The notes below the pieces were generated by a model that did no database searches, was not told the DNA's origin, and saw nothing but the letters and a program-made list of their open reading frames with translations. From positions 1 through 42,687 of the forward strand of contig CANJQC010000036.1 of NCBI GenBank assembly GCA_947476295.1: DNA of 42,687 nt. The letters are read 5' to 3'. Origin of the DNA: Planctomycetaceae bacterium (lineage in GTDB: Bacteria > Planctomycetota > Planctomycetia > Planctomycetales > Planctomycetaceae). Shown piece after piece: positions 1 through 42,687 of this stretch. Made by a program: the position numbers and the translations under genes. How positions within the stretch are numbered: position 1 is the stretch's first letter; the number at the start of each line of letters is the position of its first letter.

Positions 1-660
1 CATCTGCCGCTGGTGTTGAGTCGTCAGGAAGTCAATCGCATGTTGCGACAACTGGAAGGTCGTGACTTGTTGCTGGCGCTTCTGCTGTACGGCTCGGGCA
101 TGCGTCACAAGGAGGTGCTGCGGCTCCGTGTGAAGGATGTGCATTTTGATACGATGCAGATCACGGTGCGTGACGGAAAGGGTGAAAAGGATCGGGTGAC
201 GATGCTGCCGAAAGCGGCCGTGGAACTGCTGCAGCGACAATTGCGAGGCGTGAAGAAGGTTCACGAAAAAGATCTTGAGGCAGGCGAAGGGCGAGTGTAT
301 CTGCCATATGCTTTGGCGAAAAAATACCCAAATGCGGATCTGGAGTTTAGCTGGCAATTTGTGTTTCCGTCCCGACAAATGTCACGTGATCCTCGGAGTG
401 GTGTCGTTCGCCGACACCATATTCATGAGAACAATTTTCCGCCGATCATGAAACGCGCTCTGGTGGCGGCCGGCGTCGATCAACCCGCGACGCCCCATAC
501 ATTACGTCACAGCTTTGCGACTCATCTGCTGGAAGATGGATACGATATCCGCACCGTCCAGGAACTATTGGGACATGCGGATGTGAAGACCACGATGATT
601 TATACGCATGTGCTGAATCGTCCTGGCCTGGCGGTACGAAGTCCGGCGGATGTGATGTGA
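1..660 (+). CDS. intI: Integron integrase (IntI-type tyrosine recombinase), N-terminus outside window
   Basis: Site-specific tyrosine recombinase that inserts and excises gene cassettes at attI/attC sites. The frame is open from base 1, so the gene enters from upstream; 219 residues are visible. The catalytic set is complete: R35 (in YGSGMRH), K60 (GKGEKDR), H166 and R169 (HTLRHSF), H192 (LLGH) and Y201 (MIYTHV). The spacing R-K-H-R-H-Y is the same as I recall for IntI1 (R146, K171, H277, R280, H303, Y312), which puts about 110 residues outside. The IntI-specific extra segment is present between K60 and H166 ([18 protein letters not shown], then DPRSG and RRHH); XerC/D lack it. The protein ends with a normal stop and looks intact. 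No cassette array or attC site was recognised downstream, so attI and any cassettes would lie before base 1. The alternative, a generic phage integrase, is unlikely because of the extra segment. Confidence 0.93.
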
Positions 661-969
661 AGGGGCGAGGGGCGAGGAGTAAGCCTTCAGTTGACAGACT
701 TGAGTTGGCGGTTGGCAGGAATAACGCGGGGCAGGAAAATGAGCGAGTGGCGCTCGATTCTGGCATGGATGCGGGGAATGTCGCGACGAATCGCGAAGTC
801 CTGCCTGCCGGAAAGGACTTTCGCCATACGGCGAACCTTAATGGGACAGACGTCCGCTCAACGTCGCAGCATTGTTATTGAATCCATGTTGTCGGGTCGC
901 AGGTCGCGGCAAGCCGCGAAATCCAGCCCGGCAGGCCGTACGGTGCGACTGACGTTTCCGCTGGCCGAT
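661..969. other. Intergenic region with a dispersed repeat; no gene seen
   Basis: This is the space between the integrase stop and the 3' end of the DUF1501 gene, which is read from the other strand. Just after the integrase stop there is a short G-rich direct repeat (AGGGGCG twice). A repeat copy follows at 781-837. Short open frames exist but have no recognisable protein character. No attC-like pair of R and L boxes around a palindrome was found by eye. Confidence 0.5.
781..837 (-). repeat. Dispersed intergenic repeat, family A, copy 1
   Basis: Read on the minus strand, the segment begins with a hairpin (TTCGCC, four bases, GGCGAA), continues with TCCTTTCCGGCAGGCAGG and ends in ACTTCGCGATTCGTCGCGA. 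Its first 32 bases match 20262-20293 at 26 of 32 positions, and its last 25 bases match 20170-20194 at 22 of 25. The copies share no coding frame. It is probably a palindromic extragenic element, but its function is unknown. Confidence 0.65.
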
Positions 970-2448
970 TCAAACAATCGCCAAAATCGGCAGCCCGTGA
1001 TCTATGTCCAGTCGCTTGCGGTCGGGAATCTCAAGGCGGCGTGAATCGAGTCCCAGTTGATGCAGAATCGTGGCATGCACGTCGGTCACGTAATGTCGGT
1101 CCTCCACTGCATGGAAGCCAATTTCGTCCGTTGCCCCATGCACGACGCCACCCTTAATTCCACCCCCAGCCATCCAGACGGAAAAACCGTAGATGTGATG
1201 ATCACGACCGTCGGCTCCCTGTGTTCCAGGCGTGCGACCGAACTCGCTAGCAAAGACTACTATCGTCGAATCCAGCAATCCCCGCTGTTTCAGATCTTTC
1301 AACAGCGCGGCTATCGGCTGGTCGACGGCCTTGAAGTTTTTTTCGTGATTCACCTTCAGCGCACTGTGGGCGTCCCAGACTCCAGCACCACCCGCTCCGT
1401 GCTGAACCTGGATAAACCTAACTCCGCGTTCAATAAATCGCCTGGTGGCCAGCATCTGCAATCCAAAATCTCGAGTCTCCGGGTCGTTGAGTCCGTAGCT
1501 GTCCTGCGTCGTCTTCGTCTCCGAGCTGAAATCCAGAGTCTCCGGGACCGACGACTGCATCCGGAACGCCAACTCATATGCTTTGATCCGCGCCGCCAGC
1601 GAGGCGTCATCCGGATACTGTTCGCTCTTCAATCGATTCAACTGCCCGACCAAATCAAAGGCCCGTTTCTGTTGGGCATGCGTCAGCCCGGTCGCTGACT
1701 TGCCATAGTCCAGCGGATTCGCCGGATCGACCTGAATCGGCACGGCATCATGAGCCGGTCCGAGGTAATGACCATCCTTTGCGTTCCAGTATTCTCGCTT
1801 ACCCATCGAGATAAATTGCGGCAGATTATCGTTGAGTGTTCCCAGTCCATAATGAACCCAGGCACCCAGTGTCGGGAACTCCCCGTCCAGCATGTGCCGC
1901 CCCGAATGAAACTGCGTCTGCGCGCCGTGATTGTCGTCGGTGGTGTACATCGATCGAATCACGGCTATGTCGTCGATGCAACCACCGACGTGCGGCACCC
2001 AGTGGCTCAGCTCAATTCCAGACTGCCCATATTTCCTAAAACCAACCTGCAACGGATACAGCTTGTTTCTTTGCTGCCCGTTCGCGTCATTGACAACAGT
2101 CACCCGCGCGAGCTTCAACTTTTCCGGATTCTGCACGTCCGCAAACGGCGTCTCGTTGATGGACTTGCCTGCATACTGTGTCAACGCGGGCTTTGGATCA
2201 AACGATTCCGCTTGTGAGACGCCGCCGTTCATGAATAGCCAGATTACGCTCTTCGCTTTCGGAATGCGATGCGGAAGTCCATCCGGAGCCTGCCATTCCA
2301 ATGGATGATCGGCTGCGACACGATCTTCCTGTGCCATCAATGCAGCAGCGACGAGCCCCGTAAAACCGAGACAGGACGTATCAATAAACGAACGTCGCGT
2401 TCGGTCGAACGACCTAAAGGAATGCTGCTGCGTACTTCGACGGGACAT
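970..2448 (-). CDS. DUF1501 family exported protein (Tat substrate)
   Basis: A 492-residue member of the DUF1501 family, which has a sulfatase/alkaline-phosphatase-like fold and is common in planctomycetes; substrate unknown. A twin-arginine signal lies near the N-terminus ([14 protein letters not shown], then a hydrophobic stretch), pointing to export in folded form. Family segments are visible: [18 protein letters not shown], the [13 protein letters not shown] region and the C-terminal [22 protein letters not shown]. The open frame reaches back to 2577, but an SD sequence GGAGG sits six bases before the ATG at 2448, so this start is preferred. DUF1501 genes normally follow a DUF1549/DUF1553 cytochrome gene on the same strand. 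Here the upstream neighbour is the SlyX-like gene instead, so this copy is an orphan. Confidence 0.9.
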
Positions 2449-2454
2449 AAGCTG

Positions 2455-2459
2455 CCTCC
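2455..2459 (-). promoter_or_regulatory. Ribosome binding site deciding the DUF1501 start
   Basis: GGAGG on the minus strand is spaced six bases from the ATG at 2448. It excludes the longer frame that starts at 2577 and overlaps the preceding gene. Confidence 0.8.
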
Positions 2460-2573
2460 GATGACGGGTCATTAAATCATGCTGACGAGTTGCGCGGGGC
2501 GTCATCATATCCACATCGGCGAGGATGCGAAACTGCCGCTTGTGAAATCTCGATCCGCAGCCATCCGGCGAGT

Positions 2574-2810
2574 TCAATAATGCGGCGGTCGTTCTGGTTC
2601 AACCTCTGTTCGTTCAGTCGGATCGTTGAACGTATGCAACTCATGCTCCAGCCGCACAAATCGACTGTCCAGTTCCCGTAACCGGCTGAAGTATCCCAAC
2701 AAAGCTGAATTCAGACTGTCCACATCATGCTGCAAATGTGCTAACGCCGATTCGATGCGTTCGAGTCGTGATTCGATCGCCCGATGTTCTTCCAATCTAG
2801 GAACCGACAT
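2574..2810 (-). CDS. slyX: SlyX-like small coiled-coil protein
   Basis: A 78-residue protein of the SlyX family, whose role is unknown (named after a gene next to E. coli slyD). The sequence is a heptad-rich helix ([21 protein letters not shown] and onwards) ending in PERPPHY; the Pro-Pro-His-Tyr tail is typical of SlyX. The usual length is about 70 residues, which fits the ATG at 2810. The open frame continues upstream to 2954 through a cysteine- and arginine-rich stretch that does not look like SlyX, so I leave that out. No good Shine-Dalgarno sequence is seen before 2810. The gene lies about 125 bases upstream of the DUF1501 start on the same strand. Confidence 0.75.
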
Positions 2811-3166
2811 TTGGAGTTTCACTTGTTGTTCGGGAATTGCGATACAATGCACGCCGGAATCGTTTAGACAGTTGAATTTTGTGCAGCGGCGTTTCAGACA
2901 TCCCGCGCACGGCCTATCATGATCCCTTCGTTGCCGGTAGTGCCAGCGGGCCATCCAAGTTAAGTATGACAGCAGGTCTGGAACCCGGCTTACGGCTAAT
3001 CAAAGACACCGCTGTCTTGCAGTGATCTTCGTTAGACCGAGGTTACCGCATTCCCTATCATCAACCAGAGTTGATGCCAAACCAGCGTGAATTATTCTGG
3101 TATTGGGAACGCCCCGGGGCGTTGTCTGACACATTGACAACAGCCACGCGAAGGCTGCGTACTGCT
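2811..3166. other. Intergenic region with palindromes; no gene seen
   Basis: This is the space between the phosphodiesterase stop and the SlyX-like start, both on the minus strand. It contains a perfect 16-base palindrome at 3108-3123 (AACGCCCCGGGGCGTT). No thymidine run follows it, so it is not an obvious terminator. The open frames here lack protein-like composition. Confidence 0.4.
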
Positions 3167-4291
3167 TCACTTCTCTGATCGCGGTTTTTCCTGACTGCGT
3201 TCGTTGAGCAGTCGAAACTGGCTGCCTCCATTTACCTGCTCCCTGCGGGCGGCTCGCCACTGGACGACGATGTCCGGCTGATCCGCAAAGATGCCGTCAA
3301 CACCGGCTGCGACGGTCAGCCATTCCAGATATTCGGCCGCAGAGCCTGCAAAGTCCGGCAACGCATCTGTGCGGAACGTCCAGACATGCACCTGTAATGC
3401 ATTGGCGTGCGCGTTCCGGACAAGCTCGGTAAGTTGCGGGGTGCCGTCTTCTTGTTTGCCCGTTACGACATGATCAAGCGGCACACCGATGCCATCAGCG
3501 ACCTCGGCAATCGATTTCAACTTCGCAGGATCAGCGGGTTTTACGAGTAACTGGATGATTAACAACGACGTCTTCAGTTCTTTTCGCAGACGCCGCACTT
3601 CACCTTCGTCAAAGCTCTGCAGATAGATGCGATCGTCGGAAGAGTCGTAGCCGTACTGCGTCAGAACATCCAGAATAGCCTGTGACAGATCAAGTCCTTC
3701 GGCTCTATGTTCAGCGGCACCTTTAAATTCTACATACACACCAGCCTGGTGCGGACGTGACTTGTTGAGTCCCTGAATCAACTGCAGATGTTCGGCCAGC
3801 GTGGAAATGCGGAAACCACCGGATTCCAGCGGAAACCGAGTGCCTTTGTCTTTCCACGGACGCGATGGAGAACGGCGTTCGGTGACCCTGAGTGTCTTCA
3901 ACTCATCCAGTGTGAAGTCAAATGAGTACCAGTGTCCATCTGCACGATTGCGATCAGGAAACACGAATGCAGCATTGGTCACGTCATCCAGAATCAGATC
4001 ATGCAGCACAACCGGAATACCGTCCTTACTGAGGACTACGTCCTGTTCGATGTAGTCGGCGAGCATCGCATGAGCCAGCACGGCGGATTCGGTCGTGTGT
4101 TCCGGCAGATACCCCGACGCACCGCGATGCGCGATCACGATGGGGACATTCTGTGCCTGATCGGCGGTCACTATCGCCGCTGGCGGTGCATCATCGTTGA
4201 TCTGTGCCATAGCTGAGACAGCAATCTTCGTGACAGGAAGGAAACAAACACCTAACACCAGCCACCTTGTATAACCGTACGCTGGACGCAA
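3167..4291 (-). CDS. Exported glycerophosphodiester phosphodiesterase
   Basis: Hydrolyses glycerophosphodiesters to glycerol 3-phosphate and an alcohol, outside the cytoplasm. The GDPD fold is clear: the catalytic HRGASGYLPEHT motif, EQDVVLSKDGIPVVLHD with the metal-binding Glu/Asp and second His, a YVEFKG metal ligand segment, and the closing VDGIFADQPDIV. This is the periplasmic GlpQ-type rather than the cytosolic UgpQ-type. A hydrophobic signal (RWLVLGVCFLPVTKIAVSAMA) precedes the domain. I place the start at the TTG at 4291, because AGGAG lies seven bases before it. The open frame reaches 4342 with another TTG but no such site. The length (374 residues) is normal for exported GlpQ-type enzymes. 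Confidence 0.9.
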   Translation of the reverse strand: MRPAYGYTRWLVLGVCFLPVTKIAVSAMAQINDDAPPAAIVTADQAQNVPIVIAHRGASGYLPEHTTESAVLAHAMLADYIEQDVVLSKDGIPVVLHDLILDDVTNAAFVFPDRNRADGHWYSFDFTLDELKTLRVTERRSPSRPWKDKGTRFPLESGGFRISTLAEHLQLIQGLNKSRPHQAGVYVEFKGAAEHRAEGLDLSQAILDVLTQYGYDSSDDRIYLQSFDEGEVRRLRKELKTSLLIIQLLVKPADPAKLKSIAEVADGIGVPLDHVVTGKQEDGTPQLTELVRNAHANALQVHVWTFRTDALPDFAGSAAEYLEWLTVAAGVDGIFADQPDIVVQWRAARREQVNGGSQFRLLNERSQEKPRSEK

Positions 4292-4674
4292 AGTGATGCT
4301 CCTGGGATTGTGGATCAGCAGCTCCGCAACTGCATTCTGCAAGACGTGAAGTTCAAGTGATGTTCAGCACGACTCCGCCAATACTCGAAGTTTGCGTAAA
4401 TTTATCATCACGTCCCCAGAGACATATGATCGCAGACCATGACTATCGTTGCAAATCAGCACATTTCTGGGTTCTTCGACAATCCAATTGTACGATTAAG
4501 ACCAGTGCCAACGACGTACTTCGTCTGGGCCAGCCATGCGAGGAAATTACGCCACTGTCGCTGAGATTTGGAGTTCGCCAGTGCGACGGAGCGATGCTAC
4601 ACTGTGATTAGTGAGCCGCACAATTTGTGATCGGTTCACTCTTGCCTGTTCTTGATCGTCGAGCCTTGTGCCCC
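4292..4674. other. Divergent intergenic region, likely two promoters
   Basis: This region separates the minus-strand phosphodiesterase from the plus-strand VTT gene, so promoters for both must lie here unless transcription comes from further away. I could not identify a convincing -35/-10 pair. An 84-codon frame at 4357-4611 has an unremarkable composition, no similarity I recognise and no ribosome binding site; I treat it as non-coding. Confidence 0.4.
4299..4303 (-). promoter_or_regulatory. Ribosome binding site for a TTG start
   Basis: AGGAG on the minus strand is seven bases before the TTG at 4291. It supports a non-ATG start directly in front of the phosphodiesterase signal peptide. Confidence 0.65.
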
Positions 4675-5385
4675 ATGTCTCCGTCAAAAAGCTGCGTCCT
4701 TCCGTGGTTGTTGCTGCTGCTGATTGTCGGTTTTTCCGGATCGTGGCTGTCGGACGGGATTGCGTTTCAGTTGATGAGATCTGACATCACTGGCGATGAG
4801 CGTATGGCGTCCCTGCAACAATTCTTCCGCCAGGCCGGATTACTGGCACCAGTTGTCTATGTTTTGTTCGTCACAGTCGAGGTAATCGTCGCGCCGATCC
4901 CTGGGCTGCTGCTGTACGCTCCTGGTGGGTTGATTTTTGGACCGTGGCTCGGTGGGCTGCTCGCGCTGATCGGAAATGTGATTGGTTCAGGTATTTCCTG
5001 CGGGTTGACACGGAGTCCTGGTTCAGGCTGGCGGCATTCCATCGGCACGACAAATTCGGTCGAACGACTTCAATCGGTACTCGAACGGCGCGGTGTGTGG
5101 CTTATTGTCTTACTCAGACTCAATCCACTCACATCAACCGATCTGATATCCTATGCTGCGGGCTTCACACGCATCCCCATTCGCAACGTGATGCTGGCAA
5201 CCGGAATGGGGATGGCTCCGATGTGTTTTGCTCAATCATGGCTTTCCGACAGCATCTTCAACACATGGCCGCAGTTACTTTGGCCACTGCTCATAGTGAG
5301 CGTTGCCTACGTGGTCGTGGTCACCTTTGTCGTCGCCAGGCTATTGCGTCCCAGACCCGCAGATGCAAATGTTTTGAGCGAATAA
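4675..5385 (+). CDS. VTT domain (TVP38/TMEM64, DedA-like) membrane protein
   Basis: An inner-membrane protein of about 236 residues from the TVP38/TMEM64 (SNARE-associated, VTT) family. Relatives act in membrane homeostasis and some scramble or move lipids; the substrate here is unknown. An N-terminal membrane helix (LPWLLLLLIVGFSG) is followed by the family core: a helix with PGLLLYAPGGLIFGPWLGG, a glycine-rich helix, then LRLNPLTSTDLISYAAG and GMGMAPMCF. The Arg-x-x-Pro...Ala-Gly pattern is the family hallmark. Start: ATG at 4675, just before the first helix. A GTG at 4627 is possible, and neither has a good ribosome binding site. Confidence 0.85.
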   Translation: MSPSKSCVLPWLLLLLIVGFSGSWLSDGIAFQLMRSDITGDERMASLQQFFRQAGLLAPVVYVLFVTVEVIVAPIPGLLLYAPGGLIFGPWLGGLLALIGNVIGSGISCGLTRSPGSGWRHSIGTTNSVERLQSVLERRGVWLIVLLRLNPLTSTDLISYAAGFTRIPIRNVMLATGMGMAPMCFAQSWLSDSIFNTWPQLLWPLLIVSVAYVVVVTFVVARLLRPRPADANVLSE

Positions 5386-5551
5386 CGGTCGGCACACACA
5401 CTGACATCCGTTATGCTGTCGTTTGCCGTAGTGACCGTAACGAGAAATAAATATAGTGTCTAATGCTGCGGTTCCTTTAGCCTAGACAATCAAGTCCGAG
5501 GCCTCGCAAAAACGTTTTTCTATTGCAAAACTCCTAAACCACTTTACCGTG

Positions 5552-5600
5552 GCTTCGACAGCGTTTCATGGCATGCGAAGGACATGAATGTCCGTCCTGC
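5552..5600 (+). repeat. Dispersed intergenic repeat, family B, copy 1
   Basis: This 49-base segment contains GACAGCGTTTCATGG and the near-palindrome GGACATGAATGTCC. It closely matches 18529-18579, differing at a few positions and by one inserted base. It lies 20 bases before the start of the large cytochrome gene, in a 234-base gap. The same gap also holds short palindromes at 5497-5506 (CGAGGCCTCG) and 5508-5519 (AAAAACGTTTTT). Confidence 0.65.
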
Positions 5601-5619
5601 ATAAACTGGCACATTACAA

Positions 5620-8616
5620 ATGCGAACGTTTCAACCCCGATGTTTCAGCTGCATCGCAGTCATCACACTGATCACAGCAACGGCACTGCGCGCTGATGAT
5701 TTATTTCTTGATCAAATCGCACCGCTGCTTGAGCGACGGTGCCTGAGTTGTCACAACGAAACCGATCGTAAGGGCGATTTTTCATTACAGACTCAAGAGC
5801 ATCTGCAGGCCTCAGGCTTCGTCGTCTGCGGCAAATCGGACGACAGTCAATTGCTGAGTGTCGTCGTTGCTGTTTCGGAAGGCGTGCGTCCGGCGATGCC
5901 GAAAGACGGAAGTCCGCTGACTGAAGACGAAGTCGGCCTGTTGCAGCAATGGATCGACGCAGGCGCAAAATGGCCCGCAGACTTTAGTCTGACGGAACCG
6001 GTCATCGACAATTTTGACTGGTGGTCGCTGCGTCCGCTGGTATCGATTCAGCCCCCAGTGTTCGACGACGATGCTGCACGCCGATGGCTTCGAACGGCTG
6101 TCGATGCGTTTGTACTCAGCAAACTGCGGGAGCATGCACTGGAGCCGTCTGCGGAAGCGGACAAGCACACTTTGATTCGACGAGTCACATTTGACCTCAT
6201 CGGATTGCCGCCGACACCCGCAGACATCGACGCTTTCATCAATGATTCCTCGCCGGATGCGTACCAAAAAGTTGTTGATCGGCTGCTTACGTCTCCACAT
6301 TATGGAGAGCGCTGGGCTCGGCACTGGCTGGATGTGGTGCGCTATGCTGACACATGCGGCTACGACAAAGATAAGCTGCGGCCGAATGCATGGCCGTATC
6401 GCGACTATGTTATTCGCGCGTTCAACGACGACAAACCGTACGCGCGTTTTGTGCAGGAGCAAATTGCCGGCGATGCACTTTATCCTAGTGAGCCGGATGG
6501 TATTCTGGGGCTGGGATTCATCTCGGCAGGCCCGTGGGATTTTATCGGTCATGTGGAAGTGTCGGAAAACAAGATCGACGGTATGGTGGCGCGAAACCTG
6601 GATCGCGACGACATGGTCACGGGGGCTCTCAACACATTCTGCAGTGCTGCCATTCAATGCGCACGCTGCCACAATCACAAATTTGATCCGTTCACTCAGC
6701 AGCACTATTACAGTCTGCAGTCTGTGTTTGCCGCCATCGATCGAGCGGAGCGCCCGTATAACACCGATCCAGCAATAGAAGTACGGCGAAACGATCTGTC
6801 CGGACTGAAGGCCGTCGCACAAAGAGAGTTGACGAAACTGGAAGCCACCATCCGTGCGGAAGGTGGTGACAGACTTGCGATGCTGGAAGAGCAGATCAAT
6901 AAATTGCATTTGAAAGCAGAGCCCGCCGCAAAGCGACCGGCGTTTGGATATCACAGCCAAATTGCGGCATCCGCTGACACAGAGAAATGGGTTGAGATCG
7001 ATCTTGGCCGTGACGTTGAAATAGCGTCACTTGTCCTGCATCCGTGTCACGATGACTTTGCAGGCATCGGCGCGGGATTCGGATTTCCTGTGCGATACAG
7101 GATTGCAGTATCGAGTGCAGAGCAACGTGCTGCGAGGGAATCGCCTGCCATCGTCCTGGATGCTGCAGGAACCGACATGTTGAATCCTGGGATCGCCCCC
7201 GTTTCTACTCATTGCAGCGTGACGGCCCGTTACGTTCGCATCATTGCCACAAAGTTGGCAACTCGTCAGAACGATTTCATGCTTGCGGTGGCGGAACTCG
7301 AAGTGATGGCTGCAGATGGCACCAACTTCGCTGCAAATGCAGGTGTGACGGCTCTGGATTCGATCGAAGCGCCCGAACGATGGCGGATGAGCAATCTCAC
7401 GGATGCGATCTGGCCGACAGCCGCTGATGCGGACGCTGCTCGCAAGCTTTCAGAGGTTCAGCAAACTCGTGACACTCTGCTGAGGACGCTGAACACCAAA
7501 GAACGCAGAGCTCGGCGAGAGACGCTGACAGAGCAACTGGCAACCATGAATAAGGAACTCGGCGGACTGCCTTCCGGTCAGATGGTTTACACGGCGGCAA
7601 CACACTTCGCGCCGCAGGGAAATTTTCGACCGACCGAAGGCAAGCCACGAACGGTAAGGTTATTGCATCGAGGCGACGAAACGCAGCCGCGAGAGGAAGT
7701 TCAACCCGGCACGATTCCGCTTTACACAAACGACTCATGGCACTTTCAACTTCCAGTCAATCATTCAGAAGCCGATCGTCGAGCCGCCTTAGCCCGCTGG
7801 GTGACAAGGCTCGACCATCCACTCACATGGCGGTCGATCGTAAATCGCATCTGGCAGTATCATTTTGGACGAGCAATTGTGGATACACCGAACGATTTTG
7901 GCCGAATGGGTCAGCTGCCCAGTCATCCAGAGCTGCTAGACTGGCTGGCGATTGAATTTCGTGACAACGGACAGTCCTTCCGAAAGCTCCATCGACTGAT
8001 CGTGACCAGCGCGGTGTATCGGCAGAGCTCATCGGGAAATCCTGCAGCAGAAGCTGTCGATGCCGACAACCGATTCTTGTGGCGGATGAACCGCCGGCGA
8101 CTCGAAGCGGAAGAAATCCGGGATTCCATGCTGGCCGTGAGCGGAAAACTAAATCCCGAAATGGGCGGACCGGGATTCTATTTATTTCAATTAGAAAAGC
8201 CCGAACACTCACCGCACTACGAATACAACAAATTCGATCCGGAAGATGTCCACTCGCACCGCCGCAGTGTTTATCGTTTTATCGTCCGTTCACAGCCGGA
8301 CCCGTTTATGACAACACTCGACTGCGCAGATTCGTCACAGAGCACACCGCGTCGCCACGAAACACTGACCGCACTGCAGGCGCTGTCGCTGCTCAACAAT
8401 CGCTTCACGCTTTCCATGGCGCAGCACTTTGCGACGCGATTGGAAACGGAAGCCGTATCCACTGAAGCTCGCATCGATCTTGCCTTCCACCTGCTGACGG
8501 GAAGAACGCCGTCACAGGAAGAACACACTCAGATGACCGCCTACGCCGAACAACACGGGCTTCCTGCGCTGTGCCGACTGCTTTTCAATCTGAGTGAATT
8601 TGTATTTTTGGACTGA
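5620..8616 (+). CDS. Exported planctomycetal cytochrome with DUF1549, F5/8-type C and DUF1553 domains
   Basis: A 998-residue exported protein of the planctomycete/verrucomicrobial PSCyt1-DUF1549-DUF1553 type, thought to act with DUF1501 partners outside the cytoplasm; its reaction is unknown. Order: signal peptide (about 1-25), a heme-binding CLSCH at residues 41-45 in a cytochrome-c-like domain to about 115, DUF1549 (about 130-360) containing YGERWARHWLDVVRYAD and ending at CARCHNHKFDP, an F5/8-type C (discoidin-like) carbohydrate-binding domain at about 440-570, and DUF1553 (about 720-985) starting near HPLTWRSIVNRIWQYHFG. The discoidin-like insert suggests a polysaccharide-linked role. No DUF1501 gene follows, which is unusual; pdxA follows after 10 bases on the same strand. 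The start codon has no clear ribosome binding site but fits the signal peptide. Confidence 0.9.
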   Translation: MRTFQPRCFSCIAVITLITATALRADDLFLDQIAPLLERRCLSCHNETDRKGDFSLQTQEHLQASGFVVCGKSDDSQLLSVVVAVSEGVRPAMPKDGSPLTEDEVGLLQQWIDAGAKWPADFSLTEPVIDNFDWWSLRPLVSIQPPVFDDDAARRWLRTAVDAFVLSKLREHALEPSAEADKHTLIRRVTFDLIGLPPTPADIDAFINDSSPDAYQKVVDRLLTSPHYGERWARHWLDVVRYADTCGYDKDKLRPNAWPYRDYVIRAFNDDKPYARFVQEQIAGDALYPSEPDGILGLGFISAGPWDFIGHVEVSENKIDGMVARNLDRDDMVTGALNTFCSAAIQCARCHNHKFDPFTQQHYYSLQSVFAAIDRAERPYNTDPAIEVRRNDLSGLKAVAQRELTKLEATIRAEGGDRLAMLEEQINKLHLKAEPAAKRPAFGYHSQIAASADTEKWVEIDLGRDVEIASLVLHPCHDDFAGIGAGFGFPVRYRIAVSSAEQRAARESPAIVLDAAGTDMLNPGIAPVSTHCSVTARYVRIIATKLATRQNDFMLAVAELEVMAADGTNFAANAGVTALDSIEAPERWRMSNLTDAIWPTAADADAARKLSEVQQTRDTLLRTLNTKERRARRETLTEQLATMNKELGGLPSGQMVYTAATHFAPQGNFRPTEGKPRTVRLLHRGDETQPREEVQPGTIPLYTNDSWHFQLPVNHSEADRRAALARWVTRLDHPLTWRSIVNRIWQYHFGRAIVDTPNDFGRMGQLPSHPELLDWLAIEFRDNGQSFRKLHRLIVTSAVYRQSSSGNPAAEAVDADNRFLWRMNRRRLEAEEIRDSMLAVSGKLNPEMGGPGFYLFQLEKPEHSPHYEYNKFDPEDVHSHRRSVYRFIVRSQPDPFMTTLDCADSSQSTPRRHETLTALQALSLLNNRFTLSMAQHFATRLETEAVSTEARIDLAFHLLTGRTPSQEEHTQMTAYAEQHGLPALCRLLFNLSEFVFLD

Positions 8617-8626
8617 AACGAAATCG

Positions 8627-9733
8627 ATGAAGCCCATCATTGCCATGACTGCCGGAGACATTGCAGGCATCGGGCCGGAGGTCATCCTCCGCGCGATCGC
8701 ACAACCGGCGACGTCGTTGGTTTGTTATCCCGTGCTCATTGGCCATCCGCAGATTTTTCGTCAGGCGGCGGAGATCTTTGGCCTGACTGTGCCGTTGCAG
8801 GAACTGACCACAACAGTACAGGATTCGGCACGTTTTCGTGAAGACGTCGTCTCCGCTGCGACTCACCGTCGCATCCTTTGCATCAATCCGTTTACTGACG
8901 GCGTGCTTGCGACTCCTCGCTCTCGAGTCAGCTGCGAAGCAGGCGACGCTGCGTTCCATTATCTGGACGCCGCCATCACGCTGGCAAAGCGCTTCGCCGT
9001 CGATGCCATTGTCACAGCCCCACTCAACAAAGAAGCACTTCATCTGGCCGGACATCATTTTCCAGGCCACACCGAAATTCTGGCCGAACGCTGTGGTGTC
9101 GCTGAGTTCGCCATGATGCTGCATCTGCCGGAATCCGCACTTGTGACATGGCGGCATTTGATTCGTCCGCTTTCGAACAGCAACAGGTCCGGAGAAAACG
9201 ACGCATCCTTGTGCGGACTCAGCATCGTTCATGTCACGCTGCACACATCCATCGACAGTGTTCCGCAGATGCTCACGAAGGATTCCATCATCGGCAAGAT
9301 CCGGTTGATGGACAGTTTTCTGCAGAGGATTCATTGCGAACGTCGCGCCATCGCGGTATGCTCGCTTAATCCGCACGGCGGCGAAAACGGCTTGTTTGGC
9401 AATGAAGAATCACGCCTCATCCGACCGGCTGTTGAAGCGTGTGCCGCATCCTTGAAATCAGTAACCGGCCCGCTGCCCGTTGATACTCTCATCCGGCGGG
9501 CGGTGAGCGGTGAATTTGACGGGATCGTGGCCATGTATCATGATCAGGGTCACATCCCCGTGAAACTGATCGGCTTTGACGCGGCAGTGAACATCACACT
9601 CGGGTTGCCGATTGTTCGCACCAGCCCGACACACGGCACAGCATTCGATCGCGCATGGAATCCGCGGACCCCTGCCGATGCCTCGGGCATGCTGGAAGCC
9701 ATCCGCATCGCGGCAGAATTGTCAAACCATTGA
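8627..9733 (+). CDS. pdxA: 4-hydroxythreonine-4-phosphate dehydrogenase
   Basis: NAD-dependent oxidation of 4-phosphohydroxy-L-threonine in the DXP-dependent pyridoxal 5'-phosphate pathway; a cytosolic homodimer with a divalent metal. The sequence shows the family landmarks in order: GDIAGIGPEV at the N-terminus, VTAPLNKEALHLAGHHFPGH, NPHGGENGLFGNEE, and YHDQGHIPVKLIGFDAAVN leading to TSPTHGTAFD. The metal-binding histidines fall in GHTE, NPHGGE and YHDQGH. The open frame begins at 8594 inside the previous gene, but the conserved N-terminus (MKPIIAMTAGD) starts at the ATG at 8627, giving the normal length of 368 residues. It may be cotranscribed with the preceding cytochrome gene. The gene converges on the DUF3467 gene, with 11 bases between the stops. 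Confidence 0.96.
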   Translation: MKPIIAMTAGDIAGIGPEVILRAIAQPATSLVCYPVLIGHPQIFRQAAEIFGLTVPLQELTTTVQDSARFREDVVSAATHRRILCINPFTDGVLATPRSRVSCEAGDAAFHYLDAAITLAKRFAVDAIVTAPLNKEALHLAGHHFPGHTEILAERCGVAEFAMMLHLPESALVTWRHLIRPLSNSNRSGENDASLCGLSIVHVTLHTSIDSVPQMLTKDSIIGKIRLMDSFLQRIHCERRAIAVCSLNPHGGENGLFGNEESRLIRPAVEACAASLKSVTGPLPVDTLIRRAVSGEFDGIVAMYHDQGHIPVKLIGFDAAVNITLGLPIVRTSPTHGTAFDRAWNPRTPADASGMLEAIRIAAELSNH

Positions 9734-9744
9734 CACGAATCGCT

Positions 9745-10401
9745 CTACATTCCTGGTGGCCAGTCGCCTTCCGGCGCGTTGAAATCCGGTGGGCCTGTGT
9801 CGTAGTCTGGCGGAGGCGGCGGGTTGCGAAGTCGTTGCTGGAACTGTTGAAAAGAATGATTCATTGAATCCAGCAGTCGCTGGGCATTAGCCGACGCCAT
9901 AAACACACGTTGCGAAACAGAGGATCGCGGAAAGAACGTCGTGATGAAGTCGAATGAAAACTCCGTCGGCGAATGTCCAATCATTACGGCGTTGGCGTAC
10001 GTACCGGACTGTACGTCGTCACTGATCTTCAGCGATTCGTACAGATCCTGAGCCGACTGACGCTGCTGATTTTGATTTGGAAGGGCCGGCATATGAATTG
10101 GCCCGAAGCGGTCTTCATAGCGATTAATATTTTCCTGCAGCGCCATAATGAACTGATTCACGACTGCCGGTGGCATCACAACGCGCGCGACAACCTGTTG
10201 AGGCTGTTGCATCCGCAGTAGAAAGTCCACGATAAATTCATGCTGCCCCTGCAACACAACAGCGCCTGTCGTAAAGACTCCGCGGGCCACATGTGCTGGC
10301 ACCAATGCACCGATGTGGGAGTGACGGATTTCCTGGCTTTGCGGGCCTTCGTTTTCTGATGGCTCATCAGAAGGTTCGTCCGGCGTTGGCGGATCTATCA
10401 T
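9745..10401 (-). CDS. Protein with two tandem DUF3467-like domains
   Basis: A 218-residue cytosolic-looking protein of unknown function. I see two DUF3467-like units. The first has GQHEFIVDFLLRMQQPQQVVARVVMPP followed by the helix VVNQFIMALQENINRYEDRFG. The second has TYANAVMIGHSPTEFSFDFITTFF, then the helix ANAQRLLDSMNHSFQQFQ. The N-terminus is acidic and Pro/Glu-rich, and the tail is Pro-rich (NPPPPPDYD), both likely disordered. Start: ATG at 10401. The open frame to 10479 runs into a terminator hairpin, so the longer version is unlikely. The next gene upstream on this strand is a single-domain DUF3467 protein; the terminator between them suggests separate control. Confidence 0.75.
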   Translation of the reverse strand: MIDPPTPDEPSDEPSENEGPQSQEIRHSHIGALVPAHVARGVFTTGAVVLQGQHEFIVDFLLRMQQPQQVVARVVMPPAVVNQFIMALQENINRYEDRFGPIHMPALPNQNQQRQSAQDLYESLKISDDVQSGTYANAVMIGHSPTEFSFDFITTFFPRSSVSQRVFMASANAQRLLDSMNHSFQQFQQRLRNPPPPPDYDTGPPDFNAPEGDWPPGM

Positions 10402-10463
10402 TGTGGTGACGTCTTCAAGTGAAACTCGTGGTTTGAGAGAATATAGTGGCTGAGCGTGCCCAG

Positions 10464-10499
10464 CAAAAAGGCTTAGCATCCTTAAAGATGCTAAGCCTT
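10464..10499 (-). terminator. Intrinsic terminator after the single-domain DUF3467 gene
   Basis: A perfect 13-bp stem (10468-10480 with 10487-10499; arms AAGGCTTAGCATC) encloses a six-base loop. On the minus strand the stem runs into a five-thymidine tract. It lies 32 bases past the stop of the gene ending at 10532 and upstream of the next DUF3467 gene, so it ends the first transcript. Confidence 0.88.
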
Positions 10500-10531
10500 G
10501 CTCAATTCTATCGAAGTCGTGCCATGATTTA

Positions 10532-10876
10532 CTAGGAATTCGGCTGACCTTTCACACGCTTGCGAACGTCCGTTTCCAGAACGCCAAATGCCTGTTCATG
10601 CCGCTGCAACGCCATCGACAGTGCGCTCCACAGACGCTTGGCTGTGAAGTGATTGAGGATTATTCGCTGAGTCACCTTCACCTCGACTTTGCCTGTTGCG
10701 TATGGCGTCGGGTTAAGACCCAAGTCTAGGATCAATTCCTCCGGAGTGCTGGACACTCTGCAGAAGTTGGCGTAACCGGCGTTGGCGCCTGCATCCGTCA
10801 CAATGACTTCCTGCGTCTGCTGCGCTTCCGGGCCACGCGATGGTTCCTGTTCCTGTGCGTTCTCACTATCGCTCAC
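10532..10876 (-). CDS. DUF3467 family protein
   Basis: A 114-residue single-domain DUF3467 protein of unknown function. After a Gln/Glu-rich, probably disordered N-terminus, the domain reads GYANFCRVSSTPEELILDLGLNP, then VEVKVTQRIILNHFTAKRLWSALSMALQRHEQAFG. The Tyr-Ala-Asn start, the PEE-hydrophobic-D strand and the closing helix ending in a bulky residue plus Gly are the family pattern. I choose the GTG at 10876 because GGAGAAG sits just before it. An ATG at 10906 and the open frame to 10978 add a basic, cysteine-rich segment with no family character. It is paralogous to the double-domain protein downstream and separated from it by a strong terminator. Confidence 0.78.
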   Translation of the reverse strand: MSDSENAQEQEPSRGPEAQQTQEVIVTDAGANAGYANFCRVSSTPEELILDLGLNPTPYATGKVEVKVTQRIILNHFTAKRLWSALSMALQRHEQAFGVLETDVRKRVKGQPNS

Positions 10877-11252
10877 GTTTATCTTCTCCAATGTTGAGCA
10901 TTTCATAATCGTCCGGACGCGAAAACCCGGACACAAAGTTTTACAGTCAGCAGACTTATAACAACGCCGCAGAATCACGGCAACGCTGGACCAACGGTGT
11001 TTTCGAATTGTCAGGGCCTAGCATCGGCAAACAAGTCAAGACGGGATGTCTGGAGAGATCTAACGGAAATCGGCAGGAATCACTGAAGATTTGCCTGAAT
11101 TCCGTCCCATACGACGATGTCTCGTAACAGAGCAAAAAACGTTGGCACTGCGTGGAATTGTACTATGCAGCAGTTCCCGCAAATAAAGAACGATGGCGTC
11201 CGCAATGATGCTGACGGTTGTTACGTCACCGCCACGAACGGCGCTTCGATCC
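10877..11252. other. Intergenic region, no gene recognised
   Basis: This is the space between the glycosyltransferase stop and the DUF3467 start, both on the minus strand. It should hold the DUF3467 promoter and perhaps a terminator for the upstream pair, but I saw no convincing hairpin with a thymidine run and no clear promoter. A 73-codon plus-strand frame at 11117-11338 overlaps the glycosyltransferase 3' end and lacks support. Confidence 0.4.
10886..10889 (-). promoter_or_regulatory. Ribosome binding site for a GTG start
   Basis: GGAG (within GGAGAAG) on the minus strand is nine bases before the GTG at 10876, supporting the shorter DUF3467 protein. Confidence 0.6.
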
Positions 11253-11984
11253 TCATTTCAACTTCTTCACACGACATCGAAATATGCGTTGGATTCCCAG
11301 AGCGAAAATTATCCAGCCCGCGGTCAGGCATTCCCTGAGATTGATCTTTGTCGTCCCGAACCGACGGTCCTCAAAGATGATCGGAACTTCTGCCATGCGA
11401 CAATTGACGCGCTGACAGCGATACAGCACCTCTTCCTGAAAGGCGTAACCTCTGGCGATCGTCAGAGACCAGTCGATCTCCGCCAGTTTGCTCACGCGAT
11501 AGCATCGAAAACTGCCGCTGTTGTCCTGGGTCGTCAAACCCAGACACAGTCTGGCCCACACATTAATCGACTGACTCATGAGCTTGCGTCCGCGCGTCCA
11601 GCCCGCCACGCCACCGCCGCGAACATAGCGGGAAGCAATTACGACATCGCATTTTGACATACCCTGAATGAGTTCGTGGATGTACTTCGGGTTGTGACTA
11701 AAATCTGCATCTAGGTTTACCACGAACTCAAAACCGTTGTCGATCGCGTAACGAAAACCTGCTACAATCGCGGTACCTAGGCCCTGTTTCCCAGCGCGGT
11801 GCAGGACCTGCACACGACGATCAGCGGCAGAGAGTTGGTCGGCGAGTCGACCGGTTCCGTCGGGTGAGTTGTCATCGACGATCAGAATTGTCGCGTCCGT
11901 CGCGACTGCGTTTAGTTCCGGAATCAGCTGGCTGATGTTCTCACGTTCATTGTATGTGCAGAGCGTGATCAGTGTCCTCGTCAT
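11253..11984 (-). CDS. Family 2 glycosyltransferase, polyprenol-phosphate mannosyltransferase (DPM1) type
   Basis: Transfers a sugar, probably mannose from GDP-mannose, to a polyprenyl phosphate on the cytosolic face of the membrane. The 243 residues form one GT-A domain: TLCTYNERENI, the nucleotide-binding VDDNSPDGT, LDADFSHNP with the metal-binding Asp motif, SRYVRGGG, and an NSGSFRCYR acceptor-side segment. There is no C-terminal membrane domain, as in the soluble DPM1 form. The ATG at 11984 overlaps the stop of the upstream methyltransferase gene (ATGA), so the two are translationally coupled. The acceptor and sugar cannot be read from sequence. Confidence 0.87.
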   Translation of the reverse strand: MTRTLITLCTYNERENISQLIPELNAVATDATILIVDDNSPDGTGRLADQLSAADRRVQVLHRAGKQGLGTAIVAGFRYAIDNGFEFVVNLDADFSHNPKYIHELIQGMSKCDVVIASRYVRGGGVAGWTRGRKLMSQSINVWARLCLGLTTQDNSGSFRCYRVSKLAEIDWSLTIARGYAFQEEVLYRCQRVNCRMAEVPIIFEDRRFGTTKINLRECLTAGWIIFALGIQRIFRCRVKKLK

Positions 11985-13294
11985 GATGCAGCATCCTTGT
12001 CCCGTCCGTGTTGCCCGTTATTGCCTTCAGGACACTGCAATTTTTCGAGCGACGTCAGCAGGCCGAGTTTATTCAAACGGCGTTCCAGCGTCAGTGGTTC
12101 AACTCCAAGTTGCGAGCGCAGTTGGCGGACGTCCGCGAGTGCCTTTCTCGCCATCGCTGTCGCGCCACTGCTGCCAGGCATTCGCTTAATCGCTCGAATC
12201 AGCAGGTTCTTCGGCGTGTGTTCCAGATCAATGAACTCCATCACCTGGGTCTGATAGCCGCTTGCCGTAAGCAGAGACGCCCGCATTGTATCGGTGGCGA
12301 TCGCGGCAAAGCGATCCTTCGTGATGCCATAAGAGGTGATGGGCGACAGAGTCGATGCCCGGAGCATCTCGTTCAATTCATGCTGACAGCAGGGAACGGC
12401 AAGGATGGCGGAACTGTTCCACTGAATCGCCTGTGCGATGGCATCGTCAGTGGCCGTGTTGCAGGCGTGCAGCGAGATCATCAGATCGACCGGATCTTTC
12501 GACAGGAATCCCGCGATATCGCCGACGTGAAATTCCAGATTCGGCAACGACAGACAGGTGACGATTTTTTGACAGGCTGCAATCACATCGGTTCGACGAT
12601 CCAGTCCGACGATATGACATTCTCGCTTCAAAATACTCGAAAACAAATAGTGCGTGGCAAAAGTCAGATAGCTTTTGCCGCAGCCGAAATCCACAATCCT
12701 CAGCGGTCGATCCGATGGAAGCGCATCGGCAATGTCGTGAATGAATTCTAGGAACCGATTGATCTGACGAAATTTGCGTGAATGATTGGCTCGCACGCTG
12801 CCGTCGCGCGACATGACCCCGGTATGAATCAGGAACGGGCAGGGCACGCCTGCGGGAATCAGATAGCTACGGACGCGATTGTGCGATTCGACTTCCTGGG
12901 CCGATGAATTTTCATCCGTCGATGCACTTGCGCCGAAATCCGCAGTTGCCCCTGAAGTCGCCCTCGTCTTCAGAAACCAAACACCCTTTTTCGACGCGCG
13001 CGCTTCGCTGGTGGCAGAATCTGTTACCAGTCGGACGTTGCGGTAGACGTTCTGGCAAAGGCGAATAAATTCGGAAGCGGCTTCACTGGCGTCGAGATTC
13101 TGGTGAGCCTGCTGCGTTTCCGTCTGCGACGTGAACTGAAACCGTCGCCCATCGCGAATTTCGATCGGATGCACATCCACGCGGCGAATTGATTCGTTGG
13201 CGACACGTGGGCCGCTGAAAACTGCCTTTTGCAGGCCGCCCAACAGCACCGATTCGCAAAGTAATCGAACAAGTTTTCTGGAATGGTCGGGCAT
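11981..13294 (-). CDS. SAM-dependent methyltransferase, METTL25/RRNAD1-like (Methyltransf_32)
   Basis: A probable S-adenosylmethionine-dependent methyltransferase of 437 residues. The C-terminal half has the Rossmann motif I IVDFGCGKSYLTFA, an acidic VGLDRR at the end of the second strand, SLHACNTATDDAI and VPCCQHEL. The HAC-TD and PCCQHE signatures are characteristic of Methyltransf_32 proteins. The target is unknown; eukaryotic relatives are poorly defined or RNA-linked. The N-terminal half is less conserved, with a segment of low-complexity Ala/Ser near the middle. The ATG at 13294 (MPDHSRK) is preferred; the frame is open to 13522 but overlaps a divergent small gene and looks non-coding. 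The stop overlaps the start of the glycosyltransferase gene. Confidence 0.82.
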   Translation of the reverse strand: MPDHSRKLVRLLCESVLLGGLQKAVFSGPRVANESIRRVDVHPIEIRDGRRFQFTSQTETQQAHQNLDASEAASEFIRLCQNVYRNVRLVTDSATSEARASKKGVWFLKTRATSGATADFGASASTDENSSAQEVESHNRVRSYLIPAGVPCPFLIHTGVMSRDGSVRANHSRKFRQINRFLEFIHDIADALPSDRPLRIVDFGCGKSYLTFATHYLFSSILKRECHIVGLDRRTDVIAACQKIVTCLSLPNLEFHVGDIAGFLSKDPVDLMISLHACNTATDDAIAQAIQWNSSAILAVPCCQHELNEMLRASTLSPITSYGITKDRFAAIATDTMRASLLTASGYQTQVMEFIDLEHTPKNLLIRAIKRMPGSSGATAMARKALADVRQLRSQLGVEPLTLERRLNKLGLLTSLEKLQCPEGNNGQHGRDKDAAS

Positions 13295-13416
13295 TGCTCG
13301 CAACAAGTCAAAACTTCGATAAGCTGCCGGCACAGGCAGCGGTCCGGCACAACATTCGACAGAAAATCGGACAGAAATCGGCGGAATCGCGATACACAAG
13401 ACGGGATTAGAGCCAA

Positions 13417-13593
13417 ATGGCGCTAAACAAGAAACAGCAGAAGCAAATTGAAGCTGCAAAGAACAAAATTCAACGTCTGCGGGAATTGCTGAAGGCAGCA
13501 AAGAACCAGCCGGATGATCCACATGAGATCCCGCGTCTGGAAAAACAGATCGCCGATCTTAATGCGGAGAGCGAAAAGATTCGCAACGAGTAA
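13417..13593 (+). CDS. Small coiled-coil protein (58 residues), hypothetical
   Basis: A short open frame from ATG 13417 to TAA 13593 encodes 58 residues. The composition is strongly helical and charged ([19 protein letters not shown], then [20 protein letters not shown] and [19 protein letters not shown]). There are two heptad-rich helices split by a PDDPHEIP turn, so it should fold as a helical hairpin or dimer. There are no membrane segments and no signal. The stop is five bases before the ATG of the Tsr3/DTW-like gene, so the two are surely cotranscribed. It is divergent from the methyltransferase. I do not know its function. The lack of hydrophobic low-complexity, the tight spacing and the clean helix pattern argue that it is real. 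Confidence 0.75.
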
Positions 13594-13598
13594 TCGCG

Positions 13599-14087
13599 AT
13601 GCCCGCAGCCTCCGTGCCACAAACTGTGCCAGAGCCCCCAACGGTGATCGTGGTACATCCGCGCGAACGACGCAGCAAGTGTTCGGTCGAACCCCTGCGC
13701 GATCGGGATGGCTTCGTGTTCTGCACTTTTCCGCATCCAGTCCCGATTGATATCACAGGATATGTGCGACTGGGGATCGGTGGCCCGGTTCTTTCAGAAG
13801 CAGATTCTGATCGCGGACTTCTGCTGCTCGACGGAACCTGGCGACTTGCTAGGCGGATGGAACCTTTTTACGAGCATGTCGAAGTCCGATCGCTGCCCGT
13901 CGTAAAGACAGCGTATCCTCGCAAGTCCGAAGTCTTCCCGGACCCTAGCGAGGGGCTCGCCACTATTGAGGCCCTCTATACTGCATTGCGACTGCTCAAC
14001 CGCGACACGACCGGCCTGCTGGATCACTATCACTGGCGCGAACAATTCCTCGCGGCAAATTCATGGCTGCAGCTTCCTCTGAATTGA
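13599..14087 (+). CDS. Tsr3/DTW-domain-like protein, putative RNA aminocarboxypropyltransferase
   Basis: A 162-residue protein resembling the Tsr3/DTW superfamily, whose members move the 3-amino-3-carboxypropyl group of SAM onto rRNA or tRNA uridines. The key segment is [14 protein letters not shown], a variant of the D-x-x-W motif. It is followed by [35 protein letters not shown], which matches the R/T-x-Y/R-x-x and GLATIEA pattern of the family. The N-terminal [20 protein letters not shown] also fits: in DTW proteins this region carries Cys or basic residues. There is no zinc-binding CxxC, so it is nearer the Tsr3/DUF367-like branch than the bacterial tRNA enzyme. The RNA target is unknown. 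It starts five bases after the small coiled-coil gene. Confidence 0.72.
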
Positions 14088-14535
14088 CTGCGATGAAATA
14101 AAATGCGCATGGCGTGAAATATTTGCCCTGAGCGATGTCCAAGGGGATCGTCAGAAGGCAGCCAGTAGACCCGGGAATCTGATTGTATGGGTTCTGTTGA
14201 TCGCATCGGCAGAATTTGGCACTTGGTAAACTGGAACTTGGCAAACGATTATGCGATATTGCCACACCTGCTGGGATATAGCCACGAAACTATTGAAATG
14301 TGGTGTTCCGGGAGTTCTGATTCTGGACGTGAACCATAGAACCTGTCATCTTAACCAGTTAATCCGGAAGTTCCTGAGATGCTGTTCGGCATTCCATGGC
14401 AGCAACCAGCGGGCTTGGACTGGCTCAAATTGTCTTCTAATTTGTAGCTTGAACGGCCGATGTTTCCAGGATGGTGCAAGTTTGAATTCTCGAAAAACTA
14501 ACGAGACATCGATGTCCTCCTGTTCTGGTGAGCCT
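14088..14535. other. Intergenic region upstream of the HEAT-like gene
   Basis: The 448 bases follow the Tsr3-like stop. An imperfect direct repeat (ACTTGGTAAACTGGA then ACTTGGCAAACG) is visible around 14220-14250. The downstream gene's frame stays open back to 14251, but the translated stretch is Cys/Trp-rich and unlike protein. The promoter of the HEAT-like gene is probably here; I could not fix its position. Confidence 0.35.
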
Positions 14536-15918
14536 ATGCCAGTTGTTATCCGCTGCATTCAGATACTGATTGGCATTGTTGCTGTCAGCCGATGTCCACT
14601 GATCGCATTGGCGTCATGCCTATCGTGGCAGGGAATCGTTCATGCCCAGGGGGGTAGTGCGCCTGCTGCCGAAACTACCGCTGCCACAAGCGATACAGTC
14701 GCCGCCCCTGCTGCGGCGCCGCAGGAAAGCCAGAACGTTCAGCCGCAAGATCAGGACTGCATGCAGAAGATCATCGATCAGCAGGCGTTGACTCGTACGA
14801 TTCGTGCAATGACCAATCCGCTGGAACGCATTCCTGAAGCAAAGTATCAGCAGCTACGGCGGCCGGTCGCAACTGGCATTCAATCCGGCTTAGCGGCTGC
14901 TGCAGATCTTGAGAACCTGAGTCTTGTGCTGAAGTATCGACTATTTCAGGCAACCGATCCGACGTTTGTAGCCAATCCCGATAACGTTAAGAACATGCTC
15001 AACGAAATGGACCGCGAAAATCGCGGTGCCGGTGGGCAGGCCGGAAACGCGCAGAGAATTAAGGAATATCGTCAGAAATACGGTGATGCGGTGCTTGCTG
15101 TGGCAAAGCAGATGTTTGGAAACAGTCTGGATGCCCGCTCGATCGCGATTCAGGTCATCAAGGAACTGTATGTCAATAAAACTGCGACAGGGCTGACAGA
15201 AAACCACAGCGAATCGCTAGCCGCTTTAATCGGGCTGCTCAAAGATCCTGAGCAACCTGATTCGGTCAAAGACATGGCCGCTGCTGCGATCGGTTATGTG
15301 CTTTCCAATATGTCCGTGATTCCTCAGCAACAGGCTGAGGTCAGCGATGTCATTGCGGCAGAACTTGATCGTCCTTGCACCGAAGTCGCATATCAGATGG
15401 ATTTGGTGCAGACTCTGTTTAACATCACAATCGCTCGCCAACCCGTTGGCCCTCCGATTACGACCGCGATGCGAACGTTCGTCAAACTCGTGGAGGATCG
15501 GAAACGCCCGTTGCAGGTGCGGTGCCATGCGGCCTTTGGAATTGGGCAGGGAGCGTTTGACAATCGAATAGATTTCGATCCGCTCGCATGGAAAGTCGCT
15601 AATCTCGCTCTGGAAGCGAGCGTGTTCTTCAATCAGGCACCCGGAAATTCGGCGTGGGAGCAATGTGGATCCGATTTGTTTTTCGCACATCGCCATGTGG
15701 ACAAAGTCGGACTGGCAAAAGATCCGCCGATGCTGCCAAAGGGCATGATGAATCGGGCAGCTCAGTCGGTCCCAGTGAATGAGTCCGGCATTTTGACTTT
15801 GAGAATCGCAGTGCCTTTGATCAATAACAAAAAAAAAATACCGCAGGAAGATCAGTTAGCGTTAAAGGCCTGGATCGATGCTAATAAAGAGGCTCTGGCG
15901 ACCAAGGCATGGGAATAG
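14536..15918 (+). CDS. Exported HEAT/ARM-like repeat protein, hypothetical
   Basis: About 460 residues with an N-terminal signal (VVIRCIQILIGIVAVSRCPLIALA) and then an Ala/Gln-rich linker (SAPAAETTAATSDTVAAPAA) before the folded part. The rest is made of paired helices resembling HEAT or armadillo repeats, for example LAALIGLLKDPEQPDSVKDMAAAAIGYV and VKLVEDRKRPLQVRCHAAFGIG. Such proteins are protein-binding scaffolds; no enzyme motif is seen. The start is uncertain: ATG 14536 follows GGTGAG closely, while ATG 14512 adds eight residues. A run of ten adenines at 15829-15838 lies in frame in the last 30 codons. It is convergent with the cobalamin adenosyltransferase gene. Confidence 0.7.
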   Translation: MPVVIRCIQILIGIVAVSRCPLIALASCLSWQGIVHAQGGSAPAAETTAATSDTVAAPAAAPQESQNVQPQDQDCMQKIIDQQALTRTIRAMTNPLERIPEAKYQQLRRPVATGIQSGLAAAADLENLSLVLKYRLFQATDPTFVANPDNVKNMLNEMDRENRGAGGQAGNAQRIKEYRQKYGDAVLAVAKQMFGNSLDARSIAIQVIKELYVNKTATGLTENHSESLAALIGLLKDPEQPDSVKDMAAAAIGYVLSNMSVIPQQQAEVSDVIAAELDRPCTEVAYQMDLVQTLFNITIARQPVGPPITTAMRTFVKLVEDRKRPLQVRCHAAFGIGQGAFDNRIDFDPLAWKVANLALEASVFFNQAPGNSAWEQCGSDLFFAHRHVDKVGLAKDPPMLPKGMMNRAAQSVPVNESGILTLRIAVPLINNKKKIPQEDQLALKAWIDANKEALATKAWE

Positions 15919-15974
15919 GGCCGACAGCGAACGGTTTTCCAAAAATCTACAAGTCCTGAATACCCACGTACGAC

Positions 15975-16550
15975 CTATTCTGCATCGCTTCGTGCCGTCC
16001 AAAGCACGTCGTTCTTGCCATCGTCGTTGGCAGCTCGCGCGAGGACAAACAGCAGGTCCGAAAGCCGATTCAGACAAATCGCGAGCTCCGGATTCAGCGG
16101 CTCCGTTTCCTGCATTCGCAATACATCCAATTCGGCACGCCGACAAACACCGCGAGCGAGATGCAATTGAGCCGCAGCGAGTGAGCCGCCTGGCAGAATA
16201 AAACTATTGAGCGATGCCTGACGTTCAATAAATCGATCGATCAGTCGCTCCAGTTGTTGCGTGTCGTCATTGGTGAGTCGTGCCTTCAGCAGATCGGGCT
16301 GCCCATTGGCGGGAAGTGGCACGCAAAGATCCGCACCAAGGTCAAACAGGAATTGCTGCAGTGTGGCCAGGACATCCCGGAGTTCCGCCGTCGTCCCTGC
16401 GGCGATTGCCACACCGATTGCGCAATTGGTCTCATCAACCGAACCACCGGCGACAATCCGAGCGCACAGTTTGGAAACTCGCCGCCCGTCCCCCGTGCTA
16501 GTCATCCCGTGATCACCGCCACGAGTGTAGATACGATCAAGTCGAACCAT
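15975..16550 (-). CDS. ATP:cob(I)alamin adenosyltransferase, PduO/MMAB type
   Basis: Makes adenosylcobalamin from cob(I)alamin and ATP in the cytosol; family members are trimers with active sites between subunits. The 191 residues match PduO from end to end: the ATP-binding N-terminus IYTRGGDHGMTSTGDGRRVSK, GSVDETNCAIG, FILPGGSLAAAQLHLARGVCRRAE and LNRLSDLLFVLAR. Compared with the usual TRTGDDGTT and VDELNA, this copy has DHG, MTS and DETNC, which are uncommon substitutions in or near the ATP-binding site. The catalytic Arg pair (RRAE) is kept. No ribosome binding site is visible before the ATG at 16550. The adjacent genes are not cobalamin genes. Confidence 0.92.
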   Translation of the reverse strand: MVRLDRIYTRGGDHGMTSTGDGRRVSKLCARIVAGGSVDETNCAIGVAIAAGTTAELRDVLATLQQFLFDLGADLCVPLPANGQPDLLKARLTNDDTQQLERLIDRFIERQASLNSFILPGGSLAAAQLHLARGVCRRAELDVLRMQETEPLNPELAICLNRLSDLLFVLARAANDDGKNDVLWTARSDAE

Positions 16551-16621
16551 GATGATGTCAATCAGTAAGTGCCTGCAACAAATGCGGTCAGATCAGCCAA
16601 ATGGGAAAACGCAATCGGGAC

Positions 16622-17203
16622 TCATTCACCGTTCGCATACATTACTCGCAGTTGATCAAAGAACGGCTGTTTGAAACCCTTCAGCCAGAACTTTACGCCG
16701 TTTTCCTGACGCACAGCCTTGAGCGGTGGCTGCCCTAGGACCAGCAGTACCGGGGAGGCGATGAGGCTGATAAGTCCCAGCGGCACCAGAATCTCGGGAA
16801 CCTGAGAATTCACGACGCCCGTGATTATCAGCCCAAATCCACCGAAGAACCCAACGAACCCACTGAAAGTCATCCAGCGTTGTCGATTCCTTAATCTCCG
16901 CGACAGGTAATAGCTGGTTTTGCATTCCTTTCGCAGGATCAGATAGACGATCAACAGAATCAGGACTCCCGCCAAAAGCGTGATGTAGATCCACTTTGAA
17001 ACCCACGTCACCGTTTTCTTGATTAGCACGACATCCTCAGTCTCGCCGGTAATGATACAAATGGGTGGGAAAACTACAGATTTACCGCACATGATGAGAT
17101 TGCCGTCCACGTAGAAGCGATCCGGCGGCAAACCTGCAACCGCAACGGGTGGTGCAAAACCACTGACAGACTCCGGGACGGCATACGGATTTTCTTCGTC
17201 CAC
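16622..17203 (-). CDS. Small membrane protein with ENPYA N-terminus, hypothetical
   Basis: 193 residues. The N-terminus is DEENPYAVPESVSGFAPP, a start common among planctomycetal membrane proteins of unknown function. It is followed by a soluble part (FYVDGNLIMCGKSVVFPPICIITGE), two membrane helices (WIYITLLAGVLILLIVYLIL and, after a basic loop, SGFVGFFGGFGLIITGVV) with a further hydrophobic segment (ILVPLGLISLIASPVLLVLG), and a short cytosolic C-terminus. The GTG at 17203 is preceded by AAAGGAG at a six-base spacing and starts the protein at DEENPYA. The longer frame to 17302 includes a CxxC-like stretch that lacks its own site. The function is unknown. Confidence 0.72.
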   Translation of the reverse strand: MDEENPYAVPESVSGFAPPVAVAGLPPDRFYVDGNLIMCGKSVVFPPICIITGETEDVVLIKKTVTWVSKWIYITLLAGVLILLIVYLILRKECKTSYYLSRRLRNRQRWMTFSGFVGFFGGFGLIITGVVNSQVPEILVPLGLISLIASPVLLVLGQPPLKAVRQENGVKFWLKGFKQPFFDQLRVMYANGE

Positions 17204-17209
17204 AGGATG

Positions 17210-17216
17210 CTCCTTT
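17210..17216 (-). promoter_or_regulatory. Ribosome binding site for a GTG start
   Basis: AAAGGAG on the minus strand is six bases before the GTG at 17203. It is among the best ribosome binding sites in the window and sets the start of the ENPYA membrane protein. Confidence 0.8.
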
Positions 17217-17322
17217 GGAATTCCAGAATCAAAAAATAACTGAGTAAAAATGGTCCCCTCCCCGGGCGCACCACACGCAGAACAAGCCCACAGATTTGAC
17301 ATCTGAAATCTGAAATTTCAAA

Positions 17323-18441
17323 TCAGTCCATGGCTTCTGTGATTTCCTGAGGACTCACGGCGCGGTGTTCGGCAGCGGACAGGTAGCATGCATCGACGAG
17401 AGCCATTGTAATCAGATTGTCCCTTGCGCCGATCGTCGGCGTGCGTTTCTGTTCCAGCGCGCACAACAGCTGCGCCATCGGTCCGATAAATGCATCCGGA
17501 AACCAGACGCTGTCCCAACGCGGCGAATGCCATGCGCCGTTGTCATGTACGGTTGAATAGTCGATCGTGCTGGGGACTCGATCAGGATATCCCGGCCAGC
17601 CGATTGTGCCTCGCGCGACGCCGGCTGTGCCTTCGACACGCCAGCGGATGCCGATATCCGCCGCACTGCCTTCGCGCGCCGGACCGGTCCAGACGTCATC
17701 CCATGAAGACGCTCGCGCGCCGCCTGGAAATTCCAGAATGTATAACGCGATCCCGTCACGATGAGCGAACTTCTGTGCTGTTCGAGGATCCGGCGCGACG
17801 CTGGCGAAGACTCGTTCCGGATCGCCCAGCCAGTAACGAAACGTGTCCAGATGATGGATGCTCATAATCCGCAGCGTGACCCAGCCCTGACGTTCCTGCC
17901 AGGGCATCCAGTGCGGAATCGCCCGCATATCAATTGTCGCCAGGACCGGTGTTCCCAGCGTTCCCGTCGCAATCAGCTCGCGACAGGCCTGGACCGACTG
18001 ATCGAAACGCATGTTCTGATTGACAGCCAGCACGATTCCGGCATCTTCGCACAAATTCACAAGTTCCAGTGCTTCACGATAATCAACGCCCAGAGGCTTC
18101 TGAGCCAGGATCGCCCGAAGTCGATTGGGCGAAAGCACCGCGCGGCGGATCACGTCGGCCTGACAGTCCGGCGGCACGGCAACGTCCAGAACCTGGACTT
18201 CCGGATGCGCAACAACCTGTTCAACGGATTCGACGACATTTGAAATGCTGTGCCGCGCTGCGACGGCGTACGCTGTGGCCCTCGTTCGCGATGTGATGGC
18301 GACGGGATTGAGTCCATGCTGACGATATGCCACCAACTGGCAGTCCGCCATGATAAAACCCGCCCCGACACAGCCGATCCCGATAGTTCGGTCGGTCGGA
18401 AGCTGCGGCTGAAGGGATTCAATAAGTCGGGATGGATGCAT
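17323..18441 (-). CDS. Gfo/Idh/MocA family NAD(P)-dependent oxidoreductase
   Basis: A 372-residue oxidoreductase, likely acting on a sugar or cyclitol. The N-terminal Rossmann fold starts at [18 protein letters not shown]. The AQKPLG segment takes the place of the family's EKP motif (Gln for Glu), followed by AVNQNMRF. The C-terminal domain has [37 protein letters not shown], with the His pair near the usual catalytic position. The substrate cannot be told. The ATG at 18441 precedes the fold by about 20 residues; the frame open to 18573 crosses a dispersed repeat and is not used. The gene stands alone, downstream of the STAS-LOG pair and separated by a repeat-filled gap. Confidence 0.88.
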
Positions 18442-18457
18442 GGAGAATATGTAGCTT

Positions 18458-18579
18458 GGACATTCATGTCCGAGATTTTGCCTGTAAGTATCCCGCTGCC
18501 GGACGAATCTCGATTCACAATAACATTCGCTTTGACAGCGTTTCATGGCCATGCGACGGACATAAATATCCATTCTGTC
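18458..18579. repeat. Dispersed repeat family B, copy 2, inside a short inverted-repeat element
   Basis: 18529-18579 matches 5552-5600 (family B). In addition, GGACATTCATGTCC at 18458-18471 and GGACATAAATATCC at 18558-18571 are related near-palindromes facing each other about 100 bases apart, with matching flanks (TAG...TGGA against TCCA...CTA). The whole looks like a small MITE-like unit filling the gap between the LOG stop and the oxidoreductase start. No target-site duplication was confirmed. Confidence 0.5.
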
Positions 18580-19634
18580 TACGACGCAGGAGGCCTGGGT
18601 TCAAGTTCGCAATTGATAACATCTACCAGCTGCCGCAGCCGACCGACGGCTTTGCGATTAAACACTAGGTTCAGACGCGGCAAATGGGCAAGATGTTCGT
18701 CGTCCACTTCCAGACGATGAACAGGGGCCTTTTCGATTCTTCCGCTTTTGCAGATGTCGTGGAATTCGTCGTTCAGCCGAGCCACAAATTCATCAGACGG
18801 CTCAATATGCAGACGCAGAATCAGCAGATCACGCACGAATCTCATGCTGTTGTACACGCTGTAAAAGCCCAGCACTTCTTCAACTGCATCTTCCACGTTG
18901 TCGGTGACTCTAAATAGCGACAGATCACCCAGCGAAATCAGGCCGTTATCGAGTAGTTCGTCGCGGACATACTGGAGAAACGCGGTCCAGTAAGTCCCAC
19001 CGGGTTCGTCCAGCAGCACAATCGGCATCAGATCGCGTTTTCCGGTTTGCACAAGCGTCAGGGATTCGAACGCTTCGTCCAGCGTTCCAAAGCCACCCGG
19101 ACATGTGACTAGGGCATGAACTTCTTTGACAAACAACAACTTCCGCGTAAAGAAGTATTTGAAGTTGACGAGTTTCGGGTCACCGGCAATCACCGGATTT
19201 GCTTCCTGTTCGAATGGAAGCAGGATGTTAAGCCCCATGGCCATTTCACGACCGGATCCGCGATGCGCGGCTTCCATAATTCCACCACCGGCACCGGTCA
19301 CCACCATCCAGTCTTCTTGAGCCATGCGACGACCGAATGCTTCAGCTGCTTTCCAGCACGGATGATCGGGCTGCGTCCGCGCCGATCCAAAGACTGTGAC
19401 TTTGCGACGCCGGCGATACGGCGCAAAGACCTTGAAGGCATATCGCAACTCTTTCAGCGCGCGGCTGAGAATCTTAAGATCGCCACGTGTCGCACCGTCG
19501 CGTTGCAGTTTGTCGGCGGTCTGCTTGATTTCCTCAATGAGTTCCGAATGCTGCTTCAGATCGACAACATGCTCGATGACTTCCATCTCGGCTTCATTGA
19601 CATGCTTGAGCGGCGTGCGTTTTGGGGATTTCAT
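18579..19634 (-). CDS. LOG family protein (Rossmann-fold nucleotide-binding, TIGR00730-like), extended
   Basis: 351 residues with the Lonely Guy fold, whose members cleave nucleoside 5'-monophosphates to release a base (cytokinin-type in plants). Motifs: [14 protein letters not shown] at the start of the fold, [16 protein letters not shown], and [20 protein letters not shown], the PGGxGTxxE catalytic signature. Relative to the usual roughly 190 residues there is an extra N-terminal helical segment of about 80 residues ([18 protein letters not shown]) and about 90 extra residues after the fold. The substrate is unproven. The start at ATG 19634 is four bases after the STAS gene's stop, so the two are likely one operon. 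Confidence 0.85.
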
Positions 19635-19638
19635 TCTG

Positions 19639-20004
19639 CTAGCTCAACAATGCCTGCATGGCCTCTTCCCGCGTCTTGTAGATCGCCCAAATCGTATCGA
19701 GCGCAGTAATGCGCAGCAATTCCAATGCACTCTCACTGGCCCCGCACAGCACCAATTCGCCCCCTTTTTTCTTGACAAACTTGTGGCAGCGCAGCAGCAG
19801 TGCGAGAAACACGGAGCCGAAGTAGCCGACCTGACAAAGATCAACCACAACCATCGGGGCTTCCTGGGCTGCGAGTGGTTCCATTACCAGGTCTGCGGCC
19901 TGTTCGACCAGATCCCAGTTCAATGAATCGACATTTGCGGCTGGCGTTACGACAACCGTGTTGCCATGCCATTCGATCTGAAAACTATCAAGTACTTCCG
20001 ACAC
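19639..20004 (-). CDS. STAS domain protein (anti-sigma factor antagonist-like)
   Basis: 121 residues, a single STAS domain, used in partner-switching control of sigma factors or other effectors. Visible features: [22 protein letters not shown], then the central strand [27 protein letters not shown] and [23 protein letters not shown]. The serine in GYFGS takes the position of the phosphorylated serine of SpoIIAA-type antagonists. The start is the GTG at 20004, because GGGAG lies eight bases before it. The open frame to 20049 is possible. No kinase partner is encoded nearby; the LOG gene follows immediately. Confidence 0.82.
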
Positions 20005-20012
20005 AATCCGCT

Positions 20013-20017
20013 CTCCC
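20013..20017 (-). promoter_or_regulatory. Ribosome binding site for a GTG start
   Basis: GGGAG on the minus strand is eight bases before the GTG at 20004 and supports the shorter STAS protein. Confidence 0.6.
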
Positions 20018-20169
20018 TGTTTACAAAGGTTCCGCAGCTTCAGGTTCATACCAGAAGCCGATCGGGCAAAGGCTATCGAAATCTGTCTGCGACGCCAAGG
20101 AAGGCGGTGGGAACTTTCTGGAAGACATCGTGCTGCTCGAATGAACCTTTATGCAGGTGCTGCCTGCCG

Positions 20170-20293
20170 GGCAGGACTTCGCGAATTGTCTCGACCCGCG
20201 ACCGAACACAGGTCGAATGAAGGGGAATGCGGCGACGTGGACCGAACGTGCGACCCAATGCGGTTCGCCTAGCGGCGAAAATCCATTCCGGCA
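20170..20293 (+). repeat. Dispersed intergenic repeat, family A, split copies
   Basis: Two modules of the family seen at 781-837 occur here in the same orientation but separated. 20170-20194 (GGCAGGACTTCGCGA and following) matches at 22 of 25 bases, and 20262-20293 (hairpin GGTTCGCCTAGCGGCGAA and following) at 26 of 32. In copy 1 the two modules are adjacent and in the opposite order, so this region probably holds parts of two repeat units. Confidence 0.55.
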
Positions 20294-20313
20294 ATAAAAC
20301 ACCGTTAGTCGCA

Positions 20314-21594
20314 TCACATGCGAATTGTCTGCGATCGATCGGGGCCAACAGAAACCAGTTCAACCGGTTTGCCGACCAGTTTTTTCACATCATTGACGTA
20401 TTGCTGAGCACTCGCAGGCAGATCGGCAAACTTCGTGATCCCAGTGATATCTTCCTGCCAGCCGGGGACACGTCTGAGCACAGGTTTCGCTGCTGCAAGA
20501 TCCTCACAACGGCTTGGGAAGTCTCGAGTGACACGACCATCGATGTCGTACGCTTCACAGATAAACAGTTCATCGAAACCACTCAGCACATCCAGCAGCG
20601 CAATCGCGATCGAATCGACGCCACTGATTCTCGCGCCATAGCGGGTGGCGACGGCGTCCAGCCAACCGCAGCGGCGCGGTCGTCCGGTGACCGTGCCAAA
20701 TTCGTTTCCGGCGATCCGAATTCGCTGGCCGATTTCGTTGTCCAGTTCCGATGGAAACGGTCCGCCCCCGACGCGGGTCGTATAGGCTTTGACGACGCCA
20801 ATCATTTTCTTAATTTCTCGTTCCGGCACACCACTGCCGCTGTGGATGCCACAGCCGGAACTATTGGACGATGTCACATACGGAAACGTGCCGTGATCGA
20901 CGTCCAGCAGACTTCCCTGAGCGCCTTCAAACAGCAGCCACTTGCCGTTGTCGAGTGCGTCAAGTAGATAGTTTGTTGAATCGGCCACCATCGGACGAAT
21001 TCTATCGGCGGCCGCTGCGTAGTCCGCAATAATCGCGTCGGCATTCATCTGTTCGCCGTCAGGATTAAGCGAGTTCAGGATGATTTGTTTGAACCGCACA
21101 ATTTCGCAGACCTTGGACGCGAAGGCATCGCGATTGATCAGATCTCCCACGCGGATTGCATGAGACCGACCGACCTTGTCACGGTAGCATGTGCCAATGC
21201 CGCGCATGGTGGTTCCGATTGCGGCAGCTCCGCGAGATTTTTCCAGAGCCGCTTCTTCCAGCAGATGCCACGGACAGATCACATGCGCTCTGTCGCTGAT
21301 CATCAGCCGACCGCTGCAGTCCTGGCCTCCCGCTGCCAGTCCGTCCAGTTCTTTCAGGACAGCGTGAGGATTGACGACGACACCAGGCGCGATCACCGAT
21401 TTGACGTGACTTTGCAGAATCCCTGTTGGCAGCAGGCTGAGCTTGTAAGTTTTACCGTCAAACTTGACCGTGTGGCCGGCGTTGTTGCCGCCCTGATAGC
21501 GAACGACGATGTCATGTTTTTCCGTGAGTAGATCGACGACTTTGCCTTTGGCTTCGTCGCCCCACTGCAATCCAATCACTGATGTTGCCGGCAC
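20314..21594 (-). CDS. purA: Adenylosuccinate synthetase
   Basis: GTP-dependent joining of IMP and aspartate, the first step from IMP to AMP; a cytosolic dimer. The 426 residues carry the full signature: [16 protein letters not shown] with the catalytic Asp, [26 protein letters not shown] with the catalytic His, [43 protein letters not shown], and [10 protein letters not shown]. The length is normal. The start is a GTG at 21594 with a modest upstream GAGTGA. An intrinsic terminator at 21666-21703 lies just upstream, so purA has its own promoter between them or within about 70 bases. It is a housekeeping gene, followed by the STAS-LOG pair after a repeat-filled gap. Confidence 0.97.
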
Positions 21595-21665
21595 TTAATC
21601 ACTCGCGAAGAAAAGTACATGCACCCCTGAATGCCGCTCACATTAACACTCTGCAGTGTCAGTTG

Positions 21666-21703
21666 CAAAAAGAAACCGGACATCGGTACACACCGACGTC
21701 CGG
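21666..21703 (-). terminator. Intrinsic terminator upstream of purA
   Basis: A 12-bp stem with a single mismatch (arms 21676-21687 and 21692-21703, CCGGAC...GTCCGG) has a four-base loop. On the minus strand it is followed by TTTCTTTTT. It ends transcription coming from the reverse transcriptase remnant and insulates purA. Confidence 0.85.
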
Positions 21704-21819
21704 CCAGGAGACGTGCGAATTGTACAGTCAAAAGCCCGATTCAAAAGCCGCAATGGCTGTTTTTTGCGAGACGAGACAGAAGCGAGTTGAAGCTTCAAAC
21801 TTCAATTAAATCAGTGGAA

Positions 21820-22594
21820 TTACTCGATAATCGCGATTGACCAATCAATCTGCTCGAACAATCGGGTCAGTTTCGCGAGACGAGATGCGTTCGACTGTGC
21901 AATGTACTGGATTTGCAATCGCCGGTGATGTCGGTGCACCTTGAGGAAAATGCGGCCGGCAGTAGAGTTGCTGAGCCTGCCGTCTCTGACGCCAATCGTC
22001 AATATGCGGAAACGACGCAAAGACATCGGAGGGTACGTGATTGCAGCTCAACGATGTCAGGATCTCTGCAACATCTTCCGCATAACCAAGATGCATCAGG
22101 ATTCGCACCAATCGCGCCGGAGCGATTGACGGGAAGAAATTTTCAAGGTCCATTTTTAATACTACCGCTTTACCAACATGTGGCGCAGCGTGGCTGCTCG
22201 CGGATCGGTGCCTGCGAAATCCATGAGCAGCCTCATGCACGGGAATCTGATTCAGGATCTCGTACAAAATTTTCCGCTGGAGATCACAGAGTCGATACTT
22301 GGGTGCTTCAATCAGTCGGCACTTGCCGTGCCGCTTCAATTTCCAGTGATAGCGATAGTGCCGCAACGGACCGTCTGGTAAAGCTCGTTCCAGTTGTCGT
22401 CGGTCTGCGAACCAAAGTAAATCGTTTTCATCCAGCCCAAGCCATTCACGGATTTCTCCCACGGACCGCAACTGCAGTACGCCGACGTTCTCGAACAACC
22501 CAGGTGATGGCAGAAAATCTGCCGACTGATCGTAGGTCTGTATTCGAAAATCGTCCATTTCGGAAGCATTCGACAGACTGCGACTGTGCAGCAA
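21820..22594 (-). pseudogene. Reverse transcriptase remnant with internal deletion removing the YxDD motif
   Basis: Retron/group II-like reverse transcriptase. The first frame (22594 down to 21845) holds RT domains up to motif 4: WFADRRQLERALPDGPLRHY, RLIEAPKYRLCDLQRKILYEIL, HEAAHGFRRHRS, LKMDLENFFPSI with the first catalytic Asp, and HFPQGAPTSPAIAN at residues about 215-228. After PAIAN the frame turns to non-RT sequence and stops. From about 21918 to 21820 a different frame reads QIQYIAQSNASRLAKLTRLF and EQIDWS, which matches the normal extreme C-terminus of this RT class (Ile-Ala-x-x-Asn...Leu-x-x-Leu-Phe-x-x-Ile-x-Trp). About 130-150 residues including YADD are missing, and the frame is shifted at the join near 21911. 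It therefore cannot be an active polymerase. The start is unclear (TTG 22594 or ATG 22558; the frame is open further upstream to about 22715). Confidence 0.82.
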
Positions 22595-22663
22595 GAAGAT
22601 GACCAGTTCGCGCTGTCGTGGTCGCTGATCGCCAAACCGTTTGGATACAGCGAAACCGGATTT

Positions 22664-22703
22664 GCGTGAGGAATTGTACGTGGAGCGTACTACCTCCTCA
22701 CGC
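22664..22703 (-). other. Long hairpin just upstream of the RT remnant
   Basis: The outer stem is a perfect nine-base pair arm (GCGTGAGGA at 22664-22672 with TCCTCACGC at 22695-22703). After small unpaired bases an inner stem follows (GTACG at 22676-22680 with CGTAC at 22686-22690), with a five-base loop. No thymidine run follows on either strand, so it is not an ordinary terminator. It could be part of an RNA linked to the reverse transcriptase, or a repeat relic. Confidence 0.55.
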
Positions 22704-22938
22704 GACGCAGTGCCATAGAGAAGTCATTCCCCCGGGGATACCCCGGAGAGACGAAGCCGTTGTCAGAAACAACGATTCGCCAGCCTGAAATCTTCGGACG
22801 CACCGAGCACTGTCAGTAGAACATGTCGTGCAGGAATTGCAAGTTCTAGGACAATTGAACCGATCCGGCGATCCGGGGACGGATGTGGCGTCAGCCGACC
22901 GTCAAAACTGCGATATGTAGAAAGTGATGCGGAACGCA

Positions 22939-22980
22939 CGAATCACATTGTACCGGCAAGCTGACGCATGCCGCTCGCCG
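22939..22980 (+). repeat. Dispersed intergenic repeat, family C, copy 1
   Basis: A 42-base segment whose last 33 bases (from TTGTACCGGCAAGCTGACGC onward) are identical to 29992-30024; the first nine are similar. It ends two bases before the stop codon of the minus-strand DUF1501 gene. GGCA...TGCC arms can pair within it. Confidence 0.8.
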
Positions 22981-22982
22981 AG

Positions 22983-24395
22983 TTAACTCAGGATCTCATG
23001 CACAACACGACCGGCGACGTCGGTCAGGCGATAGTCTCGGCCGGTATGACGGTACGTCAGGCGCTCGTGATCGAGACCCATCAGATGCAGAATTGTGGCA
23101 TGGAAATCGTGAACGTGGACGACGTCTTTTGCGACGTCAATGCCGTAGCTGTCCGATTGTCCGTATGTAATGCCCGGCTTGACGCCGCCACCAGCGAGCC
23201 AGGATGAGAAGACCCAGTGGTGATGTTCCCGGCCAGCGGCGTTGGGGGCGGCGTTGAATGGCGTGCGTCCGAATTCGGTGGTCCAGACAACGAGTGTTTC
23301 GTCCAGCATGCCGCGCTGCTTCAGATCCTTCAGAAGTGCCGCGATGGGCTGGTCCACATTCTTCGCCAGCGGAGCATGCGTCATCATGTCACCGTGTGCG
23401 TCCCAGTTGGCGGATGAACCGACATCGATGAGTTCCACGCAGCGCACGCCGTGTTCCGCCAAGCGACGAGCCACCAGGCATTGCCATCCAAAGCCGCTCG
23501 TGCTGCCTCGCGGCAGGCCGTACATCTCCAGCGTCGCGTCGTCCTCTTTTGACAGATCAAATACGTCCGGCATTTCGGCCTGCATCCCGAACGCAGTTTC
23601 GAACGATTTGATGCGAGCCGTCAGCAGCCGATCGTTTGGTCGTGCATCCAGATGGCGTTTGTTCATCTTCGCCATCGCTGCCAGTTCCATTTCCTGCAGC
23701 CGACTGCCGGGTGATCGTCGCTGAATATTCGCTACGGGTTCAGGTCCCGGCACCACCAGTGTTCCCTGATGCGCGCCGGGAAGAAAATCGCTGCCCCAGA
23801 CCTGTCCCCCGGCGTAGGGCGAATGAGGCGCAATCACAATGAACGACGGAAGGTTTCGATTGAGCGTCCCCAGTCCGTAACTGAGCCACGAACCAATGCT
23901 GGGCCTGGCGAACGTGAACGAGCCCGTATGAATTCCTAGGGTCGCTTCGTAGTGATTTGTGTGGTCGGACTTCATCGAACGGATGACGCACAGATCATCG
24001 ACGCATTCCGCCATATGCGGAAACAAGGAGCTGACCTCGGTCCCGCATTGACCGTGTGGTTTGAAGTCCCACTGCGGCCGTTTGAGGTACATATTGAAGT
24101 CCCCCTTCCGGCCTTGGAACTCATTGACAGGGATCGTCTTGCCGGCATCCGCGACCAGTTGCGGCTTGGGATCCCATGAATCGACATGAGAGACACCGCC
24201 GCTCATGTGAAGCAGGATGATGCGTTTCGCTTTGGCTGGAAAGTGAGTTGCTTTGGGAGCGAGCGGATCATCGGAATCGACCGCCGTTTCTTCCGCCAGC
24301 AACTGCGACATCAGCCCTGGAAACAGTATCGAGCCGCCGATCATGGATCGCAGTACCCCGCGGCGTGATGGGTCATGGTTTTGTTGTATCGTCAC
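22983..24395 (-). CDS. DUF1501 family exported protein (Tat substrate), partner of the upstream cytochrome
   Basis: A 470-residue DUF1501 protein with a sulfatase/phosphatase-like fold and unknown substrate. The Tat signal is SRRGVLRSMIGGSILFPGL. Core segments: IILLHMSGGVSHVDSWDPKP, GSWLSYGLGTLNRNLPSFIV, VELIDVGSSANWDAHGDM and VVWTTEFGRTPFNAAPNAAGREHHHW. I place the start at the GTG at 24395, which has GGAG at a six-base spacing; a TTG at 24407 is the alternative. It lies 12 bases after the stop of the DUF1549/DUF1553 gene, the standard arrangement of this two-gene unit. It differs clearly from the copy at 970-2448. Confidence 0.92.
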   Translation of the reverse strand: MTIQQNHDPSRRGVLRSMIGGSILFPGLMSQLLAEETAVDSDDPLAPKATHFPAKAKRIILLHMSGGVSHVDSWDPKPQLVADAGKTIPVNEFQGRKGDFNMYLKRPQWDFKPHGQCGTEVSSLFPHMAECVDDLCVIRSMKSDHTNHYEATLGIHTGSFTFARPSIGSWLSYGLGTLNRNLPSFIVIAPHSPYAGGQVWGSDFLPGAHQGTLVVPGPEPVANIQRRSPGSRLQEMELAAMAKMNKRHLDARPNDRLLTARIKSFETAFGMQAEMPDVFDLSKEDDATLEMYGLPRGSTSGFGWQCLVARRLAEHGVRCVELIDVGSSANWDAHGDMMTHAPLAKNVDQPIAALLKDLKQRGMLDETLVVWTTEFGRTPFNAAPNAAGREHHHWVFSSWLAGGGVKPGITYGQSDSYGIDVAKDVVHVHDFHATILHLMGLDHERLTYRHTGRDYRLTDVAGRVVHEILS

Positions 24396-24401
24396 GTAAT
24401 T

Positions 24402-24405
24402 CTCC
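24402..24405 (-). promoter_or_regulatory. Ribosome binding site for a GTG start
   Basis: GGAG on the minus strand is six bases before the GTG at 24395. It sets the start of the DUF1501 protein and lies between the stop of the upstream gene and this start. Confidence 0.75.
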
Positions 24406-24407
24406 AA

Positions 24408-27400
24408 TCAGTCCACATGCAGAAATTCATTACTTCCTAGCAGCGTCCTCAGAAACGCAGCCAGAGCGCGATGATTCACGTTGTCCTGACCGATACTTGA
24501 AAGCTCGGTCCGAAAGGCTGCAAGGAAGGAAGCTGCATCCGTTGTTTCTTCAGCCGTTGCCAAACGACACAGAGCCAAGCGGTATGCCTGCTCAATCTGC
24601 TGACTCTCGGAGGATTTGCCAGATTCCAGCCGCGATGCCCAGGCATCCGCCTTTTGATGCAGGAACGGATCATTCAGAAAATACAACGCCTGAGTCGGCA
24701 CGGTGGTTCCAAGGCGGTCTGCAGTTGAAGCATTTGTGTCTGGTCCGTCGAATAAGGCCAGAAACGGATGTCGCTTCAGACGCTGCGTCATCAGATACAC
24801 ACTGCGTTTGTTGTTGTCGTAGACAGCGCTGAACGGACCATGCTGAGAGAATCCCCACGTGATCGGTGATGGAAACGGATGCTCCTTTGCAGGCTCGGGG
24901 TCAAGCTCTCCGCTGACCGTCAGGATTGAATCCCGAATCTCCTCGGCGCTCAGGCGACGCCGTGCAAAGTGGGTGTACAGATTTCCGGTATCAACGCCCG
25001 TTGCGGACGACGACAGCGAATGGTCGATCTCCGACGCCTGCCGATATGTCGCGCTGAGCATGATCAGGCGATGCATGGCCTTGGTCGACCAGCCGCTCCG
25101 CAAAAATTCCGTCGCCAGATGATCGAGCAAATCCGGGTGCGTCGGAGGTAATCCACGAACCCCGAAATCGTTTGGCGTCTTCACCAGGCCACAACCGAAA
25201 TGATACTGCCAGAGACGATTCACCATGACTCGCGCGGTTAACGGATGATCTGGCCGAGTCAGCCATTGAGCCAGCTCTAGCCGACCGCTGCCGGGCGTGT
25301 TCTCGGGCAACGGCTGTCCGCCAAGCGCGAGGATGAGTCCCCGCGGAACTTCGTCACCCGGCTGAGATGGTTCGCCACGGAGCTGAACATGGGCATTGTG
25401 CGGTGTGCCTTCAGCCATTCCGTAAGCCATGGCGAACGGACCATTGATCAGAAGCGAATTGAGTTCCGCAGCCGCATTCTGAGTCGCGTTTTGAATGGCT
25501 GAAAGCTGATCACGGATCTGCCGAGCCCGGACAAGACGTGCTGCGGACTCAGCTGTGCTGGCAGGCGAGGATGATGCGTCTGATGTGGCAGATTCTGAAT
25601 CACCGATGACGTAGTTATCGACATCTAGGGCGGGCCGCACGCCGCCGATGTGGCCGTAACTGTCGATGAATGAGTAGTCAATCAGGCCACTCCATCCGCT
25701 TGCAAATTCACCGTTGAATTCGGTGCGTGATGAACGTGACGCAATCGTGGCTGTGAAGGTACGACTTTTCAGGTTGAGCGTCATCTGAACCTGATACCAT
25801 TCACCGAGACTCAGCGGGCATACGGATTCCTTGGTGTCGCCACTTCTGCGGAAGAACTCTTTGCCGTTGAAAAACAGTTCAATCGCAGCCGAACTCCCGG
25901 GCCCGCTCCCGACATAGTATCGCCAAGAGCCATCACTACCCGCAGGACTTTCGCCGCAACGGAAGTCGAAACAGGCGAACAGCCGTTCTGTCTCGTCGGC
26001 CTTCCAAGTTCCTGGGAGCGTCAGACCAAAACCGTCATACTCGCCGCGATTCGGCATGTGAATCCCGAGTTCCCCGGCTGGGAACTGATTCTGAAACGGA
26101 CTCTGCGAACTTCCGGAAATGCTGACGACGCTGTTTGGCCCGGGATTCCATGGGCTTGCGAGCGGAGTGTCGTTCGTCTGCAATTCGAAATCACCACCGA
26201 TCCCGACGAGATCTTGGAGTTCCTTCGACAGTGCCACCGGGTCTAGGTTGCCTGCGTTGCTGGCCGTGACGAACAACTCTTTTGACGCAGCCGAAATGGG
26301 TAAATCCTGCAGGCCAAGATTATCGAATTCGATCGCTGGCAATTTCACATTCGATGACTCGGATGATTCCAGCGCGGCGAAGTCGATTGTACTAGGCCAG
26401 GTCGTGGAAAGCGGTTTGTCAACAAACGATGAAAGCGCCTCGGGCGTTCCGACGGTGCCCGAAATCGTCTGAGACCGCAGATTGATTCGGAGCTGCAGGT
26501 TCTGCCATTCATTGGGTTTCGCGTCGCCGATGCGTTCAATCAAATCACCCATTTGCAGAGACACTCCGTCCGATGAGATCAGGACAACCGCCGCAGGCGA
26601 TGTCGGGTACGATCCGATCCAGAATTGGTGTCCTGCCGTCGGGCTGTTGCCGGAATTGCTCGCATCAGACGCGCCGATTCGAAAATCCAGATTCACGAAC
26701 AGTGTGTCGCAGTTACGGCTGGAGCGTCGCGGATAAAGCGACTGTGCGATTCGATAACTGCCAGCATCCGCTGCGAGACTTGCTCCCACTTTGCCGCGCG
26801 GGTACAGGTTCTTAAACGGGCTCTGAGCGGCATTCGTGACGGCAATCTTCCCTTCGTAAAGCCATGGCGGAACCAGCACGCCGTTACTGCCGCCTGCGGC
26901 CGGTGCCTGCATTTCGAAGTCGCCGTCCATGTCGTTGAGTGATCGCAGAATGGCGGAGGGAACTGCCTGCTGCTGTTTTTCGAGGCTGACGGCGATAGCT
27001 CCGATTCGCTGATCGAAAGCGCGCCATTGTGGAATCGACTCACTCGGTGGCAACAGCGGTACCATCGCGCGGAATTTTTTCTTCTGTTCTGATCCGGGAA
27101 ATGCATAACGGCTGCTGTCGAAGATCCCGTAAAGTCCGTAGTAATCGTTCATCGAAACGGCGTCGAACTTGTGATCATGGCATCTTGCACAGCCCAGACT
27201 CAGCCCAATCACCGATTGTCCCAGCGTGTCGATCGTGTCCTGAATCGTGAGGTGATGATAGTTTTCAGAATCAAAACCAAACCGCCGTGAGATTGCGAGG
27301 TACCCGGTCGCGATAACCAGCTCCGCGTAGTTCTCTGACTGCTGTTGGTTCGCCAGCACATCGCCGGCGATCTGTTCACGCAGGAATTGATCGTAAGGCT

Positions 27401-28256
27401 TGTCAGTGTTGAATGCGTCAATCACGTAGTTACGGTATCGCCATGCCAACGGCACAGGATAGTCGGCAGTCTCACCGGCCGTGTCGGCATAGCGCACAAC
27501 GTCCAGCCAGTGTCTTCCCCAGCGTTCGCCATAATGAGTAGAAGCGAGCAATCGATCAACGAGTTTTTCGTAAGCTTGCGGCGACTCATCCATCAGAAAA
27601 GCATCGATTTCCGCAGGTGTCGGAGGAAGCCCCGTCAGATCAAATGTGGCTCGGCGAATCAGCGTGAGCTTGTCGGCCATCGGAGCAGGATGAACACCGG
27701 CCGCCTCCTGCTGTGCCAAGACAAATGCATCGACGCTGTTGCGTATCCATCCCGCGTCCACCACTGTGGGCTGAGCCGGATCACGGATCGGTTCAAACGC
27801 CCAATGTTTGTGGCCTTCAAATTTCCGGGTGTTTGTCGGCCAATTCGCGCCGGACCTGATCCAGTTTGCAAATGCCGCGATCTGATCGGGCCGCAATGCC
27901 TTATCCTTCTCTGGCGGCATAGCCGAAACATCTTCGTGTCGCTGAATCGCCATGATCAGCAGGCTCTCGTCCGGCTTCCCCGGCACAATCGCCGCGCCAG
28001 ATTCACCGCCCTTCAACAACGCCTCACGCGAATCCACCCGCAGCATGCCCGAGACCTTTGAATCCCCATGGCACCGAAAACAGGTTTCAACCAGCACCGG
28101 TCGAATCTGATTCTCGAACTGCGCGTCGGCACTCTCGTCGCCCGACACTAGCGAGACTTGGCAACTGACCACGATTGCAGCGATCGCAATCCGGCTGAAG
28201 ATGCGTCGCAATCGTATCAATCGATTGACAAAGATGAATGAGAAGGAGGGATTCAT
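24408..28256 (-). CDS. Large exported planctomycetal cytochrome with DUF1549, duplicated LamG-like and DUF1553 domains
   Basis: 1282 residues, exported, partner of the DUF1501 protein downstream. Order: signal anchor (RRIFSRIAIAAIVVSCQVSL), heme-binding CFRCH at residues 59-63 in a PSCyt1 domain with AMPPEKDKALRPDQIAAFANWIRSGA, DUF1549 with YGERWGRHWLDVVRYADTAGE, CARCHDHKFDAVSMNDYYGLYGIF, two related concanavalin-like (LamG-type) domains encoded at about 26300-26935 and 25605-26205, a coiled segment, and DUF1553 from HPLTARVMVNRLWQYHFGCG onward. The paired domains share SPF-N-P-G-G, LF..DFR.G, W.GS/V.S, and IDF/IDY...DN motifs, so they arose by duplication. They suggest binding to a polysaccharide. 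Start: ATG 28256; the frame reaches 28415 without a signal or ribosome binding site. Confidence 0.9.
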   Translation of the reverse strand: MNPSFSFIFVNRLIRLRRIFSRIAIAAIVVSCQVSLVSGDESADAQFENQIRPVLVETCFRCHGDSKVSGMLRVDSREALLKGGESGAAIVPGKPDESLLIMAIQRHEDVSAMPPEKDKALRPDQIAAFANWIRSGANWPTNTRKFEGHKHWAFEPIRDPAQPTVVDAGWIRNSVDAFVLAQQEAAGVHPAPMADKLTLIRRATFDLTGLPPTPAEIDAFLMDESPQAYEKLVDRLLASTHYGERWGRHWLDVVRYADTAGETADYPVPLAWRYRNYVIDAFNTDKPYDQFLREQIAGDVLANQQQSENYAELVIATGYLAISRRFGFDSENYHHLTIQDTIDTLGQSVIGLSLGCARCHDHKFDAVSMNDYYGLYGIFDSSRYAFPGSEQKKKFRAMVPLLPPSESIPQWRAFDQRIGAIAVSLEKQQQAVPSAILRSLNDMDGDFEMQAPAAGGSNGVLVPPWLYEGKIAVTNAAQSPFKNLYPRGKVGASLAADAGSYRIAQSLYPRRSSRNCDTLFVNLDFRIGASDASNSGNSPTAGHQFWIGSYPTSPAAVVLISSDGVSLQMGDLIERIGDAKPNEWQNLQLRINLRSQTISGTVGTPEALSSFVDKPLSTTWPSTIDFAALESSESSNVKLPAIEFDNLGLQDLPISAASKELFVTASNAGNLDPVALSKELQDLVGIGGDFELQTNDTPLASPWNPGPNSVVSISGSSQSPFQNQFPAGELGIHMPNRGEYDGFGLTLPGTWKADETERLFACFDFRCGESPAGSDGSWRYYVGSGPGSSAAIELFFNGKEFFRRSGDTKESVCPLSLGEWYQVQMTLNLKSRTFTATIASRSSRTEFNGEFASGWSGLIDYSFIDSYGHIGGVRPALDVDNYVIGDSESATSDASSSPASTAESAARLVRARQIRDQLSAIQNATQNAAAELNSLLINGPFAMAYGMAEGTPHNAHVQLRGEPSQPGDEVPRGLILALGGQPLPENTPGSGRLELAQWLTRPDHPLTARVMVNRLWQYHFGCGLVKTPNDFGVRGLPPTHPDLLDHLATEFLRSGWSTKAMHRLIMLSATYRQASEIDHSLSSSATGVDTGNLYTHFARRRLSAEEIRDSILTVSGELDPEPAKEHPFPSPITWGFSQHGPFSAVYDNNKRSVYLMTQRLKRHPFLALFDGPDTNASTADRLGTTVPTQALYFLNDPFLHQKADAWASRLESGKSSESQQIEQAYRLALCRLATAEETTDAASFLAAFRTELSSIGQDNVNHRALAAFLRTLLGSNEFLHVD

Positions 28257-28758
28257 GACGTTGTCCCGTCTTGCGACGAAGTCGGAGGGCTCAATCAGGA
28301 TCGAAAGTCGAGACCGGTTCAAAGTTAACCCGTAGAGTTTACCTGTAGCGTACCGTACGCAACCAGCGCTCTCAAGGTGTTTGCTGCCCATGACAGATTT
28401 TGACATCAGGTTCATCGTTCGATATTTGTTGCTTTTCGCACAATGATCGCTGGAAACTCTGCGATTGCGTGAGAACTCCCAATTCCGGGCCCTGGCTGGT
28501 GCCGATCAGCGGTCGGCAGTGGCTAACTCCGCCGGGCGGAAAGAGTAGGGTGTGACAAGCGACAGCGTAGGCACACCACGACCGTGTCTCCGTGTGACAA
28601 GCGACAGCGTAGGCACACCACGACCGTGTCTCCGTGTGCCAGCGCGGTGCTTATCATACCCTGCAAGTTCGTGGTAAGAATCATCGATTTCAGGTACACA
28701 GGTCATCAGGTGTTCGTTTCGATTTTCGGGATTCGAATGATTCAGGAGTCATGGCATT
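28257..28758. other. Divergent intergenic region with tandem repeats and hairpins
   Basis: This region separates the cytochrome gene (minus) from the alcohol dehydrogenase gene (plus), so it should hold both promoters. A hairpin TGCCGA...TCGGCA lies at 28500-28518 and the 42-base tandem repeat at 28550-28633. A 66-codon minus frame over the repeat gives RRHGRGVPTLSLVT twice; I judge it a by-product of the repeat. No promoter hexamers could be fixed. Confidence 0.4.
28550..28633. repeat. Perfect 42-bp tandem duplication
   Basis: 28550-28591 and 28592-28633 are identical (each begins GTGTGACAAGCGACAGCGTA and ends in ACGACCGTGTCTCC). Each unit has terminal GTGTG/CACAC arms that can pair around GACAAGCGACAGCG. 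A third, degenerate start (GTGTGCCAGCG) follows at 28634. The unit length equals 14 codons, but the region is intergenic. Confidence 0.85.
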
Positions 28759-29964
28759 ATGCGCACAGTCTGGCAGTTTCACACATCGGGGCAGTTGGTC
28801 TTTGGCTGGGGAGCCGTGAGGCAACTGCCGGCGCTGATGCTGCGGCGGAAGTTTCGGCGGGTGTTTCTGGTGACCGATCGTGTGCTCGCGGGGAACGGGA
28901 TTCTCGAACAGGTCAGGGCACCGCTGGTTGAGGCGGGACTGGATGTCGATGTGTTCGACGGCGGCGAACCGGAACCTTCGGTGGAAACGGCGGTGAGGAC
29001 TCTTGAGCGGGCTCGACAGTATCAGCCGGACGTCATCCTAGGACTGGGTGGCGGCAGTAATATGGATCTGGCCAAGGTGACGGCGGCTACGTTTTCGCAT
29101 GGCGGTTCGCCGAGCGATTACTTCGGCTGGGATCGCATTCTTGGTCCAGTCGTGCCGTTGGTTTGTGTTCCGACGACGTCCGGGACCGGCAGCGAGGTGT
29201 CTCATGCAGCGGTGCTCACGGATACGGCGAATGCCATAAAGGTCAGCACGCTCAGCAATTATCTGCGGCCGATGATTGCCGTGGTGGATCCGGAGTTGAC
29301 GTTATCGTGTCCGCCGAAGGTCACGGCCGACAGCGGCATCGATGCGTTAACACACGCAATCGAGGCCTGCACTGCGGTCGATTTCCGCTCGATGGAACTC
29401 GCTGAGAACGAAACGGCCGCCTACGAAGGGCGAACTCCCCTCGGAGAATGTCTCGCGGAGAAAGCCATTGCACTGATCGGCAAGCATCTCGTCACGGCCG
29501 TGCGGGAACCGAACAATCGTGAAGCACGTGAGGGCATGAGCCTCGCAGCAACGCTGGCCGGAATGGCGTTTTCAAATTGCGCGGTGGCCGTGGTGCACGC
29601 TCTGGAATATCCGATGGGCGGCGAATTGCATGTGTCCCACGGTGCGGGGAATGGATTGCTGCTTCCGTTTGTGATGCGGTTCAATCTGCCCGAGCGACGT
29701 TCGACGTTCGCTCGGATCGCGACACTTCTGGGTGAAGACACGTCGGGCCGTGATGAAGCAGCAGCAGCAGAACTCGCGATTTCGGCCGTCGAAAAACTCA
29801 AACTGGCAATCAGCATCCCTGAACGTATTCGCGACATTGGCGGGCGTGAGGATCAATTGCCTCGGTTCGCAGCGAAAGCCTTCGGGATCAAACGACTGAT
29901 GATGGTGAATCCTCGCCAGCCGACAGAGGCCGATCTGTTAGGAATTCTGCGTGAAGCGTTTTGA
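28759..29964 (+). CDS. Iron-containing (group III) alcohol dehydrogenase
   Basis: NAD(P)-dependent dehydrogenase of the Fe-ADH family, cytosolic; substrate unknown. 401 residues. The Rossmann-like N-terminal domain has VTDRVLAGNGI and LGLGGGSNMDLAKVTA, the cofactor-binding GGGSxxDxAK motif. The metal site is provided by DSGIDALTHAIEA (Asp and first His) and the GGELHVSHGAGNG segment (His ligands). VPTTSGTGSEVSHAAVL is the usual family segment. The ATG at 28759 is preceded by AGGAG about ten bases upstream. The gene is read divergently from the cytochrome and convergent with the DinB-like gene; nothing around it gives a pathway. Confidence 0.92.
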   Translation: MRTVWQFHTSGQLVFGWGAVRQLPALMLRRKFRRVFLVTDRVLAGNGILEQVRAPLVEAGLDVDVFDGGEPEPSVETAVRTLERARQYQPDVILGLGGGSNMDLAKVTAATFSHGGSPSDYFGWDRILGPVVPLVCVPTTSGTGSEVSHAAVLTDTANAIKVSTLSNYLRPMIAVVDPELTLSCPPKVTADSGIDALTHAIEACTAVDFRSMELAENETAAYEGRTPLGECLAEKAIALIGKHLVTAVREPNNREAREGMSLAATLAGMAFSNCAVAVVHALEYPMGGELHVSHGAGNGLLLPFVMRFNLPERRSTFARIATLLGEDTSGRDEAAAAELAISAVEKLKLAISIPERIRDIGGREDQLPRFAAKAFGIKRLMMVNPRQPTEADLLGILREAF

Positions 29965-29982
29965 CGGGATCGACTCGCACTG

Positions 29983-30024
29983 CGAATTGCCTTGTACCGG
30001 CAAGCTGACGCATGCCGCTCGCCG
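29983..30024 (+). repeat. Dispersed intergenic repeat, family C, copy 2
   Basis: The last 33 bases match 22948-22980 exactly and the preceding nine are similar. It sits between the stop of the alcohol dehydrogenase gene and the stop of the minus-strand DinB-like gene, 13 bases from the latter. Both copies thus lie at the 3' ends of minus-strand genes and in the same orientation. Confidence 0.8.
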
Positions 30025-30037
30025 CCGTCCGCTCGGC

Positions 30038-30502
30038 TTAGCGCATCGCCGCGATCTTGGCTTCGATAAATGTCAGATGATGCGGGATGTGGCGGGTGAT
30101 GCGTTCCAGGAGGGTTTCGAGGGTGAGGGGACCTGCTTCGGAATGGACGCCAGTTCGCTGGAAGTCTTCGACATCGGTGTTCCTGAGGATGACGGCCATC
30201 TGACGCCGCACAGCGGAGATCAATTCCAGCTCGTCGTGGACGCTGCGTTTCTCATAGTGGAGGCCGGCGGCAAAGATATCCGGGTCACCGCCAAACATAG
30301 TGGGATTGTCTTCCACGAGCACTCGCTTCATGCGATCCGCGTAAACGGGCTCAAAATCGGCGATGTGACATATGACCTGGCGAATCGACCATTTGCCAGA
30401 CACAGGAGTCCGGTCTAACTGATCCTCACACAGTCCAGCGATGGCGGTTTTGAGCAGATCGGGGCCTTTTTCGTATTGTTTCAGCATTTCGTCCAGAGTC
30501 AT
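30038..30502 (-). CDS. DinB-like metal-binding four-helix protein
   Basis: 154 residues of the DinB/YfiT-like family, four-helix bundles with a metal held by three histidines; many are thiol transferases or of unknown role. Visible: VSGKWSIRQVICHIADFEPVYADRM, containing the first His in the CHIADFE motif, and the C-terminal ITRHIPHHLTFIEAKIAAM that supplies the other His ligands. The length is typical. The ATG at 30502 has only a purine-rich AAAGAAAA upstream. It is a stand-alone gene, divergent from the MMPL transporter, with about 200 bases between. Confidence 0.85.
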   Translation of the reverse strand: MTLDEMLKQYEKGPDLLKTAIAGLCEDQLDRTPVSGKWSIRQVICHIADFEPVYADRMKRVLVEDNPTMFGGDPDIFAAGLHYEKRSVHDELELISAVRRQMAVILRNTDVEDFQRTGVHSEAGPLTLETLLERITRHIPHHLTFIEAKIAAMR

Positions 30503-30708
30503 CGTTTTCTTTCGTCACGGTAGTTCGGCGTTACACCGTCAGACTTGAAGGCTTGGTCTGCGACCACGAGGTAAACGATCCGATGAATTCATCGGAGATC
30601 GATGTAACATTGTTCAGCAATTGCCGCTGGGATGCCACTCATGGTTCATAGATTCCCGAGTCCTCGACGATCGGCTATGATCCACGTTCGCGGAAAAAAA
30701 GGGAACGC

Positions 30709-32988
30709 ATGGAAGGTCTGGTCAAATTCAGAAACTGGTTGCTGCTGGCAGCCGTAGTAATGCTGCTCGTATGCATCCCGATCGCCGAACGACTGACTTT
30801 TGATCAAACGATCGAGTCGTTTTTTGCTCCTGACAATCCGGATATCCAACTGCTGCTCAAATCACGGCAGGATTTTGGCGGCGACGAATTTGTCATCGTC
30901 GCATGGCAGGAACCGGGACTCATCCTGACCAATCCGGAAAACGATATTCCTGAGCTGAGTGAAACAGCCACCAGTCATATCACCGAGCTATCTCAGACAC
31001 TGAGCAAGCTGCCAGGCGTTGATAAAGGACGCACGCGGGATCTGGAACGGTTTCTCAAGAAGTCACCGTACAACAAGAACACACGTCAAAAAATGCTGAC
31101 ACTGTTTGACGGTGTTCTGGTTGGTCCTGACCAAGAATCGACCGCGATTGTACTCCAATTGCTTTCCGCTGGAAATTCCTCGGTCTCACGGGGCGAAACG
31201 GTCGCTGCAATTCGTGAAACGGCGGCGGCCATAATTCCTGGTGCGGCTGTGGCTGGCGAAGCCGTGCAGATTCAGGATATGTTCAACCTCGTTGAACGCG
31301 ACGGCAATATTTTATACATCGCGTCACTGGTCGTGTTGTCGATCATGCTGCTGGTGATCTTCAAAAATCTTCGCTGGGTACTGGCTTCCGTGGGGATAGT
31401 AATTGCTTCGGTCACATGTACGCGGGCGGTGCTGGTGATTGCGGGGGCTCAACTGAGCATGGTCAGCTCGATGCTCAATTCTCTGGTGACCGTCATTTCG
31501 ATCGGCACCACGACACATATCATCGTGTACTACCGTGAACTGCGATCTGAACTGGATCAGCACGCGGCTACGCTGCGCACGCTGCGGGAATTGTGGCATC
31601 CGGTGATGTGGACGGTGATCACGATTGCCGTCGGTTTCGCGGCGCTCCTTGTTTCGGACATCGTTCCGGTGCGCAGCTTCGCCATTATGATGACGCTGGG
31701 CACACTTATGGTGCTGGTGATCACGCTGGCGGTGCTGCCCGCGACGTTTGCGTCCGGTAAGCATGTGCCGATTCCGGGGCGCGTCCGTTTGGAAGATACA
31801 CTCGACCGCCTGCTCGACAGGATGGCACACATGATTGATCGCCATCCCGTCGGAACTACGATCGGGTGTCTGGTGCTGACGGCCGTGACGGCTCCGGGGC
31901 TGTTCATCATGCAGGTCGAAACCGATTTTAGCAAGAACTTTCGCGAATCATCTCCCATCGTGCAGTCACTCAAATTCATCGAGACAAATCTGGGGCCGGC
32001 GGGTTCTTGGGATGTGTCGTTCAATGTGCCGGACCCCATCACGACCGAGTTCTTGGAAAGTACGCGCGAACTCACGGATCGTATGCAAGAACTTTCCGCA
32101 GAAGGAATTGAGCTGGATGTCTTGTCGCTCAACGACGGCATCGACATTCCGCCGCGGCTGGGTAACGCTGCGAAACGGCTGAACACGTTTATGAGCAAGC
32201 AGCCAGAGCTGGTGGAAGGATTCTACAATCCGGATCGGCATCGGATGAGAATCGTGCTGCGTTCTGCAGAACAGCAGCCGACACATGTCAAGCTGGCTCA
32301 GATTCAGCGGGTCCGCGATGTCGTGGCCAGTCATTTTGACAAGCAGTATGCGATCGACACCGAACGCGCTCATGCAGCGCTGGTGGCAGGTGGCGAAAGA
32401 AGTACTGCCAGTGGCTCAGAGCCGCCGAGACAGTCTGCGACTGCGTCCGGGTTATTCGTGCTGATGGCACACATTATCGACAGTCTGCTGACAGATCAGA
32501 TCCGCAGCTTCACGTGGGCATCCATTGGAACAGTAGTGTGCATGTGGATTGCGTTTCGCAGCCTGCGAATCGGGCTCATTTCCTTGGTGCCAAACGTGTT
32601 CCCGATCGCTCTTGTGACCGGATCGCTGGGACTGCTGAATGTGCCGGTGAACATCGGCACCGCGATGATTGCCAGCGTCGCGATGGGATTTACGTGTTCA
32701 GTCCACTACATTGAGGTGTTTCAGAAATCACTGCCTGAAGTCGGCGTGACGCGGGCGTTACAGATCGCCCAGTCCGGCGTCGGCAAAGCCGTGGTGCTGG
32801 CTCATATCGCCTTGGTCGCCGGGTTTTTGGTGCTCACCGTGTCGGAATTTATCCCGCTGGTCTACTTCGGTGGGCTCCTGAGCCTGTCAATGATCGGCGG
32901 ACTCATCAGCGACCTTGTGCTGCTGCCGCTGCTGCTGCGGTGGACCACGAAAGACCCAACGCGACGTGAGAAAAATGTCGATAACTGA
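30709..32988 (+). CDS. MMPL/RND-family membrane transporter
   Basis: An inner-membrane exporter of the RND superfamily (MMPL/patched-like), likely proton-driven; cargo unknown, often lipids or hopanoids. 759 residues in two similar halves. Each half has a membrane helix (WLLLAAVVMLLVCIPI at 11-26; VGTTIGCLVLTAVTAPGLFIM in the second half), a large periplasmic part, then a cluster of five helices. Examples are ILYIASLVVLSIMLLVIF in half one and IALVTGSLGLLNVPVNIGTAMIASVAMGFTCSVHYIE in half two. The second cluster has the FTCSVHY segment typical of MMPL sequences. The ATG at 30709 follows AGGGA. The coding region is followed by an intrinsic terminator, so it is a single-gene unit. Confidence 0.9.
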   Translation: MEGLVKFRNWLLLAAVVMLLVCIPIAERLTFDQTIESFFAPDNPDIQLLLKSRQDFGGDEFVIVAWQEPGLILTNPENDIPELSETATSHITELSQTLSKLPGVDKGRTRDLERFLKKSPYNKNTRQKMLTLFDGVLVGPDQESTAIVLQLLSAGNSSVSRGETVAAIRETAAAIIPGAAVAGEAVQIQDMFNLVERDGNILYIASLVVLSIMLLVIFKNLRWVLASVGIVIASVTCTRAVLVIAGAQLSMVSSMLNSLVTVISIGTTTHIIVYYRELRSELDQHAATLRTLRELWHPVMWTVITIAVGFAALLVSDIVPVRSFAIMMTLGTLMVLVITLAVLPATFASGKHVPIPGRVRLEDTLDRLLDRMAHMIDRHPVGTTIGCLVLTAVTAPGLFIMQVETDFSKNFRESSPIVQSLKFIETNLGPAGSWDVSFNVPDPITTEFLESTRELTDRMQELSAEGIELDVLSLNDGIDIPPRLGNAAKRLNTFMSKQPELVEGFYNPDRHRMRIVLRSAEQQPTHVKLAQIQRVRDVVASHFDKQYAIDTERAHAALVAGGERSTASGSEPPRQSATASGLFVLMAHIIDSLLTDQIRSFTWASIGTVVCMWIAFRSLRIGLISLVPNVFPIALVTGSLGLLNVPVNIGTAMIASVAMGFTCSVHYIEVFQKSLPEVGVTRALQIAQSGVGKAVVLAHIALVAGFLVLTVSEFIPLVYFGGLLSLSMIGGLISDLVLLPLLLRWTTKDPTRREKNVDN

Positions 32989-33057
32989 ACAAGCGGAGGT
33001 TGAAATTTTAAATTCCGAACGTGAAATCTCAGATCAATAATCAGTCCCATCAGTTCT

Positions 33058-33096
33058 GTAGCTGAATTGTTGCGAATTCAGCTACGGTAAATTTTT
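33058..33096 (+). terminator. Intrinsic terminator after the MMPL transporter gene
   Basis: A perfect 11-bp stem (33058-33068 with 33075-33085, arms GTAGCTGAATT) with a six-base loop is followed by GGTAAATTTTT on the plus strand. It sits 70 bases past the transporter stop, in the gap where the SWIM gene converges. Confidence 0.85.
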
Positions 33097-33183
33097 CTGC
33101 CGCTCGCCTAAACGCTATTCAATCCGTAAGCGGCCAAGTGCCAGTAAACCTTAGAAACGCAAAAGGAAGCAGATGTTCGGCTG

Positions 33184-34836
33184 CTATTCTGAGAAAAGAC
33201 GAACACACTCGCGGAGTGCCTCGAGGTGTCGGCAATGGCCGTTGCGGACGCCAAATTTGAAGTGCCAACTGCAGCGGCACTTGCCTTTACGAATGATGCC
33301 GTCACCGTCGATCAGCACTTCACAGCTCTGGTTTTCCACTTTGCCAGTGATGATCAAACCGCCAAGAGGGGCCTCCTGGCGGGTTTCCACTTTCACCTTG
33401 CGGTCTGCGACAATCTGCTGAGCGGCCGTAAGTTCCGGGTGCGGTGAACCGAGTTCTCGATCTGACAACGCCATCGGCAGGATCTGTCGCCAGCGGAAAA
33501 CGCCAGCGTCCAGATCAAAGATCGCCTGGCCACGCTGAGTCAGTTGATTCATAACCGATGCCGCATCGTCGATTGAACACTTCAAGTCCATACACATCCT
33601 GTTCAGAGTCATTGCACGTTGCTGCCTGAGCTGTTCGGTCGCAAAAGCGACCTGCGTCAGGCCGGGAGCGGTCGGTGGAAGCAGCTGCTGCACGGTGCTG
33701 CCACGAGTCCAGTCATTCGTGGTCCAGCCGCTGAGCCCCAGCGTCAGACGCATGTTGCCCATCTGCACCACCCAAAAACTTGGCAAGCCGGTTCCTGGCA
33801 GATAAACATCCACCTGCGTAGCCAGCGGCAGCAGCCGAGCCAGACTCATCAGCCGACGACGTCCCCAGATGCGCACCGGTTGTGTCGCCGCGCCGTGGTA
33901 GACCGTTGAGGGACTTTCGATGGCAACATTCCACGGTTCCAGTACCAGTCGCGGTGACTTGCCGTCCTGGAGTTCGAATCGAATAGCCCGCGGGCCGTGC
34001 TTTTCGCGATGTCGTTTCAGCCACGCCAGCAACGAGTATACTGCATCGACACCGAGCGTGACCTTCTTCATCGGCAGCGCCATGGCGGCCTGCAATTGCA
34101 TGAAGCCTCGTAGCCAGCCTTCGGGCAATTCAATCTGCTCTTCGCGATAGTCAACTCGATCGGATGTCTGAACCGAAAATCCATCAGGATTGATGTTGAA
34201 ACGCATTTCGCGATACGTTCGCATTGACTGAAAGTTGTGATACAGCTCCCACGAATAGTCCACGTTCGTGGTGCCCAAGCAGGCATCCTGAGCATTCGCG
34301 AAGCACGCATCACGATCGATCGTCAGACAACCGTAGCTGGATTCATCACTCGAAAAACACTCGAAGAAGACGACATCGTCGGCCACCGTGATGACCGGAT
34401 CGTACGGCATCAGTCGCCGCCACAGCATCTCGTTTTCTTCCCGCAGCCGCACGTTCAAGTGTGATCGCGATTTCCAGTAACGTTCCAGGGCTAGGCGATG
34501 CTGCTGATTCATTTCCGCCGTGGGTTTCGGGACGAGTCCTGCAGCGACGGTTACACGGGCCGTCCGAATGGCCTCCTCGCGAATTGCCCGTTCGCGGACG
34601 GCCTGTTGCTTCTTCCATTGTTCATGCGCGGATTTGTCGCGAGGTTTGAACGTAAGATCGTTGACCACAACATCGTGCAGCGTGCTGATGGCTTCGCGAA
34701 ATCTGATCGGTTCCTTCAGTGCGGCATCCAGAGCAATCCTGTCGCGAGACAGATTTGGAGCGAGTTCCAGAATCCGCTGGCCACCGGACGCCAGCCGCAA
34801 CTGACTGCGACCGATGTAGCTGAGACTGACATTCAT
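33184..34836 (-). CDS. SWIM zinc-finger protein
   Basis: 550 residues, cytosolic. The C-terminus carries a SWIM-type zinc finger, CRCSWHFKFGVRNGHCRHLE, matching CxC-x(n)-CxH; SWIM fingers bind DNA or proteins. Upstream are a long coiled-coil-rich N-terminal part (KSAHEQWKKQQAVRERAIRE, then EENEMLWRRLMPYDP) and a beta-rich middle. No known catalytic domain was recognised. The ATG at 34836 overlaps the stop of the CocE-like hydrolase gene (ATGA), so expression is coupled. Elsewhere SWIM proteins can accompany MoxR/VWA genes, but none is in this window. The function is unknown. Confidence 0.78.
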   Translation of the reverse strand: MNVSLSYIGRSQLRLASGGQRILELAPNLSRDRIALDAALKEPIRFREAISTLHDVVVNDLTFKPRDKSAHEQWKKQQAVRERAIREEAIRTARVTVAAGLVPKPTAEMNQQHRLALERYWKSRSHLNVRLREENEMLWRRLMPYDPVITVADDVVFFECFSSDESSYGCLTIDRDACFANAQDACLGTTNVDYSWELYHNFQSMRTYREMRFNINPDGFSVQTSDRVDYREEQIELPEGWLRGFMQLQAAMALPMKKVTLGVDAVYSLLAWLKRHREKHGPRAIRFELQDGKSPRLVLEPWNVAIESPSTVYHGAATQPVRIWGRRRLMSLARLLPLATQVDVYLPGTGLPSFWVVQMGNMRLTLGLSGWTTNDWTRGSTVQQLLPPTAPGLTQVAFATEQLRQQRAMTLNRMCMDLKCSIDDAASVMNQLTQRGQAIFDLDAGVFRWRQILPMALSDRELGSPHPELTAAQQIVADRKVKVETRQEAPLGGLIITGKVENQSCEVLIDGDGIIRKGKCRCSWHFKFGVRNGHCRHLEALRECVRLFSE

Positions 34837-36488
34837 CGAGCCACCGGGGCAAGGATGCGCGAAGCGTGACTGCGGTTGTGATGAATGGTGTTCATTGCGG
34901 AAACGGCATCGTCCGGGAACTCAATCGTCGCCGGTTCTCCATTCTGCGGATTCGGTTCGTAGAGCGGGGCTCCGGTACTGGCAACGGTGATGCGGATACG
35001 ATGGCCTTTGTTGAAGATCTGGCTGATCCAGCCAACATCGAACGCGACTTTGACAACTTCGCCTGGCGTCATCAGGACCTCGTGATCAAAGCCTTCCCGG
35101 TAACGCAGTCGCTGCGGATAATCGACAATCAAAATCGAACGCCCGTCTGGATAAACGTCGCTCACGCGCACAATCACGTCCGTATCCGCTGCGGTTGACG
35201 ACAGATAAAATTCCGTGCGAATACGCCCGGTCCATTCAGTCGGAGTATCCAGCGGTTCTGTCGTAAACGTGCGCACTTCAGCTTGTTGTTCGAATGCTCG
35301 GCTATCCGTTGCGCCGGGAAATCCGGTGCCAAGAATTTCCATGGGATGCTTCGGATCACTGACGTAAGTGGTGGAACCGGTTTCTGCGACCGGCGCGATT
35401 GCCGAAAGTTGACCGTCTGCGGCCAAGTATAGCGGAGTCATCTTTGCAGACGGCGGAAAGTCGTCGGCAGTTCTCCAGATATTTCCCGCAGCGGCGTCTT
35501 CGCCGACGGCACCCATAACGTAGTACCGCACGGCGGGTTCCTGTTCGACACCGTTGTCTTTTCCTTTGAGCCAATGATCAAACCAGCGAATCATGTGTTC
35601 GTGTTCGGGCCAGATCGCGTTTTCGGGGTACACCAGATCACCAACTTTGTTGCCTTTGTTCAGTCTGCCATGCAGCCATGGACCGATGATTAGCTGCTGC
35701 TTGCCGCGTGAGTTATCACCGCCATGGTGCTGCCTTCCTTGGAAGCTGGCGATGGAGCCCTGATTCATAAAATCGTACCAGCTTCCGATCGTGAAGCAGG
35801 GGACGTTCATCTTTTCGAAATGGAGTGAACAATCTTCATCGCGCCAATAGGAATCATAATGAGGATGGGCAAACCATTCTTCCAGCAGTCGGTCGTTATC
35901 GGCGGGCTCACGGGCGACCTGTGACAGCGACTTAAAGCGAGCAGGTCGCGTGGTTCCACCGATACGATAACCTTCGTGAAACAGACTCAGGCCCGTATCG
36001 ACCATGTATTGCGCCGTCAGGTGCGGTGGCTGCGTGACAGCGAGAAAGTTCTGAGCATACCCAGCCTGTGAACTTCCGAAGGTGCCCGTCTTGCCGGTAC
36101 TCCACGACTGCGTCGCCAGCCATTCACAGGCATCGTAACCATCTTTCAGTTCGCCCCAGCCGAGAGCTCGATAGCCGACCCATGTTCCTTCTGACTGATA
36201 GGTGCCGCGATAGTTGACCATCGCCACCACGTAGCCTGCTTCGGCGAGCCTTGCTGCCGTTTTTCGAGTCCCCGCACCGCGAATGTCGGCATACCTCTGT
36301 TCAAACAACACCGGCCAAGGACCAGCGCCTTGCGGGAAATAAAGATACGCGGACAAATGCTTTCCGTCGCGCATCGGAATCATTTGATGCAGCTCGGTCA
36401 CCGAGCCGAGATCGATGTCCTGAAACGCGGCGAGCGAATCCGGATTGGACAGGAAGCAAAGCATCAGAATCAATTGCAGACATCGCAT
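34833..36488 (-). CDS. Exported CocE/NonD family alpha/beta hydrolase
   Basis: A Xaa-Pro peptidase/cocaine-esterase-like hydrolase, exported. About 551 residues: a signal peptide (MRCLQLILMLCFLSNPDSLA), then the peptidase S15-like core with MIPMRDGKHLSAYLYFP, MVNYRGTYQSEG, the nucleophile elbow GTFGSSQAGYAQ (GxSxxG; serine in GSSQ), and a C-terminal jelly-roll domain typical of CocE. The Asp and His of the triad should lie in the segment around WLHGRLNKGNKVGD and upstream, not assigned exactly. The start is an ATG at 36488 with GGGAGG nine bases upstream; a GTG one codon earlier has a six-base spacing. The stop overlaps the SWIM start. The substrate is unknown. Confidence 0.85.
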   Translation of the reverse strand: MRCLQLILMLCFLSNPDSLAAFQDIDLGSVTELHQMIPMRDGKHLSAYLYFPQGAGPWPVLFEQRYADIRGAGTRKTAARLAEAGYVVAMVNYRGTYQSEGTWVGYRALGWGELKDGYDACEWLATQSWSTGKTGTFGSSQAGYAQNFLAVTQPPHLTAQYMVDTGLSLFHEGYRIGGTTRPARFKSLSQVAREPADNDRLLEEWFAHPHYDSYWRDEDCSLHFEKMNVPCFTIGSWYDFMNQGSIASFQGRQHHGGDNSRGKQQLIIGPWLHGRLNKGNKVGDLVYPENAIWPEHEHMIRWFDHWLKGKDNGVEQEPAVRYYVMGAVGEDAAAGNIWRTADDFPPSAKMTPLYLAADGQLSAIAPVAETGSTTYVSDPKHPMEILGTGFPGATDSRAFEQQAEVRTFTTEPLDTPTEWTGRIRTEFYLSSTAADTDVIVRVSDVYPDGRSILIVDYPQRLRYREGFDHEVLMTPGEVVKVAFDVGWISQIFNKGHRIRITVASTGAPLYEPNPQNGEPATIEFPDDAVSAMNTIHHNRSHASRILAPVAR

Positions 36489-36497
36489 CACGATCAT

Positions 36498-36503
36498 CCT
36501 CCC
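36498..36503 (-). promoter_or_regulatory. Ribosome binding site setting the CocE start
   Basis: GGGAGG on the minus strand favours the start at 36488 (nine bases) or 36491 (six bases). It excludes the ATG at 36497, which directly abuts it, and the frame open to 36551. Confidence 0.7.
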
Positions 36504-36636
36504 GTCCAGACAGTCGCCGGACCAACAATTATAAGAATATGCCCATGACACAGCCTATCCGGTCTGCACCCATGTCTCCAGTCAACGTTATTTTATGTCC
36601 TATGAATTTGCGGACATCGTGCGAAAGGGACTGACG

Positions 36637-36891
36637 GTGGCGAACGTGGATCGAGAACTGAATTGGGCAGCTCTGCTGGACACGGTCCGTACAGCTCAGA
36701 CGTGTTGCGAGCAGTGGCGGGATCGCGGCAAGCTAACCCGGAGGCAGGGGGAGGAAATTATTGCTGACCTCTAGGCTGAGTACAGCGTCTATTCTCAGGA
36801 TGCCAGCATCAACGGGGCGTTTCCAAAGATCCTAGGCTTTCTGCCTCGGCAATCGAACGAAACGGCCGGCATTCGTGGTTACCGCGCCGGC
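36637..36891 (+). pseudogene. 5' part of the membrane protein gene, cut off by an in-frame amber codon
   Basis: A GTG at 36637 has a strong upstream AAAGGGA at a six-base spacing. It opens the same frame as the membrane protein downstream and reads MANVDRELNWAALLDTVRTA, a helical start, until TAG at 36772-36774. The frame then continues without a further stop (AEYSVYSQDASINGAF, then RGYRAGMFVNELLHD) into the protein that starts at 36892. The frame, the good ribosome binding site and the protein-like sequence on both sides of the TAG indicate one original gene. It could be a true nonsense mutation, a base error, or a read-through site. Confidence 0.7.
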
Positions 36892-39585
36892 ATGTTTGTG
36901 AATGAACTGCTGCACGATCTGCGCTCACGCGGAAAAATTACGCTGTCTCAGTTTCATGCGCTCAAGGCTGATTCGGAGGAACGGCTGAATGCAGTGCGGC
37001 GACGGTTGAATCAGGATGGGATTCCAGAATGGAGCCTCTCAATTCAGTGCAATCCTTCGACTCAGGCTACAGCGTGCCCTGTCAAGACACCGGTGGCCGC
37101 TGCAGTCGTGAGTCAACCGATACCAAAACCACCTGCCGCACCGCGCAGAAGTCTGCTGGAAATCATTCTCGACCCGCGCAGTATTCAGTGTCTGCTCGGT
37201 CTTGGTGGTGCGCTGATGGTCGTGGGACTGGTGATCCTGCTATGGATCAACAACTACTTTACACCACCTGTGATGGCCATGATTCTGGCGTTCAGTAACG
37301 TGTTACTGCTGGCTGCGGGATTGGCGGCGATTCGATACACGCGTTATCAAATGGCGGGGAAGGCGCTGGCATTGTTGTCGTGCCTCGTCATGCCGCTCAA
37401 TCTGTGGTACTGCCATGCAAACGATCTGGTGACCATTGACGGGCATCTGTGGATGTGTGCCGTCCTGATCAGTGCCCTGTATGCAGTTGCAGCCGTGATG
37501 CTGGAAGACGAATTGTTTGTTTATGTTTTCAGCGCCGGCATAGCCATGACGGGGCTTCTGTTCCTGGCCGATATGGAGCCGTCACCTCAAAGATTCTGGG
37601 AAATCGCATCCCCCGCCACAATGCTCGTCGTGCTGGGTCTGATCGGCATTCATCTGGAACGCGCGTTCGTGGTCGGGAATGGGCCGTTTACTCGCGGAAA
37701 ATTCGGCATGGCATTTTTCTGGTCGGGGCATGTGCAACTGGCAGTCGGACTGATTCTACTGCTGGTGGCGCAGGTGGCCGGTGACTGGATGTATCCTTTC
37801 TGGTTTAAGCCGGTCTATGAAGCCATGCAGGCGACCCCATCGCCGATCTGCGACAGGCTGCAGTGGCTGGCCTTAGTTCTGGTCCTTGCCGGAACGTACG
37901 GCTACGTCTATTCCGACCTTGCTGTTCGCAAACGAGGCATCTTTATGCATGTGGCCGCGTTTACCGTGCTGTGGGCGGAAGTGCTGATCGTGCAGATTCT
38001 GAATCTGAAACTGGGCGTGGACGCCATCATTGCGATTCTGGCGGTGACGTCGCTGTTGAGTCATCTGACACATAATCAGCTGGGCAAGGACAATCCGTAC
38101 ACTCGATCGCTGCCTGTGTTCGGTTTGCTGCTGGGACTGGTGCCTGTGCTGATGGGCCTCGTGGTCTATCTGGATCACTTCGGACTGCAGGCCGTCTGGC
38201 ACGATGAGCCCCCGCGCTGGGCGTTTGTCGGTGCGATGCTGCTCACGGCCGTGGCCTGTCGCGTCGGCGCCCATCTGTATCGTAATGCTTCTCACATCCT
38301 GATGACGTGGTACTTCTTTGCGACGGGTGCGGCGACCATGATCGCCGCAGTTGCCGCGCTGTCAGCCTTGGGACTGAATCGCTGGCAGAGTCACGCTCCG
38401 ATCATGATGCTGATTCCGATTGCGTATCTGGTGGCCGCAAAATTTTACGGAGAACGTTCTCCTGCGAGGCCGCTGCTGTGGGTGGCCCATGCCGCAGCCG
38501 CTGTCATGCTGATTTCCTCTTTGGCGTCGGCGTTTGAAGCGTTCGGGGGCGGTCCCGGCAATCAGACGCTGCATTTGTCACTCGCTTTGTTCTTTACGGA
38601 AGCGGCAGCGTTCTATGGACTGGCGACCTATTTCCGACGTCAGCCGTGGTGCGTTTATCTGTCCAGCTTGATGGCAAGTGCCGCGTTCTGGCAGGTACTC
38701 ACGTATTTCACATTGGGAACGCAGGCCTATATTCTGGTGTTCGCCGTGATCGGGCTGGGCATGCTGATCGCGTACCGCATGTCGCTGCTGGAACAAACTG
38801 CAGCCGCTCCGCTCGCTGAAGCATTATTTCAGTCGGCAAACGGAGTACTCAGCCTGTCGTTTATCTCGTCGGTGTTTTATGGACTCAGCCGCATTGCCAG
38901 CGAAGAAATGTCACCGGGCGGCGGTCAAGCCGTCATCCATTGGGAATTCGCTGGCTTCTGCGTGGTGATGCTGGGAATCAGCGTGCTGGCGATTTTGATT
39001 ACGCAACACCCTGCCGGTCGCCGCTGGTATGTTGTAACGACTGTCGGTCAGGCCATCGTACTGCTGCTGGCCGTCCATAAGCTGATTGATCTGAATCCCT
39101 GGCAGCAGATCGAATTGTTCGCCGTTCTGATCGGACTTATCCTGCTGGGCATCGGTCATTACGGCTGGTATCGCGAACAGGATCAGCAGTCGGATCTGGT
39201 CAGCATGAGTCTGCTGTTTGGCGCAATTCTGGCGAGCGTCCCGCTGGCGATTGCGACATGGATTGATCGCGGGCACAATGTCTTTTATCCGGTGAATGAA
39301 TTCGGATTCCTGTTCATCAGCGTGGCATTGCTCGCGACGGGTATTCTGTTTCAACTCAGATCCACCACCATGGTCGGCAGTGCGATGACTTTTCTTTATT
39401 TTGTGACGCTGTTGCTGTTCATCCCCTGGGGACGACTCAATGCCGTCGCTCTGGCCATTACCATCGGCGGCGGTTTCATCTTCGGTTCAGGATTGATCCT
39501 CGCTTTCTTCCGCGATCGATTGTTGGCTCTTCCCGATCGCATCAAACAGCGCGAAGGTGTCTTTCGCGTTTTCAATTGGCGTTAG
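36892..39585 (+). CDS. Multi-spanning membrane protein (DUF2157-like), N-terminally shortened
   Basis: The longest intact part has 897 residues. The N-terminal region has a helical segment (LLHDLRSRGKITLSQFHALK) resembling the soluble segments before the membrane part of DUF2157-like proteins. It is followed by a Pro-rich linker and then some 20 hydrophobic helices from residue about 100 to 880, such as CLLGLGGALMVVGLVILLWI and LAITIGGGFIFGSGLILAFF. There is no signature of a known transporter or enzyme. As its reading frame continues upstream to 36637 except for one TAG, this CDS is probably the downstream part of a longer protein; restart at the ATG at 36892 has no ribosome binding site. 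The function is unknown. Confidence 0.65.
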   Translation: MFVNELLHDLRSRGKITLSQFHALKADSEERLNAVRRRLNQDGIPEWSLSIQCNPSTQATACPVKTPVAAAVVSQPIPKPPAAPRRSLLEIILDPRSIQCLLGLGGALMVVGLVILLWINNYFTPPVMAMILAFSNVLLLAAGLAAIRYTRYQMAGKALALLSCLVMPLNLWYCHANDLVTIDGHLWMCAVLISALYAVAAVMLEDELFVYVFSAGIAMTGLLFLADMEPSPQRFWEIASPATMLVVLGLIGIHLERAFVVGNGPFTRGKFGMAFFWSGHVQLAVGLILLLVAQVAGDWMYPFWFKPVYEAMQATPSPICDRLQWLALVLVLAGTYGYVYSDLAVRKRGIFMHVAAFTVLWAEVLIVQILNLKLGVDAIIAILAVTSLLSHLTHNQLGKDNPYTRSLPVFGLLLGLVPVLMGLVVYLDHFGLQAVWHDEPPRWAFVGAMLLTAVACRVGAHLYRNASHILMTWYFFATGAATMIAAVAALSALGLNRWQSHAPIMMLIPIAYLVAAKFYGERSPARPLLWVAHAAAAVMLISSLASAFEAFGGGPGNQTLHLSLALFFTEAAAFYGLATYFRRQPWCVYLSSLMASAAFWQVLTYFTLGTQAYILVFAVIGLGMLIAYRMSLLEQTAAAPLAEALFQSANGVLSLSFISSVFYGLSRIASEEMSPGGGQAVIHWEFAGFCVVMLGISVLAILITQHPAGRRWYVVTTVGQAIVLLLAVHKLIDLNPWQQIELFAVLIGLILLGIGHYGWYREQDQQSDLVSMSLLFGAILASVPLAIATWIDRGHNVFYPVNEFGFLFISVALLATGILFQLRSTTMVGSAMTFLYFVTLLLFIPWGRLNAVALAITIGGGFIFGSGLILAFFRDRLLALPDRIKQREGVFRVFNWR

Positions 39586-39900
39586 ATTTTGCGGAATTCA
39601 TTGGGAGCGTGGGCACGAATCTGAGTTGCCATTTCGAATGGAACTTTTCACCAATTGGCTGTATTTTTGGTGTATGGGTTCACCGGATTTCGTCTGGACA
39701 GGATTCCGCAAATGCGGTAAACCTCCAGCAGATTCTGCGAGTCTATGCGTTGAAACCGCACAGATTGCTGGTTTTTATGGTGTTTTGCTCCATCGACACT
39801 CCGTTGCCGGTGATGCAGAATTTCCCAACAGCATTCGCCCGCAGAGCCTGACTTTGCTAAGTCAGGATGCCTAAAAAATACGTTGCAGGAAACTGACAGG
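39586..39900. other. Intergenic region upstream of the lipoprotein
   Basis: 315 bases without a gene. A perfect eight-base-pair hairpin (CCTGACTT, TGCT, AAGTCAGG) sits at 39847-39866. Its 3' side has an adenine run, not a thymidine run, so on the plus strand it is not a terminator. Two overlapping open frames of about 90-105 codons run through the region but look non-coding. Confidence 0.4.
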
Positions 39901-40263
39901 ATGTCCAGGTTCCCCTTGAGATTCGCCGCCCCGGTGTCGTTGCTCGTTCTCGTTGGCTGCATGTATCCGCCAATGTACCAGCAGGGTCCATACGGCCAGC
40001 AGATGTATGGGCCGCAGGGAAATTTTGCGCAGCCGGGCACTATCGTCGTGCCGCCATCGAATGCGCCGCTCTATCAGCCGGGCGGGGCGACATACAACAC
40101 GCCTGGAACACCCAGTCAGCCCGATGATTTCAACAAGCCTGCAGATTCCACTGATGGTCGCTTCTTCAGCCCAGACGACAAGGTCCCATTGCCAAGCGAC
40201 GCGGGGTCTGGTGCAGGAGCCGACACGCGACCGTTCTTAAATGATCTGGACACGTCGAAATAA
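39901..40263 (+). CDS. Small lipoprotein, hypothetical
   Basis: 120 residues. It begins MSRFPLRFAAPVSLLVLVGC, a lipoprotein signal with a lipobox (LVGC), so the protein is exported and lipid-anchored at the Cys. The mature part is rich in Pro, Gln, Gly and Tyr (MYPPMYQQGPYGQQMYGPQG), then Pro/Asp/Ser-rich, with no domain I recognise. It is probably disordered. AGGA lies about ten bases before the ATG at 39901. It converges on the dehydrogenase gene with a 20-base gap. Confidence 0.72.
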   Translation: MSRFPLRFAAPVSLLVLVGCMYPPMYQQGPYGQQMYGPQGNFAQPGTIVVPPSNAPLYQPGGATYNTPGTPSQPDDFNKPADSTDGRFFSPDDKVPLPSDAGSGAGADTRPFLNDLDTSK

Positions 40264-40283
40264 CCGACGATGAGACATGTGAT

Positions 40284-42687
40284 TCACTTTAACGAGCTCA
40301 GATACGCCAGCAGGTCGGCGACCTGCTGAGCGGTCATGTCGCGGAACTGCAGGTCCGGCATCAGGGACTGTCGCTGCGGAACCAGTTGCTCGATGTTTTC
40401 AGTGGCAATGCGACTCACTTTGTCCTGCGCATCTTTGAGGACAACTTCTTCGTCATTCTTCTCGACGAGCAGGCCGGACATCAACCGGCCGTCGTCAGTT
40501 TCGGCAAGATACGTGACGTACCTAGGCTCGATCAGCTTCGATGGTTCCAGGATGCTCTCCAGCAGTTGAACGGGCGTGAGTTTCTTCCCGATGGTTGTGA
40601 GTTCCGGCCCAACCTCCTTGCCGTCCTTGTCGATGCGGTGACAGTTTTTACAGGACACGCCGCTGGTTTCGAAGTAGATCTGCCTGCCGCGCTGCGGATC
40701 ACCCGCCAGTGAGAGAATCTGTTCCGGCTGCACGACGCTGCCCAGTCGTTTGACGCGATTCTCCGGACTCAGGAAGCGTTCGAACAGGTCACGAACGCTT
40801 ACATCGCTGTGTCGGGCCGCTTTGTCGATTGTCAATGACATCGCCGCCGCCGAGAGTTCGCGAGCATCAACCGACCGCAGCAGCAGCAACGCACCTGTTG
40901 TCGATGACAACAGATGATCCACGATCGCAGCTTGTTCCGTTGATGCTTCCGTCGCGAGCAGGCGTTGTTGAGCGGTCGCCTCTTCGGCTTGCAACCTCGC
41001 CGCCGTTTCATTGCCGGTGGATTCTGTTGCAGCTTCTGGTGGCATCTGTTTCAGCCATTCGTAAATCAAGTCGATCCCGGCGCGGTCTACTTCTGTCGAG
41101 CCGATGTGTGGCATGCGTCCGCTGCCAAGTTTCGACATGCGGTACAGCAGCACTGATCGCAGCGGATCGCCTGGAGCGATCACCTGAGCCGCGTGGATGC
41201 CGAATGTGCCTTGTGACGGACGCGCTGCAACCATATTCGTCTTTTCCAGCGCCAAGTCGTAGTGCATATGCGAAAGAACGGCTCCTCCGGCATGCAAGCG
41301 GTGGCAGTGAGCACAGTTGACCTGCAGGTAGGCACGCGCGCGATCATCCAGTTCAGCGGATGCATCGTGCGGATCGGCGAGCTGCGGGCGGTTCTCAGCA
41401 GCCACCGGTTTCTCGATCAACCCAATGTGCGCGAATGTCGCCAGTTGCTGGCCCGTCACATCGCCATAGTCATGATCTCTGTTCAACTGAGGTGTATTAA
41501 AGGCCAACGCCGGCCCGGACCAATTGTTGTGGCACCGCTGACACTCGGCGCGGCCGGAAAACCGCCAGGTCTGCACCCGCATTCCTCCAGCGGCATTCTC
41601 GTCGGCGATCTCGAACGTTTGTTCCGCACCAGGGGCAGCCACCAGCACCGCGTCTGATTGCTCTTCGTTCCATTGGTATGTGTAGGGCATCCACTCGGTA
41701 CCGTCGAAGTGCAGAAGCTGCGTTTCGACACGCCTCCGCGTGGCAGGATCGCCGTCACGCATATCGAGCGAAAGCGTCTTCACAAGCACCGAATTTTTCG
41801 GAAACGTCCACTTTGGTTCTTCTGGCGTAGTTGAGACCTCGTTCTTAATCGACAGTTCATTCGGAATCGCGACGAATCGCTCGGCTCTGGCATAGTCGGC
41901 CCAGGGTTCCGCGTTGATTGAGTACGCGATGACTCCCGGTTCCGGTGTTTGTTCGGTGATCGATGAAAACAGACCGCTGTCGCTCAGCTTCCGGGGAAAC
42001 GTAGTCGATTCCGTTTGCTTCGGATTCGGCACGAGGCGGTGAATCGTCCCGGCGGTGTGGTCCAGTAACAGAAATTCACCGTCCCGCTCTTCACTGAACC
42101 CCACGACACGGTGCGTGGTGTCAGCAAGTTCACGGTGATCGATCACGGTGCCATTTTCGTAGCGGAAGCCCCAAAACTTGCCAGTGTCGTAGTCACTGTA
42201 GATGTGAGTCCCGCGAAGTTCCTTGAGCCGCGTGCCGTAATACGTCAGCCCGTCGGTTATCGACGAGGACTCTGAGTGCCGATGGTCGATCGTTGGAGGA
42301 AGAAACGGCGTCGGCCCGCGCGGCCATTCCGGGTTGGTCGATGCTCGGCCTTCCATCACAGCCCAGCCGTAATTGCCACCGCGCTCGACACGGTAAAGCA
42401 TTTCCCATAATTCCCAGCCAACATCACCGACCCACAGGTCGCCGGTCTTCCGATCGAAGCTCATTCGCCAGGGATTGCGCAGTCCATACGCCCAGACTTC
42501 CCCACGCGCTCCTTCGACGCCGACAAATGGATTATCGGAGGGAACGTGGTAGTTCCTTCCATCGTCGGGGTGGTCCACGTCGATCCGCAGAATCGACGAC
42601 AGCAGGTCGCCGATATCCTGACCGGTTCGCAAAATGTCCGGCGGATTTGCCGGACCTGCGTCGCCCGTGGAAATATACAGATAACCA
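40284..42687 (-). CDS. PQQ-type glucose/sorbosone dehydrogenase fused to triple c-type heme domains, N-terminus outside window
   Basis: An exported redox protein; 800 residues are visible, with the 5' end beyond base 42687. The N-terminal part is the GSDH beta-propeller (GYLYISTGDAGPANPPDI, LLSSILRIDVDHP, WAYGLRNPWRMSFDRKTGDLWVGDVG, GGNYGW). The middle resembles the SO_2930-type diheme region, with CQRCH (near 41530-41545) and CAHCH (near 41305-41320). The C-terminus is the planctomycetal heme-binding domain with CKNCH (near 40640-40655) followed by GPELTTIGKKLTPVQLLESILEPSK. Three heme motifs in one chain suggest electron transfer from sugar oxidation to a cytochrome chain. The visible part is intact. 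Substrate not determinable. Confidence 0.85.
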   Translation of the reverse strand, partial: GYLYISTGDAGPANPPDILRTGQDIGDLLSSILRIDVDHPDDGRNYHVPSDNPFVGVEGARGEVWAYGLRNPWRMSFDRKTGDLWVGDVGWELWEMLYRVERGGNYGWAVMEGRASTNPEWPRGPTPFLPPTIDHRHSESSSITDGLTYYGTRLKELRGTHIYSDYDTGKFWGFRYENGTVIDHRELADTTHRVVGFSEERDGEFLLLDHTAGTIHRLVPNPKQTESTTFPRKLSDSGLFSSITEQTPEPGVIAYSINAEPWADYARAERFVAIPNELSIKNEVSTTPEEPKWTFPKNSVLVKTLSLDMRDGDPATRRRVETQLLHFDGTEWMPYTYQWNEEQSDAVLVAAPGAEQTFEIADENAAGGMRVQTWRFSGRAECQRCHNNWSGPALAFNTPQLNRDHDYGDVTGQQLATFAHIGLIEKPVAAENRPQLADPHDASAELDDRARAYLQVNCAHCHRLHAGGAVLSHMHYDLALEKTNMVAARPSQGTFGIHAAQVIAPGDPLRSVLLYRMSKLGSGRMPHIGSTEVDRAGIDLIYEWLKQMPPEAATESTGNETAARLQAEEATAQQRLLATEASTEQAAIVDHLLSSTTGALLLLRSVDARELSAAAMSLTIDKAARHSDVSVRDLFERFLSPENRVKRLGSVVQPEQILSLAGDPQRGRQIYFETSGVSCKNCHRIDKDGKEVGPELTTIGKKLTPVQLLESILEPSKLIEPRYVTYLAETDDGRLMSGLLVEKNDEEVVLKDAQDKVSRIATENIEQLVPQRQSLMPDLQFRDMTAQQVADLLAYLSSLK

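Follow-up and report, generated by a model that had tools for sequence, protein, structure and literature searches.

The reverse transcriptase locus

A retron consists of a bacterial reverse transcriptase (RT) gene with its own template RNA. We analysed a stretch of 42,687 nucleotides (hereafter the window), which corresponds to positions 1 to 42,687 of contig CANJQC010000036.1 in assembly GCA_947476295.1 (Planctomycetaceae bacterium). Its minus strand carries a DUF1501 gene (Pfam PF07394; 22983..24407) followed by remnants of a retron-type non-coding RNA and of an RT gene. The RT sequence is distributed over two overlapping frames of this strand. Frame 1 (ORF 22594..21845, 249 aa) reads as an RT as far as QGAPTSPAIAN and as non-RT sequence thereafter. 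In a profile search of both frames, by which the original prediction of an RT gene could be checked, frame 1 matched positions 3-131 of the 205 of Pfam RVT_1 (E 7.5e-10) and the PADLOC models RT_other (E 2.5e-70) and RT_outgroup (E 7.4e-67), both PADLOC matches stopping at residue 232. Frame 2 (22026..21820, 68 aa) gave no match in Pfam and a weak one to the C-terminal part of RT_other (positions 440-472 of 481, E 0.0059), and the match of the window RT to this profile is split into two pieces.

A protein search of 99 genomes, including the window's own, returned one close relative (G013:C330; 82% over 228 residues). It is located on a 5332-base contig (JAGQQS010000555.1) of Planctomycetaceae HKST-UBA72, referred to below as L036. 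The L036 RT is intact (441 aa, with a YADD motif), matches frame 2 of the window (69% over 32 aa, E 5.4e-7, window 21838-21933) and lies downstream of the same DUF1501 gene as the window retron, while the downstream neighbour of the RT differs (L036 has a DUF4058 gene there and the window has purA). Gene order is shared on one side only, and both deletions described below are read against this single close relative, which is itself on a draft contig.

The surviving RT frame (21911..22642, minus strand; blastn 78% to L036) comprises 244 stop-free codons corresponding to L036 residues 49-292, and contains what remains of the N-terminal domain, region X and the motifs up to QGAPTSPAIAN. At its downstream end, a first deletion (deletion A; junction at 21910..21912, minus strand) has removed the equivalent of L036 positions 3713-4083 and shifted the frame (blastn). 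This amounts to 371 nt, or 123 codons plus 2 nt, and takes about 124 residues (approximately residues 293-416), YADD included; the exact base of the junction is ambiguous, as the two blastn segments share 2 bases. The catalytic YxDD, thus missing from the window RT, is kept in all 25 rows of an RT alignment (A5; YVDD in L037), in which deletion A removes 23 of the 47 invariant columns (hand count). Beyond the junction, the RT C-terminal remnant (21820..21911, minus strand) continues in the shifted frame (QYIAQSN...RLFEQIDWS) up to a stop that comes a few residues later than in L036. Open reading frames, profiles and blastn to L036 therefore bear out the original prediction as regards the RT frame running to QGAPTSPAIAN, the join near 21911 and the frame shift. 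The second frame had also rightly been taken for an RT C-terminus, given its matches to RT_other and L036, but this part begins at about 21910 rather than at about 21918, and the loss is of about 124 residues instead of 130-150.

A second deletion, which had escaped the original prediction, is found at the other end of the surviving frame (deletion B; junction at 22642..22644, minus strand). L036 positions 2757-2980 (224 nt) are absent here, with window base 22643 unaligned. With deletion B, most of the a2 arm of the RNA is lost together with the spacer and RT codons 1-48, and the RNA is joined, 3' of its msd hairpin, straight to RT codon 49. The first ATG, GTG or TTG in the surviving frame is a TTG at 22594, which matches L036 residue 65 and which, judging by this alignment, is not the native RT start. 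Inactivation by a single small deletion had been proposed for this gene: the loss of YxDD with a frameshift stands, but there are two deletions, and the RT start and an RNA arm have been lost as well. On this comparison, the enzyme and its template RNA are both broken in the window.

A conserved RNA upstream of the RT gene

The 204 bases upstream of the RT (window 22644-22847) are 84% identical to L036 (blastn). In intact relatives, an RNA of about 160-180 nt lies just upstream of the RT, and the window retains a remnant of it from the a1 arm to the break (22644..22808, minus strand). Within this remnant, a conserved core (22647..22750, minus strand) is made up of a GGGGUAUCCCC hairpin and a long msd-like hairpin, GCGTGAGG...CCTCACGC (22664..22703, minus strand). 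The core scores 79.5 bits (E 2.0e-13) against a model of the RNA, R1, which was built from 16 of the 17 relatives examined (one Uliginosibacterium) with the window left out. For the model, inverted repeats were listed in all 17 loci and the closing stem of each was selected visually; L015, in which this gave no stem, was dropped, leaving 16. Folding compared with shuffles gave z values of -3.8 for window 22595-22982, where hairpins outside the RNA are counted too, and of -3.6 for L036, whose fold has a 15-bp closing stem round the hairpins, as in retron RNA.

In the window's genome, R1 finds this locus alone at E<=1. Of the 297 genomes of the class, 83 have a match at E<=0.01, among them that of the window and 10 from which model sequences were taken, and at E<=1e-6 there are 61 places in 60 genomes (hand count). 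RT homology is present downstream of the R1 match in all 29 best-scoring other loci (L039-L067), eight of which had first been found via their RT. In L058 (G177), the RNA does not adjoin the RT, which starts about 1.3 kb downstream, possibly with an insertion between them, and in L030 two near-copies of the RNA region, seen as double matches, seemingly stand in tandem upstream of one RT.

In 22 R1 matches outside the model set, 99.6% of cells are paired and the covariation score is 0.369, versus 0.130 for shuffled and at most 0.118 for slid partners. One of five covariation measures, further pair types, is not above shuffles (467 of 500 as high), and the pair counts of the alignment used (A6) lean towards the R1 structure, as it was fitted to R1. 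Rfam 15 yielded no match for the RNA in the window and at six relatives' loci, the two tRNAs it matched in L018 being unrelated to the RNA. Retron RNAs of planctomycetes are not described in the literature searched by titles and abstract openings, among the matches listed.

The arms of the closing stem, a1 and a2, fall outside R1, and the stem was scored locus by locus against shuffles that preserved base content alone, not dinucleotides. None of 500 shuffles is as good as the L036 stem. At most 2 of 200 are as good in 25 of 28 other loci (17 of 20 among non-model loci), the weak stems being those of L048, L052 and L058 (21, 10 and 5 shuffles of 200 as good, respectively). In the window, the a1 arm (the 5' arm; 22794..22808, minus strand) aligns to a1 of L036 while its partner is gone, and the best stem is no better than base shuffles (258 of 500 as good): the window is without a closing stem because a2 was lost in deletion B. 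In cross-pairings of each a1 with the a2 regions of the other 30 loci in the set, at most two partners did as well as the locus's own a2 in 26 of the 30 intact loci (exceptions: L045, 6; L048, 8; L052, 4; L058, 8), so that the arms are largely lineage-specific; for the window, 21 of 30 a2 regions pair as well or better. RNAalifold did not recover the a1/a2 stem from a 13-sequence full-length alignment (without L012, L022, and L035), probably because the arms are out of register in it.

The myxobacterial retrons Mx162, Sa163, and Mx65 have their branch G within CAGC or GAGC, according to PMC6868368. By comparison, 22 of the 30 intact loci have an AGC within 5 bases upstream and 14 bases downstream of the end of a1 (a count without chance control), whereas L036, L055, and L062 have CAGGC in its place. 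Branch-G priming and msDNA synthesis are taken here from established retron biochemistry. By this scheme, the a1/a2 stem would close the RNA of intact relatives, whose 5' hairpins would be bound by the RT; the enzyme would prime from a branch G near a1 and copy the 3' hairpin into short RNA-linked DNA. Deletion A or deletion B alone should stop msDNA synthesis, and neither a working enzyme nor a closed template would be able to exist in the window.

Origin of the two lesions

We consider it very probable that the window locus is a wrecked retron whose RT belongs to the N-terminally extended 'outgroup/other' class, with recent loss being suggested. The 244 surviving codons, free of stops, give dS 1.09, dN 0.111, and dN/dS 0.10 relative to L036, the ratio being rough as dS is near saturation, and the RT differences by codon position are 32/17/109. 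The dN/dS of DUF1501 between the window and L036 is 0.035. Nonsynonymous differences from L055 amount to 83.3 for the window and 84.2 for L036, and those from L062 are slightly more numerous for the window (123.7 vs 118.0). With an open frame and a low dN/dS, recent loss after long constraint is the simplest reading, and the surviving sequence thus suggests that decay of the retron is recent.

An assembly artefact, whereby the retron would be intact in the organism and two stretches would have been dropped or strain variants merged, appears improbable. The assembly is a draft of 252 contigs, so that an assembly error might account for either join or for both; moreover, both lesions affect one gene, and an intact allele is present in the genus. 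Among the 44 rows tested, which represent 36 different loci because 8 are repeats, an RT stop or frameshift was also found in three other loci, namely an in-frame stop in L008 and a frameshift in L043 and L057, each known from a single assembly, and some of these lesions may themselves be assembly errors (the stop reported in L019 is at the C-terminal end of the RT). Against an artefact, the overlap relative to L036 is at most 2 bases at junction A and nil at junction B, the assembly has a completeness of 98.97% and a contamination of 0.85%, and nothing closely similar to the missing RT segment occurs in the rest of the genome. A search with the deleted C-terminal segment listed the remnant itself, a diverged RT on contig C83 (33%) and three weak matches (E 0.05-0.6), and we rejected the possibility that this piece is located at another place in the genome.

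These searches do not favour the original suggestion that intact copies exist elsewhere in the same genome: R1 points to this locus alone, the deleted segment is without close match, and the search for an intact paralogue found no second copy of this retron, the intact copy being in another genome of the genus. The C83 RT, 33-40% identical to the parts compared, is the only other RT above the Pfam cut-off in the window's genome. It resembles the L036-type retron RT in its YADD and open frame, but its best PADLOC match is RT_XIII (517.8 bits, vs 345.1 for RT_other), its N-terminus differs from the L036 type, and the R1 match upstream of it is weak (E 0.012). Ahead of the first ATG of this type XIII-like RT (L001, G000:C83, 421-2343) lies a large hairpin. 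Of two RT fragments close to contig ends, L003 (G000:C108) and L004 (G000:C217), one looks by eye like a piece of a group II-type RT and the other like part of a different RT, and both were rejected as the missing part.

Still less probable is a functional truncated module, in which the shortened RT and RNA would have been kept, for example to bind RNA or to compete with intact retrons. The 244 open codons, the dN/dS of 0.10 and the near-equal numbers of nonsynonymous differences from L055 would be expected of such a module, but these values also fit recent loss. Furthermore, the native start is gone, leaving the TTG at the residue-65 place as first in-frame start, and so is the a2 arm. In addition, two draft genomes, G001 and G012, have DUF1501 copies closer to that of the window (91% and 88% nucleotide identity, respectively) than the copy of G013 (83%), and show no match to the window-type RT at E<=1e-5. 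Thus, absence of the window-type retron is not rare in the genus.

The vicinity of DUF1501 also contains repeats. A 28-base sequence present at window 22948-22975 and 29992-30019 (minus strand) has 72 copies in the genome at <=3 mismatches (none for a reversed control). Near 22890-22980, between DUF1501 and the retron, it joins an inverted-repeat hairpin that is REP/REPIN-like. In G012, two 32-base copies of this repeat (L089, 5793-5824 and 6525-6556) are located 732 bases apart downstream of DUF1501. As these paired repeats occur in a genome without a window-type RT match, the site downstream of DUF1501 may be a spot of insertion or exchange.

If the window locus is a wrecked retron, as we favour, it is a natural lesion in which RNA and RT are broken together, in a genus still holding an intact copy. 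A retron as such is a known kind of element, of which the window copy is a decayed member. As a lesion this pseudogene is ordinary, and the conserved RNA-RT pair is of more interest.

Class of the reverse transcriptase

The intact L036 RT matches PADLOC RT_outgroup and RT_other (PDLC03740 and PDLC02949) over almost its whole length, N-terminal extension included (RT_other, E 4.4e-138, positions 67-471 of 481; RT_outgroup, E 3.4e-131, positions 4-407 of 407), whereas the window copy, with residues 1-48 and about 293-416 missing, is predicted to be inactive. No second Pfam domain was detected in the L036 RT at E<=0.01. Among NCBIfam models, it scores 185.5 bits with that of retron St85 (cut-off 235) and 55.1 bits with a group II model, and it is below the cut-off of all those matched.

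By sequence and by structure (AlphaFold2 model with a mean pLDDT of 89.8), the nearest solved chains and folds of the L036 RT are retron RTs, Ec86 first. The Ec86 (Eco1) RT (PDB 7v9x) is the best fold match (TM 0.60 by query and 0.82 by target, with 24% identity in the fold alignment) and is among the best sequence matches, but its chain has 314 residues, vs 441 in L036. According to the title of entry 7v9x, Ec86 works with an effector, while no conserved effector-like neighbour was seen in the 22 neighbourhoods surveyed for L036 and its relatives. An extended RT N-terminus, common to the L036 class, is described for Mxa1 (Mx162), Mxa2 (Mx65), Sau1 (Sa163), and Nex2 (Ne144) in PMC6868368. As for region X, H203 is invariant in the 25 RT rows of A5 and NAxxH is present in 7 of 25 (by eye). 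At the Asn position, also read by eye, 7 rows have Asn, 3 have His (the L036 group) and the rest have mostly Phe. Mx65 and Ec48 are likewise without the region X Asn, according to PMC6868368.

That the locus is no retron but a piece of a group II intron or of an RT from another class is extremely improbable: Pfam RVT_1 by itself cannot separate RT classes, region X is atypical and L036 lies under every matched NCBIfam cut-off, but L036 scores higher with the retron than with the group II model, PADLOC retron models span its whole RT, and the upstream RNA covaries and has a closing stem. Neither the window nor the surroundings of L036 produced an Rfam match, hence none to a known RNA of group II introns.

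Neighbourhoods and distribution of intact relatives

We searched for an effector in 22 neighbourhoods (20 fetched, plus L036 and L090; frames of at least 90 aa in stretches of about 5-6 kb), and no family but the RT was found in a fixed place. The RT was recovered there in 20 of the 22, frame picking having dropped it in L106 and L107 (at these loci, it is shown under L056 and L060). The next families, the first of which includes DUF1501, occur at scattered offsets in 6 and 5 of the 22 neighbourhoods, respectively. The N-terminal domain of the RT of intact relatives may itself be the effector.

Related RTs are also encoded in 38 plasmid records, with at least 80% of the RT covered in three, all from Burkholderia; in the two of these that were opened, the protein is annotated as 'reverse transcriptase family protein' or is unannotated. 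R1 matches immediately precede the RT in B. pyrrocinia (E 7.4e-10), B. cenocepacia (E 7.2e-9), and Tsukamurella (E 2.2e-5), and each of these RNAs has a closing stem (scored without shuffles).

A possible, though rather doubtful, reading is that these intact retrons make up a widespread two-component family, present in planctomycetes, Burkholderia, Uliginosibacterium, and Tsukamurella, in which an RT with an N-terminal helical domain and an RNA of about 160-180 nt would yield a short hairpin msDNA with no separate effector. The N-terminal domain would then be the effector, or the role of the family would be other than phage defence, and the window would represent a lineage losing the retron. 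Set against its intact relatives, the window copy reveals a template RNA with covarying helices. This RNA is the mark of a wide range of retrons in which no effector gene was recognised, and R1 offers a direct route to finding and expressing them.

A second subgroup of planctomycete RTs is associated with an RNA of the same plan but with a different stem, in 10 of the 13 loci looked at; the closing stem of this subgroup was sought in L021, L029, and L034 and none was found. In the other loci (L018, L023-L028, L030, L032, and L033), the RT N-terminus is often of the MGLF form, and four of these ten loci carry TCGCACAAGC at the 5' arm of their closing stem.
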